From Paraglaciecola psychrophila 170 (GTDB lineage: Bacteria > Pseudomonadota > Gammaproteobacteria > Enterobacterales > Alteromonadaceae), in NCBI RefSeq assembly GCF_000347635.1, contig NC_020514.1, forward strand, positions 5,349,692-5,413,691: a stretch of 64,000 nucleotides of DNA, read 5' to 3'. This document shows positions 1 to 64,000 of this stretch, one piece after another (within the stretch, counting starts at the first letter, position 1; every line of letters begins with the position of its first letter). The notes below the pieces were generated by a model that did no database searches, had not been told where the DNA came from, and saw only the letters and a program-made list of their open reading frames with translations. The position numbers were made by a program, and so were the translations under genes.

Positions 1-838
1 ATAATGCCGCCGCTTTAGGCAGAAACGTTGCTGCAACATCTTGATGTACTAATAATGTTTCTAAAGAGTTACATACGCCGGTACGCTGCGTTTTACCATT
101 TTTAAGTATATTCAACGCCTTCACTTCGTCAGCTGCGCTGTCTACGTATAAATGGCACACCCCTTTGTAATGCTGGATTACAGGGATACGGCTATTTTCG
201 CATACAAAACGAATTAGCCCTTCGCCGCCTCTAGGGATAATCAAATCAATGGATTCATCTAGTGTCATCAACTCATTCATCACGGCACGGTCTGTATCAG
301 GCACAACTACCACAGCTGCAGGATCGAGTTGCTGTTTGGCTAGGGCAATTTCAATGCATTCAGCCAAGGCTAGATTTGAATGTATGGCTTCTTTACCACC
401 CCGTAAAATCACGGCATTACCTGCTTTTATGCATAACGCAGCAGCATCGATGGTCACATTAGGTCGTGATTCGTAAATCATCGCAATCACGCCTAACGGA
501 ATACGCATTTTGCCCACTTGAATACCGCTTGGCATACGCTGGATATTAGCAATATTGCCTACCGGATCAGCTTGACCTGCAATCTCGATCACGGCATCAG
601 CAATGCTTTTAATCCGCTCTGGGTCAAGTGCTAATCGGTCAAGCATGGCTGCGTCTAAGTTGTTTTCTTTAGCTGCGTCTAGGTCCTTAACATTAGCGAC
701 TAAGATGCTATCAGTATTAGCTATAAGCGCTTCGGCTATATCAGTTAGAAGCTGATTTTTTTGCTTCGCTGTTAAGTTAGCGACTTGGCGAGCTGCCTTC
801 TTGGCTTTTAGTGCCGCTTCGGCAATTGAGAAACTCAT
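1..838 (-). CDS. proA: Gamma-glutamyl phosphate reductase, partial (C-terminus outside window)
   Basis: Second enzyme of proline synthesis: NADPH-dependent reduction of gamma-glutamyl phosphate to glutamate-5-semialdehyde in the cytoplasm. The first 279 codons are present and the gene runs off the left edge, so it is a fragment of a roughly 415-residue protein. Recognisable aldehyde-dehydrogenase-superfamily segments include IPLGVIAMIYESRPNVT, AGNAVILRGGKEA and a CNSLETLLVH stretch holding the expected catalytic cysteine. The start ATG (838) lies 44 nt after the proB stop, so the two form a proBA operon. Family identity is clear from these motifs and from the neighbour. Confidence 0.96.
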   Translation of the reverse strand, partial: MSFSIAEAALKAKKAARQVANLTAKQKNQLLTDIAEALIANTDSILVANVKDLDAAKENNLDAAMLDRLALDPERIKSIADAVIEIAGQADPVGNIANIQRMPSGIQVGKMRIPLGVIAMIYESRPNVTIDAAALCIKAGNAVILRGGKEAIHSNLALAECIEIALAKQQLDPAAVVVVPDTDRAVMNELMTLDESIDLIIPRGGEGLIRFVCENSRIPVIQHYKGVCHLYVDSAADEVKALNILKNGKTQRTGVCNSLETLLVHQDVAATFLPKAAAL

Positions 839-882
839 GTTGTTGATCCTTATGTAAAAAATTTAATCTAAAGATTAGATGT

Positions 883-1977
883 TTATAGCAGCACTAAGTC
901 ATCACGATGGATGACTGTTTCACCCAAAGAGTAGCCTAAAGTGGCTTCGATTTTTTGGCTGTTTAAACCCTTGATTGATGTTAAGTCCGTTGCGCTATAC
1001 AAAACAATACCTTTGGCAATAGCGTTGTCCTTGTAGATAATATTAACCGCTTCACCAGACAAAAACCGTCCATTGACCTCTATAATACCAGAGGGTAATA
1101 GGGATGCGCCATTTTCTAATAAAGCGTGTTGAGCTCCGTCGTCAATTTCGATAGACCCTTTCACTTTTAAAGTGTGTCTTAACCAGTTGTCACGAGCGTT
1201 ATCTAAACTCTTATTGGGATTGAATAAGGTACCTGGAGAATTTCCTTTCGCCAATTCTTCGAATACTGTTGGGTCACGGCCATTTACAATCAAAGTCTGG
1301 ATCCCTGAATCCACACATTTTTGTGCTGCTTGAAGTTTAGTATGCATACCACCCGTGCCCATGGTACTGCCCGCACCACCAGCTAAACGGTAAACGCTGT
1401 CATCAATAACATCCACTTCAGGTATTAACTTAGCATGCGTATTGCTTCTAGGGTCAGCGTCATATAAGCCGTTAATATCAGAACAAATAATCAGGGTATC
1501 TGCTTCTGCCACAAGCGCGGTATAGGCTGCCAGATTATCATTGTCGCCCACTTTTAGCTCGTTAATTGCCACTGTGTCATTTTCGTTAACGATGGGTAAC
1601 GCGTTATTTTTTAGCAATTCTCGCAGGGTATTTTTAATATTGACGTAACGGGTACGATTATGTAAATCATCAGACGTTAGCAATATCTGTGCGCAATCGA
1701 AATCAAATAAGCTTGCCCAATTTGCCATCATTTGTGTTTGTCCAATCGCTGCCATGGCTTGTTTTTCTACAATTGAGGGATGGTGTTTAAACGCTATTTT
1801 ACCCTTTCCAGCGGCAACACTGCCTGAAGAAACCAAAATCACTTCTTTTCCTTGTTTACGACTATCGCTAATAAATTGGGCAATAGGCCTTAGGTACACC
1901 TGACTACATTGATTATTTGGCGCAATTAGGCTGCTACCCACTTTAATCACTGCTCGTTTCCAATTAACCTTAAACAT
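883..1977 (-). CDS. proB: Glutamate 5-kinase
   Basis: First and feedback-controlled step of proline synthesis, phosphorylating glutamate with ATP. The 364-residue product has the full bacterial layout. An amino acid kinase domain occupies about residues 8-255 (KVGSSLI near the start, SSGSVAAG, NENDTVA and the GDNDNLAA substrate loop). A C-terminal PUA domain follows (about 275-355), typical of enterobacterial-type ProB of about 367 residues. It is first in the proBA operon. The upstream region carries two perfect palindromes (1991-2019 and 2051-2069) that might be operators for this operon or for the divergent peptidase gene. Confidence 0.97.
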   Translation of the reverse strand: MFKVNWKRAVIKVGSSLIAPNNQCSQVYLRPIAQFISDSRKQGKEVILVSSGSVAAGKGKIAFKHHPSIVEKQAMAAIGQTQMMANWASLFDFDCAQILLTSDDLHNRTRYVNIKNTLRELLKNNALPIVNENDTVAINELKVGDNDNLAAYTALVAEADTLIICSDINGLYDADPRSNTHAKLIPEVDVIDDSVYRLAGGAGSTMGTGGMHTKLQAAQKCVDSGIQTLIVNGRDPTVFEELAKGNSPGTLFNPNKSLDNARDNWLRHTLKVKGSIEIDDGAQHALLENGASLLPSGIIEVNGRFLSGEAVNIIYKDNAIAKGIVLYSATDLTSIKGLNSQKIEATLGYSLGETVIHRDDLVLL

Positions 1978-1990
1978 ACCTTACCTCGCG

Positions 1991-2019
1991 ATTTTATCGT
2001 GTTTAGAGTACGATAAAAT
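1991..2019. promoter_or_regulatory. Perfect 10-bp inverted repeat, operator-like
   Basis: ATTTTATCGT at 1991-2000 and its exact reverse complement at 2010-2019 are separated by 9 nt. The element lies 14 bp upstream of the proB start. It has no following T-run, so it looks more like a protein-binding site or a 5' leader hairpin than a terminator. The regulator is unknown. Confidence 0.5.
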
Positions 2020-2050
2020 AAAACAGAAACAAGCCATTGTAATTATAAGC

Positions 2051-2069
2051 GATGATCTAAAAGATCATC
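2051..2069. promoter_or_regulatory. Perfect 8-bp palindrome with GATC in each arm
   Basis: GATGATCT (2051-2058), spacer AAA, then AGATCATC (2062-2069). It lies between the divergent proB and M1 peptidase genes. Each arm contains a Dam-type GATC site. A transcription-factor site is possible, but no factor can be named. Confidence 0.4.
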
Positions 2070-2249
2070 TGTTGACGGGCTAATTCTTTCTAAAATAACG
2101 ATTATGAAAGAAAATTGAGACCAATCGGTCATAATACGGGTTACTTTAAGTAAGAATTACCCTCAAGATTATAATAAAATATAGCTACGGGTTATAAAAA
2201 TACTACATATTGGCTCGAACATGAATACTTACCACAATCAGGGAATACA

Positions 2250-4724
2250 ATGTTTAATAAACTCATCACTATAGCAGTGCTGACGTTTGCGACTATTGGC
2301 TCGGCAAATGCAGCGATAAATCAAACTAAGGGCAACTTTGAAGATAAGTTTCGCCAATTAGACGAATCACTACCGACCCCTAACGTATACCGTAACGCTG
2401 CAGGCGAACCCGGACACGAATATTGGCAGCAACAGGTAGACTATAAAATCAAAGCGAAGTTAGACGAAGAAAAGCGTCGAATAGAAGCTAGCCAAGTCAT
2501 CACATATCACAATAATTCGCCCGATACGCTTAAGTACTTGTGGATGCAATTGGATCAAAACGTTTTCCGCAATGACTCGATGTCAGCTATGACAACCGAT
2601 TTTGGTGGGTCCAGTAATCGTGGACCAGCATCATCATCAGCCTCTAACAGTGAGCCAGCAAAACTCAGTTTAGGTGCCTTACGTCGCCAACAGTTTACTA
2701 GCGATAATGTATTGGGTTATGACATCCAATCGGTTAAAGATACAAATGGCAAAACCCTGAAACATACGATTGTGGGTACCAACATGCGTATCGACTTACC
2801 GACTCATCTTAAGCCAGGTAAAAAAGTCGAATTTAGTATCGATTACGCCTTTAATATAGTGGAAGAAGATGCAGTCTCAGCTCGTTCAGGTTACGAGCAC
2901 TTTCCTGACGACGAGCGCAAAGGTGGCAATGGAGGCAACGATATATTCTTGCTTGCTCAGTGGTTTCCACGTTTGCATGCTTACACCGATTATGAAGCTT
3001 GGACAAACAAAGAATTTCTTGGGCGTGGTGAATTTACCTTAGAGTTTGGTAACTACGACCTGGAGTTAACTGTACCTGCAGATCATATTGTTAGTTCAAC
3101 AGGTGCATTACAAAATCCTAAAGACGTATTAACCTCGACTCAACGCAAACGCTTAAAAGAAGCAGAAAAAGCGGCTCGTACAGTATTTGTCGTGACTGAA
3201 GAGGAAGCTTTAGAAAACGAAAAAGAAGGTACAGATAAATTTAAAACGTGGAAATTTAGAGCTGAAAACGTCAGAGACGTAGCATGGGCTTCATCACGTA
3301 AATTCATGTGGGATGCCCGAGGACATCAACAAGGTGGTAACGACCAACCTCTTGTTATGGCTATGTCTTTTTATCCTAAAGAAGGGGGCGATTTATGGAA
3401 GAAATATTCTACTGAAGCCGTGATCCAAACCTTAGAAGTGTATAGCCGTTTTTCTTTTGATTATCCTTATCCCGTGGCGCAATCGGTTAACGGCCCTGTA
3501 GGTGGCATGGAATACCCGATGATCACCTTCAATGGCCCTCGCACTGAATTACAAGACGATGGTAGCCGTACCTATTCACAGGCAGAAAAGCGTTTCTTAG
3601 TGGGTGTGGTTATCCACGAAGTGGGGCATATTTATTTTCCTATGATCGTCAACTCAGACGAACGTCAATGGACTTGGATGGATGAAGGCCTCAACAGCTT
3701 TTTAGACGGTGTAGCAGGTCGTGAATGGGATCCAACTATTCCTTGGGGCGTAGAGCCGCGCGATATCGTGAGCTATATGAAGTCGTCTAATCAAGTACCT
3801 ATTATGACTCAGTCAGATAGTGTGTTGCGTTTAGGTCCTAATGCTTATACTAAACCTGCTGCGGCATTAAATATTTTGCGCGAAACTATTTTAGGCCGTG
3901 AGTTATTTGATTTTGCTTTTAAAGAATACGCACAGCGCTGGAAATACAAACGTCCTACACCTTCAGACTTTTTCCGCACCATGGAAGAAGCTTCAGGTGT
4001 TGATTTAGATTGGTTCTGGAGAGGTTGGTTTTATAGCACTGATCATGTGGATATTTCGTTAGATAAAATTTCAAAACTGCGCATGGATACTAAAGACCCA
4101 GATATTGACTTCAATCGCTTACGCCAAGAAGAACTAGACAAGCCTATGTCTTTCACTGATGAGCGAAATAGTGCCGAAGGCAAAAAACTTTGGGTCGAGC
4201 GTTTCCCTGACATAACTGACTTTTATGACGAAAACGATCGCTTTACAGTGACCAATAAAGAGCGTAACAAATATAAAAAATTCCTGAAGGACTTGAAACC
4301 TTGGGAAAAGACAGCTTTTGAACGCGCCGTAAAAGAAGACAAAAACTACTACGTGTTAGAGTTTTCTAATAAAGGTGGTTTGGTGATGCCGATTATCTTA
4401 GAACTTACTTTTGCTGACGGCAGCATGGAAAATCAATATATCCCTGCAGAAATTTGGCGCCGTACACCTGAAGCAGTGAATAAAATGATAATCACTGACA
4501 AAGATAAAGAATTGGTTAGTGTTACGGTTGATCCACGTTGGGAAACAGCCGACGTCGATATAAGCAATAACCATTACCCGCGTCAAATTATCCCGTCACG
4601 TATCGAAGCCTATAAAAAGAAAAAGAGTACCCAGAAAGTATCTCGCGATATCATGCAAGATATTAAAACTGAGCTGAAAGAAGACAGTGACATCGAAGAA
4701 GATGAAAAAGATAACGATGAATAA
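2250..4724 (+). CDS. Secreted M1-family (gluzincin) zinc metallopeptidase
   Basis: An 824-residue exported peptidase of the M1 aminopeptidase superfamily. A signal peptide (residues 1-22, ending SANA) directs export. The zinc site is complete: HEVGH at residues 456-460 and the third ligand in WMDEG (E479) at the usual spacing. GGMEYP at about 418-423 corresponds to the family's GAMEN-type substrate-binding motif. The C-terminal tail is strongly acidic and lysine-rich. The start is supported by an AGGGA ribosome-binding site. Its stop overlaps the next gene by 8 nt, so the two are probably co-translated. The cleavage specificity cannot be predicted; periplasmic peptide digestion is the likely role. 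Confidence 0.9.
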   Translation: MFNKLITIAVLTFATIGSANAAINQTKGNFEDKFRQLDESLPTPNVYRNAAGEPGHEYWQQQVDYKIKAKLDEEKRRIEASQVITYHNNSPDTLKYLWMQLDQNVFRNDSMSAMTTDFGGSSNRGPASSSASNSEPAKLSLGALRRQQFTSDNVLGYDIQSVKDTNGKTLKHTIVGTNMRIDLPTHLKPGKKVEFSIDYAFNIVEEDAVSARSGYEHFPDDERKGGNGGNDIFLLAQWFPRLHAYTDYEAWTNKEFLGRGEFTLEFGNYDLELTVPADHIVSSTGALQNPKDVLTSTQRKRLKEAEKAARTVFVVTEEEALENEKEGTDKFKTWKFRAENVRDVAWASSRKFMWDARGHQQGGNDQPLVMAMSFYPKEGGDLWKKYSTEAVIQTLEVYSRFSFDYPYPVAQSVNGPVGGMEYPMITFNGPRTELQDDGSRTYSQAEKRFLVGVVIHEVGHIYFPMIVNSDERQWTWMDEGLNSFLDGVAGREWDPTIPWGVEPRDIVSYMKSSNQVPIMTQSDSVLRLGPNAYTKPAAALNILRETILGRELFDFAFKEYAQRWKYKRPTPSDFFRTMEEASGVDLDWFWRGWFYSTDHVDISLDKISKLRMDTKDPDIDFNRLRQEELDKPMSFTDERNSAEGKKLWVERFPDITDFYDENDRFTVTNKERNKYKKFLKDLKPWEKTAFERAVKEDKNYYVLEFSNKGGLVMPIILELTFADGSMENQYIPAEIWRRTPEAVNKMIITDKDKELVSVTVDPRWETADVDISNNHYPRQIIPSRIEAYKKKKSTQKVSRDIMQDIKTELKEDSDIEEDEKDNDE

Positions 4725-5217
4725 AATCGTTAATTACTTAGTAGGAGCGCTGCTGTTTGCAGCGTTCTCACTTTCAGCTCACCAACAAAAGTCAGCTATT
4801 AGCACTGTTTTGTTTAATCCGCGTACCGAGAATATCGAAATCATGCACCGTTTTAGGGTGCATGACGCTGAACATGCAGTAAGAGAAATATTGGGTAAAG
4901 ATGCAGATATCATCGACTCAAAAAAGACTCAAGAACAGTTTGGCGAGTATGTTAATCAACGCTTTAGTTTATTTGATAGTGATAAACAATCACTTCCACT
5001 AAAAATGGTAGGGGTTGAATTAGATGGCAAATTTTTCTGGGTTTATCAAGAAACAACACAACCTACCAAAATAGACAACATGACAATACGTCATGACGCA
5101 CTGCGTGATCTTTGGCCTGAGCAGGTCAATACTATTAATGTTGAGGGTAAAGGAAAATTACAAACACTGACTTTTACCGATTCAGTTGAATTACTAAAAC
5201 TCACGTTCGAACACTGA
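4717..5217 (+). CDS. Small exported protein, DUF6702-like
   Basis: A 166-residue protein starting at the ATG at 4717, which overlaps the end of the upstream peptidase gene (ATGAATAA). This start gives a good signal peptide cleaved near SLSAH, whereas the longer reading from 4687 would bury it behind a charged stretch. After the cleavage site the mature protein begins with His and continues as an all-beta, charged sequence (MHRFRVHDAEHAVREI). It resembles the DUF6702 family of small exported proteins often found beside M1 peptidases. That assignment is from memory of the family pattern. Function is unknown; the translational coupling suggests a partner or chaperone of the peptidase. Confidence 0.75.
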   Translation: MNKIVNYLVGALLFAAFSLSAHQQKSAISTVLFNPRTENIEIMHRFRVHDAEHAVREILGKDADIIDSKKTQEQFGEYVNQRFSLFDSDKQSLPLKMVGVELDGKFFWVYQETTQPTKIDNMTIRHDALRDLWPEQVNTINVEGKGKLQTLTFTDSVELLKLTFEH

Positions 5218-5317
5218 ATCATTACTTTGCAACAAAGCTGATCTAGATCAATATAGGCTAATGAACATCACCTAAAATCACCTCGATTATGAAGTTATCT
5301 AACAGAGGTGAATCATT

Positions 5318-5434
5318 ATGTGGGATTTAATACTGCACGACCCAGTGGCTTGGGGCTCTATTCTTGGTATAGTGGTAGTCATGGGCGCTTATTATGCGTA
5401 CTTGATTATCCATAATGCTAAAAATAATATTTAA
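5318..5434 (+). CDS. 38-residue single-span membrane protein, DUF3149-like
   Basis: A short open frame preceded by a good ribosome-binding site (AGAGGTG at 5304-5310, 7 nt before the ATG). The product starts MWDLILHDPVAWGSILG and has one hydrophobic helix (about residues 12-30), then a short lysine/asparagine tail. Size and layout (an amphipathic start with DPV, one transmembrane span) match the DUF3149 family of tiny proteobacterial membrane proteins. Function is unknown. It is probably a single-gene unit, since the neighbours are on the other strand or more than 90 bp away. Confidence 0.6.
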   Translation: MWDLILHDPVAWGSILGIVVVMGAYYAYLIIHNAKNNI

Positions 5435-5462
5435 ACTTTTACGTCTTATCTAGCACAACCAC

Positions 5463-5780
5463 CTAGTAAGGCTGGCCCATAGAAAAAGGTAGTGTACAAG
5501 CACGTTGCACTGATTCAGGGTTACCTATCATCTCGTCATAAGGCGATTCGTGGAGCATTTGCGCGGCTAATATATTACAGCTGTCAAACGCATCACGGAT
5601 GAACTGCGAGCTATGAAAACGTTTAGGGCTATCACCTTCGTATACCAAACCAGTGATGTCACCAATGGTGAGCTTAACTAGGTATACATTCATCTCGTAA
5701 GAACACACAGTGAGCATATCCACAGTAATAGAACGCGACTCAATATCTTTAATCCAAAATTTAGTTTGCTGCACAGACAT
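5463..5780 (-). CDS. Conserved hypothetical protein, DUF6482-like
   Basis: A 105-residue soluble protein without signal peptide or membrane span. The middle region (YLVKLTIGDITGLVYEGD, then FIRDAFDSC) looks like the small alpha/beta DUF6482 family, in which a short beta sheet is followed by a helix with a conserved aromatic or basic motif. No catalytic motif is visible. It stands alone, convergent with the small membrane protein gene upstream. The family assignment is tentative. Confidence 0.55.
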   Translation of the reverse strand: MSVQQTKFWIKDIESRSITVDMLTVCSYEMNVYLVKLTIGDITGLVYEGDSPKRFHSSQFIRDAFDSCNILAAQMLHESPYDEMIGNPESVQRACTLPFSMGQPY

Positions 5781-6366
5781 TGCTCTTAAAAAACCAATTA
5801 GTAAGCTGAATACGTAATCATGAATGAATTGGTTCAGCTAAAAAATTTAAGAGTATATAGCTGTGAATATGTTGCCGACAAAGCAGAGGTTTATCGTTTA
5901 ACTGCCTAATTAAAACTAACAGTAGGCTATAATAATAATTCAAGGCAGCCAAAAATCGACGTAATGAATAATAAGCAGGTAATCAAAACATCTTCCACAG
6001 ATTAGTCTTTCAGCCCACCTTTGCAACAATCATAAACTCCTATAGTATGAATCAAGTAAACAATTAGATACAGGGTATACAACCCATTCAAAACAGGTTT
6101 ATACGGAGTTTCAGGGATACTAATAATTAACCTATCACAGGCTTGGTTTAACAATGGCAAAGATGCGTAAAGCCATGATCTTTTTGAAAAGCTCATAAAA
6201 AGAGATGCTGAATTAATTAAACGAGTCAACGAATATAAAAGGTATAACAAACACATCAAACCTGATTCCGCAAGCAGATTACTTTCTTGCAAAACACAAA
6301 AAAGCTTCTAACTAGCTAAGCTATTATATGCAAAGTGATAGCTACTTTAATCGACATGGAGATGTT
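5781..6366. other. 586-bp stretch without a convincing gene
   Basis: AT-rich. A 29-codon frame (5820-5909, +) and a TTG-started frame of 96 codons (6002-6292, -) can be drawn, but neither has a ribosome-binding site or recognisable homology. Probably promoter and leader DNA of the flanking genes. Confidence 0.4.
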
Positions 6367-6885
6367 ATGAAAAAATTTATGCTGTTTATGTTTATTTTGT
6401 TAATTTCAAAATCTGCAATAGCTAACAACAATGAGCAAGCTCTCAATGAGATAGTAAAATCATTCGAGAGTGCGATAATCAACAAAAATAAAAGTAAATT
6501 TTTGAGTCTATTTTTAGACGGCACAGTGTCTTGGATTGGCGTGCACACTACAAATGATTTTGAAAAAGAATTAAAGTGGGCCAATTCAAAAGAAGGTAAA
6601 GGGTTAAAGCGTCAAATTGGGAATAAATTCCGTGAACCAGCCAAATATAGACACAGCACACCTGAAATATTCATAGACTCTATTATAGATAGTACTAAAC
6701 ACCCGAGAGAAGAAATATCTAATGTGAAAATCGTTAGTGATGGTGAGGTAGCTACAATATATTTTGATTACATATTCTATGATGGCGACAGAAAAAGTAA
6801 TTCAGGAAAAGAGAACTGGCAACTTGTAAATACGGGTAATGGTTGGAAAATCAATGCAGTTAATTTTTCAATATTAAGAGACTAG
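6367..6885 (+). CDS. Exported NTF2-like / SnoaL-like domain protein
   Basis: A 172-residue protein. The start at 6367 is chosen because GGAGAT lies just upstream and the product then begins with a classic signal peptide (MKKFMLFMFILLISKSAIA). The mature part has the helix-sheet pattern of the nuclear transport factor 2 superfamily: an N-terminal helix ALNEIVKSFESAIINKNKSK, a strand-turn region with LDGTVSWIGV, and C-terminal strands ending GWKINAVNFSI. Members bind or transform small molecules, or act as association domains. No catalytic residues can be singled out. Probably periplasmic and monocistronic. Confidence 0.6.
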   Translation: MKKFMLFMFILLISKSAIANNNEQALNEIVKSFESAIINKNKSKFLSLFLDGTVSWIGVHTTNDFEKELKWANSKEGKGLKRQIGNKFREPAKYRHSTPEIFIDSIIDSTKHPREEISNVKIVSDGEVATIYFDYIFYDGDRKSNSGKENWQLVNTGNGWKINAVNFSILRD

Positions 6886-7046
6886 AAAATTAGCTCGCAC
6901 GAACTTCAAACTAAAAAAATCGAACCTATAACAGATACTGTATTACTGCCAGTTTTCAACTCGTTCCTCATCTTAGCCAGCTATTATTTGCCATTTAATG
7001 TGGCATTATCTATTTCACTCAATTTAATGAACTACCAAGGATTATT

Positions 7047-7343
7047 ATGAAAATATTGACCTGTGTTGCAAAAATTACCGCTAAAGAAAAGCACAAAGAA
7101 ACGGTGTTATCTGAATTATCTAAAATTGTTATTCCTACTCAAAATGAGCGTGGTTGTATAAATTACGATCTGCATGTGGACAATGAGAACGATACAATTT
7201 TTATGTTTCATGAAAATTGGGAATCAGAAAAAGATTTAGAAGCACATCAAAAGTCATCGCATATTAAAGAATGTTTTAGTGTGATTGGTGAAATGCTAGA
7301 TTCAGTTGAAATATCAAAGTTAACAAAAGTGATTGTAAAATAA
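7047..7343 (+). CDS. Antibiotic biosynthesis monooxygenase (ABM) family protein, quinol-monooxygenase-like
   Basis: A 98-residue dimeric alpha/beta-barrel-type protein. Family features visible are the first strand ILTCVAKITA, the helix-ending motif NERGCINYDLHVD, FMFHENWESEKDLEAHQKS, and the final strand. This pattern (GC..YDL, then ENW....L..H) is that of YgiN-like cofactor-free monooxygenases acting on quinols or similar aromatics, although many members have unknown substrates. The ribosome-binding site AAGGA precedes the ATG. No operon partner: the next gene starts 154 bp downstream. Confidence 0.8.
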   Translation: MKILTCVAKITAKEKHKETVLSELSKIVIPTQNERGCINYDLHVDNENDTIFMFHENWESEKDLEAHQKSSHIKECFSVIGEMLDSVEISKLTKVIVK

Positions 7344-7497
7344 GTAGTTAACAAACGAGGCAATTAAGCAGGACTAAAAATAATGGGTCTTGCTTGTGCC
7401 TTGCTAATTTTCGCCTATTACTGAGTCGTTTGCGAACGCAACATGAGGTATCCCGCAATTTTCTAAAATATAACGTTTTATTGATACAAGGTGAGCA

Positions 7498-7842
7498 ATG
7501 CAACAACCATTAAAAGAAGTGTTCTGTTCAGAAATGCATAAAGCTATTCGTTTATATAAAAAGAATCAGCTGGACTCTGCATTTTATCATCTTGAACGAG
7601 CTCATATTCTTGGTCAGTTATTTATCATCCCTCATACAAAATCACATTGGTGGATGTTGAAAGTCGGTTTCAGGAAACGTAATTTCAAAGAGGTATTGGG
7701 TCAAGTGACAAGAATTATCGCTTCAATACTATTTTCTAAGATCTGGGTTCCGTCAGGTAACACCGGAGGAACGGATGTAAATCCATTTAAATCGATGTCA
7801 ATACCGGACGATTTAAAGATTTTTTTGGAAAAGAAAACATAA
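7498..7842 (+). CDS. DUF3703 family protein
   Basis: A 114-residue protein with the DUF3703 pattern: an N-terminal helix rich in basic residues (HKAIRLYKKNQLDSAFYHLERAH), then HILGQ, HTKSHWWMLKVGFRKRNFKE, a short hydrophobic helix, and the VPSGNTGGTDVNPFKSMSIP loop. The tandem helices in the first half resemble a TPR-like hairpin. GGTGAG precedes the ATG. Function unknown for the family; in other bacteria such genes occur near metal or organic-stress genes, but nothing nearby supports a specific role here. Confidence 0.75.
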   Translation: MQQPLKEVFCSEMHKAIRLYKKNQLDSAFYHLERAHILGQLFIIPHTKSHWWMLKVGFRKRNFKEVLGQVTRIIASILFSKIWVPSGNTGGTDVNPFKSMSIPDDLKIFLEKKT

Positions 7843-7975
7843 CCAGAATTTAAAACGGGACAAAGTTAAGTGGTCTATTTTCGTAGCTCCCACTATTCAA
7901 ACAGCATTTCCTGCCCGTTTTAGGGGTTAAAGTCCTAGATAAAAAATCAACTAGCTCCCTGATAAAACCAAGCGC

Positions 7976-8569
7976 CTAATCTTCATATCCCCAAGGAGCG
8001 GCAGGTGTTGGTATTGGCTTGGTTAAATCAAAATCCACTCTAAACTCTCTACCTTCTCGCACTAAGCGGTACGTAAACATTTCTGGATAAATATAGATTT
8101 GCCAAGTGTTGGTGATAGATTGCGGCAGACCTTGCTGAGCGAATAATTCTTTTGAGTATTGGTCAACAGGAAAAGATTGGATTTGGTTGTAACCAGCGTC
8201 CTGTGTATGCCCACCATACATAGTCACTGAGTCATCAGTACCATCTTTATGTCGGTGATCATGTTTTAGACTTAAACCGCTACCCGTTTTTTTAATTATC
8301 CAAGTACGCGATGCATTGTCTCCCACATAGAAGGGTATTTGTAATTCAGCTTGATCACATTTGCGTACAAACATTACTAATTTTGCATCGAATGCGGGAC
8401 TAGGCTGGTTATCTACCGCCACTTTTCCTTCAAAAGCCTTACCACAGTGCTGCGCAAGATTAGAGAAAAAAGCATCATGTGTAGGTATTGATACCAAAGG
8501 GGCTTGGCTGGCAAAGGCTGCATTACTGGTAAGAATAAAGGAAACTAAGAGCCATTTTTGTATATTCAT
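7976..8569 (-). CDS. Exported protein of unknown function
   Basis: A 197-residue protein with a signal peptide ending near NAAFA. I do not recognise the family. The mature sequence has two cysteines (HCGK and RKCD) that could form a disulfide, a histidine-rich loop (LKHDHRHKDGTDD), and many beta-strand-like segments ending in FRVDFDLTKPIPTPAAPW. The composition suggests a soluble periplasmic beta-rich protein. It precedes the sterol-desaturase-family gene's 3' side on the same strand (about 87 bp), so it could be co-transcribed with it. Confidence 0.7.
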   Translation of the reverse strand: MNIQKWLLVSFILTSNAAFASQAPLVSIPTHDAFFSNLAQHCGKAFEGKVAVDNQPSPAFDAKLVMFVRKCDQAELQIPFYVGDNASRTWIIKKTGSGLSLKHDHRHKDGTDDSVTMYGGHTQDAGYNQIQSFPVDQYSKELFAQQGLPQSITNTWQIYIYPEMFTYRLVREGREFRVDFDLTKPIPTPAAPWGYED

Positions 8570-8656
8570 TTGTTATTCTTCTTATTGGTTTTTTGACTAT
8601 TCATAAAATGCTTACTGGTTTAAATATGTTAACGAATTCATCGCGATAATATTATT

Positions 8657-9889
8657 TCAATTACTAGCCTCTACCATCGGCCCTGTTGCATTAATAATAT
8701 CTGCCTTCCTAAATAACAACAATAATCCGTTAATCAGTATGCTTACTCCTAGGGTCCATTCAATCCATACCGGTAACGTATAAACCACCAGAGTTACCAT
8801 GATTAAAGAGTATTTTATCCATTCTAAATTAATAGCTAAGGGGTTATTTTCCAAAACCAAACCAGCAGAAATACTGCCATAAAGAACAAAACCCACCACC
8901 AGAACTTGCTCTGCAAGCGTAAAAGCAGAAACATTCATCATCAGTAACAAACCAACAAACACCAACAATGAATACTGTATTAGGCTGTAAAATTTGTTTG
9001 TCAGAGACAGCGAAACATCAAATTTTCTAAATTGCGTGAGATCAACTTTACTCAAAGGATAATTTTGTTCAACATCAGCAGGTCGCCAACCAGTGCGTTT
9101 AAACCAGATGAGTAGCTTGTCTTGCCAACGATTTGCATGCCAGCAATCTTTACCTAACTGCGCATAAACATGTACGTTCGCCCACAGTGGATTCCAGCTT
9201 TTTAATGCTTTTCGAATACCATAAATGGGTTTATCACTATCCAACTCTTCTTGAAAAGAGCCAAACAACCGGTCCCAAAGAATAAATACGCCACCATAGT
9301 TTCGGTCTATATAGATTTGGTTTTGTGCATGGTGCACACGGTGATTAGAAGGGGTTACAAACACCCATTCATACCAACCTAGCTTAGGAATATGCCGGGT
9401 GTGTACCCAAAATTGATATATTAAGTTTAATGAACCCACCGTGATGAGCATAATAGGATCAAAACCCAATATTGCCATAGGTAAGTAAAAAATCCAGCTG
9501 AAGAAGCTGCTACCACTTTGTCGTAAAGCCGTGGTCAAATTGTATTCTTCACTAGAGTGATGCACCACGTGAGCAGCCCACAATATGTTCGTTTCGTGAC
9601 CGAAGCGGTGTTTCCAATAATAACAAAAATCATAAAGCACAAACGCAGTCACCCACATCCACCAACTCGATGATATTTGAAACATAGCCAACTGCTCATA
9701 AGCGACCACATAAATTGTGAGAGGCAATAACTGCTTAACAACGCCCGTCATTCTGCTCAACACACCTGCGGTCAAGCTATTAATACTGTCGTTAACACGA
9801 TAATAATCGGTGCTTTTATTTTTTTCCAACAACAATTCGATTAAAATTAAGAGGAAAAAAAAGGGCACTGCGTATAAAATAACATTCAT
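8657..9889 (-). CDS. Sterol desaturase / fatty acid hydroxylase family membrane protein
   Basis: A 410-residue integral membrane enzyme of the di-iron fatty-acid-hydroxylase superfamily. The histidine clusters that bind the two irons are complete: HRFGH (94-98), HVVHH (107-111) and HRVHH (183-187), with WVHTRH in between. Hydrophobic spans lie at about 3-20, 55-90, 130-160, and again in the C-terminal 110 residues. That C-terminal extension of several extra helices goes beyond the core domain. The family oxidises C-H bonds of lipids (sterols, carotenoids, ether or fatty lipids). The substrate here is unknown. The start lies upstream of a divergent DUF3014 gene. Confidence 0.88.
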   Translation of the reverse strand: MNVILYAVPFFFLLILIELLLEKNKSTDYYRVNDSINSLTAGVLSRMTGVVKQLLPLTIYVVAYEQLAMFQISSSWWMWVTAFVLYDFCYYWKHRFGHETNILWAAHVVHHSSEEYNLTTALRQSGSSFFSWIFYLPMAILGFDPIMLITVGSLNLIYQFWVHTRHIPKLGWYEWVFVTPSNHRVHHAQNQIYIDRNYGGVFILWDRLFGSFQEELDSDKPIYGIRKALKSWNPLWANVHVYAQLGKDCWHANRWQDKLLIWFKRTGWRPADVEQNYPLSKVDLTQFRKFDVSLSLTNKFYSLIQYSLLVFVGLLLMMNVSAFTLAEQVLVVGFVLYGSISAGLVLENNPLAINLEWIKYSLIMVTLVVYTLPVWIEWTLGVSILINGLLLLFRKADIINATGPMVEASN

Positions 9890-10067
9890 ACTATTCCCAC
9901 GCTTCTTAAAGTAGGTAAGTCACACATCTAGTCTAATGGCCTATTAATTGACAGTCTATATAAGAATACAATTACACTATATTACACTCTACGCATATCA
10001 TTTAGATGGAATTTTAAGTACGCTAAATCGACATGTTAATCACAGATGTTTGCTTAACGGGGAAATC

Positions 10068-10883
10068 ATGAGTGAAGAATCAAAAAAATCGTTAGTACCA
10101 CATTTCGTTATAGCTGCAATTGTATTGGCAATTGTCCTAGCCGTTGTATTTTGGCCCGCTGAGCCTGAACCAGTTATTATTGCGCCTGTTGAACCTGTTA
10201 TCGAGCCGATAGTCGAGCCGATAGTCGAGCCTATTATTGAGGCGCCGCCTGTTATTTTTATTCCAGAAGTAGTAGAGCAGCAACCTGAGCCCGAAATTAT
10301 CCCAGAGCCTGAGCCATTAGATACAAGCGATGGCACAGTAAAGACTAAATTATTAGCTCTATCTGACTACGAAGCATTCGCACGTTTGCTGATTGATGAA
10401 GCCTTACTAGAGCGCTTTGTAATAATGACTAATACCTTGGCTGATGAAAATTTAGCTGATAACAATAGAGTATTAGTGCAGCCAGAAAAGCCGTTTCGGA
10501 CTTACAGGCAAGCCGATAAAGAATGGATTGATCCTGCAAGCTTTAAACGTTACGTGCCTTACGTAGAAGTATTTGAGTCCCTTGAAACAGAATCACTATT
10601 GCAGTTATATCAAGAATACAAACCAGCTATAGAAAAAATATTTTCTGAAATAAGTAGTCCATCAGATAGTTTTGACGAAAAACTTGAAGAGGCAATAGAT
10701 GTATTACTAAATACCCCTGAAGTGCCTTTCCCGGTTGAAGTATATTCCGACAGCGTAATGTACAAGTTTGCTGATAAACAACTTGAATCTTTAACTGCTC
10801 CTCAAAAACAATTGTTACGCACAGGGCCTGAAAACATGCGCCGTATCAAAACCAAATTACGTGAGATAAAAGAAACACTGTAA
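10068..10883 (+). CDS. DUF3014 domain protein (membrane-anchored, Pro/Glu repeat linker)
   Basis: A 271-residue protein. The start at 10068 is preferred because GGGGAAA lies 6 nt upstream and the product begins with a cytoplasmic stub, one membrane helix (about 13-28) and then the domain. A low-complexity linker (about residues 30-85) repeats the unit EPIV with slight changes. The rest is a clear DUF3014 domain: ALSDYEAFARLLIDEALLERFV, YRQADKEWIDPASFKRYVPYVE and the terminal APQKQLLRTGPEN. Function is unknown; proteins of this kind are found in the envelope of many gammaproteobacteria. The stop codon overlaps the DUF1285 start by 1 nt, indicating an operon. Confidence 0.88.
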   Translation: MSEESKKSLVPHFVIAAIVLAIVLAVVFWPAEPEPVIIAPVEPVIEPIVEPIVEPIIEAPPVIFIPEVVEQQPEPEIIPEPEPLDTSDGTVKTKLLALSDYEAFARLLIDEALLERFVIMTNTLADENLADNNRVLVQPEKPFRTYRQADKEWIDPASFKRYVPYVEVFESLETESLLQLYQEYKPAIEKIFSEISSPSDSFDEKLEEAIDVLLNTPEVPFPVEVYSDSVMYKFADKQLESLTAPQKQLLRTGPENMRRIKTKLREIKETL

Positions 10884-11428
10884 TGACAACATTCGACTTA
10901 GGGACTTTTCAAAAACAAATCAGTTCTCAAAATGCGGCAATGCCTCCTGTAGACAAATGGGATCCTGAATTTTGCGGGGACATTGATATACAAATAAAGC
11001 ATGACGGCAGTTGGTTTTACATGGGCACACCAATTGGCCGCAAACCCTTAGTGAAACTCTTTGCCAGTGTTTTAAAACGTGAAGAAGAACATTACTTTCT
11101 AGTCACACCTGTAGAAAAGGTAGGTATTCAAGTCGAAGACGTACCTTTTCTCGTTACTCAATGGCAGAAAGAGAACGATAAGTTGGTACTTACAACCAAC
11201 ACAGGTCAAGATTTAATAGTTAGTACAGAAAATCCGGTAAAAATATTTGCAGACAAAAAAACAGGTGCATACCTACCTTACGCTTTAGTCCGTAGAAATT
11301 TATGGGCCCGTTTTCATCAAAATGTATTTTACCAACTCGCTGAGTTGGGAGAAGAGCAAGAGTTAGATGGCAAGCGTCATCTAATATTTAACAGTGATAA
11401 CTATCACTTTAGTCTCGGCGAGTTATAA
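10883..11428 (+). CDS. DUF1285 family protein
   Basis: A 181-residue soluble protein matching DUF1285: [18 protein letters not shown], then [28 protein letters not shown].., [19 protein letters not shown] and the later NPVKIF and VRRNLWARF elements. The family adopts a two-domain beta-rich fold of unknown biochemical role. The ATG overlaps the DUF3014 stop (TAATGA), so translation is coupled. A shared envelope or stress role is plausible from their conserved pairing but not shown. Confidence 0.88.
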
Positions 11429-11442
11429 CAGGACGTCTTAAT

Positions 11443-12762
11443 ATGAAAAATAAAATTTTAAAATCTGCCTTGGCCTTGGCAACCTTAGGCCAACTTTTTT
11501 TAACTAGTGCAGCCATAGCCACCACCGAAGTACCGGTCACAATTATCCATGCTGGTAGCCTAATCGATAGCACTTCAGACAAGGTGATAAAAAATGCGTC
11601 GGTGATTATAACAGACAACAAAATCACAGCGATCAACGAAGGATTCACTTCAGGGAGTAGTGAAGATACCGTTATTGATTTATCTGATTACACCCTGATG
11701 CCAGGTTTTATGGACATGCATACGCATATCTCTAGCCAAAACAGCGGCCCGGCTAGTTATATGGAAGCCTTCACCTTGAATGAAGCAGATTATGCAATTA
11801 AAGGTGTGATGTACGCTGAAAAAACCTTGATGGCAGGTTTTACAACAATCCGAAACTTAGGTGATGGTAACAACGAAACGGTTGCACTGAGAAATGCAAT
11901 TAATAAGGGGATGGTAAAAGGTCCACGTATTTACACTGCAGCGAAATCTATTGCTACAACAGGTGGCCACTCCGATCCAACCAATGGTCGCAGTAAATCA
12001 ATAATGGGCGACCCTGGGCCTCTCCAAGGTGTCATTAATGGCGAAGCTGAAGCTCGTAAAGCAGTGCGTCAACGTTATAAAGATGGCGCAGACTTAATTA
12101 AAATCACGGCAACAGGTGGTGTTTTAAGTGTAGCTAAAAGTGGTCAAAATCCTCAGTTTATGGATGATGAACTCAATGCCATTGTTGCAACGGCAAAAGA
12201 CTATGGAATGACTGTCGCAGTTCATGCCCATGGTAAAGAAGGTATGTTACGCGCGATTAAAGCAGGCGTGACCTCAATTGAACACGGCACTTATATGGAT
12301 GAAGAAGTGTTTAAGCAAATGAAAAAACATGGCACTTATTATGTACCGACCATCATGGCTGGTAAATGGGTAGCTGAGAAAGCCAAAATTGATGGTTTCT
12401 TTCCCGAACTTGTAAGACCTAAGGCAGCCGCAATTGGCCCCCTTATTCAACAAACTCTTGCTAACGCCTACAAAGCAGGGCTGAAAATTGCATTTGGTAC
12501 TGACTCTGGTGTTTCGGCTCACGGTGACAATGCCTTAGAGTTTGTATTTATGGTTGAAGCAGGTATGAAGCCCATTGAAGCAATACGTAGTGCCACCCAA
12601 AACGCAGCTGACTTGCTCAATATCAGCGATACTGTAGGCACCATAGAAGTCGGTAAACTAGCAGATTTAGTTGCTGTTAAAGGTGACCCTTTAAAGCAAA
12701 TTTCACTTTTACAAAATATGAACTTTGTAATGAAAGACGGCGTGGTTTACAAGAATATGTAG
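11443..12762 (+). CDS. Exported metal-dependent amidohydrolase (imidazolonepropionase/Xaa-Pro-type)
   Basis: A 439-residue exported hydrolase of the amidohydrolase superfamily. The signal peptide (about 1-28) ends near AAIA. The metal site is complete: H93-T-H95 in MDMHTHI, bridging lysine K220 in [10 protein letters not shown]261/H263 in HAHGKEG region, H281 in EHGT, and D354 in GTDSG. The flanking small beta-sandwich (residues 30-80 and the last 50) is also present, with [20 protein letters not shown]. Relatives cleave cyclic imides or dipeptides, for example Xaa-Pro or Xaa-Arg peptides. The substrate cannot be fixed by eye. It is 14 nt after DUF1285 with its own AGGA site. Confidence 0.92.
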
Positions 12763-12850
12763 GTTGACACCAAGCCTTATTACAACGATTTTGTATATAT
12801 TAAATAAGTGTCTTTCAGAATTTTAAAAAACTTTAAATGGAGATATTTTG

Positions 12851-13603
12851 GTGAAAAAATTTCTTTCTATATTACTGCTTGCAGCAAGCGCCAGTTCAAT
12901 AGCGGCAGATAGCTTTGATGCCACAGCAGAGAAAATTAAATCAGCGTTAAAAGCTGAAATCAGAACTGAAGTTGAAACCGACCGAGACAGCAACCGAAAA
13001 GCACTTCAGACGTTGGATTTTTTTGAACTTCGTGACGATATGAAAATTATTGAGCTTATTCCTGGTGGAGGCTGGTATACCAAAATTCTGGCACCCGTGG
13101 TCAGTGCTAAAGGCGAATATTATGCTGCTTTGGGTACTGGACGTATCGAAAATTTACTTAAAGAGCCTGGGTTTGAAAAAATCAAAATTGTCGCAGAAAA
13201 CGCTAAACTTTATCGTAAAGATGGAGAGCGTTTTTATTCTTTAGAAGCAGACACTCTTGGGGTAAAAAATCTTGATATGGTGTTGACGTTTCGCAACTAT
13301 CATAACTTTGGAGAAGAAGGTCGCCGCAATATGAATAAACTGGCCTTTGAGTCGCTCAAGCCAGGTGGTGTTTATGCCTTAGTAGATCATACTTCTCGAC
13401 ATATGGAAGAACAAAATCCTGCTAACCGTCGCCGTATTGATCCTGTCCTTGCCATCAAAGAAATCCAAGAAGCTGGATTTGAATTTGTTGATTATAGCGA
13501 CCTACATTACCGCGCTGATGACGAGTTACGTTACGAAGTAGGGGTTAAATCTGTTTCTGGAAATTCCGACCGCTGGACCATAAAGTTCCGTAAACCAAAT
13601 TAA
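12851..13603 (+). CDS. Exported class I SAM-dependent methyltransferase-like protein (COG4798 type)
   Basis: A 250-residue protein read from GTG at 12851, which sits 8 nt after GGAG; a TTG three bases earlier is the alternative. The N-terminus is a signal peptide (about 1-20, ending SIAA), so this methyltransferase fold is exported, which is unusual for a SAM-dependent enzyme. Motif I is MKIIELIPGGGWYTKILAP, and later motifs include LDMVLTFRNYHNF and LKPGGVYALVDH. The family (predicted methyltransferases with signal peptides) is uncharacterised. Its SAM source outside the cytoplasm is unclear, so it may use another ligand. Confidence 0.85.
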   Translation: MKKFLSILLLAASASSIAADSFDATAEKIKSALKAEIRTEVETDRDSNRKALQTLDFFELRDDMKIIELIPGGGWYTKILAPVVSAKGEYYAALGTGRIENLLKEPGFEKIKIVAENAKLYRKDGERFYSLEADTLGVKNLDMVLTFRNYHNFGEEGRRNMNKLAFESLKPGGVYALVDHTSRHMEEQNPANRRRIDPVLAIKEIQEAGFEFVDYSDLHYRADDELRYEVGVKSVSGNSDRWTIKFRKPN

Positions 13604-13625
13604 ACATGACGGTGTTCGTTAAGAT

Positions 13626-13654
13626 AAAAGATCGCTAAGTTAGCGACCTTTTTT
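13626..13654. terminator. Rho-independent terminator between convergent genes
   Basis: A stem TCGCT/AGCGA with loop AAGTT, extended by AAAG/CTTT across one mismatch, is followed by T6 on the + strand and T4 on the - strand. It overlaps the tusA stop codon and can serve both the methyltransferase gene and tusA. Confidence 0.6.
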
Positions 13655-13891
13655 GATCACGTATTGATAAGGAGATGTGACACTCTGGACATCCACTAAT
13701 TCATGATCCATAAAACGGCAAAAACTGGGGATATCGCGGGTAGTGGAGTGATCGTCAGCTGTCACAGCTAACGTTTCACCCACGTTCATTTCTCGAATTT
13801 TTAAACGTACCATCATCACAGGCTCTGGGCAGAGTAAACCTAAAGCATCTAATTGATAATCAGCAGATTCGAATCGACTTAAATCTTTCAC
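13640..13891 (-). CDS. tusA: TusA-family sulfur carrier protein
   Basis: An 83-residue sulfur-transfer protein. The active cysteine is C21 in [13 protein letters not shown], the signature of the SirA/TusA/YedF family. [20 protein letters not shown] forms the second conserved block. TusA passes persulfide sulfur from IscS toward 2-thiouridine synthesis in tRNA. Paralogues serve other sulfur pathways, so the exact role is inferred. It follows pyrE after 7 nt and ends the rph-pyrE-tusA unit. Confidence 0.85.
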
Positions 13892-13898
13892 TTGCTAA

Positions 13899-14540
13899 CT
13901 AAATCCCATAGTCCAAACGATATTGCTGGATATTAGCTAAGTGCTCAGCCATATCTGCTTTATCACTCAGATAATCAACCAAATCAGCTAAACTGACGAT
14001 AGAAATCACCCTAGTATCAAAATCACGCTCAACTTCTTGAATGGCCGATAACTCACCTTGCCCCTTTTCTTGCCTATCTAAAGCAATCAGAACCCCTGCA
14101 AGTTGGGCATTATTGGCTGCGATCAGTTGCATAGACTCACGAATAGCCGTACCGGCGGTAATTACGTCGTCCACCAGCATGATTTTACCCGCAAGCGGGC
14201 TACCGACTAAATTACCGCCTTCACCATGGGTTTTCGTTTCTTTGCGATTAAAGCAATAAGGCTTATCTACATTATGTTTATCTGCTAACGCCACTGCCGT
14301 AGAAGTAGCAATAGGAATGCCTTTGTACGCAGGGCCAAATAACACATCGTATTCAATACCTGATGTTTGCAACGTTTGCGCGTAAAACTGTCCCAATTTG
14401 GCCAAGTCGCCACCGGTATTAAATAAACCCGCGTTGAAAAAATAGGGGCTAATTCGACCTGACTTAAGAGTAAACTGACCAAATTTCAAAACATTCCGAG
14501 CTAGAGCAAATTCAATAAAAGCACGTTGATAATCTTGCAT
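13899..14540 (-). CDS. pyrE: Orotate phosphoribosyltransferase
   Basis: Pyrimidine synthesis: transfers phosphoribose from PRPP to orotate to give OMP. The 213 residues match the usual gammaproteobacterial length. The PRPP-binding loop is [13 protein letters not shown] in the second half. The N-terminal [14 protein letters not shown] and the central [13 protein letters not shown] are also diagnostic, with the mobile lysine-rich loop ([12 protein letters not shown]) between them. It lies 9 nt after rph, the classical rph-pyrE order of Escherichia coli, where translation of rph tunes pyrE through attenuation. No attenuator hairpin fits in this very short gap, so that control is probably absent. 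Confidence 0.97.
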
Positions 14541-14549
14541 GATGACGTC

Positions 14550-15263
14550 CTAGTTTAAAGCTAACTTTTGCTCGTCGAACAACTCACGAATACCATTTTT
14601 CGCCAATTCCAACATTTCATTTAGCTCGTTATAATCAAAAGGTTCGCCCTCTGCAGTGCCTTGCACTTCGATAAATTTGCCGGTGTCGGTCATCACTACG
14701 TTCATATCAGTTTCAGCATCAGAATCTTCAAGATATTCTAAATCGGCAATAGCGGTGCCTTTGTAAACACCTACAGACAAAGCTGCAATCATATGTTTAA
14801 TGGGATTAGTTTTGAGAATACCTTTAGCACGCATCCAACTAAGTGCATCAGCCAAAGCCACGCATGCACCTGTAATCGAAGCAGTACGTGTACCGCCATC
14901 AGCTTGAATAACATCACAATCAACAATAATAGTGTTTTCGCCTAGCAACTTTAAATCGACTGCTGCACGCAATGAACGTGCGATTAAACGCTGAATTTCA
15001 AGAGTACGTCCACCTTGTTTGCCACGAGCGGCTTCACGATCAGAACGAGTATGCGTAGCCCTTGGCAACATACTGTATTCTGCGGTTACCCAGCCTTTAC
15101 CTTGGCCTTTCATAAAACGAGGCACACCTTCAGTTACTGAGGCATTACACAACACCTTAGTATTACCAAACTCAATCAATACTGAGCCTTCTGCATGACA
15201 GGTAAAATTGCGGGTAATAGTAACGGGGCGAATTTGACTGGCGGTTCTTCCACTTGGACGCAT
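14550..15263 (-). CDS. rph: Ribonuclease PH
   Basis: Phosphorolytic 3' exonuclease that trims tRNA precursors and rRNA in the cytoplasm. It is a 237-residue single RNase PH domain of normal length. [14 protein letters not shown] opens the protein. The RNA and phosphate sites include [36 protein letters not shown] (the arginine cluster) and [19 protein letters not shown], and a C-terminal [18 protein letters not shown] precedes the ATG. It is divergent from yicC, a common arrangement in gammaproteobacteria, and heads rph-pyrE-tusA. Unlike rph of E. coli K-12, this frame is intact. Confidence 0.98.
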
Positions 15264-15407
15264 GATTTTCTCCTAAATAATAGTGAACGGAATTATAGAG
15301 GCTTCCGTGTAAATTATCTTAAGTTTTAAACAATTAATTGCCCTAGACCCTCGCTCCCAGTTTCAACAGGGGTATAATACAATTAACTAAGACAATGGAA
15401 GATTTCA

Positions 15408-16271
15408 ATGATTTACAGTATGACTGCTTTTGCCCGCCGCGAACTTAAAGCCGATTGGGGCACAGCTGTGTGGGAAGTGCGCTCCGTTAACCAACGATTT
15501 CTTGAAACCTACTTCCGTCTTCCTGAGCAATTTAAAAGCATGGAGCCCCTGCTACGCGAACGTTTTCGTAAACAATTACAACGCGGCAAAGTGGAATGTT
15601 CATTACGTTTTATAGCAAACGACGCGTCAGTAGGTAACCTTAACTTAAACGAAAGTTTAGCTAAACAGGTAATGAAAGCCGCTGATTGGGTGCAATCTCA
15701 TGGCCAGTCTGCCGGTGTAAATCCTCTTGATGTATTGCGCTGGCCTGGTGTGATTTCAGCCGAAGAGAATGACATGGATAGTATTCAAGCCGAAGTACTT
15801 GCTGAATTTGACTTAACGCTCACAGATTTTATCGCCTCACGCGCCACCGAAGGCAGCAACCTCAAAACGATGATCGAACAACGTTTAGATGGTATTAATG
15901 GCGAAGTTGAAAAAGTCACAGCCCACATGCCAGAAGTCATCAAATGGCAACGTGAAAAAATTCAAGCGCGCTTCGAGGATGCTAAAATTGAACTAGACCC
16001 CGCCCGTGTAGAGCAAGAAATGGTCATGCTGGCACAAAAAGTAGACGTTGCCGAAGAGCTAGATCGCCTGTTATCTCACATTAGTGAAACCCAAAAAATT
16101 CTAAAAAAAGGCGGCGCAGTAGGTCGTAGACTAGATTTTATGATGCAAGAATTTAACCGTGAGTCGAATACCTTAGGCTCCAAATCTATCAACACCGACA
16201 TCACACAATCGGCAGTGGAATTAAAAGTGTTAATTGAGCAAATGCGTGAGCAGATCGCGAATATTGAATAA
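15408..16271 (+). CDS. yicC: YicC-family endoribonuclease
   Basis: A 287-residue protein with the two conserved halves of the family. The N-terminal YicC domain begins MIYSMTAFARRELKADWGT and has VNQRFLETYFRLPE. The C-terminal DUF1732 domain has LDRLLSHI, LKKGGAVGRRLDFMMQEFNRE and NTLGSKS. E. coli YicC is an endoribonuclease reported to help RNA decay of certain small RNAs. Length and motifs are complete here, including the acidic EVRSVNQR and QEFNRE regions. It is divergent from rph; a TATAAT at 15371-15376 lies about 30 bp upstream but has no good -35 partner. Confidence 0.95.
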   Translation: MIYSMTAFARRELKADWGTAVWEVRSVNQRFLETYFRLPEQFKSMEPLLRERFRKQLQRGKVECSLRFIANDASVGNLNLNESLAKQVMKAADWVQSHGQSAGVNPLDVLRWPGVISAEENDMDSIQAEVLAEFDLTLTDFIASRATEGSNLKTMIEQRLDGINGEVEKVTAHMPEVIKWQREKIQARFEDAKIELDPARVEQEMVMLAQKVDVAEELDRLLSHISETQKILKKGGAVGRRLDFMMQEFNRESNTLGSKSINTDITQSAVELKVLIEQMREQIANIE

Positions 16272-16275
16272 AAAA

Positions 16276-17196
16276 CTATTTATGCAAAATATAAGATAAG
16301 GGTGCGAGTTCAATCTCGCCTTGGAACAAAACGCTTTTATCTTGATTCAAGCCAATGCAATAGTGTGTTAACAAGACTGAACCTTGTTCTTTACCAGATG
16401 TAACTTTATTGATGGGCGGCCCCACCAAGATATGTAATTGCTGATCACTTCTTAATTTAGCTACGTTTTCACTATGCACAGATATCTTATGGGATGTATA
16501 CACCATGGGATTACGTTTAAAATCGAGACCGTTAGCCTTACCCCTTTCTAGTAACGCACATGAAATAAGGCTAGTACAATACGTCTCTGGAAACAGGATC
16601 TTGTCATTTACTTCATCAAAATAATTAGACTGCTCTACAGATGATCCGGTTAAAAAATTTTTAGCGTTACTATTGGTTGTATATTTACGTTTATAAAAAT
16701 AATCAGACTCATCAACAGTAGTTCGGTCAAACACCTCTTTAGTATTAAATGTGGGGAACAAGCCCTGTTCATTTGCGAATAACGGCACATTCGAATTGCT
16801 CTTAAAACCCATCAAAACGATCCCTTGCTCATTTTTTATCACTACGCGGTTGGATAAAACCGTTTTATCTTCTGAATATATTCGTGATTTTTTGATGATG
16901 GCGGTCAGATTATCTTTGGGCCTTGCAACACCAACAAAATTAAAAGAGTAGTTACTAAATTTTAATTGGTGTTGTTCAAGAGTATTCAATTCATCATTTT
17001 GTTGTCTATATTGTTTGATGTAATCCTCAATAAAACACTCTAATTGAAAACCTAGTACGATTGGGCCTCCAAAAGGGTTACCTGTTATCTGTTGCCATTG
17101 CTTTTTATCATGAAATAAATTGAAATCGTCCGTAGCATTTCGAGCGACGTCTATATGGACTAAATCTAAACTAATTTTTACTGTATTTTGGTTCAT
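16276..17196 (-). CDS. Hotdog-fold (MaoC-like) domain protein, function unknown
   Basis: A 306-residue cytoplasmic protein. The N-terminal half has a hotdog-like signature: ATDDFNLFHDKKQWQQITGN, then PFGGPIVLGFQLECFIEDY. It resembles the D..P.H......G.....G.......... pattern of MaoC-type hydratases and dehydratases. The second half has another set of strand-like segments (HILVGPPINK, SVLLTHYCIG, SVLFQGEIELAP), which would fit a double-hotdog architecture. The Asp/His pair (D and H in DFNLFHD) is compatible with hydratase catalysis, but this is inference. It stands alone, convergent with yicC by only 4 nt. I cannot name its substrate. Confidence 0.55.
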   Translation of the reverse strand: MNQNTVKISLDLVHIDVARNATDDFNLFHDKKQWQQITGNPFGGPIVLGFQLECFIEDYIKQYRQQNDELNTLEQHQLKFSNYSFNFVGVARPKDNLTAIIKKSRIYSEDKTVLSNRVVIKNEQGIVLMGFKSNSNVPLFANEQGLFPTFNTKEVFDRTTVDESDYFYKRKYTTNSNAKNFLTGSSVEQSNYFDEVNDKILFPETYCTSLISCALLERGKANGLDFKRNPMVYTSHKISVHSENVAKLRSDQQLHILVGPPINKVTSGKEQGSVLLTHYCIGLNQDKSVLFQGEIELAPLSYILHK

Positions 17197-17547
17197 ATCA
17201 ATATCCAGATAGAAGAATATGAATTAACAAATATAGGAACGGATTGGATATCTTTTTACTGCTTTAATAACCATTATTGTAAAACAACAATCCAAAATTA
17301 CAGAAAACTTTGCCAATACACAAAAAATATAGACACTTTTTGTCAGCTATTTTACATATGCCAAACTACATAATTGTCAATTTTTACCTATCTTATTGAA
17401 TTATAGTATTAAAAATTTGTTGGCTTAGATTTTGATTATATTCTAAAGTACAACCAATTAAATGCATTATGCGTATTAATTATATTAGCAAGCCCGTCGC
17501 ATTCTATGCCGGAATTTTATTAATGTATTACTGATTAAGATGTACAG
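17197..17547. other. AT-rich intergenic region, no gene seen
   Basis: 351 bp between the hotdog-like gene and the 60-codon frame. Very AT-rich; it should hold the divergent promoters of both. No convincing sigma-70 hexamer pair or repeat was found. Confidence 0.4.
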
Positions 17548-17730
17548 ATGTCTTGTTTAACTCGAAAATTGCAGCAAAAACTCACCCGTTATGTCCAGAA
17601 AAACAGTTCTGGCTTTTCAACTAATGATCCTGAATGTATTCGTGAAGAGTTGGTTGATAAAGGCGTGTGCCCTTCTGATGTCACGACTGACCAGGTGAGA
17701 ATCATATTAAAAGAAGTAAAGAATAGTTAA
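17548..17730 (+). CDS. Small hypothetical protein (60 aa)
   Basis: A short frame with protein-like character: a basic amphipathic helix (CLTRKLQQKLTRYVQKN), a turn, and REELVDKGVCPSDVTTDQVRIILKEVK. It has two or three helices and no membrane span. No strong ribosome-binding site is visible, and the family is not recognised. It ends just before a hairpin that acts as the terminator of the convergent HD-GYP gene. Reality of the gene is plausible but unproven. Confidence 0.45.
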   Translation: MSCLTRKLQQKLTRYVQKNSSGFSTNDPECIREELVDKGVCPSDVTTDQVRIILKEVKNS

Positions 17731-17748
17731 AAAGCGTTGTAAACGCTT
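17727..17748 (-). terminator. Rho-independent terminator of the HD-GYP gene
   Basis: AACGCTT/AAGCGTT arms with a 3-nt loop, followed by T5 on the - strand, 14 nt past the HD-GYP stop codon at 17762. Confidence 0.65.
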
Positions 17749-17761
17749 AGAGCTTGTTGAT

Positions 17762-18955
17762 TTAGATGACTATTGATTCATTAAAGTATTTGATAAAATC
17801 AAGTTTATAATCACTTGCGATCACAGCATCAACAATTTTTACGCCATTGCTAGCTGCAGTTAAATCCAGTTCTTTGGGCTCCAAATAGTGGCTACCACGT
17901 ACTGAATAAAATACTTTCACAACGGGTTTATTGGCATACACCGGGTGTTGTTTGAGTACCATGGCAATTTTCTGGTTGTTGAGTTTAACTAAACTGCCCG
18001 CAGGGAAAATGCCAATACATTGCACAAATTGTGTTACAAATCCTTCATCATACTTTTCAGGCGCATCTTGCAACAAAATTTGCAGTGCTTTTTTAGATGA
18101 CATTCCAACCTTATAACATCGGTCTGCTGTTATCGCATCATATGTATCCACTATTGCAATCATACGTCCAAATGTGCTGATTTCATTCCCACGAAGACCT
18201 TCTGGGTAACCATAACCGTCGAGCCTCTCGTGGTGTTGACCAATTGTTTCAACAATGGAATCAGGCATGCCCATTTCAATCAGCACTTTGGTGCCGTAGT
18301 ACACATGGTCTTTCATAGTGGTCATTTCTTGGTCATTTAAGCGCCCTGGTTTATGCAATATTTCATCAGGAATTTTAATTTTACCTATATCGTGTAAAAA
18401 ACCCGATAGCGCCAATTCTTGAATTTGTTCTTCATTCAAGCCTAGATGGGTACCAAAATTGGCTAACAAAATAGCCACATTTAATGAATGCTCTAAAAGG
18501 TAGGTGTCTTTTTCTCGTATTTTTGTCGTGCACATCAATGCATTAGGGTTGCGATTAATTGACGACACAAGATTTTTAGTAAACGCTTCTGGGATGGCAA
18601 TATCGATAGGTAAGTTTTTACCTAAGCTCTCTAACATTGTTTTTTGGAGGTGTTTACCTTTGAGGTGAAGTTTGGCTGCCACTCCAAGCTCAGCTTCAAA
18701 AGATGCTTCTTCAGGCGGCTCGGTAATTTTTTCGGGCTCGGGCTCTTGTTGTGCAACAACTTCCGGCTTGATTTGTTTGCTCATATCAACAACTACTGAC
18801 AAAATTCCTTTGTTTTTTAGATGTGTTATAGCGGCAAGAGAAGTAACCCTACCTCGACTAATAATCTTAAATTTGCCTTGTTGTTTTGCTATAGAGTCAA
18901 AGAACATTCCTTCTTCAACATCGTCTGTATCAAAGGTTTTCAACACAGTTAACAT
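17762..18955 (-). CDS. HD-GYP domain cyclic-di-GMP phosphodiesterase with DUF3391 domain
   Basis: A 397-residue cytoplasmic protein. An N-terminal DUF3391 domain covers about residues 1-110, separated by a Glu/Pro-rich linker (68-83). An HD-GYP domain follows (about 130-330). The HD pair is H188-D189 in FLHDIGKIKIPDEIL, the second histidine cluster is HHERLDGYGYP, and the GYP motif is at 249-251, so the metal site and GYP partner loop are complete. Such proteins hydrolyse cyclic-di-GMP to pGpG or GMP and thereby lower biofilm and raise motility outputs. It appears to be monocistronic. Confidence 0.92.
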   Translation of the reverse strand: MLTVLKTFDTDDVEEGMFFDSIAKQQGKFKIISRGRVTSLAAITHLKNKGILSVVVDMSKQIKPEVVAQQEPEPEKITEPPEEASFEAELGVAAKLHLKGKHLQKTMLESLGKNLPIDIAIPEAFTKNLVSSINRNPNALMCTTKIREKDTYLLEHSLNVAILLANFGTHLGLNEEQIQELALSGFLHDIGKIKIPDEILHKPGRLNDQEMTTMKDHVYYGTKVLIEMGMPDSIVETIGQHHERLDGYGYPEGLRGNEISTFGRMIAIVDTYDAITADRCYKVGMSSKKALQILLQDAPEKYDEGFVTQFVQCIGIFPAGSLVKLNNQKIAMVLKQHPVYANKPVVKVFYSVRGSHYLEPKELDLTAASNGVKIVDAVIASDYKLDFIKYFNESIVI

Positions 18956-19040
18956 CTCGGTTAAATAAATTCAAAAAAGAAGATAAAAATATCTGGCAGA
19001 TTTAGCCCTTAAGAGCAACATTTACTATTTATCGTGAAGG

Positions 19041-19385
19041 CTAATACTCTAATTTCCATAACATTTCTGCCAAATCAGGTTGCCATTGATAAAGGCTAAA
19101 CTTAACTCGGTTATTAAAAACAGCAACCTCTTCTAGTTGCAATAAACCTGTTTGTATTTGTGATTGCTCAGATCCTGTGGGGAATGCAATTTGTCCATTA
19201 GAACGCAAGACTCTATGCCAAGGTACGTTCATATTTTTTGGTACGTAACCAAGTGACTTGCCTACTAACCTTGACCGCCCTGGTAATCCTGCAAGATCAG
19301 CAATTTGGCCATAACTTGCCACTTTTCCCAAGGGAATGAGCTGCACTGTGCGCCATATTTTGGTGTATTGCGGGTGTTCAAACAT
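19041..19385 (-). CDS. Alkyltransferase-like protein (ATL), MGMT family with PWHR motif
   Basis: A 114-residue protein of the O6-alkylguanine-DNA alkyltransferase C-terminal domain family. The helix-turn-helix and arginine finger region GKVASYGQIADLAGLPGRSRLVGKSL is intact. The active-site motif, however, reads PWHRV in place of PCHRV, so the alkyl-accepting cysteine is a tryptophan. This is the hallmark of ATL proteins, which bind O6-alkylguanine lesions without repairing them and hand them to nucleotide excision repair (known from E. coli YbaZ and fission yeast Atl1). Its stop lies near the HD-GYP start. It begins 9 nt after the end of the large Wzz-like gene, so the two are likely co-transcribed. 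Confidence 0.9.
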   Translation of the reverse strand: MFEHPQYTKIWRTVQLIPLGKVASYGQIADLAGLPGRSRLVGKSLGYVPKNMNVPWHRVLRSNGQIAFPTGSEQSQIQTGLLQLEEVAVFNNRVKFSLYQWQPDLAEMLWKLEY

Positions 19386-19394
19386 AGCAACAAC

Positions 19395-21389
19395 TTAGCT
19401 TGTCACAACAAAATTATATTGTGTTTGGATCTGCTCTAAATCAAGCAGTTTTCCTTGTTGGTTAACATTTCGATAAAGTGCTAAGTCACTGGGCGAGGTG
19501 TATCCGGCAACCTGTTCAATATCATTGAGTCTGGCACCTTGCCTAGCCAAATACGTTAAATATGTATGCCGAAGAACGTCGAGCGATAGCTGTCCGGGGA
19601 AAGCAATCTGTGCATCATGGCCAATATTGACTAAAAGCTGCAAAAAGTCTTCGTTGCTTTTAATATTCGACCAAATTGTTGCTTCATCTTTTAATTTGTT
19701 GCATGTAACTTGTAGTGCTTCAGCCAGTTCTTTCTGAATGTATATGTTGCGAGAAAATTGGCTATCTATCTGTAAAGTCGAATAATGTTGGCTGAAGTTT
19801 GTTTTTTCTATTCCCCATAATTCGTTAATAGTTACACCACTCAATAGTAAACCTATTATTGCCTTGCCTTGGTTATTTGCGACAGAAAACAAAGCCTGAC
19901 ATTCGTATGTACTTAACAAACGCAGTGTTTGGGTTATGGGCGATAATTTAAGCGGATCTGCTGGCAATTCTGGTGTGGGCGTCGAAAGCTGCCCATGTTG
20001 GGCATAACTTAGGCTTGACGACCCAACATTGTTTGCTTGTCTGGGCATAACAACAAAATTATGAGGCGCAGCAGTAATGACTTTTTGCCTAACAATAAAG
20101 CTATACAATAAAAGCGAAAATACGGCAGCAATAGTGGCAACAACTAGGCTCAATAAAGTATTGAATTGATAATTTGGTCCGATTGCGAAATCAGGTTCAA
20201 ATGCCGGCTCAAGCAGGGTTATCTTGGCTTCAAAAGGTTTAGATACTTCTTGAGCTACCTGTTTATTTGTTATGATTAGAGCCTGAGATTGTAGCGCCTT
20301 CAATTCATTGTCTAACCTTTTATATTGCTCAAGCTTCTGACTAAAGCTTTGTGCTAATTGAACTTGCTGTACTAACATGGTGCTTAACTGCTTAGCTTTT
20401 CCATTAGCCGTGTTTAAGTCTCGTTGAGTATCTTGTATATACTTCAATTGGCTTGTTTGCATTTGCACTTTAAGCTGTTGCTCCAGTTGCTGTGCTTTTT
20501 TTTGTTGAGAGACAATAGTTGGGTCACGTTCCAAGTAGGCTTCAGTATACTTTTCTGATAAGGCTATTAATTTGGCACTGATATCTTGAAGGTTTATTTT
20601 TGTGTCATCTATTTGTGATTTATCATCTGGTCGAATAACCTCTTGGCCCCTTTCAATAGATTCAGTCAAGCTATCAAGTAATGCTTTGGCTTGAGCTTGA
20701 TCTGCGACGGCTTGGTCAAGACTTTCCCCTAAGTTTTTGGTTTGACTTAAAACCCGATTTTCATCTCGTTCTAGCGATGTAATATTGTTTTCTAGGGCGA
20801 ATAATTCTAAAGATTGCTGTTGATTGGCGATTTTATCTTCTAACAGTGCTAACTGTTCGCTTGAAACCTGTAACTCCACATTATTACTAACTTCAGTTTC
20901 AGACTCGACTAACTGCAAATAGACTTTTGAGAGTACATCTAAAATTGGTTTAAGAACTTGTGGGTCATTGCCATTGGCTTTAAGTGAAAGAATACGGCTT
21001 GTTAGACTGGCTTCCACTGATAATGCCTGAAAAAGTGTTTGAACATCAATTATCAATCCCTGGCCTTGCTCTAACTCTTGGGAAACACGACTCAACACGC
21101 TATTACTTTTTAACCTTTGTTGATGCAGCGTAATTTGCTGCTGAGCCAAATCAGCGAACCCTTGGTCAGTTTTTGATTTATATGAAAAATGCAAAATAGA
21201 TTGGCTTTGGTAAACCGGAGCTTGGCTCCATATCAAAGCATTGGTGATTATTAGCACCAACAAAAACATGCCTATTAAGACCTGCCATCTTCGCTTTTGA
21301 ATCCGTTTGTGTTCCACGTCGGATGCATTTGTACCAACGCCAGAAAAGGGTTGATTTGGCATATAGTCTATTTTGTTATTAAATGACAT
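19395..21389 (-). CDS. Wzz/GumC-like envelope coiled-coil protein fused to a degenerate tyrosine-recombinase-like domain
   Basis: A 664-residue protein. Residues 36-54 form one membrane span. Residues 55-405 are a long, helix-rich, glutamine-rich extracytoplasmic region of Wzz/GNVR (chain-length determinant) type with extended coiled coils. A second span lies at 409-433. After a polar linker, residues about 485-645 match the catalytic half of tyrosine recombinases: LLLSGVTINELWGI aligns with the G-L-R-x-S-E-L block, LSLDVLRHTYLTYLARQGARL with H-x-L-R-H-T, and VAGYTSPSDLALYRNV with G-H-x-S...Y. R607 and Y639 are kept. The first arginine (T520), the histidine of HxxR (D604) and the GH histidine (Y630) are replaced, so strand exchange is not expected. 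In related polysaccharide copolymerases this cytoplasmic position holds a tyrosine kinase. No polysaccharide genes are adjacent. Confidence 0.72.
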   Translation of the reverse strand: MSFNNKIDYMPNQPFSGVGTNASDVEHKRIQKRRWQVLIGMFLLVLIITNALIWSQAPVYQSQSILHFSYKSKTDQGFADLAQQQITLHQQRLKSNSVLSRVSQELEQGQGLIIDVQTLFQALSVEASLTSRILSLKANGNDPQVLKPILDVLSKVYLQLVESETEVSNNVELQVSSEQLALLEDKIANQQQSLELFALENNITSLERDENRVLSQTKNLGESLDQAVADQAQAKALLDSLTESIERGQEVIRPDDKSQIDDTKINLQDISAKLIALSEKYTEAYLERDPTIVSQQKKAQQLEQQLKVQMQTSQLKYIQDTQRDLNTANGKAKQLSTMLVQQVQLAQSFSQKLEQYKRLDNELKALQSQALIITNKQVAQEVSKPFEAKITLLEPAFEPDFAIGPNYQFNTLLSLVVATIAAVFSLLLYSFIVRQKVITAAPHNFVVMPRQANNVGSSSLSYAQHGQLSTPTPELPADPLKLSPITQTLRLLSTYECQALFSVANNQGKAIIGLLLSGVTINELWGIEKTNFSQHYSTLQIDSQFSRNIYIQKELAEALQVTCNKLKDEATIWSNIKSNEDFLQLLVNIGHDAQIAFPGQLSLDVLRHTYLTYLARQGARLNDIEQVAGYTSPSDLALYRNVNQQGKLLDLEQIQTQYNFVVTS

Positions 21390-21585
21390 TAGAAACGCCC
21401 GAGGTAAATAAACAGCTAACTAATTTAATCAAACAATTTCCGATGAGCATATAAGTCCATTTTGCTTTATATTTTATAGCTTAGGGAGGTCGACATCTAA
21501 CACATACGACCTTGGCTACCAAATTTACCAAGCCTGATCAAAAACACCAAGCATAAGTTACAGTGAGGCTAAAAAATTCAAGAAT

Positions 21586-22200
21586 ATGACGACTATAAAA
21601 ACGAATAAAAGACAAATATGTGAAAAATGTGGTTACCCACAAAACACCTGCTTATGCGTTTGGGTAAATCCCATTACAGCGCCACTTAATATCATTATTT
21701 TACAGCATTCTAAAGAAGCAAAACATGCAAAAAATACAGTTAAGTTGTTAGCCTTAGGATTAAAAAAGATAACAGTGTTAGTGGGTGAAAAACCCGACGA
21801 CTGGACAGAATTAGCACAACATGTCGCTAAACAACCGCAAGATTACAGCTTATTTTATCCGCATGAACAAAGTACCTCAGTTGAATCTATTTCCTCACCA
21901 GAACTAAAACAAAGGGTTTTCCCAGTTAATCACAATGTAATATTTATTGATGCATCATGGCGTAAAGCCCTGAAAATTTGGCACCTTAATCCTTGGTTAC
22001 AGCAATGTAATAACTGGCACTTTACTAATCCACCTGATAACCAGTACCACATTCGACACACATCTCAGCAAGATAGCCTATCGACGCTAGAGTCAGTAGC
22101 TTATGTACTTGAGCATACTCACAACATTGATTGTAGTCAGTTGCATGCTCTGTTCTCAAAAATGCAGCAGAAATGTTTCCTAGAAAACTACAAGCAATAA
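21586..22200 (+). CDS. tapT: DTW-domain tRNA-uridine aminocarboxypropyltransferase
   Basis: A 204-residue DTW-domain protein. The N-terminal zinc-binding cysteines are CEKCGYPQNTCLC. The SPOUT/TDD-fold blocks follow: LNIIILQHSKEAKHAKNT, FIDASWRKALKI (the family's D-x-[ST]-W motif) and the YHIRHTSQQDSLSTLESVA block. E. coli TapT (YfiP) uses SAM to attach the acp group to U47 of tRNAs. Length is near the usual 220-230 residues. It is monocistronic, divergent from the Wzz-like gene. The symbol is by analogy with the E. coli enzyme. Confidence 0.82.
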   Translation: MTTIKTNKRQICEKCGYPQNTCLCVWVNPITAPLNIIILQHSKEAKHAKNTVKLLALGLKKITVLVGEKPDDWTELAQHVAKQPQDYSLFYPHEQSTSVESISSPELKQRVFPVNHNVIFIDASWRKALKIWHLNPWLQQCNNWHFTNPPDNQYHIRHTSQQDSLSTLESVAYVLEHTHNIDCSQLHALFSKMQQKCFLENYKQ

Positions 22201-22309
22201 TATGATCGATTAAAAGCGCTCGTTTTTTTGTAAATGATTTTTTAGGGTAGATTTAGGATTAGAAAAAAGCCATTTTGGCTATGCTAACTCATTTAAATGG
22301 AACATATTT

Positions 22310-23290
22310 ATGTCAGCTTCTTCAACTCGTCCACTATTTTCACGCTTTCCCGGAAATGTTATTGCTAGGCCACCATGTAGAATGACCAATGCCAATATGT
22401 ATGGTTTTTTTGTGAAGGGTGATACATCTACGATACAAACTTATCTAGATGGAACCTTAAATATTGTGCCTGATAGTGGCAAAAATGATGTTCAGGACTC
22501 TAGTGATAATTATAAATGTCTGTCGCCTTATGTATTACTCACTTTTACAGATATCCAAAACATAGCGTCATTGGCACCCGGTTTTGCCGAACAGGGGTCA
22601 ATGCAAGAAACAGATATTATAATCTGGTTACCGGTGGCCAAAATGCTTAAAGGTAAGGTTGATCATGTTTATTGGTATCCTGCATTTATCTGTGTAAACA
22701 ATATTTATGCCTTAATAAACGGTATCAATACATGGGGCTACAATAAATATTTATGTGAATACACTATGCCTGATTTAGGTGCTGAACCGGATAAATTTTC
22801 AATTACAGTGGATGCTTTTCAACCTTTCAAACCTGAGACTAAAATGGCTGACCATTTACTCATGGAAGTCAAAAAAGTCAGTGATGGCCCTAGCAACAAA
22901 ATCACAGGGTTTGTTGAATTAGTAAAAGAAGCATTTACCTTATTAAGTTCTGAAAAGTCTTTCTTTAATATGGATATTCACGCATTAAAACAACTGATTG
23001 ATGGGTTCAAGGATCCACAAATGGATCAAATTTTATTTAAACAATTCCCTGATGGTGAAGGGATTAATGCTGTCTATCAAGGCGTTATGCACTCACCGTC
23101 AATTATCAAAAAAGTACATAGTGCACAGATTTACGGACACAGATATGACGTCACCCTGCATCAAGTTGACACGTTTAGACTGGACAAAGCGTTTGGTATT
23201 CCCCTTGGCACTCAACGGGCATTATTGCCCTTTAATGTGGTAATGGATTTTGACCAAGAAGCGGCGTTTGCTTTAGCTGAAACCAATTAA
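22310..23290 (+). CDS. Acetoacetate-decarboxylase-superfamily-like protein
   Basis: A 326-residue soluble protein. FPGNVIARPPCRMTNANMYG opens it, and the central stretch CVNNIYALINGINTWGYNKY resembles the acetoacetate decarboxylase superfamily motif in which a substrate-anchoring lysine follows G-[FY]-x-K. Here the candidate is K146, while the neighbouring lysine that tunes the pKa in the true decarboxylase is a tyrosine. A C-terminal strand-rich region ends PFNVVMDFDQEA. Function unknown. The next gene starts 46 nt downstream on the same strand and encodes a flavoprotein, so the two probably act on one metabolite. Confidence 0.55.
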   Translation: MSASSTRPLFSRFPGNVIARPPCRMTNANMYGFFVKGDTSTIQTYLDGTLNIVPDSGKNDVQDSSDNYKCLSPYVLLTFTDIQNIASLAPGFAEQGSMQETDIIIWLPVAKMLKGKVDHVYWYPAFICVNNIYALINGINTWGYNKYLCEYTMPDLGAEPDKFSITVDAFQPFKPETKMADHLLMEVKKVSDGPSNKITGFVELVKEAFTLLSSEKSFFNMDIHALKQLIDGFKDPQMDQILFKQFPDGEGINAVYQGVMHSPSIIKKVHSAQIYGHRYDVTLHQVDTFRLDKAFGIPLGTQRALLPFNVVMDFDQEAAFALAETN

Positions 23291-23336
23291 TCTGAGTTTG
23301 GGATAAATAAACCAGTTTTACTACTTTGAGACATCT

Positions 23337-25535
23337 ATGACTGATAAGAAAAAAATAGCGATTTTAGGTGGTGGCGTGTCTGCCATGACCGCAGCTTGTT
23401 ATTTAACTGAAAAAGACAACTGGCAAAATCAATACGACATTACCGTTTATCAAATGGGCTGGCGCTTAGGTGGTAAAGGCGCCAGTGGCCGTAATGCAGA
23501 GTATGGGCAACGTATAGAAGAACATGGCTTACATGTCTGGTTTGGTGCTTATGTTAATTCGTTTAAAACGTTGGAAAAGGTATATGCAGATTTAAATCGG
23601 CCAAGTGGGGCACCACTTGCCACATTCGATCAAGCACTTAAACCCCATAGTTTTATTGCGCTTGAAGAGAATATAGAGCAAAACTGGAAAACCTGGGGGA
23701 TTGAATTCCCCCTTATTCCGGGTAATCCCGCAGATGGCAACCTTGATCCTACTTTCTGGGATCTGATTCAGTTAATTTACTATTGGCTGAAAAAATTCAC
23801 CGAACAAATGACCCATTTGCATGTACAAAAAACCAAGGCTGCAACCAAGGAGCATGACTGGTTTTCTCACGTTGTTGATGTATTAAAAACAAATACACAT
23901 CATATTGACGATGACATTCACGCCACACACCAGATGATGTGTTCTTTTATTGAAAAAATTACTCACCCTGTTCGTAAAGTCACAGATCAGCAAATGGTTG
24001 AGCAACATATTAAACATCAAAACGCTTTATCTGGCTGGATCAATTGGTTAAAACAATGGATCGAACAAGAATTTGATCATTTATTAGATGAAGATGACAA
24101 CCTAAGACATTTATATATTGGCGCCGACTTAGCTATTACCAGTATCAAAGGCATTATCGAAGATGATGTGTACCAAAAAGGGTTTGGCTATCTAAATCAA
24201 TGGGATCTTAGAGAGTGGCTGACAATACATGGCGCTAACTTCAAATATACGGTGAATTCAGCACCCATTCGAGGTTTTTATGATTTAGTGTTCGGTTACG
24301 AAAATGGTGATTTTTCTAAGCCTAATCTTGAAGCAGGGGTCTCTATGCTGGCGATGCTGCGTATTGCACTGTGTTACCACGGTGGTGTGATGTGGAAAAT
24401 GCAAGCTGGCATGGGCGATGTGATCTTTGCACCTATTTATGAGCTTCTGAAAAGACGTGGGGTGAAGTTTGAGTACTTCCATAAAGTTGATGAGCTTATT
24501 CCTAATCAGAGTAATGACCAAATTGAAAAAGTGCTCATTACCGAACAAGTTAAACTAAAAAGTGCAGATTACCACCCCTTTGTCGACGTAAATGGCCTGC
24601 CTTGCTGGCCTTCCAAGCCCAATTACAGCCAAATAGATGACACACAAGCCGCTCTTTTACAAAACAACAATATCAATTTAGAGTCTCACTGGAGCAACTG
24701 GCCAGACGTTTACAAGTCACATTTTGGCCAAACGCTGCCACAAAAAACCTTAACGTTAGGTGCAGATTTCGATCAGGTTATCTTTGGTATTTCTGTTGCA
24801 GGGTTAGAGCATATTTGTCCACAACTGTTAGCCAATGACACTAGGTTAAAAACCTGCAGTGAAAAAATTAAAACAGTCGCCACTCAGGCCTTTCAGGTAT
24901 GGACAGATATTGAATATTCAGAACTTGGTTTTGGTCGTAAACCGGAAGATGATGAAGAGCCAATTTTAAGTGGTTTTGTAGAGCCTTATGATACATGGGC
25001 AGCGATGAATCAGTTATTGTGCCGTGAAGACTGGCCAAAAGACTGCGAGCCAAAAAATGTCGCCTATTTCTGTAGCGCTCAACCTATTAGTGAATATCCA
25101 CCAGCGAGTGATCATAGTTTTCCAGTCCAATGCGCGCAACAGGCTAAAGATAACGCGACGGCATATCTAACGAATGACGTGCATCATTTGTGGCCAAACG
25201 TTGCCATAAAAGGCACATTCAATTGGTCAATTTTGACAGATATCTCGACTCAAGTAGGTGAGAAACGTTTTGATAGCCAATATTGGCGAAGTAATGTCGA
25301 TCCTTCTGAGCGATATGTATTGTCAGTGAAAGATAGTAGTCAATATCGCCTAGCAACAAACAGTACACTCTATTCTAATTTATTCATCACTGGAGATTGG
25401 ATCAGTACCGGTGTTAATGCGGGCTGTGTGGAAGCCGCCACTATGGCAGGCATGGAAACGTCGAGAGCCGTGTGCGGTTTTCCTGAGGTCATTAATGGTG
25501 AACATGGGTTTGAGCCTTATAAAAATAATCGGTAA
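23337..25535 (+). CDS. Large FAD-dependent amine-oxidase/desaturase-like oxidoreductase
   Basis: A 732-residue flavoprotein. The Rossmann dinucleotide motif GGGVSAMTAA lies at 10-19, followed by the second glycine-rich motif GWRLGGKGASGR used by amine oxidases, phytoene-type desaturases and hydroxysqualene dehydroxylases. Residues about 120-320 form an insertion with several histidine-rich helices. The C-terminal FAD-binding segment NLFITGDWISTGVNAGCVEAATMAG is the family signature. No signal peptide or membrane span. With the decarboxylase-like protein it forms a two-gene unit; a lipid or isoprenoid substrate is possible by family analogy but is not shown. Confidence 0.82.
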   Translation: MTDKKKIAILGGGVSAMTAACYLTEKDNWQNQYDITVYQMGWRLGGKGASGRNAEYGQRIEEHGLHVWFGAYVNSFKTLEKVYADLNRPSGAPLATFDQALKPHSFIALEENIEQNWKTWGIEFPLIPGNPADGNLDPTFWDLIQLIYYWLKKFTEQMTHLHVQKTKAATKEHDWFSHVVDVLKTNTHHIDDDIHATHQMMCSFIEKITHPVRKVTDQQMVEQHIKHQNALSGWINWLKQWIEQEFDHLLDEDDNLRHLYIGADLAITSIKGIIEDDVYQKGFGYLNQWDLREWLTIHGANFKYTVNSAPIRGFYDLVFGYENGDFSKPNLEAGVSMLAMLRIALCYHGGVMWKMQAGMGDVIFAPIYELLKRRGVKFEYFHKVDELIPNQSNDQIEKVLITEQVKLKSADYHPFVDVNGLPCWPSKPNYSQIDDTQAALLQNNNINLESHWSNWPDVYKSHFGQTLPQKTLTLGADFDQVIFGISVAGLEHICPQLLANDTRLKTCSEKIKTVATQAFQVWTDIEYSELGFGRKPEDDEEPILSGFVEPYDTWAAMNQLLCREDWPKDCEPKNVAYFCSAQPISEYPPASDHSFPVQCAQQAKDNATAYLTNDVHHLWPNVAIKGTFNWSILTDISTQVGEKRFDSQYWRSNVDPSERYVLSVKDSSQYRLATNSTLYSNLFITGDWISTGVNAGCVEAATMAGMETSRAVCGFPEVINGEHGFEPYKNNR

Positions 25536-25692
25536 AACAACTGACATTTGCTTGAAAAACAGGCAAGATGACGGCTTTTTTTTGGCTTGACTCACATACT
25601 TATAAACTATTACTGCTAATGTGGGATAGTCGGTTTTAAATTGGCTGAGTCAAATACATAATTTCGATTAGACAAGCTTTAGTTAGCTTATT

Positions 25693-28017
25693 ATGAAATC
25701 GAAGGTTTGCGGTGCGGTATGGAAACCCGTAATTGTTAATGGGGTGACCTTGAAGTACCTGATTTTTTTACCTATCTGTTTTTTTACTATGTCGACAAAT
25801 GCCGATAACGCTGCCAGTTCATCATTGGCAGATAATATTGAGTTGATTGAAGTAAATGTACAAAAACGACCACAAGATATTCGTGATGTTGCCTTGTCTT
25901 TAAACCTTATCGATGGCCAAACTATCATTGAGCGACAACTTAAAGACACAACAGCTCTATCAGCTATTGCGCCAAATTTTAAAATAACTCAGAACGCAGC
26001 TGAGGGTACCCCACCAGCTTTGAATATTAGAGGTGTTGGCAGTGTAGATTACAATACCTCAACACAATCTCCTGTTGGGGTGTATTTAGACGGTGCTGCG
26101 GGGGCTTCTGCAAACTCTCAGTTGGTGAATCTGTTTGATGTGGAATCGGTCGAAATATTGCGCGGTCCACAAGGTACATTATTTGGCCGCAATACCACTG
26201 GGGGAGCAGTATTAATTAACTCAGTTAGTGCAAAAATGGATAATTCTGGTTATGTTAATCTGGGTTACGCGCAGCGCAACCACCTTTCAGCAGAAGGGGC
26301 AATTAATCGCCAATTAAATGCCGACATGGCCGCTCGCTTGGCCTTTAGCCATCAAGATTATAAATATTCAACTAACAACCTCTTACCTAATACTCCTCAA
26401 GCACAAATGCATCAGACACATGGGCGCTTATCTGTTTTAGGGCAGTGGCACAATTTAACCATCGATAGTAAAGTTTATCTCAGCAAATGGGATGGTGTTG
26501 TCAATCCGGTGGGCAGCATTGGGGTAATTAAGAGTTTCGATCCTGCTACTGGTTTACCTTCTTCATTTTGTTCGCCAGATGAAGCTGGCTCTGCAGTTTG
26601 TACCGATGCTTTTGGGTTTAATAATGGCTCAAATAATTTTCATGATGTTGCTGTTAATAATCATATCAGTGACAACAGCCCACATATAACAGACTCACAT
26701 GGCATTAATGTAAAAGTCCAATATGAACTAAATGAAAATAGTTACCTTGTTAGTTTGTCTAATTTTACGACTTTAGACAGAGATCATTATTTCAACAGTG
26801 ATGGCAGCCCCGCTAGGCTAGGTGAAGGTAATCAAAATGTCAGCACAAACACATTCAGCCAAGAATTAAGACTTCACCATGAAATAGGCGATATATATCT
26901 GATAACTGGGCTGTTTTTTTTGAATGAAAAATTAAAACAGGATAGTCGCTTTGATTTGCTCAGAGATTTTCGCTCCGTTGAAGGCTTATTTAATAATGCG
27001 GTGACTTTTTTATATGACAATACAATTGAAATTCAGTCTTCGGCTTTGTTTGCCCACTTAGAGTATCCGTTATCTAAGCAAACAACGTTCACCGCAGGAT
27101 TGCGATACACCAATGAAAGCACTGACTATGATGCGATAGGTCAGGTTAATATTGCCACTTTTGCAAATGATCAAACTGGCTTGACGGTTCCAGGATGGGA
27201 TATTTCTGACAAAGTTAAGGATAACAACGTATCTGGAAAGTTAGCGATGTTGCACAAATTCAATGCCCAACATTCTGGGTTTGTCAGTTATTCTCGAGGA
27301 TTTAAAAGTGGCGGTTACAATGGAGCACTTATAAGCTCTGCTGCAGAGGCACAAAATAATGATTATGGTGCAGAAACTATAAACGCTTATGAAATTGGCC
27401 TTCATAGTCAGTTAAGTCAATCAATTCGTCTGTATTCAGCCGCATTTTACTACGATTATCAAGACCAGCAAGTGTTTATGAATCAGTCTGCAATTACCCC
27501 AGGTGCACCCCCGCTGCAATTATTGAGTAACGTGGGTGAATCACTTATCTATGGTGCAGAGTTTGATTTGAGCGCACAACTGACGCCAGCCTTAGTAACT
27601 AAATTTTCAATAGGTTATCTACCAGAGGCAAACCTGAAATCTTTTGTGGATGCATCTGGCGTTGAAATAAAAGATAATCGACTACCTTTCACATCTAAGT
27701 GGAATATTGCCGCACAGGCAAATTACGTAGTGGAGCTCAACTCGAGCCAATTAAACTTCCATATTGATGCTGATTATCAGTCAGAATTTTATTTTGATCA
27801 AAATCAAAACCCCTTTGCTAACCAACAGAGTTACATTATTTGGAATACACGTGTGGCTTGGGAAAATGCTAATTGGACTTGGGGTGCTTGGGTTAAAAAT
27901 TTAACAAATGAAGAATATAGTCATCTGAAATTTGACTTAGTAAACCTATTTGGTATGTTGCAAGATTTTAAAGCTGAAGCGAGGCAAGTAGGCCTTGATG
28001 TGCGCTATGAGTTTTAG
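25693..28017 (+). CDS. TonB-dependent outer membrane receptor
   Basis: A 774-residue receptor with signal peptide, plug and beta-barrel. The TonB box-like segment lies around ELIEVNVQKRPQD. Plug motifs include RGVGSVDYNTS and VESVEILRGPQGTLFGRNTTGGAVLI. The C-terminus ends GLDVRYEF with the terminal phenylalanine needed for barrel assembly. The start is uncertain: the ATG at 25693 lacks a clear ribosome-binding site, while TTG at 25750 follows GGGGTGA and would give a tighter signal peptide. It stands 157 bp after the flavoprotein gene and just before a sensor kinase. The ligand is unknown. Confidence 0.95.
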   Translation: MKSKVCGAVWKPVIVNGVTLKYLIFLPICFFTMSTNADNAASSSLADNIELIEVNVQKRPQDIRDVALSLNLIDGQTIIERQLKDTTALSAIAPNFKITQNAAEGTPPALNIRGVGSVDYNTSTQSPVGVYLDGAAGASANSQLVNLFDVESVEILRGPQGTLFGRNTTGGAVLINSVSAKMDNSGYVNLGYAQRNHLSAEGAINRQLNADMAARLAFSHQDYKYSTNNLLPNTPQAQMHQTHGRLSVLGQWHNLTIDSKVYLSKWDGVVNPVGSIGVIKSFDPATGLPSSFCSPDEAGSAVCTDAFGFNNGSNNFHDVAVNNHISDNSPHITDSHGINVKVQYELNENSYLVSLSNFTTLDRDHYFNSDGSPARLGEGNQNVSTNTFSQELRLHHEIGDIYLITGLFFLNEKLKQDSRFDLLRDFRSVEGLFNNAVTFLYDNTIEIQSSALFAHLEYPLSKQTTFTAGLRYTNESTDYDAIGQVNIATFANDQTGLTVPGWDISDKVKDNNVSGKLAMLHKFNAQHSGFVSYSRGFKSGGYNGALISSAAEAQNNDYGAETINAYEIGLHSQLSQSIRLYSAAFYYDYQDQQVFMNQSAITPGAPPLQLLSNVGESLIYGAEFDLSAQLTPALVTKFSIGYLPEANLKSFVDASGVEIKDNRLPFTSKWNIAAQANYVVELNSSQLNFHIDADYQSEFYFDQNQNPFANQQSYIIWNTRVAWENANWTWGAWVKNLTNEEYSHLKFDLVNLFGMLQDFKAEARQVGLDVRYEF

Positions 28018-28067
28018 AGTAGGTAATCAAACAACATCATCAAGTTTAGCCGTATATATTTTATAAA

Positions 28068-31000
28068 GTGAATTGCAAAGTGTGTGGTATTAGTTTGAAA
28101 CAAGTTAAGTTACTGATTGGTTTTTTAACCTTGTGTGTTTTTATTACGGCAAATGCATCAGTTGCGCCTACCGATAATATCGCCAGCTTTAGTTTGAGCG
28201 TCATTAATAATCAGAATATTAGTAACAAAGTGAGCTACCTTTCACTTAAGGACAGCTCCACTTTACCTCCCAGCCAATTAGATCAATTGGACACATGGCT
28301 GCACACTTTAACTTCGCATCAAAGCACCAGTGTATTGGGAGACAAATATGTTGTAGCTTTCGAAATATACAATGACACCCAGCTCACTGAATGGTTTATC
28401 TATCCTTATGGCTCCGTTGTTCAAAGCATAGAAATATTGTGTTTTAGTATCGATAACCCTGTTAGCTACGTTAAATCAGGCCATGGCTTAAAGAACCAAC
28501 AAGACTTTCATTATGGAAACAAAATAGCAATATCTCCCGGTCAGCGTAAAACCTTACTAATGATATTTGAAAGTGAGTATTTTTTTGCGCCTATCAAAAT
28601 TTTAGTAAAGCCTCATGTGCAAGCAGAGCAGCTCTTTCAATCTGAAAACGTCATATTGCTTATCAGCCTAGGTATGTGTTTGGCTCTGGGTATATACAAC
28701 CTTTTCATTTTTTTTAGTACTCGAAATAAACAATACTTAACTTATGCAATAGCCACTTTAGCTTATGCCTTCGGCTGGGCAGCGGTGTTTGGTGTGCCCG
28801 AATACGTAGGACTGAATAGCTCAGAGCATTGGTTAATGCCGGCGTATATAATTGGTGCTCTTTTTACTTCTTTATTTAACATTCAATTTTTACGCTTAGA
28901 AGAATCGGCACCTAAAACGGCTAAGACACTAAAAATAATCGCGTTATTTGCAACCCTTTCATTACCCTTTGCTTTTTATAGCCAAGGCGTAGGCCTATAT
29001 CTAGCCTCTTTGTTTACCTCAATAGCGTGTATTTTGGGTCTCTATTCTGGCGTGCGCAGCTGGATGAGTGGCTACTCACCAGCTAAATATTTTGTATTTG
29101 CCTTGTTGTCAGTTGTCCTCCCAAATATGGTAGGGAACCTAATGAACTTGGGTGTACTACCCGGTTTAAACATCAATATTTATTTATTAGGCTTAATTGG
29201 TAACAGCTTAGATAGCTTATTATTAGCTTTTGCGTTGGCAGCTCAATTACGTCTCTTAACAATACAAAATATTGAGTTGACGGCATCTTTAGAAAACACA
29301 GTGCAAGAACGCACTTTCGAACTCAGAAAATCTAATTATCAGTTAGAACAAACCAATAGCGACTTAATTGAGGCAAGTAATACTAAAGGTCGATTTTTAG
29401 CGACCATGAGTCATGAAATCCGTACTCCTTTAACCTCTATTATTGGTTATGCTGACGGTATTTTACTTGGCGATATAGACAAAGCCGAGCAAGAGCGTGT
29501 GACAAAAATTATTGCAGAAAATGGTAATCATTTATTGAGTGTCATTAACGACATTTTGGATATTAGTAAAATAGAGGCCAACAAGCTCGACTTTGAATCT
29601 ATACCCACTCCTTTGTTTTCGATCTTGGCACAAATCGAGTCTGTTGTGGGTAAACGAGCCCGAGATAAAGGTTTGGCTTTTCATTTGGAATACCAGTATC
29701 CACTGCCTGCACATATCAAAACTGACCCAACACGTTTAAAGCAGATTTTATTTAATCTCACTAATAATGCGATTAAGTTTACGGAACAAGGTTATGTAGG
29801 TTTATCCGTAAGTTTGGTCGACAACAGATTACAGATACAGGTAAAAGATTCTGGTGAAGGTATTACTGAACAGCAGCAAGAACATCTATTCCAACCTTTC
29901 ACCCAAGCTGACAGTTCAATCAACCGACGATTTGGCGGTACAGGTTTAGGGCTGAGTATTTCACGGCGATTAGCTAACGGCTTGGGTGGTGATATTAAAG
30001 TGCATAGTTCTCCACGAAAGGGCTCAACGTTTACCTTAAACATCGACTTGAGTGTGGTACAAGACTCCCCTTGGATTAATAATGTGGGAGAAATATGGCA
30101 GTCAACTCCCACAAAATCTGTCAAGCGCACAGCTTTGCCAAATTTCGTGGGAAATAAAGTATTGTTAGCAGACGACCACCCCAACAATCGTGAATTAATA
30201 AGCATATTGTTAAAACGTATGAATATTACAGTCACTGAAGTAGAAAATGGTAAACAAGTATTGGAAACCATTTTTTATCAGAAATTTGACTTGATTCTGC
30301 TGGATATCCACATGCCACAGATGGATGGCACCGAAGCGCTTAAACAGATCAGAGCAGCGGGAAATTACACACCAGTGATTGCGCTAACAGCAAACAACAT
30401 GAAACATGAAATCGAACATTATATGCGCCTCGGTTTTTCTGACCACTTAGCCAAGCCAATCTCTCGGCATCACTTTATAACTAAACTGTCCTTTTACCTT
30501 AACAAACAAGGTGAGATAGATAGTCCTCTTCACCAGGGAGATATGTTGAGGTTAATCAAAGACTATCAGCTAGACTTGAGTGAACAAGTGGTTAATTTAG
30601 AGCAGGCATTAAAACAAAGCGATTTAACCATTATTAGTGAAATAGCACACAGAATAAGAGGCTCAGCAGGCTCTTTCGGGTTTGATATTATTGGTAATAA
30701 ATTTGCTGATATTGAACACTGTGCCCTGCAAGACGATGAAATATCAGTGGCTTATGAGTTACCTAAAATTATAGCTTTAACTAAATTATGTATTGACCTG
30801 CCGGGTGTAGATATCGCACAAGGCATTGTGAAGCATCATAACAGTGCCAAACAATTTTTAGACGCTATTTTTGATTTAGTCAAACAATCTCAGCAAACGC
30901 TAATAGACCTCTCTGCTGCCCTAGACAACAATGAAATCAACAGCGCGTTAGTTCATCTATATAAGTTTTTTCCTGCCAGCTTTGATTGTGCATTGGTCAA

Positions 31001-31148
31001 ATCTGAGCCTGCATTTCAAGCTTTAGAAGATATGATTAAACAAGGCAAGCCTGAGTCACATGAATATTATCCTCATCTAGACATTATTCGCGCACATTTA
31101 GCGGAGCTAAACGAAGCGTTACAACCAAGCTTAACTTACGATATTTAA
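28068..31148 (+). CDS. Hybrid sensor histidine kinase: 7TMR-DISM input, HisKA-HATPase, receiver, Hpt
   Basis: A 1026-residue membrane kinase. The likely start is GTG at 28068, giving a signal-like helix (about 10-30). An extracytoplasmic 7TMR-DISM-type sensor domain (about 40-185) and seven membrane spans (about 193-400) follow. A short coiled coil leads to HisKA with H449 in MSHEIRTP, the ATPase with NLTNNAIKF and GTGLGLSIS, a receiver with D746 in LILLDIHMPQMDG, and an Hpt domain with H861 in AHRIRGSAGSFGF. This is a complete phosphorelay in one chain. No separate response regulator with a DNA-binding output is adjacent, so its target is elsewhere. It is 50 bp after the receptor and probably co-transcribed. 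Confidence 0.95.
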   Translation: MNCKVCGISLKQVKLLIGFLTLCVFITANASVAPTDNIASFSLSVINNQNISNKVSYLSLKDSSTLPPSQLDQLDTWLHTLTSHQSTSVLGDKYVVAFEIYNDTQLTEWFIYPYGSVVQSIEILCFSIDNPVSYVKSGHGLKNQQDFHYGNKIAISPGQRKTLLMIFESEYFFAPIKILVKPHVQAEQLFQSENVILLISLGMCLALGIYNLFIFFSTRNKQYLTYAIATLAYAFGWAAVFGVPEYVGLNSSEHWLMPAYIIGALFTSLFNIQFLRLEESAPKTAKTLKIIALFATLSLPFAFYSQGVGLYLASLFTSIACILGLYSGVRSWMSGYSPAKYFVFALLSVVLPNMVGNLMNLGVLPGLNINIYLLGLIGNSLDSLLLAFALAAQLRLLTIQNIELTASLENTVQERTFELRKSNYQLEQTNSDLIEASNTKGRFLATMSHEIRTPLTSIIGYADGILLGDIDKAEQERVTKIIAENGNHLLSVINDILDISKIEANKLDFESIPTPLFSILAQIESVVGKRARDKGLAFHLEYQYPLPAHIKTDPTRLKQILFNLTNNAIKFTEQGYVGLSVSLVDNRLQIQVKDSGEGITEQQQEHLFQPFTQADSSINRRFGGTGLGLSISRRLANGLGGDIKVHSSPRKGSTFTLNIDLSVVQDSPWINNVGEIWQSTPTKSVKRTALPNFVGNKVLLADDHPNNRELISILLKRMNITVTEVENGKQVLETIFYQKFDLILLDIHMPQMDGTEALKQIRAAGNYTPVIALTANNMKHEIEHYMRLGFSDHLAKPISRHHFITKLSFYLNKQGEIDSPLHQGDMLRLIKDYQLDLSEQVVNLEQALKQSDLTIISEIAHRIRGSAGSFGFDIIGNKFADIEHCALQDDEISVAYELPKIIALTKLCIDLPGVDIAQGIVKHHNSAKQFLDAIFDLVKQSQQTLIDLSAALDNNEINSALVHLYKFFPASFDCALVKSEPAFQALEDMIKQGKPESHEYYPHLDIIRAHLAELNEALQPSLTYDI

Positions 31149-31229
31149 GCTTGGTTGAGTAACTGTATTTAGGCGTCAAAACCATGCTATCCATATATTG
31201 TATATTTCAATACTGACCTGATACCTTTA

Positions 31230-31628
31230 TTAAATGGACGAAAGTTTAAGGTGCATCGCAATTAGTTGTTGTTCACCTATAACTTCAGCTGTATGGCCAT
31301 GAATATTATTTTCAAAAATAGTGTTAGCGCTTAATTTATCTTGTGCAATAAACATATCACCCGAGGCAAAGTCTCGGTAACTGTGATCCCGTAAACCGAT
31401 GCGCAAAATACCAGAACGAATAATAATAAGAGTGGGATCCCCAGCAACATGCCAGTCACTAAAATAACCGGGCTCACTCATTCTATGTCTAAAGTTTAAC
31501 GCTTCTTGGCGAGACGATATAAACAAACCGTTATAATCATCCAAGCAATACTGCTGCTCCATAAAATAAGAACTGTCTGTTTTGATATTACATAATATCG
31601 GTACATTCAAGTTTGGCATTAATAGCAT
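31230..31628 (-). CDS. Cupin-domain protein
   Basis: A 132-residue protein whose central part reads like a single cupin: FSDWHVAGDPTLIIIRSGIL followed by LRIGLRDHSYRDFASGDMFIA, the usual strand-turn-strand spacing with a GDMF turn. Only one clear histidine (WHVAG) is present in motif 1, so metal binding is doubtful. It may be a sensor-type cupin or a fragment related to AraC N-terminal domains. It is divergent from the hydrolase gene. An inner ATG at 31619 is an alternative start. Confidence 0.6.
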   Translation of the reverse strand: MLLMPNLNVPILCNIKTDSSYFMEQQYCLDDYNGLFISSRQEALNFRHRMSEPGYFSDWHVAGDPTLIIIRSGILRIGLRDHSYRDFASGDMFIAQDKLSANTIFENNIHGHTAEVIGEQQLIAMHLKLSSI

Positions 31629-31801
31629 CCATTGGTATTCAGTTTTTCAGGGGCGGTACGCATAGTAAAATATGTTACTTATCCTTTTTACACCTCGCAT
31701 TGACAATATTGCCTTTAGCATTAACTTGCCTACAACTAGCAAAAATTCATAAAACGTCATATTCTACGCAGCATATTTTTTACACCTGTAAGAGTCAATT
31801 T

Positions 31802-33133
31802 ATGTTTTGTGGTGTTATTACAAGATTTTTTTCAATCTGTATAGTTTGTGGGATCAGTATAAATATTTTTGCCGAAAATCGGATTGATACTCAGCGTTCT
31901 GATGCACCTGAATTAGCTGCTTACGGTCAATATTCTGTTGGTGTCAAAACCTTAGAAATTATTCATGCTCAGCAACTTGATATTGTGAAAATAGATATCG
32001 ATGAGCTTAAACTTACAAGCCAGCCTAAGTATGATAGACCTTTGACTTTGGAGGTTTGGTATCCAGCAATAAAGGACAGTCAAGGCAACACGTCTCTTGA
32101 CGTTTATTTACGGGATGGTAAAACTAAAGTAAGCATACAGGGCAAAGCAGTGCGTGACGCTAAACCGTTAAATAGCAGTCAACAATATCCTTTAGTAATA
32201 CTTTCTCACGGCTATCCTGGCAATCGATATCTAATGTCCCATTTAGCTGAAAATATTGCTTCAAAGGGTTATGTGGTGGTATCTATTGATCACACTGATT
32301 CAACCTATCGATCTCAAGCAGCATTCGGTTCGACTCTGCTGAATCGGCCACTCGATCAACTGTTTACGCTTGATCAAATACAGCTTATGTCAAAAGATAA
32401 CTCTTCCTTTTTATATGACCTAGTTAACACCCAAAATACAGCTTTGATTGGTTTTTCTATGGGTGGTTATGGTGCAGTAATTTCTGCTGGTGGAAGCGTC
32501 ACTCAAAAGGCTGTAGATTTTCCATGGGGTTTACCAGACAAAGCTTTAGGTATATATCAAAACCTTAATGAAAAACAAAAATTTCCTGATCCAAGACTCA
32601 AGACCGTGATTGCGTTTGCCCCTTGGGGAATGAATTACGGCGTATGGGACCAAAAAACCCTTAAAGGAGTTAAAGTTCCAATATTTTTTGTAGCAGGTTC
32701 AGTTGATGATGTATCAGGTTACGAAACAGGTGTACGCGCTATCTGGCAAGGCACAACAAGTGTAGACCGAGCATTATTGACCTTTAATAATGCTAATCAT
32801 AGTGCAGGAGCGCCTATGCCAGCTCCTGATGAGTCTAATGTCTATGATGAAGCTATTGGAATTAATATCAGTGAACACTACACAGATGCTGTTTGGGACA
32901 CGGTACGCATGAATAACATATCCCAACACTTTGTGACTGCATGGTTAGAAAAGTACCTGAAAGACAATTCTGATATGGACGTTTTCTTGAACCTTAAAGC
33001 TAATTCAAACGACGGAGTTTGGAGTAAATATGAAAAAGGCCAAGCGAAAGCTGAACACAGCCATTGGGCAGGTTTTAAAAACCGCACTGCTAAGGGCCTA
33101 AAATTTGAGAAGTTAGCAAAGGGCGAACAATAA
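31802..33133 (+). CDS. Secreted alpha/beta hydrolase (dienelactone hydrolase / PAF-acetylhydrolase-like)
   Basis: A 443-residue exported hydrolase when read from ATG 31802, which gives a proper signal peptide (about 1-26, ending NIFAEN). A longer reading from TTG 31613 would add an implausible N-terminus overlapping the divergent cupin gene. The nucleophile elbow is GFSMGGYG with S219. The oxyanion region is LVILSHGYPGNRY, and the later acid and histidine fall in VAGSVDDVSG and NNANHSAG. Relatives hydrolyse short-chain esters or lipids; the substrate is unknown. Its position next to the receptor/kinase cluster suggests periplasmic processing of an imported compound, which is inference. Confidence 0.82.
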   Translation: MFCGVITRFFSICIVCGISINIFAENRIDTQRSDAPELAAYGQYSVGVKTLEIIHAQQLDIVKIDIDELKLTSQPKYDRPLTLEVWYPAIKDSQGNTSLDVYLRDGKTKVSIQGKAVRDAKPLNSSQQYPLVILSHGYPGNRYLMSHLAENIASKGYVVVSIDHTDSTYRSQAAFGSTLLNRPLDQLFTLDQIQLMSKDNSSFLYDLVNTQNTALIGFSMGGYGAVISAGGSVTQKAVDFPWGLPDKALGIYQNLNEKQKFPDPRLKTVIAFAPWGMNYGVWDQKTLKGVKVPIFFVAGSVDDVSGYETGVRAIWQGTTSVDRALLTFNNANHSAGAPMPAPDESNVYDEAIGINISEHYTDAVWDTVRMNNISQHFVTAWLEKYLKDNSDMDVFLNLKANSNDGVWSKYEKGQAKAEHSHWAGFKNRTAKGLKFEKLAKGEQ

Positions 33134-33375
33134 AACATCTTTGATTTGTGCTAATTCAGACTCAATTTCCATAGACTGGAATGAGTGATAATCAGATCTT
33201 GAGCTAGTCTTCGTTAAAGATTGGCTCCGCGAGAAAAGGGGCATCCACAATTGAAATTATATCGTTGTATTATTACTCATTCACAGTCACTTTGATAATT
33301 AGTCAAAACAGTCAACTTGATGATGAATGATAGGTTTCAACGAACCTGATTCTTCAGCGGTTTCCTTTTCCTTGG

Positions 33376-34446
33376 TTACGGCGCAACAACCATGGATTGA
33401 ATATAAGCGCTTAAATATTTGATATCGCCCTCGTTTAAGTTTTTAACAGACTTTCTCATAACCTTATCAAGTGATTGGTCAATGGTTCGTTTTCCTGTTT
33501 TATAGTCAGCTAAGGTCATGCGAACATAACGGGCATGTTGTGCATACAGTTTGGGGATAGACTGCTGGCTGTCGCCCTCTCCAAATTTGCCATGGCAGGA
33601 TTGACAAGCAACAATACCTCTGGCTTTATCACCTTGTTGATACAATACACGGCCCTTGTCTGCCCACAAGGTATCTTCGGTAGCACTGTGTTTTAAGGTA
33701 TCTATGGTGGGGTCGAAAGGCAGGTTTTTTGGGGTTGCTGGGAAAAATAGAAGGCAATCTGATTGATTTCTTCAGCGCTGTAATCTTGTAATGTATTGGC
33801 CATCTCTTTAGTGTCTCGCCGGGCGAATTTAAAATGATTGAGCTGGGTGCGCAAATACTGATAATTTTGTCCTGCAAGGTTACGGGTTTGCTTATCGTAT
33901 TTATCGGTTATCGGCGGATTACCTGTTTTGCCATGGCATTCAGAGCAGGAATAGTTGCCATTTTCACGAACACTGGTGATCAACGATTTAGCATCCGCTG
34001 GCTGTTTTGTGTTGATGGTATTTGCCAGAGTATAGGTAAGAGTTTGTGTAGGTACCATCACTGTTTTTGAACGATATCAATTCACCTGATATATGCTGAT
34101 ATTCACCAGTTCCACCAACAATGCCAATGGCTGAACTGCCCTGATCAAACTCTCTGCCTGCTACTTCAATAGTGCCGTTTATCAACGTCAGGGTCCATCG
34201 ATATTGAGAACTGTTGCCCACCATAGTGCGAGTACACACACCACTATCATTGCCAATTTTGTTACGTTCTGCATCCAGTAAGGGTTGGTCAAACAACCAT
34301 TGATCGCCAATCGTATCACCAGGTTCGCCTAAATCTAGTGCAACTGCCGGTGATGTTTTTGCATCAGCAATAGTGAGCAGCGTTTTCGATTTGATACTGT
34401 CAGCCACACTGGCGGTTGAAGCGCCGAGTAAAATGACGCAAGCCAT
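33376..34446 (-). pseudogene. Broken gene: allene-oxide-cyclase-like barrel fused to two cytochrome c motifs
   Basis: Reading on the - strand, the first part (34446 to about 34020) encodes an exported barrel-type domain with GGTGEYQHISGEL, as in allene-oxide-cyclase-like or dirigent proteins. It then breaks frame. The middle part (about 34030-33715) has heme motif CSECH and LAGQNYQYLRTQLNHF, typical of cytochrome c4-like domains. A second break follows in CCCCAAAAAACC near 33726-33737, and the last part (to 33376) has CQSCH. First and last parts are in the same frame, and adding one A to the A6 run restores NLPFDPTIDTLK. The start also looks damaged, since the signal peptide lacks its basic end unless read from a non-ATG codon upstream. 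Either a decayed diheme protein or two homopolymer sequencing errors. Confidence 0.65.
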
Positions 34447-35616
34447 TAGTGTCTTTTTAATCAGGACTATCTCATTGTTATCCCATACTGCCTGCAGCCG
34501 TTAAGATCCTATTTAAAATGGACTTGTTATTAAAATCTACTTTTGAGTTTATTAAAAGGGCCGAACGCACAAAGGGTGTCAGATCTGGCAATATATCACC
34601 AAATCGCCAAACCTAAATCAATTTATGGTTATAGGTAGAATAAACCGTCATTATTCATAAAAGAACGAGACTTCTTGCCTCATATTTACCTCTCTTTTGT
34701 ATCCTTGAGCGAGTGAACATTAGCTATTTTTGTCTATTACACAACTGTTTCACATAATTCAAAAAAATCGCCTACCGCTGTTGTGCAAATCAGTTTTGAA
34801 TATTACTTTTATTTATGATGATGAACTGTTTTCATTCAAACAGGCTTATCTGAGGCGATGCTCTAATTTGTGATGGCAACAATTCGTCGATATCGTCATT
34901 TTTTGTATTCAGTTGAGTAAGTATCTTTTAGATCACCAATGGATGTGCATTAGGTATCTCTATGTATATAATCCCTACGGGGTAGCAATCGCTGTACAAC
35001 TTGGCTTTCCTACCTATTTGTCAAAACTACCTATAACCTCGCACCACCCATTGCTCTTAGGTTTCATAGTCTATGTTAAAAACATTTTTTAATGTCTTTG
35101 CGCTTAGATCATAGATTAATGTTTTTGTACCAGTATTTTTTTTGCCATGTCGGCAATGCTTGCTTAGCCTTATTTCTTTTAGCCGGTATTATTGACACTT
35201 TATCACGCGGTGGCGGAGGGGCCACCCCGCACAAACACACAATGAAACCTAGTGAGGTTTACGCGGGGTTTGAGTACCAAGGGCGATAAAATATAGCGAC
35301 TCAAGGATCGCATTATTGTGACCGTCACTGTGTTAAGTAAACAACTTGGTAGTGGGATTTATCTGGTTTAACTACCTGATAAAAATACGCCCTATTGGTT
35401 GTTTCCTGTGTTACTACAATCATTCACTATGGTTATTGCGTTTTCTTGGCAATCGCTAAGAGACAGAGGTTTAAAATGCAGAGGTCTATATGATGATTTG
35501 TCTTGCTTAGTTGCTCAACAGTAACGTCTTCGGCGATAAATGCTCTCCTATCTCCGACGCCACCATATTTAGAGCGATGACCACCGACTGTGACTTATAA
35601 TGGACCATGTAAAAAC
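34447..35616. other. 1.2-kb region without convincing genes
   Basis: No frame has both a ribosome-binding site and recognisable homology. A 65-codon frame at 35092-35289 covers a set of hairpins (35209-35269) and looks fortuitous. Short runs of protein-like sequence may be remnants of decayed genes, as the neighbouring broken cytochrome gene suggests active gene loss here. Confidence 0.4.
35209..35269. repeat. Nested and mutually exclusive GC-rich hairpins
   Basis: GGTGGC (35209-35214) pairs with GCCACC (35221-35226). ACCCCGC (35224-35230) pairs with GCGGGGT (35263-35269), and inside that loop AAACCT (35245-35250) pairs with AGGTTT (35255-35260). The first two stems share three bases and cannot form together. 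GC-rich in an AT-rich setting; function unknown. Confidence 0.5.
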
Positions 35617-36444
35617 TCAGCTTATTCCTGCGATCTTTGCAGCTTTGCTGGCTTCCAATTTATGGACTTCAGCGGAGCTGCTATTGGTTTCATTAAGCAG
35701 CTCATTCAGTTTTATTTTATTACTCCTGGATAACGTCAAAGCATCTCCGCTTTTTAGCACAACCGTATAGTCTCCGTTAGCATTAGACTGAAGCTCCTGC
35801 AAACTTGAGAGCCTGACAATGGATGAACGGTGAATGCGAATAAATAAGGCCGGGTCGAGTTGCTCTTCCAACACTGTTAGAGTCTCTCGATGTAAGATCA
35901 CTCTGTCGTCAAACAAATGTAATTCCACGTAATTCCCCGCTCCTGTAATAAAGTTTATTTGCTCCACATCAATGAGTCGTATCCTGCCCGGCTCTTTGAT
36001 CAACAATCGAGTCTTGTAATTTTTTTGGATACCGTCTTTTATAAGATTCATCAGCTCAGCAAGCTTTACGTAATCGGTTTTTACCTTATCTAATACTTTC
36101 TTTTGAGCCCGTTCCCATGCGGTAAAAAAGCGCTCATCTTCAAAGGGTTTTAACAGATAATCGGTCGCATTTAACTCAAAAGCAGCTAAAGCGTACTCAT
36201 CGTAGGCCGTAACAAAAACGATCACGATACTGGGATCAAGCATTTTTGCTAATTGAATACCCGTTGTGCCTGGCATTTGAATATCCATAAAAATGATATC
36301 TGGTCGACTCTGCTGCACCTTTTCTAGCACTTGCACGCCATCCTTGGCCTCTTCAATCGTTTCAATCCCTGATTGACTTGATAGCAGCAGGGCAATGATA
36401 TCGCGGGCAATTCGCTCATCATCTGCAATCAATACTTTAAGCAT
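35617..36444 (-). CDS. LytTR-family response regulator
   Basis: A 275-residue regulator. The receiver domain (about 1-120) has the acidic pair in LIADDE, phosphorylation site D54 in IIFMDIQMPG, and the later ATDYLLKPF lysine. A LytTR DNA-binding domain follows (about 160-260) with RLIDVEQINFITGAGNYVEL and FIRIHRSSIV. ATG 36444 is chosen because AGGTG lies 6 nt upstream; it overlaps the kinase stop by 8 nt (ATGCTTAA). With its partner kinase it forms a LytS/LytTR-type two-component system, divergent from a TonB-dependent receptor gene that is a likely target. Confidence 0.93.
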   Translation of the reverse strand: MLKVLIADDERIARDIIALLLSSQSGIETIEEAKDGVQVLEKVQQSRPDIIFMDIQMPGTTGIQLAKMLDPSIVIVFVTAYDEYALAAFELNATDYLLKPFEDERFFTAWERAQKKVLDKVKTDYVKLAELMNLIKDGIQKNYKTRLLIKEPGRIRLIDVEQINFITGAGNYVELHLFDDRVILHRETLTVLEEQLDPALFIRIHRSSIVRLSSLQELQSNANGDYTVVLKSGDALTLSRSNKIKLNELLNETNSSSAEVHKLEASKAAKIAGIS

Positions 36445-37537
36445 ACAATTCACCTGTAGGTAATTTTAAAATGGTTTCAAAATGACTATCGTCTGTTTTA
36501 TTACAAATTAAAGTGTAATTGCCTCCGTAAATATGCTGCAGGCGTTTTTGGCAATTGGTTAATCCGATCCCGAAGCCCTGATGAGTTTCGTGTTGCGCAA
36601 CTCTATTTATTAAACTGATTGATAAGACCTGATCATCAATAGTGATCACTAACTTAAGCAAGTTGTTGTCACTTTCTAACTGAGAGCCATGTTGTACTGC
36701 GTTTTCGACCAGGGTATGCAGCAACATAAAAGGTACTTGCACATCTAAACTATGCTCACTGATATCCATATCAACGTCAAGTTTGTTCTCAAATCGCATT
36801 TTTTGAATTATCAGATAACTATTAATAAACTTAATTTCATTACATAAGGATATAAGCTGAATATCATGATTCTCCAGTACTTTTCGAAACATGAGACTTA
36901 ATTCGCTTATCGCTTTCACTGCATTATCTTTTTGCTCCAGACGGATGAGTCCTGAAATGGTGTTTAGGGCATTAAACAAAAAATGGGGACTCAGTTGAGT
37001 CTTGAGTGATTGCAATTCAACCTTAAGCAGTTGATTGCTAAGTCGCTGGTTATATGTTGCTTGCATTTTTGCCCGAGTATAATAACTCATGGTGAAACCT
37101 AAACTGGCAATGGCCGCGTAAACCAGCAAATCCATATGTAAGGGACTAGCGAATAAATGTTCACAAGCAACAAAAAAAGCCTCCAGATCAAAGGTATAAT
37201 TATTAACCATCAGGGTAATTTCAATTAATGTCAAGCCCCAATACAAGCTCATTGAAATAGTGAGTACCAGGAGATTAGCTGCGACAAACTTATAGGTAAG
37301 CTCCTTTTTAATATTAATGTGCCTCACTAAAGCGATTACAATTGGGGCAACTACAGCCCAATTGATCCACCAGGGAAGATATTCGAGCCAAACTGACCAA
37401 TAATCGGAGTTCTTACCGTAATTTAAGCGCATCCGATGGGTATTATCTGCGGCCACCGAATTAAGTAGCAACCACAAAATGAGATTCAATAACAAAAATG
37501 ATAGTGAAGGAAAATAAATAAGGCGTTTCATGAACAT
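36437..37537 (-). CDS. LytS/AlgZ-type membrane sensor histidine kinase
   Basis: A 366-residue kinase of the His_kinase (PF06580-like) class. Four membrane spans fill residues 1-160; no separate sensor domain is visible, so the signal is probably sensed in the membrane. The phosphoacceptor region is LKTQLSPHFLFNALNTISGL. The ATPase part has LVENAVQHGS and GIGLTNCQKRL. The start at ATG 37537 gives MFMKRLIYF followed by the first helix; a TTG-started reading from 37618 adds a polar tail without support. Translation is coupled to the response regulator downstream. Confidence 0.9.
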   Translation of the reverse strand: MFMKRLIYFPSLSFLLLNLILWLLLNSVAADNTHRMRLNYGKNSDYWSVWLEYLPWWINWAVVAPIVIALVRHINIKKELTYKFVAANLLVLTISMSLYWGLTLIEITLMVNNYTFDLEAFFVACEHLFASPLHMDLLVYAAIASLGFTMSYYTRAKMQATYNQRLSNQLLKVELQSLKTQLSPHFLFNALNTISGLIRLEQKDNAVKAISELSLMFRKVLENHDIQLISLCNEIKFINSYLIIQKMRFENKLDVDMDISEHSLDVQVPFMLLHTLVENAVQHGSQLESDNNLLKLVITIDDQVLSISLINRVAQHETHQGFGIGLTNCQKRLQHIYGGNYTLICNKTDDSHFETILKLPTGELYA

Positions 37538-38379
37538 AGTTAAATAATCTCGATCTGAGCGTGGATTATCCGCAGCTTTTGTCCTGCATTGCAACCGACG
37601 GTAAAAATACAAGCCCAAAATATAGTCTTACGCTAAGCTAAAAGGCCCTTATGTCGATAGTATTCCATTTAAATCATACAGTTAAGCACTGTTTACACTT
37701 CTTTCGTCACTCTAATCGTGTTTTTGACCTATTTATTAAACATTTATCTTAAGGCTGCGGAATATATTCATGATGGAAGGGCGATTGAGGCCAGTAGTGC
37801 GGATGCGATCTAATTGTTTACACCTGGCTCATCCGGCTTTCCATGCAAAATGGCTCACGAATAAATAAGGCCCAATATTGATTAAATTCTCAGTTCACGT
37901 CAAACAGGCCTTAAATCACACTAAACATGCCAGCTACAAATCCCTCTAGAGATAACTTTTGACCAGACATACAGTCACTCTCTGGATATAATCAGAATAA
38001 CCTCTCCGAAAACCTTTAGACAGACCAAAAATGCATGTTTATCATTCCAAAACTGACTAAGTCGCTTAGGCTAACTATTGCTAAGGTATAAATTGAAATT
38101 CCCAGTGTTATCAAGGTCGCTAACTCCTGATGGCATTGAGTAACTTGCTGCGGCTAGCACATACCTTATAACTCTGGATTTTTACTCATCACAACCGGCT
38201 AACTTTTCATGTTCGCGTATTGATTTCTACCATTCATCACCCCGTTCTATCCATTGGTGGAAAATCGATAGTGATATATACGGCTTAAGCATAAAGTCGA
38301 TTTAGGTGACTTAAGTTATCTCTAAAAAATCATAATAATATTTGCTCGAAGGCTACTTTGAGCGTCCAGGGGTATATAC
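37538..38379. other. Long leader/promoter region between divergent kinase and receptor genes
   Basis: About 840 bp without a gene. It should hold promoters of both units and any LytTR-binding repeats. I could not pick out a clear pair of direct repeats by eye. AGGGG lies just before the receptor ATG. Confidence 0.4.
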
Positions 38380-41346
38380 ATGTTTAATAAAAAAATACTG
38401 GCGAAGTCAATTAGCTTGTCTTTGGCCTTTGGTGCAGTTACAGCACTATCATCAATAACTGCAACCGCACAAGAAGTAGCTGCTCCGGAGACAGAAGCTG
38501 CTGAAGTTGAAAAGATTTCCATAACTGGTAGTCGTATTCGTCGACCTGGTGCTGTTTCTACCAGCCCAATTTTCTCAATGAGCTCTGAAGAGCTTGGTTT
38601 CTTTCAAGAGCCTGAAGTGGAAAGAATGCTTAAAGTATTGCCTAGTACAATTCCGGGTGATGGTGCCAACGTAAACAACGGTAGTGCGGGTGCTGCAACA
38701 GTTGACTTACGTGGTTTAGGTACTCAACGTACATTAATTTTGATGGATGGTCGTCGTATGACACCCTTCAATTTTAATGGTCAAGTTGATACTGCTTCTA
38801 TTCCTACCGCATTATTACAAAGTGTTGATGTTGTAACGGGTGGTGCTTCAGCAGTATATGGCTCTGATGCCATATCAGGTGCTATTAACTTCATCATGAA
38901 AAAGAATTTTGAAGGTGTTGAACTACAATACAATCATGCTGTAACAGGTGATAATGACGGTCAGAAAGACAACATCTCTTTAACGTTAGGTTCAAACTCT
39001 GCTGACGGTAAAGGTAATATTGCTTTATCTGTAAGCTGGATGAATCGTGACCAGGTACTATTAGGTGACCGTCCATTAGGTTTGCTGGGTATCGACAGTG
39101 AAACCGGTGCGGGTCTTAATGAATTTAGTGCCGGTCTTCCACCCGTTCCTGGCCCTGCAGGTTGTGACGGTCCTAATGTTGTTGATTTTGTTTTAGGAAG
39201 TGGTTCAACTACTGCTATCCCAACAAAGTTTGCACTCGTGGGTTATGCGCCGGCTAATGGGCAATTTAGAAATGACGGTAGCATTGGTGCAGATTGTAGC
39301 CGATTCAATTTCAACCCTTTTAACTTCTATCAAACTCCCGCTGAGCGTTATTCTGCGACCGCCATTGGTCATTATGAAATCAATGACCATGCTACTGTTT
39401 ATAGTACATTCAACTATAACCGTCAGTCTGTTTCACAGCAAGTCGCTCCTTCAGGTACGTTTGGCGCTAGATTTGACATACCCCTTGCTAACCCATTTAT
39501 CGTTGATCAAGCTCGCCAATACATGATTGATGCCGGTAACGATGCTCTTGCAGCGGGCTTATTAAATACTCCAGGGTTGACTAACTGGATTGATAGTAAT
39601 GGAAGCGGTGACGTTGATGCTGCCGATTACTTAAATGTGCAATTACGTCGTCGTACAGTAGAGTTTGGTCCACGCTCAGAACTTTTCAACACAGACCAAT
39701 TTTCTTTGCTAACCGGAGTTGAAGGTGAATTGTATGGCGATTGGATGTATGACGCCTCATATCAATATGGTGAAACAAACCGTGTTACTACACGTGGTGG
39801 CTACACTAACCTAACTAACATTCAAAACGCATTAGACAGTACGGATGGCGTTAACTGTAAAAATGGTGTTTCTTCTTGTGTGCCACTTAATTTATTTGGT
39901 GGTTTAGGCACGATTACACCTGAAATGGCGGCTTATTCAACGGCAACCGCTCTTCAAACACAAGCCTACACGCAAGAAATTATACTTCTTACGGCTAATG
40001 GTCCTGTAGAAGCGATAAAATCTCCATGGTCTGCAGAAGAACTTTCTATCAGTGTTGGTTACGAACATCGTAAAGAGACCGGTTCATTAGAGCCTGATGA
40101 GTGCTTAAAACAAGCGCCGGCCAGCTGTCAAGGCGGTGCCGGTGGTAACTTACTTGCCATTAATGGTGGTTTCTCTTCTGAAGAGCTTTTCATTGAAGGT
40201 GTTTTACCGGTATTGGAAGATGTTGCTTTTGCTGAACGCGTAGATATAGAATTTGGTTATCGTGGTGCAGATTATAGCTCTGTTGGCTCTGTAGATACGT
40301 GGAAACTGGGTGCCACATGGCAACCAACTGACCAAGTATTAATCCGCGTAATGCAGCAATCAGCAACACGTGCTCCAAACGTTGGTGAGCTTTCTTCTCC
40401 TGTCGTGACAGGTTTAGATAACGCAACGCTAGATCCATGTTCAATTGCTAATGTGAGTAACATTGATGCAGCGTTAACGGCTCTTTGTTTATCAACAGGT
40501 ATGCTTCCAGCGCAAGTAGGTGCGGTACAAGATATTATCTCTGGTCAAGTTAACGCCTTCAATGGCAGTGATCCCGATAATGCACCTGGTGCAGAAGATG
40601 CTGAAACATTTACTGCTGGTTTTGTTTACACTGCTGATTTCTTGGATGATTTTGTACTTTCAGTTGATTATTACGACATTCAAGTTGACGATTATATTGG
40701 TGAATTCTCTCCTCAAGAAGTGCTTGATGGCTGTTACATAGGCGGCGATACCGTTGCATGTTCAAAAATCAAACGCATTGGTGGTGATTTAACCATTTCT
40801 GGCTCTGGTATAGAGTTGTTTACGACTAACCTTAAGTCTCGTCAGGTTGAAGGCATCGAAGTAAACGTAGACTTTAGCGTAGATTTAGGTGAAATGGGTG
40901 AGATATCATTTAATGCTAACGTAAACAAATATTTAACGCATGAACAACAAAGTTCTAATGAATCTGTATTAATTGATTGTAAAGGTCAGTTTGGTACAAC
41001 TTGTAGTCCGACATCTGACTTGCGTTGGGTTCAGCGTACAACATGGCAGTTGAATGACTTCACAGTTTCTGCTCTATGGCGTCACATGAGCGGCGTTGAT
41101 ATTCAAAGTGACCAAATTGTTGACACATTTGCCCAGTTTCAAAGTATTGAAAGTTATGACTATGTCGATTTGTTTGCGAGCTATCTCTATAATGAGCATA
41201 CTAAATTTACGTTTGGTATAGATAACATCTTCGAAAAAGATGCGCCTGTTTTAGGTGGTGAAGTTGGTTCAACTTCATTTAACAGTGGTAATACTTTCCC
41301 AAGTACTTATGACAATCTTGGACGTATGTATAAAGCACGGGGTTAA
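38380..41346 (+). CDS. TonB-dependent outer membrane receptor, C-terminus frameshifted
   Basis: A 988-residue receptor of the large alteromonad type. Signal peptide 1-31 (ending TATAQ), then ISITGSRIRRPGAVSTSPI, and a plug with VDLRGLGTQRTLILMDGRRM and VDVVTGGASAVYGSDAISGAI. Barrel strands run to the end. The protein ends RMYKARG, lacking the aromatic C-terminal residue that outer membrane barrels need. Removing one G from the G4 run at 41339-41342 changes the end to ARVKFTF with a stop at 41357-41359, the expected beta-signal. So the gene has a one-base insertion or the sequence an error. Ligands of such receptors are often oligosaccharides or peptides; here unknown. Confidence 0.93.
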   Translation: MFNKKILAKSISLSLAFGAVTALSSITATAQEVAAPETEAAEVEKISITGSRIRRPGAVSTSPIFSMSSEELGFFQEPEVERMLKVLPSTIPGDGANVNNGSAGAATVDLRGLGTQRTLILMDGRRMTPFNFNGQVDTASIPTALLQSVDVVTGGASAVYGSDAISGAINFIMKKNFEGVELQYNHAVTGDNDGQKDNISLTLGSNSADGKGNIALSVSWMNRDQVLLGDRPLGLLGIDSETGAGLNEFSAGLPPVPGPAGCDGPNVVDFVLGSGSTTAIPTKFALVGYAPANGQFRNDGSIGADCSRFNFNPFNFYQTPAERYSATAIGHYEINDHATVYSTFNYNRQSVSQQVAPSGTFGARFDIPLANPFIVDQARQYMIDAGNDALAAGLLNTPGLTNWIDSNGSGDVDAADYLNVQLRRRTVEFGPRSELFNTDQFSLLTGVEGELYGDWMYDASYQYGETNRVTTRGGYTNLTNIQNALDSTDGVNCKNGVSSCVPLNLFGGLGTITPEMAAYSTATALQTQAYTQEIILLTANGPVEAIKSPWSAEELSISVGYEHRKETGSLEPDECLKQAPASCQGGAGGNLLAINGGFSSEELFIEGVLPVLEDVAFAERVDIEFGYRGADYSSVGSVDTWKLGATWQPTDQVLIRVMQQSATRAPNVGELSSPVVTGLDNATLDPCSIANVSNIDAALTALCLSTGMLPAQVGAVQDIISGQVNAFNGSDPDNAPGAEDAETFTAGFVYTADFLDDFVLSVDYYDIQVDDYIGEFSPQEVLDGCYIGGDTVACSKIKRIGGDLTISGSGIELFTTNLKSRQVEGIEVNVDFSVDLGEMGEISFNANVNKYLTHEQQSSNESVLIDCKGQFGTTCSPTSDLRWVQRTTWQLNDFTVSALWRHMSGVDIQSDQIVDTFAQFQSIESYDYVDLFASYLYNEHTKFTFGIDNIFEKDAPVLGGEVGSTSFNSGNTFPSTYDNLGRMYKARG

Positions 41347-41380
41347 ATTTACTTTCTAATCTAGAACTTTTTGGTTAGTA

Positions 41381-41418
41381 AAGTAGGGTTAAGTTAACAA
41401 TCTTAGCCCTACTTTTTA
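41381..41418 (+). terminator. Rho-independent terminator of the receptor gene
   Basis: AAGTAGGGTTAAG and CTTAGCCCTACTT pair over 12-13 bp with one wobble, with a loop of about 8 nt, followed by T5. Confidence 0.85.
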
Positions 41419-41533
41419 TTCACCCGTGTACGCAAAATGTGTCAGATATTAGCCGTTAAATTCTACCCTTCTACAAACATCTCCAATGGTATTACCTACA
41501 AACCACCTTCGCCATATAAGGGGCGTTAGACAA

Positions 41534-41810
41534 ATATTACCAATCCGTATAAACAACTGACCACTCAGCAAGTTTTAAATAGCGTAACGCTTAGCACCCG
41601 ATCAAAGCACTCAAATACGATAGTGGTACCAAAACAAAATTCATGCAACGCAGAAGCTCATTTAAACCTCGTCCTTCGGAAAAACCCGAGTTAGTTTTCT
41701 GCTGCGTTCTCGCTACTTGAAAGGGGATTTGCCAGACATTCTGGCGACGCCTTGCCCAAAACCGTCTGTGGTTTTCTGAAAAAGCAATTCTTTATATGGA
41801 TTGGTATTAT
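41534..41810. mobile_element. MITE-like element with terminal inverted repeats
   Basis: A 20-bp sequence at 41534-41553 (core TACCAATCCGTATAAA) reappears inverted at 41791-41810 (core TACCAATCCATATAAA) with 18 of 20 positions equal. The 277 bp between them have no gene. Size, inverted ends and intergenic position fit a miniature inverted-repeat element. No clear target duplication is visible. Confidence 0.5.
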
Positions 41811-41847
41811 AATATTACGGCAATCCCACATTTCTCTAAATAACAAA

Positions 41848-41874
41848 ATGAGCACAATGAGCACAATGAGCACA
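41848..41874. repeat. Tandem repeat, 9 bp x 3
   Basis: ATGAGCACA is repeated three times without change and followed by a partial fourth unit (ATG). It lies in the non-coding stretch between the receptor and msrA. Confidence 0.8.
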
Positions 41875-42220
41875 ATGTCGGATGTGGGCATTTATGTGAT
41901 GGATTGAAAATAAACTGGATCAACTCATTAATTATAATTTCTGGTTTAACTGACCCTCAAATGATTCTATTTTAATTGTCCTTATCTTTAATATGATTAA
42001 CTTACTTTTAGATACAACTAATAAGTTGGTGGAACAGAGCTAATTTCTAAAGTACATATGTGTTTTATTATTGTGGTTTGCTGGAACTTTATAGTGTAAA
42101 TATACATACATTAAAGGTTGAAACAGTCATTACCCACCAACCACTTGTCGCACCTTAGCGGTCTTTACTAATAGGCATAACTTGAATATCTTTTTTTATC
42201 TCAAGTGCCAATTCATTTAA

Positions 42221-42811
42221 TCAATATGTTGTTTTGTCGCCCCAAATATCTGTTAAGCGCTGATCACGACCACAATTCCAACGGTATAATTTGTATCTGA
42301 CAGAATTATTTTTGTAATAGTCTTGGTGATAACTTTCATTGCCTTTTATAGGATAAAAGGTGGTTGTGGCTAGGACGGGGGTTACTACTTTTTTATCTGG
42401 AAATTGCGTTACTACCTTTTGTCTGGATAATTCAGCTATTTTACGCTCTTTCTCATCGGCCACAAATATGGCACTTAAGTAACTAAAGCCTTTGTCACAG
42501 AATTGCCCCGTGCCATCAAAAGGGTCTATGTTTACCCAAAAGTGCTCAAGTAAACCTTGATAAGTGACTATTTTTGGATCGTAAGTAACTTCAACAGCTT
42601 CATAGTGTCCCTTATGATTACCACCATAGGTTGGGTTTTCTAAAGTACCACCGGTAAAGCCTGAGATAACGTCAGTCACTCCTTCAAGCTTTTCAAAATC
42701 TGATTCCATACACCAAAAACAACCTCCTGCGAAGATTGCTCTATCAGCCGTTGCTTGGGATGTATACAAACCAATAAATGTAACTAGCATTAACAGTATT
42801 TTTAATTTCAT
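42221..42811 (-). CDS. msrA: Exported peptide-methionine (S)-S-oxide reductase
   Basis: Repairs methionine-S-sulfoxide in proteins. The 196-residue protein starts at ATG 42811, since GGAG of an upstream in-frame ATG codon region serves as its ribosome-binding site. It carries a signal peptide (about 1-22, ending ATA), so it acts in the periplasm, unlike the usual cytoplasmic MsrA. The catalytic motif GGCFWCMES has C31 and the substrate tryptophan. Further family blocks are VISGFTGG, NPTYGG, GHYEAVEVTYD and ESYHQDYY. The C-terminus keeps one cysteine (RWNCG) that may resolve the disulfide. It stands alone. Confidence 0.93.
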   Translation of the reverse strand: MKLKILLMLVTFIGLYTSQATADRAIFAGGCFWCMESDFEKLEGVTDVISGFTGGTLENPTYGGNHKGHYEAVEVTYDPKIVTYQGLLEHFWVNIDPFDGTGQFCDKGFSYLSAIFVADEKERKIAELSRQKVVTQFPDKKVVTPVLATTTFYPIKGNESYHQDYYKNNSVRYKLYRWNCGRDQRLTDIWGDKTTY

Positions 42812-42906
42812 AAAATTCTCCATAATTACTCAATATGTCTAATCACATTGAGAGTGAATATTAGGACCAAAGATTTACCATAATCTTTCAATTTTTTATA
42901 AAATAT

Positions 42907-42935
42907 AAAAAACCCAGCTCAAGGCTGGGTTTTTT
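42907..42935 (-). terminator. Rho-independent terminator of the atp operon
   Basis: Perfect stem AAAAAACCCAGC/GCTGGGTTTTTT with a 5-nt loop, 17 nt after the atpC stop. Symmetric A and T runs let it work in both directions. Confidence 0.93.
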
Positions 42936-42952
42936 ATACTTACTAATATTGA

Positions 42953-43366
42953 TTACTTACGCAGTTTACGGATTAACCTTAACTGGGCAATTGCTTCAGC
43001 TAGCTCCATGGCTGCCTCAGCATATTCAAAATCGGCAGTTGGATTAGCGATATGCTCTTCGGCGCGTTTTTTCGCGTCTAAGGCAGCTTGTTCGTCTAAA
43101 TCTTCTGCACGAATAGCGGTATCGGCCAATACAGTTACTGTACCGGGTTGTATCTCTAAAACACCACCGTTAATGTAGATGATTTCTTCTTCACCGAATT
43201 GCTTAACTAGACGTACCATACCAGGTAACAAAGTAGTCAATAAAGGTGCATGCCCAGGATGGATACCTAGCTCACCTTCACTACCTGTTATCTGAATAGC
43301 TTCGACTAGACCAGAAAAAATACTGGTTTCAGCGCTTACTACGTCTAGATGTACGGTCACTGCCAT
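42953..43366 (-). CDS. atpC: ATP synthase F1 epsilon subunit
   Basis: A 137-residue rotor subunit with the N-terminal beta-sandwich ([39 protein letters not shown]) and the two-helix C-terminal domain ending [13 protein letters not shown] that can inhibit ATP hydrolysis. It is last in the operon. The gap to atpD is 132 nt, longer than the few tens of bases seen in most relatives, and holds a 10-bp palindrome (AAGTATACTT) but no frame of note. Confidence 0.97.
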
Positions 43367-43498
43367 AAAAACCTCCTAAATAGGATCCTTAAAACATGCT
43401 TCTAATTCCGTCTAGTTTGGATTGATGTAGGAAATGGGCAATGTATAAGTATACTTGAGCACTTCCGACAACAATGCATAACTAAATGAACCAAAATA

Positions 43499-44902
<1,404 letters not shown>

Positions 44903-44915
44903 CTAAAACCATTGC

Positions 44916-45776
44916 CTAAACCGCTGCAGCGCCAGCTACAATTTCACTAATTTCTTGTGTAATTGCTGCTTGACGTGCTTTGTTATATATCAATTGTAAG
45001 TCATCAATTATGTCACCCGCGTTATCAGTCGCCGCCTTCATGGCTACCATACGAGCAGCTTGCTCAGACGCACCATTTTCAACTACGCCTTGATATACTT
45101 GGGACTCTATAAATCGAACCAGTAACATATCTAAGATAGGTTTTGGATCGGGTTCATATATGTAGTCCCAACGGTGTTGTAATTCTTTTTCTTCAGATTT
45201 AGGCAAAGGCAACAATTGATCTATCTGCGGCTCTTGCGCCATAGTATTTACAAACTTATTAAATACCAAATATAAACGGTCTATTTTGCCGTCATTAAAT
45301 GCATCCAACATGATGCGTACCAAACCAATAATTTCATTGATAGTTGGCGCATCACCTATACCCGACTCTGCGGCTAAAACACTGCCACCAAAACGGTTAA
45401 AGAATGCAACAGACTTAGCACCTAATGCAGCGAAATCGACTTGAACATCTTGCTCTTGCCATTTTTTCGCATCTTTCACCACCATTTTGAATTCGTTGGA
45501 GTTTAAGCCCCCACATAATCCACGGTCTGTAGAAATTACGATATAACCAACGCGTTTTACTTCGCGGTCTTCCAAATAAGGATGACGATATTCAAGGTTA
45601 GCATTTGCTAGGTGACCGATGACGTTTCGAATATTCTCAGCATATGGACGACCTTGGGCCATACGGCTTTGCGCCTTTTTCATTTTGGACGCGGCAACCA
45701 TTTCCATAGCGCTGGTGATCTTCTGCGTATTCTTAATACTGCCGATCTTACCTTTTATCTCTTTACCGCTAGCCAT
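44916..45776 (-). CDS. atpG: ATP synthase F1 gamma subunit
   Basis: A 286-residue central shaft. The N-terminal helix ([20 protein letters not shown]) and C-terminal helix ([16 protein letters not shown], then [19 protein letters not shown]) form the coiled coil. [14 protein letters not shown] is the conserved central block. Normal length for gammaproteobacteria; sits between atpA and atpD. Confidence 0.99.
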
Positions 45777-45848
45777 AAACTCTATCTCCGATTATTCAAC
45801 ATATTGACGATTCTGTTTTTATAAATAAAAGCAGTATCGTCTAATTGA

Positions 45849-47390
45849 TTACCACGTTTGTGTTGCTTTAAATTTCTCTAAAGCTTCATTTAACGTAGCT
45901 TCAATTCCTTTGTCGAAATTACCTGTTGTATTGATAGTGTTCATCAACTCGCTATATTCACTTTTCATGAAAGAGTGTAAAGACGCTTCAAAATCTAGAA
46001 TTTTATCTAGTTCAACATCTTTTAAGTAACCTCTCTCAACAGCAAACAATGAAACACCCATATCCGCAACTGCAAGCGGTGAATATTGGTTTTGTTTCAT
46101 TAATTCCATAACTCGCTCACCATGCTCCAATTGAGCACGAGTTGCCTCATCAAGGTCAGAAGCGAATTGCGAGAAAGCTGCTAATTCACGATACTGAGCT
46201 AATGCTAGACGGATACCACCACCTAACTTCTTAATGATTTTAGTTTGAGCAGCACCACCAACACGCGATACCGATATACCAGCATTAACTGCAGGGCGGA
46301 TACCAGCGTTAAACAAATCTGTCTCAAGGAAGATTTGACCATCGGTAATCGAAATTACGTTAGTAGGAACAAAAGCGGATACATCACCTGCTTGGGTTTC
46401 GATAATAGGTAGTGCAGTTAAAGAACCTGTCTTACCTTTTACTTCACCTTTAGTGTAACGTTCAACGTATTTATCATTTACACGTGCAGCACGTTCGAGA
46501 AGACGTGAGTGAAGATAGAAAACATCTCCAGGATACGCTTCACGACCTGGCGGTCGACGTAGCAATAGTGATATTTGACGATATGCAACGGCTTGTTTAG
46601 ACAAGTCATCATAAACAATCAAAGCATCTTCACCACGGTCACGGAAATACTCACCCATAGTACAACCAGAATAAGGTGCCAAGTATTGTAATGCTGCAGA
46701 CTCAGATGCAGAAGCCGCAACAACAATGGTGTGAGCCATAGCGCCGTGTTCTTCTAACTTACGTACTACATTAGCAATAGTAGAGGCCTTTTGACCAATC
46801 GCAACATATATACATTTAACACCAGAATCTTTTTGATTAATGATGGCATCAATTGCTAAAGCGGTTTTACCAGTTTGACGGTCACCGATAACCAATTCAC
46901 GCTGACCTCGACCTACTGGGATCATGGCATCAACTGATTTATAACCAGTTTGAATAGGTTGATCGACCGATTGACGTTCAATAACGCCCGGTGCAATTTT
47001 TTCTATGGGTTCAAAACCATCTGCATCTATAGCGCCTTTGCCATCGATAGGTGCACCAAGAGTGTTAACCACACGACCAAGTAGATTACGACCTACTGGT
47101 ACTTCTAGGATACGGCCAGATGATTTTACCTTTACGCCTTCTTGTAAGTCAGCGTAAGGGCCCATAACTACCGCACCTACAGAGTCACGCTCTAGGTTTA
47201 AAGCGATAGCGTAACGATTACCAGGAAGCTCAATCATTTCACCTTGCATTACATCTGCAAGGCCATGAATACGAATAATACCGTCAGTTACACCAACAAT
47301 AGTTCCTTCATTACGAGCTTCACTTACTACTTCGAACTTCTCAATACGTTGCTTGATTAGTTCTGCAATTTCAGTGGAATTCAGTTGCAT
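45849..47390 (-). CDS. atpA: ATP synthase F1 alpha subunit
   Basis: A 513-residue nucleotide-binding subunit of the F1 head. The P-loop is [30 protein letters not shown] and [20 protein letters not shown] follow, and the arginine finger lies in [11 protein letters not shown]. Normal length (E. coli 513). It lies 13 nt after atpH. Confidence 0.99.
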
Positions 47391-47403
47391 GCTCTTTTCC
47401 TCG

Positions 47404-47937
47404 TTATGCTTGTAACGCGTCTGAAAGACGGTTTAATTTACTACGAAGTGAACCGTCAATAACTGTGTCGCCGGCTTTAATAAGTACACCGGCTATCAAT
47501 TCAGGATCCACGCTACAATTTAGCTTAACTTTACGTGCAAGCCTTGTTTCAAGGGACTTACTGATATCTGTTTGCTGTTGTTTAGTCAGTTTGACTGCTG
47601 AAGTAATATCAACATCAATCTCTTTATCAAGATCAGACTTAAATTTATTAAACAAAATAGAAATATCGGGAAGCGCTTGTAAACGTCTATTTTCAGCCAA
47701 AACTTTAATTAAGTTTTGACCCTGTTGGTCGAGTTGTTCACCACACACACCATTAAATATCTCAGCAAGTTTTTCAACCGCTAACGAACCAGTTAGTAGA
47801 TACTTAACCGTATCGTTTTGAGAGACTTCAGCAGCAAAAACTAACATTTCTTGCCATTGTGCGATGGTATTGCTCTCGACCGCGAAATCGAACGCAGCTT
47901 TAGCGTAAGGGCGAGCGATAGTAGTCCATTCAGACAT
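47404..47937 (-). CDS. atpH: ATP synthase F1 delta subunit
   Basis: A 177-residue peripheral-stalk subunit that ties F1 to the b subunits. It starts [19 protein letters not shown], contains [10 protein letters not shown], and ends with [29 protein letters not shown], the family C-terminal signature. Normal length and position. Confidence 0.98.
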
Positions 47938-47950
47938 AGCTCATTCTCCC

Positions 47951-48421
47951 TTATAGTTCAGCGACAAGTTTTGCAACTATGTCACTTTGTGCCGCAGCAT
48001 CTATTTCACGCCCTAAGATCTTTTCAGCACCGGCAACAGCCAAAGCAGCAACTTGTTTACGTAGCTCTTCTTTCGTGCGGTTTCTTTCTGCTTCAATCTC
48101 TGAATGTCCTTGCGCGATAATTTTTTCGCGCTCGAATTGTCCACGTTGCGTTTCTTCGTCAACAATAATCGAACCACGCTTTTTAGCCTGTTCAATTATA
48201 TCTGCAGCTTGCGATTTGGCATCTTTAAGCTGAGCATCGACTTCGACTTGAGCAACTTCAAGAGCTTTTTCGCCCTCCTCAGATGCAGCTAAGCCGTCAG
48301 CTATTTTCTTTTGGCGATCTTCAATAGCACCAATGATCGGAGGCCATACATATTTCATGCAGAACATCACAAACACAGTAAATGCTATTAGATTACCAAT
48401 TAGTGTGGCATTTGGTAACAC
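47951..48421 (-). CDS. atpF: ATP synthase F0 b subunit
   Basis: A 156-residue stator subunit. One N-terminal membrane helix (about 5-26, [24 protein letters not shown]) is followed by a long charged coiled coil (residues 30-150) ending near [20 protein letters not shown]. Normal length; 43 nt after atpE and 13 nt before atpH. Confidence 0.98.
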
Positions 48422-48464
48422 GGTCGCTCCTCCTTAATAGTTCGTTAAAAGAGATAGGTAACTA

Positions 48465-48734
<270 letters not shown>

Positions 48735-48824
48735 TTAAAAAATAAAACGTATAAAATTGTTTTTTAGGCTTCTAGCCTTAAGCCCGTAGGCCAGCATCTG
48801 CTGTTTTAATTATCTTCATAATAA

Positions 48825-49661
<837 letters not shown>

Positions 49662-49682
49662 TCAGTCGTGTTGTCGAATACC

Positions 49683-50081
49683 TTATCGATCAGCACGACT
49701 CAAAAAAATAATAATCGGCCATTGCACCATTAAAGTTACGAAGTAGCTGATAAACAGCGGTAATGGTTGTAAATTTGGCCATCTAAATATCACAGCAAAC
49801 ATTACAATCGTAATTAAAAATTTAAGTTTACTTCCTTTGTTAAAACTCCGCACTACTAGCTGATTTTGGCTAGCACCGGCATATCTAAATGCTAGGAATG
49901 CAAATACCTTTCCAGGCACCACACATATCAACCCACCATAAAGTGCTGATATTCCTGTATATTTTCCTATAAATACAGAAAATATTAAGGCTAATAAAAT
50001 AGCAACTAGGCATTGATAAAAAAGCACTTTTCTAGCAAATTTTCGCCCTTCTTGGGCCAAGCTAGTTACCAATTGAATCAC
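49683..50081 (-). CDS. atpI: ATP synthase subunit I (assembly factor)
   Basis: A 132-residue membrane protein with four hydrophobic helices and SALYGGLICVVPGKVFAFLAF in the middle. AtpI helps assemble the c-ring. It is the first gene of the operon. A likely promoter lies directly upstream (50115-50142). Confidence 0.9.
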   Translation of the reverse strand: MIQLVTSLAQEGRKFARKVLFYQCLVAILLALIFSVFIGKYTGISALYGGLICVVPGKVFAFLAFRYAGASQNQLVVRSFNKGSKLKFLITIVMFAVIFRWPNLQPLPLFISYFVTLMVQWPIIIFLSRADR

Positions 50082-50114
50082 CGATGCATTTAAACCTTAA
50101 CAAAAAGCGCCAAA

Positions 50115-50142
50115 AGTATACTTTACTGGTGACAATTTACAA
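50115..50142 (-). promoter_or_regulatory. Putative sigma-70 promoter of the atp operon
   Basis: On the - strand TTGTAA (50137-50142), a 16-bp spacer and TATACT (50115-50120). Transcription would begin near 50108, 27 bp before the atpI ATG. The whole 50082-50330 gap has no gene of its own. Confidence 0.45.
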
Positions 50143-50330
50143 CAGTAAACTCTAGTTTGGTGCACAAAAGCACTAGTATGGACATTCCCACAAAGCCTTT
50201 GTTTTTGTAGGGTTTTTGGATATAGAAAGTTTATATATCGGCATACTCCTTTAACTTCAACACAGTTTATAAAGAATGCAAAATAAGAACTCGTTATGCT
50301 CAACATTTTGTTTCGTTATTAGACATTAAT

Positions 50331-51200
50331 CTATTTAATATGCTCCAAAATACCATCTAGTTGATCAAGGCTAGAAAAGTTAATCACCAACTTACCTTTG
50401 CCTTTTGCGTTGTGTGCAATACTGACTGGTGCGCCTAAGTTTTCAGACAATTTTGTTTGTAAACGTTGTACGTCAGGATCTTCTTTAACAGGAGTCTTTT
50501 CTTTTGCAGGCTCCAGTAATCGCCGCACTAAATTTTCTGTGTCGCGTACTGTTAAACCTTTACCTGAAACTATTTGTGCAGCTTGGTTTTGTGCCTCTCC
50601 CTGAAGTGCTAGCAAAGCTCTGGCATGACCCATTTCAATATCACCATGTTCTAGCAACAATTTCACATCGTCATTCAAATTATTTAAACGTAACAAGTTA
50701 CTCACGGTTGTTCTGGGTTTACCTACAGCAGTCGCCACTTCTTGATGGGTAAGCTCAAATTCAACCATTAGACGTTTAAGCGCTTGTGCTTCTTCCATGG
50801 CATTGAGATCTTCACGTTGAATATTCTCAATCAGTGCAATTGCTACTGCCGATTCATCAGGTACATCTTTTATTATGCAGGGGATAACATCTAATTGTGC
50901 TATTTGTGCAGCTCGCCAGCGTCTTTCGCCAGCGATAATCTCATATTTGTCTTCTGAAATTTGACGCACAACTATAGGCTGAATAATACCTTGTGAACGA
51001 ATCGATGAGGCTAAGTCTTCAAGGGCTTCGGATGACATATCTTTACGTGGTTGATATTTACCAGGTTGTAAAAATTCTAGAGGAATTTTTTGCAATTCTC
51101 CTAGTTTTTCAGGTAGCTCCGAACCGCTGCTTTTCCCTGCTTGGCTGGTTGCCAATAAAGCATCTAACCCTCTACCCAAACCTCTTTTTTTCGCCGACAT
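50331..51200 (-). CDS. parB: Chromosome partitioning protein ParB
   Basis: A 289-residue centromere-binding CTPase. The start KKRGLGRGLDALL is typical. The CTP-binding motifs are QPGKYQPRKDM and EIIAGERRWRAAQ, followed by the KPRTTVSNLLRL helix-turn-helix and a C-terminal dimer domain. It is 45 nt after parA. No canonical parS (TGTTTCACGTGAAACA or close) was found in this window, so the sites lie elsewhere near the origin. Confidence 0.97.
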   Translation of the reverse strand: MSAKKRGLGRGLDALLATSQAGKSSGSELPEKLGELQKIPLEFLQPGKYQPRKDMSSEALEDLASSIRSQGIIQPIVVRQISEDKYEIIAGERRWRAAQIAQLDVIPCIIKDVPDESAVAIALIENIQREDLNAMEEAQALKRLMVEFELTHQEVATAVGKPRTTVSNLLRLNNLNDDVKLLLEHGDIEMGHARALLALQGEAQNQAAQIVSGKGLTVRDTENLVRRLLEPAKEKTPVKEDPDVQRLQTKLSENLGAPVSIAHNAKGKGKLVINFSSLDQLDGILEHIK

Positions 51201-51245
51201 GTTGTCCTCTGTGTTATTCGTTCTATTTTATTATATACACTAATT

Positions 51246-52028
51246 TTATTTAGCTATTTTATTTACTTTTCCGCGTCTTAATATTTCACCTGCTAAAGCT
51301 AAATAGGCTTTTGCGCCTGTCGACGACTTATCATAATACATGGCTGGTGATCCAAAGCTTGGTGCTTCTGCCAATCGCACATTCCTGGGAATAACTGTTC
51401 TGTATACTTGCTCTCCAAAATGGCGTTTTAGTTGTTCAGACACATCGTTCGCAAGCCTATTTCTTGGGTCGTACATAGTGCGCAGAACGCCTTCAATTTT
51501 TAATTTCGGGTTAACCACAGACGCTAGTTTTTTGATGGTGTCCATTAACGCAGTGAGCCCTTCAAGGGCATAATATTCGCACTGCATGGGCACCAAGACC
51601 GAATCGGCGGCAGCCATAGCATTTACTGTCAGTTGATTTAACGAAGGTGGACAATCAATAAAAATATAATCGTAATAGTTTTTAACCGGTGCTAATGCAT
51701 TGCGTAATCTTAATTCACGAGCAAACACTTCCATCAATTTAATTTCTGCAGCAGTGATATCGCTATTACCGGCTATAAGGTGATACTTGCCAGACGTTTC
51801 TTTGATTATAACTTCTTCAACCGGTTTTTCTTCAATCAATAATTCGTAACAGGTGTTCTCAACATTGTATTTGTCTACACCACTTCCCATGGTTGCATTG
51901 CCTTGAGGGTCGAGATCAATCAACAATACTTTGCGTTTTGTGGCAGCCATCGACGCAGCAACATTGACAGCCGTTGTGGTTTTACCCACACCACCTTTTT
52001 GATTAGCAATTGCAATGATTTTGCCCAA
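51246..52028 (-). CDS. parA: Chromosome partitioning ATPase ParA
   Basis: A 260-residue Walker-type ATPase that drives origin segregation with ParB. The deviant Walker A motif KGGVGKTTTAVNVA is at the start, LLIDLDPQGNAT follows, then the Walker B-like YDYIFIDCPPSL. The standard chromosomal-type length and the position next to rsmG-mnmG support Soj/ParA rather than MinD. It is 75 nt after rsmG. Confidence 0.97.
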   Translation of the reverse strand: MGKIIAIANQKGGVGKTTTAVNVAASMAATKRKVLLIDLDPQGNATMGSGVDKYNVENTCYELLIEEKPVEEVIIKETSGKYHLIAGNSDITAAEIKLMEVFARELRLRNALAPVKNYYDYIFIDCPPSLNQLTVNAMAAADSVLVPMQCEYYALEGLTALMDTIKKLASVVNPKLKIEGVLRTMYDPRNRLANDVSEQLKRHFGEQVYRTVIPRNVRLAEAPSFGSPAMYYDKSSTGAKAYLALAGEILRRGKVNKIAK

Positions 52029-52103
52029 AATAATTTTCCACTTTTTATTTATAAGGCCATAATAGAAAACACATTAATTTTGCTAAGAGTAACGTTCTAG
52101 CTT

Positions 52104-52760
52104 TTAGCTAACTGATTGTTTTTTAATTTTGACAATATGACGTTCGCCTTCAAGGCCTGGTACGTCTAGTTTAATTGTTTCTTGTAAAATAAATCCTAAA
52201 GGCAAACATTCCAGCTCATCAGTGGAGAGTTGGCCTTTTAATGCAAGAAAAACACCCTGAGAATCTACCAGATGTTGGCACCAGTGCAACATATCTTTTA
52301 ACGAAGCAAAAGCTCTGCTCAATACTCCATCAATTTTTACGTTTGGCATAAAATCTTCAACTCTTGATTGCACAGGTTCGATATTGTTTATTTTTAAATC
52401 ATAGGCGACCTGTTTCATAAAACGTACCCGCTTGCCTAAGCTATCTAACAATATAAATTGTTTATCTGGACACATTATAGCTAAGGGTATACCCGGTAGC
52501 CCTGGACCCGTACCTACGTCAATATAGTGAACTTTATCTAATAATGGGGCTACGACTATAGAATCAACAATATGCTTGATCACCATTTGTTGAGGATCTC
52601 GCACGGATGTCAAATTATAAGCTTTATTCCATTTATGCAACATCAACACGTAACGGATAAGTTGTAATTGTTGTTCTTCAGTAACGACTAATTCAGAATT
52701 TTTAAGACTGCCTTTTAAAACACTCAGTAATTCGTTTTCTAGGCTGTATTGAATATTCAT
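52104..52760 (-). CDS. rsmG: 16S rRNA (guanine-527-N7)-methyltransferase
   Basis: A 218-residue SAM-dependent enzyme (formerly GidB) that makes m7G527 in 16S rRNA; loss gives low-level streptomycin resistance in other bacteria. Motif I is [17 protein letters not shown], with [12 protein letters not shown] and [12 protein letters not shown] after it. The ATG overlaps the mnmG stop by one base (TGATG), so translation is coupled. Confidence 0.97.
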
Positions 52761-54673
52761 CAGGCTGAAATTTTCTTTTGAGCTATACTAGTTCCGATTA
52801 ACAGACCATGTTTTTTTAAATATACCAACAACAGCGATACAGCAGCAGGAGTAATCCCTGATATTCTGCCGGCTTTTCCGATGGTTTCCGGACGTGCATC
52901 TGTTAATTTGGATACTACTTCATTACTCAACCCAGAAATTTTACTGAAGTCAAAATCCCTAGGAATAAGGGTGTTCTCGTTACGTAATGTCTTAGCAATT
53001 TCGTCTTTTTGACGCTCGATATATCCTGCATATTTAATTTGTATTTCTACTTGCTCGGCAGCTTGTTTATTATCAATTTCAGGTCCAAATGCTGTTATTT
53101 GCATTAATGTTTGATAGGTCATTTCTGGTCGACGGATCAAATCTTCCAAGCTGTTTTCTTTCGTCACTGGATTTTTTAATAAAAGATTTAATGCTGCGGT
53201 TGATTCATGTGAAGGATAAACCCAAGTTGACTTAAGCCTCTGTCTTTCTAATTCAATGGCTTCTAATTTTTGATTAAAAGCCTTCCAGCGTTGTTCGTCA
53301 ACTAACCCTATGGCATGACCTTTTGCAGTTAAACGTATATCCGCATTGTCTTCACGTAATAGCAAACGGTATTCTGCTCGACTAGTAAACATACGATAAG
53401 GTTCTTTGGTACCCATAGTGGATAGGTCATCAATTAATACCCCCATGTAAGCTTCATCACGTCGCAGAATAAATTCATCTTTTTGTTGCACTTGTAAGGC
53501 TGCATTCGTGCCAGCTATTAAACCTTGTGCTCCGGCTTCTTCGTAGCCTGTTGTGCCGTTGATTTGACCCGCAAAAAATAAACCATCAATAAATTTAGTT
53601 TCTAAGGATTGCTTAAGATCACGAGGATCAAAGAAATCATATTCGATCGCATATCCTGGACGCACAATGTGAGCATTTTCAAAACCAATTATCGATCGCA
53701 CAAAATCCATTTGTACGTCAAAAGGTAAGCTAGTCGATATACCGTTTGGGTAAACTTCAATGCTATTTAATCCTTCTGGCTCAACAAATATTTGGTGTGA
53801 ATTTTTATCCGCAAAGCGATGAATTTTATCTTCAATTGATGGACAATATCTTGGCCCGATCCCTTCGATCACACCTGTATACATAGGTGATCTGTCTAAA
53901 CCACCACGAATAATTTCATGGGTCTTTTCATTGGTGTGCGTGATGAAGCAAGGAATCTGTTGAGGATGATCGCTAGCTTTTCCCATATATGAAAATACTG
54001 GAACGGGGGTATCACCGTGTTGTTTTTGCATTACATCAAAGTTAAGTGTGCGTGCATCCAATCTAGCTGGGGTACCAGTTTTTAATCGATCAACTCTAAA
54101 AGGTAATGCGCGAAGACGATCTGCCAATGCGATCGAAGGAGGATCGCCAGCACGGCCTCCTTTGTGGTTTTCCATACCAATATGTATGGTGCCGCCTAAA
54201 AACGTGCCTACGGTGATGACAACCGTCTTAGCATGGAATTTGAGGCCCATCTGTGTGACTACACCGACAACGCGATCTTGTTCAACGATCAGATCATCAC
54301 AAGATTGTTGAAATAATGTTAGATTTTCTTGATTCTCAATAAGCTTACGAATTTCAATACGGTATAGCGTTCTGTCCGCTTGAGCACGTGTGGCACGAAC
54401 AGCTGGACCTTTACTTGAATTTAAAGTTCTAAACTGAATACCGGCTTTGTCTGTTGCCATAGCCATGGCACCGCCTAACGCGTCTATTTCTTTTACCAGA
54501 TGACCTTTGCCTATTCCGCCAATAGCTGGATTACAAGACATTTGTCCTAGGGTTTCAATATTGTGTGTTAGCAAAAGAGTACTTGCGCCCATGCGTGCAG
54601 CTGCTAGTGCAGCTTCTGTTCCTGCGTGGCCACCACCGACAACGATGACGTCAAAATGTTGCTGATAAAACAT
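52760..54673 (-). CDS. mnmG: tRNA uridine-34 modification enzyme MnmG (GidA)
   Basis: FAD- and folate-dependent partner of MnmE that makes the 5-carboxymethylaminomethyl group on U34 of several tRNAs. ATG 54673 is chosen because GAGGA precedes it; the longer TTG reading adds four residues. The 637-residue chain has the FAD motif [36 protein letters not shown], and [12 protein letters not shown]. It lies next to oriC as in E. coli, and transcription runs away from the origin. Confidence 0.99.
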
Positions 54674-54784
54674 GATTTTCCTCAAAAGCTAAATGATCAA
54701 TGTGATCAATTTCTCCCACGTAAAATGGGTCGCATATTCTATATAGATTTTAGCGTAAGTAAAATGCTTAAAAACTATTCAATT

Positions 54785-55150
54785 TTTGTTTTTTAGATCC
54801 CTTAATCTTTATAAGATCTTTTAGATCTTTGTTTATTATTACTATTATTAAGCAGCCACTTTTCTGTTAGTAAGTCACTATTATTTATTTATATCAACCA
54901 CTTACAGGCAATGTAACTATGTGTATAAGGTTTGATCAAACTGGTATAAGTTGGGTGTAAGTAGCTGTTTTATCCACAGGGTGATTTGATCACAATTTTA
55001 TTCAGTGGATATAAAGTGGTTTTACATGAGTTATACATATAATTATCCACAGCAGATAACATCTTTTGATCTAACTGTGTATAACTTGTGATCTAAAATT
55101 AATATTCACATAGTTAGATCATGATTTATAAGGAAAAGATCAGAACTTAT
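54785..55150. other. oriC: Chromosomal replication origin oriC
   Basis: Placed between mnmG and the mioC side, as in E. coli. Exact DnaA boxes: TTATCCACA at 54970-54978 and 55043-55051, and TGTGTATAA (inverted TTATACACA) at 54920-54928 and 55076-55084; a weaker TTATACATA lies at 55031-55039. Eleven GATC sites fall within 54695-55141, against about two expected. At 54796-54840 three GATC-headed AT-rich repeats (GATCTTTTA, GATCTTTGTTTATT) resemble the E. coli 13-mers of the unwinding region, followed by more AT-rich DNA. Boundaries are approximate. Confidence 0.88.
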
Positions 55151-56103
55151 CTTGTTAACCTAATATTAGAAGCCAAAACCTGGGACTTGACTCAAAAATA
55201 TTCGTCTTTAGTAAAATTAATTTTGATTTAGACTTAAAACTTGGTCAATTATGCTTATTTTGTGATTATCACGGCAATTTTGTTTATGAATTCACGACTA
55301 TTACTTCGCAAACTTACACCAGAATTGGTGTGATCGTAGGTGTTTGGGATTCATTTACATGGAGTTTAAGTGGTCAAATTTCTATGATATTGATTCTTCC
55401 ACAGCTAGTTTATAATATTAATTTAGGATTTTAGCGTTTATTAATCGTCTAATAATTACCTTTATTTTACTTTTCCGTCCACTTTAAAATCACTTTTTAC
55501 TTGTTCTTTTAGTAGTTTAAGTATTCATATTTATTTGGATATTAGGAATGAGATAAGTTGAAATTAAAGCATTTATAAATGGTGAGATTGGTAACTTTAT
55601 TGGTTGTTTATCAATTAAATTAATAATGCTTCTACTCGATATATGTGCATCAATATTGCCAATGATTGTACCTGTATTACATAGGCCTTTCAGAGGTAAG
55701 CAGGTTTACGTTGTTAGTTATATTATTCACGTTGATATGGTTGCTTGAGGCACTAGTATCAAGCTGAGCGATTAATTAATTGATAGATATATATACAACC
55801 CAATAGTTAATTCACCTTTATCTAAAACTCTATTATCGTTTCATCATGTGTCTCTATACTATTTAAATCAGTACCAGTTTTAACGGCTATTTGACTGCCA
55901 CATCAAAATTTAAAGTTCCTGTGATGGTTTAAGTAAAAAAAGATGTGTAATAGAAGAGTATGAGACAAACCAATATCGCGTTTAAATATATGGTTAATTT
56001 AATGGATTTTTTAATATCCTCAGTAAATACCCAGTGAGTTAACAAAGGGTAAGTCGTAAGGAATACTAGGAAGGTTTAAATATTTTTTTATATAATAGGC
56101 TAT
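55151..56103. other. AT-rich origin-flanking region, no gene
   Basis: About 950 bp without a frame of note. It has scattered A/T runs and one palindrome, ACACCAGAATTGGTGT (around 55316-55331). It may belong to the extended origin or contain transcripts modulating initiation; nothing more can be claimed. Confidence 0.45.
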
Positions 56104-56928
56104 TTATTTCACTTGATTCGGACGATATCCAGAGGTTGTTTGAGGCTGTTGTGGTTCTGGCTGTGTAGGAATTATTTCTTTGCGTCTGCTAGGACCTGAG
56201 AATTTTACTTTATAGGTATCGTATTCTTTTATGGATTCAAAGCAATAACGACCTAAGGCATTTTCAAATTCAGCAAGGTTATGATTGGTGATCATGATAC
56301 AGTTTTTGTTATTAGCTAACCGTTGTCTTAATACATTACCTAACCAACTTTGCGCATTTTTCTTCAAAACGCTTTCGTTAACACATACTTCATCAAGTAT
56401 CAGTAAATCTACATCCAGTAATTCTTGATTTATCTCTCTAAATTTCTGTCCAACATTATCCTGTGCATTATAATCATAAGAGAAAAAGCGCATTTCCAAT
56501 ATGGTAGATAGTTGTCTGTATAGAACAGAAATTTCATATTTTTCGATAAGTTCGTGAGCTATAGCACCTGCAGTATGAGATTTTCCACGGCCATAGTCGC
56601 CATAGAAAATCATCATATGCGCTCCACTTCTTCGCCAGGTCATATCTTCATGTGCGGCGATAAAAGATTTAGCAATACTAACAGCTTCAATCACATCATT
56701 GCTGTCTTCAATTAGGTTAGCGAAAGTCCATTTTGGATTCAGTTCAGAGCGACCTTGAATACCTTGGATGCGTTGCTTTTTGCCTTCGCGTTGTAACTGT
56801 TTTACATCTCGATTGGCTAAAGCTTCATACTCTGATCTTAAGTCGGCATATTGGGTATATTTTTCAGGAACATATTGGCGACCTAGTGCTTTACCTAATC
56901 TTTGAATTTTATCTTTAATGCTGTCCAC
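56104..56928 (-). CDS. DnaC-like replicative helicase loader ATPase
   Basis: A 274-residue AAA+ ATPase of the DnaC/DnaI type. The Walker A motif GDYGRGKS is at 110-117, Walker B LLILDEV at about 175-181, and sensor-like IMITNHNLAEFENALGRYC comes later. The N-terminal 100 residues with KYTQYADLRSEY and a basic helix would contact the DnaB helicase. The C-terminus has a proline/glutamine-rich tail. It follows a DnaT-like gene after 63 nt, a phage-derived dnaTC pairing as in enterobacteria. Here the pair lies right beside oriC. I leave the symbol blank because sequence identity to E. coli DnaC is not judged. Confidence 0.85.
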   Translation of the reverse strand: MDSIKDKIQRLGKALGRQYVPEKYTQYADLRSEYEALANRDVKQLQREGKKQRIQGIQGRSELNPKWTFANLIEDSNDVIEAVSIAKSFIAAHEDMTWRRSGAHMMIFYGDYGRGKSHTAGAIAHELIEKYEISVLYRQLSTILEMRFFSYDYNAQDNVGQKFREINQELLDVDLLILDEVCVNESVLKKNAQSWLGNVLRQRLANNKNCIMITNHNLAEFENALGRYCFESIKEYDTYKVKFSGPSRRKEIIPTQPEPQQPQTTSGYRPNQVK

Positions 56929-56991
56929 GAGTTATATTTTCCGATTGATAAATATGAAATTTAATGTGTTATTACTTAGTATATAGCTGAT

Positions 56992-57648
56992 TTATTGCTT
57001 ATTAGTTTTACTATATTTAGCCACTAGATTTTTAGCGTTCTCATCAGCATGAATACCTGCCTTAGTCTGGACTATTTGCTGACCTACTTTTTGTACATTT
57101 TTAAACCCATGGGCTAAGCGCATTTTTTTTAAATTAAATACAAATTTCTGTGTCCATTGATATTCGCTGAACTGTGACTCGGGTCTGCCTAACCAATATG
57201 CAATAAAATCACCTAACTCACTGGTTGTGTAATCATAATCAATAATACCTAGTAGTTTAGCCAAATCTGTGATTAGTTTCTTATTTGGTAGCCATTCAAG
57301 ATGCATTGAATGCCAATTAAGATGTAACTTTGAATACTCATCTACCTGCATCGTAGTCAAAGGTAGATTAAGTGTTTTACCATTAAAGCTGTGGTTAAGC
57401 TCGACCTCGTCCACAAAATTAACTAAACCCACACTTAACAGCTCTTTTATTAAGCTGTTAACTTGTCGACCTAAAGTGAAATTTTCTTCTTTAGCATTTA
57501 AAATGGATAACATAGATTTGTAGTTTAATGGTGAAGTTACACCACTTGTCTGACTGGCTGTTGGTTTTATTCCAAGGATATACAACACACGAGCGTCATT
57601 ACTTAAAGGCTGAAGTAGGGCGGCTTGTTCTGATTTATTAAATTGCAT
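56992..57648 (-). CDS. DnaT-like primosomal protein
   Basis: A 218-residue protein. The C-terminal part (about 113-175) matches the DnaT DNA-binding domain: HLEWLPNKKLITDLAKLLGI, LGDFIAYWLGRPESQFSEY and QWTQKFVFNLKK. The N-terminal half has a helix-rich pattern with RVLYILGIKP near the start, as in replication-protein N-terminal winged-helix-like domains. E. coli DnaT (179 residues) helps restart replication with PriA/PriB and DnaC. Located 7 nt after mioC and upstream of the DnaC-like gene, so mioC-dnaT-dnaC form one unit pointing at oriC. Confidence 0.82.
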   Translation of the reverse strand: MQFNKSEQAALLQPLSNDARVLYILGIKPTASQTSGVTSPLNYKSMLSILNAKEENFTLGRQVNSLIKELLSVGLVNFVDEVELNHSFNGKTLNLPLTTMQVDEYSKLHLNWHSMHLEWLPNKKLITDLAKLLGIIDYDYTTSELGDFIAYWLGRPESQFSEYQWTQKFVFNLKKMRLAHGFKNVQKVGQQIVQTKAGIHADENAKNLVAKYSKTNKQ

Positions 57649-57655
57649 TGGATCG

Positions 57656-58099
57656 TTATGCTATTTGTTGATTATTTTTAAGCCAGTTTTTAAGCCATTT
57701 AACTGCAGCATCTTCAGGGATAGGATGATTAAGCACATCTATATGCAGGGCAGGGAACAACAGTTCTGCGTTTGCTTTGAGCATTATATTTTCTATGTGT
57801 ATGGAGCCGTGACAGAAGGTGTCATAACTGCTATCTCCTAAGCCAACAACTAAAAATGGCGTGTTTAAAGTTTGGGTTTTTAATTGTTCAGCAAAAGGTT
57901 GAATATTGTCAGGTAAGTCACCGGCACCATGGGTAGAAGTACAAATTAGCCAAATGGCAGTTTGATCTAATTCTGATAACTGTGGGGTTAAATGAATTTC
58001 AGCACTATGCTCATAATTCAACAATATTTCTTGTAATGCGTCAGCCACATATTCACTCGCGCCTAATACACTGCCTACTATAATTTCAAACTTAGCCAT
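57656..58099 (-). CDS. mioC: Flavodoxin-like protein MioC
   Basis: A 147-residue FMN-binding protein. The FMN phosphate loop is VGSVLGASEY near the N-terminus, CTSTHGAGDLPDN follows, and LVVGLGDSSYDTFCHG forms the isoalloxazine-contacting loop. In E. coli, mioC lies next to oriC and its transcription crosses the origin. Here the direction is also toward oriC, but the DnaT-like and DnaC-like genes lie between. A biochemical role in biotin synthase electron supply was suggested for E. coli MioC. Confidence 0.92.
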   Translation of the reverse strand: MAKFEIIVGSVLGASEYVADALQEILLNYEHSAEIHLTPQLSELDQTAIWLICTSTHGAGDLPDNIQPFAEQLKTQTLNTPFLVVGLGDSSYDTFCHGSIHIENIMLKANAELLFPALHIDVLNHPIPEDAAVKWLKNWLKNNQQIA

Positions 58100-58295
58100 T
58101 TATTTACTACGTAGTTTCTTTGGTTTTAGTATTGTACATTGTGGTTAAGAGATCTCCATGCCTATTTCCATACCTATTTCCATCTTTATGTCCCACTTAT
58201 TTTCACCATTTCAAAGCTGCTTACCATTTAACTATGTTGGTTACGTTAATCTAAGTGAATATTTTGACAGAATTAAATTATATAAATAGAGGCTT

Positions 58296-58788
58296 TTGGA
58301 ACGTCGTTATGACTTGGATTGGTTAAGGGTATTTGCTTTTGCAGTTTTGATTTTTTATCACATTAGTATGTTGTATTTAGCTGATTAGGAATTTCACTAT
58401 AAAGGTCATTATCAGAGTGAATTTCTGCTAAACATTATGCTGTTGATAAATAGGTGGTACTTACCCTTCTTGTTTTTATTTCTGGAACCGTTTCGCGTTA
58501 TTTATTAGAAAAATATCCATTTTCCCATTTTACTAAGGCACGGACTTGGCGTTTGTTGTTGCCATTATTGTCTGGTGTATTAGTGATAGTACTTCCACAG
58601 TTGTATGTATATATGACAGCAAAAGAAGATTTAAATGTAAATTATTGGTGGTACTTACTAATATTGCTATTATTTTATTCTATTTTTCTGTAGATAAAAT
58701 AGACAATGTTTTTGACTTAATTCGGAATCATTTTGGTTTTAGCGCAATATTATTTTTTGTCGGTTTCTGCACTATCGATATTTTATGA
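58296..58788 (+). pseudogene. Decayed acyltransferase-3-family membrane protein gene
   Basis: From TTG 58296 the frame reads ERRYDLDWLRVFAFAVLIFYH, the typical N-terminus of OpgC-like acyltransferase-3 proteins, and stops at TAG 58386-58388 where relatives have tryptophan (DWGFHY). The same frame continues with HYKGHYQSEFLLNIMLLINRW and is lost near 58465. A second frame then carries FISGTVSRYLLEKYPFSHF and LPLLSGVLVIVLP. After about 58790 nothing recognisable remains, although the intact family has about 370 residues. So there is a nonsense change, a frameshift and a 3' truncation: a dead gene. Confidence 0.85.
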
Positions 58789-59041
58789 ATCTTCTGAAGG
58801 TATAAGAATAGTCCGTAGGTTCACTTTCTTTTTGTTGTGATATGTTGTTTGGCAAAGAGAAAGTTACTGGCAACCTATTATAATAATTGTTATTTTTGTT
58901 TGATAAGTTAGTAAGTATTGAAAAGAATAAATATTTGAAGCAGAAATTTCATTAATTTATAAAATATTTGGATTGATAGGGTGGTTATTAATGCTGCCGT
59001 TAGGATATTTAATTATATTTTAAATATCGTTATTTTGAATC
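58789..59041. other. AT-rich remnant region
   Basis: About 250 bp following the acyltransferase fragment, rich in A/T and with no frame. Probably further decayed sequence of the same gene and the 3' flank of mnmE. Confidence 0.4.
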
Positions 59042-60424
59042 TTATTTACCGATACAAAAAGAAGAAAATATTTTTGCGAGCAAGTCATCTGAGCTGAATT
59101 CACCTGTTATCTCATTGAGATGTTGTTGAGTTAAACGTAGTTCTTCAGCAAGTAATTCTCCCGCAAGGTTTTCTTCTAATTGATATTTACCTAGGTATAA
59201 GTGTTCTGCGGCCCTGTCTATGGCATCTAAGTGGCGTCTGCGTGCGATAAACTGGCCTTCAGAGCTCATATTAAATCCCATGCAATCCTTTAAGTGTTCA
59301 GTTAGAAAGGTGATTCCCTGCTCATTGCTGGCAGAAATTGAAATAACTGGGTAGTCACCACTATCATCAAAGCCAATAGTCTCATTTGACAGGTCTATTT
59401 TATTTCGGATAACACTTAGCCCAATATTTTTGGGAAGTTGTTGGTAAAATTCTGGCCATATTTTTTCAGGATGAGTTTCTGTTGATTCAGTACTGTCCAG
59501 CATAAATAACACGCGATCAGCTTGCTTAATCTCTTGCCAGGCTCGTTCAATACCTATTTTTTCTACTTTGTCCGGGCTATCTCGTAAGCCAGCAGTATCA
59601 ATTATATGTAAAGGCATTCCATCAAGATGAATATGCTCTTTGAGCACATCACGAGTTGTGCCTGCAACATCTGTGACTATGGCTGCGTCTCTCCCTGCCA
59701 ATGCATTCAGTAAACTGGATTTGCCTGCATTTGGTTTGCCTGCAATCACAACTCGCATACCTTCTCTGAGTAGGGCTCCTTGTTTGGTTTGTTGACGCAA
59801 AGTCTCAAATGATTTGATAATATTTTCTAAGTCTTTTTGAATTTTACCATCGCTTAAAAAATCGATTTCTTCATCCGGGAAATCAATCGCGGCTTCGACG
59901 TACATACGCAAATGAATTACTTGCTCAACTAAAGTATGAATATACTGCGAAAACGCACCTTGTAAAGAACGTAATGCACCTTTTGCTGCTTGTTCAGAGC
60001 TGGCATCAATTAGATCAGCTATGGCTTCAGCTTGGGCTAGATCCAATTTGTCATTTAAAAACGCACGCTCACTGAATTCGCCTGGTCGAGCAATCCGTAA
60101 TTTAGGTATTTTTAAAATTGCATTAAGCAACATATCCAATACAACTTGACCACCATGTCCTTGTAGTTCTAGTACATCTTCACCAGTAAATGAGTTTGGT
60201 GCTTTAAAGAATATGGCTATTCCCTGGTCGATAAGATTATTGTCTGTGTCTGAAAAAGGTAAATACTCTGCTTTACGGGTTTCAGGTAATTTACCTAATA
60301 TTGTGCGCGCAGCAGTACTTGCGAGATTGCCAGAAATTCGGATTATCCCAACACCACCTCGTCCCGGAGCAGTGGCTTGTGCAACAATAGTATCTTGTTG
60401 TGAAGATAAACCGGTAGTAGTCAT
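59042..60424 (-). CDS. mnmE: tRNA modification GTPase MnmE
   Basis: Partner of MnmG in U34 modification. The 460-residue chain has the N-terminal folate-binding domain ([20 protein letters not shown]), a helical domain, and the inserted G domain with P-loop [15 protein letters not shown], switch VAGTTRDV and DTAGLRDS. The C-terminal FCIGK cysteine motif is complete. The start is 6 nt after the YajQ-family gene. Confidence 0.99.
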
Positions 60425-60430
60425 ATTTTA

Positions 60431-60913
60431 TCAGTCTCTGAAGTTAGTAAATTGTAATGGTTGTTCTAAATCTGCCTCTTTTGCCAACGCCATAACTTGT
60501 TGCAAGTCGTCTCTTTTTTTACCTGTGACTCGAACTTGTTCACCTTGTATCTGTGCTTGCACTTTTAGTTTGGCATCTTTGATAAGTTTGATAATTTTCT
60601 TGGCTACAGGCTGTTCAATACCTTGTTTAAAAGCGATGGCTTGTTTATAGATTTTACCAATGTGTTGTACATCTTTTTCTTCGAAAGCTGCTGTGTCTAC
60701 ATTACGTTTCACACAAGTGCCACGAAGGATATCGAGCATCTGCTTGAGTTGGAAATCATTGTCAGCAGTCATGGTGACAATACTTTCCTTTAATTCAAAG
60801 CTGGCCTCTACACCTCTAAAATCGAATCGTGTACTTAATTCTCTATTAGCGTTATCGACAGCATTGAGTAATTCGGGTAAATCAATTTCTGAAACTATAT
60901 CTAATGATGGCAT
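60431..60913 (-). CDS. YajQ family cyclic-di-GMP-binding protein
   Basis: A 160-residue protein of the YajQ/UPF0234 family. ATG 60913 is used because GAGAGT precedes it; a TTG reading would add four residues. Typical parts are [34 protein letters not shown], and [19 protein letters not shown] at the end. In Xanthomonas, a homologue binds cyclic-di-GMP; in E. coli, YajQ was described as binding RNA. Here it lies between yidC and mnmE, which are direct neighbours in E. coli. A terminator separates it from yidC. Confidence 0.94.
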
Positions 60914-60956
60914 TCTGACTCTCAAGCTTGATGGTTGGATATATTATTGTATGCAC

Positions 60957-60998
60957 AAAAAAGCCCGCTTTATACGTTAATTTAGTATAAAACGGGCT
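60957..60998 (-). terminator. Rho-independent terminator after yidC
   Basis: Arms AGCCCG.TTTATAC (60962-60975) and GTATAAA.CGGGCT (60985-60998) pair over 13 bp with one mismatch; on the - strand T6 follows. It lies 16 nt past the yidC stop. Confidence 0.85.
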
Positions 60999-61013
60999 CT
61001 AAATTATTTAGAT

Positions 61014-62648
61014 TTACTTAGTCTTGAGACCACGTTTTTCCATCGAAGCGTAAATTATTTTTGCTTGAACTAAAGTAATAACGTTACTTATCAGCCAGTA
61101 AAGCACTAAGCCTGCTGGGAAGATAAAGAAAAATAAGCTCATAGCAACTGGCATAAACTGCATGATTTTTTGTTGCATCGGATCTGTCATGGTCATAGGT
61201 TGTAGTTTTTGTAACAGATACATGCTGACACCTGTCAATACAGGTAATACAAAGAAAGGGTCTTTTGCACTTAAATCGGTTATCCAAAATATAAAGTCAG
61301 CATGTCTTAGCTCAACACTTTCAAGCAGGACCCAATACAAAGCTAGGAAAATAGGCATTTGTAATAGAAGAGGGAAACAGCCACCCATCGGGTTAACTTT
61401 ATCCTTCTTATACATTTCCATCATGGCTTTTTGCATTTTTTGCTTGTCATCGCCATAACGTTCTTTGAGTGCATCCATTTTAGGTTTTAATGCACGCATC
61501 TTAGCCATCGATTCGTATTGTTTTTTGGTTAAAGGGTACATAGCCCCTTTAACAACAATAGTGATAAGAATGATTGCGAAGCCCCAGTTACCTACAAGGC
61601 TATGAATAAATTGTAGGAAGGTGAAAAGCGGCTGTGAGATCATGAACAAAAAACCATAATCGACAGTTAGGTCAAGACCTCTTGCGATGCCTGCTAATGT
61701 ATCTTGATCTTTGGGTCCAAGGTATAAGATACTGTTAATCTGTGCTGTTTCACCGGCTTGGATAGTTACTGTCTGTCCTGTAAATCCAATGACTCCATTT
61801 GTTTGCTGCAATATCCTGCTAAATAAATTGTTTTTCTGGTCTTGTGGCGGTACCCACGCTGATACAAAATAATGTTCAATCATTGCTGCCCAACCTGCAG
61901 CAGTTGTTTTTTTCAGATCCAGATCAGCCATATCGTCGAAGGCATACTTTTGATAACGATCATCTTCTGTTGAATATGCGCCACCACGATAGATAGGCAT
62001 AAACATGCTGCCTTCTTGTTCAAGCATGCTTTGTTTCAGCTGGCCAAACTGTTGGACTTGCTTAGGACTGCTGGTGTTATTTTTGATACTATAATTGACA
62101 TCAATTTTGTGGCTGTCACGAGTAAAAGTGAAGCTCTTAGTGACTTGTAAGCCTTCAGGAGTTTCTAATTTTAAAGGTACCGTAAGTGTATCACCTTCTA
62201 AAAGATAACTATCTTTAGCAACTGTATATATGGGACGCGCTTTACTGTCTGTACCATTTGGGCCGATTAACCCGCTTTGTGCAATGAATAATTTATCACC
62301 ACTAGGTTTTAGTAAACTATACGACTCACTTGAACCTTCCTCTAAAGGAAACTTAGCTAATTCGGCTGAAACTACATCACCGCCTTTTGTATCAATGCTT
62401 AGAATTAGAGTGTCTGTAATTACTGATATAATTTTGCCGCCGCTTGTAGACCTTGCTACAAAGCCTTGTTCTAGTGGCGTAGCAGCCGGTACATCATCCG
62501 AATTAGGCATGTCTAGTTGAGTACTAGCCGCTGCAGATGTTGTTATTGGTGCGACTGGCTGTGGGCCATAATCTAATTGCCATTGTTGCCATAATAAAAA
62601 GCCGACCATAGCGAGGCCAATTAATAAAAAACTGCGTTGGGATTCCAT
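61014..62648 (-). CDS. yidC: Membrane protein insertase YidC
   Basis: A 544-residue inner-membrane insertase. N-terminal anchor (about 5-22, SFLLIGLAMVGFLLWQQW), a large periplasmic beta domain (about 40-340), then five membrane spans. The conserved cytoplasmic loop has MRALKPKMDALKERYGDDKQK, and the groove residue is the arginine in the WGFAIILITIVVKGAMYP block region. Normal gammaproteobacterial length. Part of rpmH-rnpA-yidD-yidC. Confidence 0.98.
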   Translation of the reverse strand: MESQRSFLLIGLAMVGFLLWQQWQLDYGPQPVAPITTSAAASTQLDMPNSDDVPAATPLEQGFVARSTSGGKIISVITDTLILSIDTKGGDVVSAELAKFPLEEGSSESYSLLKPSGDKLFIAQSGLIGPNGTDSKARPIYTVAKDSYLLEGDTLTVPLKLETPEGLQVTKSFTFTRDSHKIDVNYSIKNNTSSPKQVQQFGQLKQSMLEQEGSMFMPIYRGGAYSTEDDRYQKYAFDDMADLDLKKTTAAGWAAMIEHYFVSAWVPPQDQKNNLFSRILQQTNGVIGFTGQTVTIQAGETAQINSILYLGPKDQDTLAGIARGLDLTVDYGFLFMISQPLFTFLQFIHSLVGNWGFAIILITIVVKGAMYPLTKKQYESMAKMRALKPKMDALKERYGDDKQKMQKAMMEMYKKDKVNPMGGCFPLLLQMPIFLALYWVLLESVELRHADFIFWITDLSAKDPFFVLPVLTGVSMYLLQKLQPMTMTDPMQQKIMQFMPVAMSLFFFIFPAGLVLYWLISNVITLVQAKIIYASMEKRGLKTK

Positions 62649-62729
62649 AAAATACTCTAATTAACTATTTATTATGTGTGTGACTTATTCATGTCAAAAC
62701 ATTAAACCACGGCGACGTTACTGTTTTAT

Positions 62730-63014
62730 TTATGTCCAGATTATTAAATCGGGCATAAGCATAAAACTATTCTCTATTTTTTTTTCTGGCACTGGATCAT
62801 AACCACCAGCATTCAGTGGATGGCATTTTAGTATGCGTTTGATGCTTAGCCAAGAACCTTTTATCATTCCATATTTTGAAATAGCGTCAATTGCATAATA
62901 AGAGCAACTTGGGTGAAACCTGCATGTTGGTCCCAATATCGGTGAAAGCACTATCTGATAGAGCTTAATTATACCGATTGGGATTTTTCGCAGCGTGACG
63001 CTAACTTTTTCCAT
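62730..63014 (-). CDS. yidD: Membrane protein insertion efficiency factor YidD
   Basis: A 94-residue protein. The family motif [21 protein letters not shown] is followed by [10 protein letters not shown] and [18 protein letters not shown]. It overlaps the rnpA 3' end by 46 nt, as in most gammaproteobacteria, and works with YidC at the inner membrane. Slightly longer C-terminus ([15 protein letters not shown]) than in E. coli. Confidence 0.97.
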
Positions 63015-63337
63015 AATTTACTCAGCAAAGAAAACAATTCTTGATTCGATAACTTATCTAAACCAGTTTTACCGACTACGACTATATCAATATTTGGAAA
63101 TGAATGGCGTTGTAAACGAAAGCTTTCGCGTATTACGCGTTTTAGTCTATTTCTATCATGGGCATGTTTGACCCTCTTTTTAGCTAGAGTAATGCCTAAA
63201 CGAGGATTATCAAATTTATTGTATCTGGCTAGTAAGGTAAGTTGGGGTGATACAGATGGAATTGCATTATTGAAGACATACTCAAAGTGGGTGGGAGTAA
63301 GTAGCCTTAGCTCCCTAGAAAAATTATTTTCACCCAC
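62969..63337 (-). CDS. rnpA: Ribonuclease P protein component
   Basis: A 122-residue protein cofactor of RNase P that helps mature tRNA 5' ends. The RNR motif [19 protein letters not shown] is clear, as is the N-terminal [18 protein letters not shown]. The GTG at 63337 is the furthest plausible start; the exact start is uncertain because AAGG stands very close to it. It lies 9 nt after rpmH. Confidence 0.95.
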
Positions 63338-63346
63338 CTTGGATAA

Positions 63347-63481
63347 TTAAGCTGATAAGCGCGCACGGCCTTTAGCACGACGATTGGCAATAACCTTGCG
63401 GCCATTTTTAGTCGCCATACGGGCACGAAAACCGTGTGAACGCTTACGTTTTAAGTTGCTTGGTTGAAAAGTTCTTTTCAT
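63347..63481 (-). CDS. rpmH: 50S ribosomal protein L34
   Basis: A 44-residue basic protein beginning [20 protein letters not shown] and ending GRARLSA, the complete L34 sequence pattern. It is first in rpmH-rnpA-yidD-yidC and reads leftward. A strong promoter stands 85 bp upstream of the ATG. In most gammaproteobacteria dnaA lies next to it in the opposite direction, so dnaA is expected just right of the window. Confidence 0.99.
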
Positions 63482-63572
63482 GACCTAGTCCCGATATACA
63501 TAAGGTTAAAACAAAATGAACATTTATATGATTACTATATTTTGTAATCACCGTGCTCAAAAATGACGCTGA

Positions 63573-63601
63573 ATAATAGAGATCACTTTGCATCTTGTCA
63601 A
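63573..63601 (-). promoter_or_regulatory. Sigma-70 promoter of the rpmH operon
   Basis: On the - strand TTGACA (63596-63601), spacer of 17 bp, TATTAT (63573-63578). Near-consensus. The transcript would begin around 63566. Confidence 0.85.
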
Positions 63602-63689
63602 TCATTTACTCTAAGTTAAAGCATTCTATCTTACGGATGATCGAACGTTTTATTCATTAATTTTTGGTAACTGTCAAAATGTGTTAACT

Positions 63690-63698
63690 TTATCCACA
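63690..63698 (+). promoter_or_regulatory. DnaA box upstream of the expected dnaA gene
   Basis: An exact TTATCCACA at 63690-63698, in the intergenic region between rpmH and the expected dnaA. In E. coli such a box mediates autoregulation of dnaA. Confidence 0.7.
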
Positions 63699-64000
63699 GA
63701 TAAACTAATAATTCATTTTATTAATCATATTTTATCTTATCTTAACTTCAATATTGGCATTAAATATGCCTCAAACACATTCACGTTTATACATTATTAT
63801 TTTGAAATAATCTCATTAAAACAATTAGATATAAGTAACCTTGAAGTTATTGCCATTTAATCCTAAATGTATGTTGCGTTAGTATGCTGATTAGCGAGAT
63901 AATTCATAGCTAGTTTTAGGTTTGCTTATATCTGACTAATAATAATACAGCTATTACTCTTCAATTTTGTTTTGTAATTTAGTTTTTATCCCATTTTGGC

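Follow-up and report, generated by a model that had tools for sequence, protein, structure and literature searches.

Within the window, by which we mean the whole 64,000-nucleotide stretch of Paraglaciecola psychrophila 170 DNA analysed here, one gene encodes a protein whose N-terminal half resembles a polysaccharide co-polymerase (PCP) and whose C-terminal domain has the fold of a tyrosine recombinase (Table 1). A whole-protein search of the 5.41-Mb genome matched this protein alone, and no ORF of 100 or more amino acids lies opposite its gene.

Table 1 Features of the fusion gene and its neighbours, in window positions
Feature	Position	Strand	Basis or remark
Fusion gene, 664 aa	19395..21389	minus	ATG start 21389, stop 19395-19397; full-length relatives exist
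Membrane helix 1, residues ~35-55	21225..21287	minus	hydropathy >1.6; model helix 22-55
Periplasmic PCP-like region, residues 57-405	20175..21221	minus	alpha/beta part and long helices
SLERDEN motif, residues 205-211	20757..20777	minus	within best conserved periplasmic stretch
Membrane helix 2, residues ~408-434	20088..20168	minus	hydropathy (~409-434); follows prolines P399 and P405
Cytoplasmic linker, residues 435-486, predicted disordered	19932..20087	minus	pLDDT <50 for 436-487
Pseudo-recombinase domain, residues 487-664	19398..19931	minus	PF00589; XerA fold match 485-641; HMM test
Box II LRHTYLTYLARQG, residues 606-618	19536..19574	minus	holds R607 (second catalytic arginine) and H608
Y639, nucleophilic-tyrosine position	19473..19475	minus	present in 123/124 members
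Alkyltransferase-like gene (PF01035), 9 bp downstream of fusion gene	19041..19385	minus	Pfam
HD-GYP-type gene (HD_5, DUF3391), next after alkyltransferase-like gene	17762..18955	minus	Pfam
DTW-domain gene (PF03942), upstream of fusion gene	21586-22200	plus	Pfam

An AlphaFold2 model of the fusion protein (67 sequences; mean pLDDT 80.3; pTM 0.36) ran from a short cytoplasmic start through a periplasmic part, the second membrane helix and a disordered linker to a compact C-terminal domain; as the pTM is low, the relative placing of these parts is unreliable. The C-terminal block reached a pLDDT of mostly 83-93, dropping at its extreme end, and the linker blocks at residues 441-480 were among the least conserved of the protein. 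Hydropathy and the model agreed in predicting a membrane helix on either side of a large periplasmic domain of alpha/beta and coiled-coil structure, the layout of a PCP, with long helices at residues 143-200, 206-246, 254-280 and 290-382. This bears out an earlier note, made from the DNA letters and their translations, which had described two membrane spans around a long coiled-coil region.

Likeness to polysaccharide co-polymerases

Structural comparison of the full-length model (VIA-align) returned solved PCP structures among the matches listed, and fold and topology were shared with Wzc. A motif of PCPs is a segment rich in prolines at their second membrane helix. P399 and P405, which may correspond to it, were invariant across 67 aligned sequences, and an ad hoc proline pattern near that helix was found in 98 of 122 members. 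In 9 of the 11 members scanned, the named profile that scored highest on the PCP half was TIGR03007, the XrtA/PEP-CTERM chain-length determinant, but the window protein scored 28.2 bits, far under the equivalog cut-off of 278.85. Wzz (PF02706) had no match in the window protein at E<=1; at E<=0.01 it matched 7 of the 67 nearer members and 49 of the 62 distant ones. Among 10 diverse relatives, one exceeded the Wzz cut-off and one the Phage_integrase cut-off, and the source records label some relatives GumC family or ExoP and others ‘tyrosine-type recombinase/integrase’.

Wzc is a PCP-2a co-polymerase joined to a bacterial tyrosine kinase, whereas the fusion protein has a recombinase fold at the place of the kinase. 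Both hallmarks of Wzc were missing: a sequence scan found no Walker A GK[ST] anywhere in the window protein, and instead of a tyrosine-rich C-tail the only tyrosines after residue 600 were 610, 613, 630, 639 and 658. The weak TIGR03007 match, the Wzz matches of relatives and the fold match together support the proposal of the earlier note of a co-polymerase resembling Wzz, GumC or Wzc in which a repurposed recombinase fold takes the usual place of the kinase.

The recombinase-fold domain and its active site

The C-terminal domain has the fold of a tyrosine-recombinase catalytic domain, as judged by an HMM test, by a profile match to PF00589, and, among the structural matches listed, by one to XerA, the kind of fold to which the note had likened it. 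PF00589 gave no match at E<=1 in three relatives (L033, L040 and L041: a gammaproteobacterium, Chromatiales and Motiliproteus), which suggests further drift of the pseudo-recombinase there.

We aligned the active site in 124 non-redundant members (44 nearer and 80 distant; proteins under 600 amino acids excluded, the rest thinned at 75% identity) with the XerC and XerD of the window's own genome. The first catalytic arginine was present in none of the 124, its site being mostly occupied by serine, asparagine, threonine or alanine, and the hairpin lysine likewise in none, with a gap at the site. Histidine stood at the second position in 4/124 and at the third in 7/124, the third being tyrosine in 36 of the 44 nearer members and arginine or proline in 57 of the 80 distant ones. 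Other positions were retained almost throughout: the second arginine in 117/124, the histidine directly after it and the tyrosine in 123 each, the KxR-turn arginine in 123, and a glutamate three residues past the first-arginine site in 122. The alignment agrees with the reading that R607 and Y639 are kept and that the first arginine and the histidines are replaced.

The full catalytic set (R, K, H, R, H/W, Y) is incomplete, and from sequence the recombinase active site is apparently dead. A working membrane-tethered recombinase could draw on the retained tyrosine and second arginine, but the catalytic residues lost across the 124 members disfavour it strongly, and we give it next to no weight. 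Compared with the catalytic domains of XerA, XerD and Cre, the fusion domain differs in having neither the first arginine nor the lysine, in being acidic and membrane-tethered, and in having no N-terminal core-binding domain, the fold being preceded by the disordered linker and membrane helix (hydropathy and model).

The box-II and tyrosine regions were among the best conserved of the entire fusion protein. Ratios of dN/dS for the C-terminal domain lay between 0.018 and 0.133 in nine of 14 partly overlapping pairs; three looser pairs (two Colwellia and one Aromatoleum) gave 0.24, 0.35 and 0.83, the last at a dS of 0.03, and two gave no ratio. The domain thus appears to be mostly under purifying selection and reads as a conserved inert domain rather than as debris. 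About 20 residues past the tyrosine, at residues ~650-660, a tail motif closes with a conserved proline, as YP, HP or LP, where the window protein has N. The motif resembles the HPR tail found in XerC and XerD and may be what is left of the element used in tail exchange.

Whole-protein matches occurred in nine of the 118 genomes sampled from the family and, at E<=1e-40, in 6 of 369 genomes of the class, and two short peptide patterns recovered at least 33 loci of equal length and layout from a species-level genome collection. Further distant proteins were among the matches listed, those named coming from Aromatoleum, Azoarcus, Burkholderiales and Casimicrobiaceae; the lists of nearer and distant relatives each hold the best 120 among the 8000 candidates sharing most words. 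For 122 sequences, the pairwise distances of the two halves were correlated at r 0.93 (0.87 in one of the two groups and 0.74 in the other), whereas 500 permutations gave at most 0.08. Such co-variation is consistent with a single old fusion that was passed on whole and was lost or transferred in a patchy way. A frameshift, an assembly error or a chance fusion can be rejected, because the layout recurs in at least 33 public-genome loci and the halves share one history.

Charge, neighbouring genes and rival roles

The earlier note had suggested that the domain is a DNA- or protein-binding module, perhaps coupling envelope polymer assembly to the nucleoid. A precedent for the first option is MrpR of phage SPbeta, a dead tyrosine recombinase that acts as a DNA-binding repressor; according to the portion of the source available, it retains three of seven catalytic residues, has V or S for the first arginine and uses a tyrosine that seems important for DNA binding (PMC10516654). 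MrpR resembles the fusion domain in being a tyrosine-recombinase fold that has lost the first arginine and the histidines and been given a new role. It differs in having a core-binding domain and basic last 210 residues and in binding DNA, and that portion of the paper mentions no membrane helices (PMC10516654).

Of the 124 members, 122 had a pseudo-recombinase domain with a pI under 6.5, and one had a pI above 8 (median 5.0 in the 44 nearer and 5.16 in the 80 distant members), whereas genuine integrase domains from the window and related genomes had a median of 9.42, with 0/30 below 6.5 (7 of 37 loci were dropped, having no match covering 140 profile positions). For MrpR the last 210 residues, a cut of our own, gave 8.71 and the whole protein 6.1; the same cut of the SPbeta integrase-like yopP gave 7.21, and its whole protein 8.91. 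As whole MrpR, at pI 6.1, nonetheless binds DNA, charge is an argument against DNA binding and not proof. Acidity and the missing core-binding domain disfavour DNA contact, and the domain probably does not bind DNA.

An MrpR-like role, with the C-terminal domain still able to bind DNA and anchoring the envelope protein to an operator or the nucleoid, is for these reasons quite unlikely in our judgement. It can point to MrpR as a precedent for DNA binding by this fold when its active site is lost, to the tyrosine and second arginine retained in the family, and to the alkyltransferase-like gene, which in 20 of the 42 loci lies no more than 17 bp away; against it stand the acidic domain and a disordered linker and membrane helix where the core-binding domain would be. 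Coupling to the nucleoid, as proposed in the note, is thus disfavoured, with the caveat of the whole-protein pI of MrpR, and the lost first arginine and lysine weigh against it too; of the two kinds of module suggested, protein binding is the better half.

The gene neighbourhood was compared in 42 loci (L001-L042), of which L002, L004, L005, L006 and L008 are probable duplicates with identical identity values, removed before alignment but retained in the neighbour counts. All 20 alkyltransferase-like neighbours (16 without the probable duplicates) lay at most 17 bp downstream on the same strand, so the pair is probably co-transcribed; its tight pairing with a DNA-repair-type gene could point to a DNA-related role. 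An HD-GYP-type gene was nearby in 18/42 loci, only in the group having the alkyltransferase-like gene. A DTW gene of either cluster was nearby in 23/42, in the Paraglaciecola arrangement before the fusion gene on the opposite strand and, for the other cluster, in the Alteromonas arrangement (L023-L027, L034 and L036) downstream on the same strand.

The HD-GYP-type neighbours bear on a sensor role, in which the kept pocket of second arginine, histidine, tyrosine and KxR arginine would bind a ligand that carries phosphate, for example a signal nucleotide or a nucleotide sugar, and so switch the co-polymerase. The residues retained include the arginine that contacts phosphate in the recombinase site. 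The restriction of the HD-GYP neighbour to the alkyltransferase group counts against such a role, and we consider it unlikely.

Polysaccharide genes surrounded some relatives. Three Colwellia loci had glycosyltransferase, CDP-glycerol glycerophosphotransferase and cytidylyltransferase genes upstream and Wzy_C and Wzx-type genes downstream (the Pfam names come from a single one of these loci, where an acyltransferase gene is present as well), and in one Burkholderiales locus manC, SLT lytic transglycosylase, UDP-sugar dehydrogenase, epimerase and DegT aminotransferase genes lay around the fusion gene. The direct neighbours in the window included no polysaccharide-synthesis genes; none directly adjoined the gene in the Alteromonadaceae relatives whose neighbours were inspected, and by eye no polysaccharide locus directly adjoined it in five further genomes. 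The role in polysaccharide assembly given in the note therefore has contextual support in the Colwellia and Burkholderiales loci but not at the window.

This distribution could mean that the protein is a PCP-like envelope protein with some other envelope task outside the polysaccharide pathway, the Colwellia and Burkholderiales loci being coincidence or an ancestral state. Such a task would suit the non-polysaccharide surroundings of the window gene and of most relatives inspected, and three further Wzz matches above the cut-off occur in the window genome, one of them in an ORF that by eye includes a kinase-like part. The Wzc fold and topology and the one polysaccharide setting common to the three Colwellia loci argue the other way, and we hold this reading to be fairly unlikely.

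Several smaller observations concern the surroundings. In locus L037 (Burkholderiales) the fusion gene lies between ORFs at 9077-10510 (-) and 4306-6183 (-), one GlmS-like by eye and one GlmU-like (NTP_transferase and hexapeptide repeats), both types being of UDP-sugar supply. L082, one of the five further genomes, has glycosyltransferase-like and deacetylase-like ORFs ~3 kb from the fusion gene, and transposase-like ORFs were seen nearby in L078 (7670-8569) and L079 (13551-15364), all by eye; genes in GC-rich loci were called by a rough codon-position rule.

A possible role at the place of the kinase

In the available portions of the sources, the kinase domain of Wzc is the cytoplasmic part of an octamer that dissociates on phosphorylation (PMC8285477), and kinase cycling is the standard account of Wzc-type switching (PMC8285477, PMC12004946). 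The Myxococcus pseudokinase EcpK has been proposed to support the co-polymerase EpsV through binding alone. EpsV/EcpK, which together with GumC and PCP-2b is a near parallel, would likewise pair a co-polymerase with a non-catalytic cytoplasmic module; there, as far as the available part of the paper goes, the pseudokinase is a separate protein, whereas here the pseudo-recombinase is fused into one chain (PMC12004946).

We favour, as reasonably probable, the reading that the protein is an inner-membrane co-polymerase similar to PCP-2 proteins such as Wzc and GumC, in which a dead tyrosine-recombinase domain stands in for the cytoplasmic tyrosine-kinase module and would act as a scaffold. The fusion protein would form Wzc-like rings, in which the acidic domain may bind neighbouring subunits or a cytoplasmic partner; such binding would steer how the ring assembles or how long the polymer grows, with neither phosphorylation nor DNA contact, in the manner proposed for EcpK with EpsV. 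Recombinases form rings naturally by exchange of C-terminal elements, which makes their fold a plausible ring-forming or partner-binding module. The absence of polysaccharide genes beside the window gene and the Alteromonadaceae relatives inspected, the weak or absent Wzz and Phage_integrase profile matches, the looser C-terminal domain in three of the 14 pairs and the tight pairing with the alkyltransferase-like gene are counterpoints to this scaffold reading.

The fusion looks like a third solution beside the Wzc kinase and the EcpK pseudokinase. More tentatively, the family may be a PCP-2 class that controls Wzc-like machines in a third way, free of phosphorylation: the pseudo-recombinase, which keeps the second arginine, histidine and tyrosine of the dead site, would replace the kinase as a switch for ring assembly or ligand sensing. 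The fusion is of interest in that machine and kinase come apart in it: a family that retains the one and swaps the other for a dead recombinase is a natural swap experiment on what such machines require of a cytoplasmic module. The earlier note knew of no characterised protein of this type; we likewise found no description of a PCP/recombinase fusion in the open-licence literature, and the word ‘recombinase’ is absent from the EcpK paper (PMC12004946).

The family would also place the fold of a DNA enzyme in the cell envelope, and we know of no earlier tyrosine-recombinase fold shown to work there rather than on DNA.
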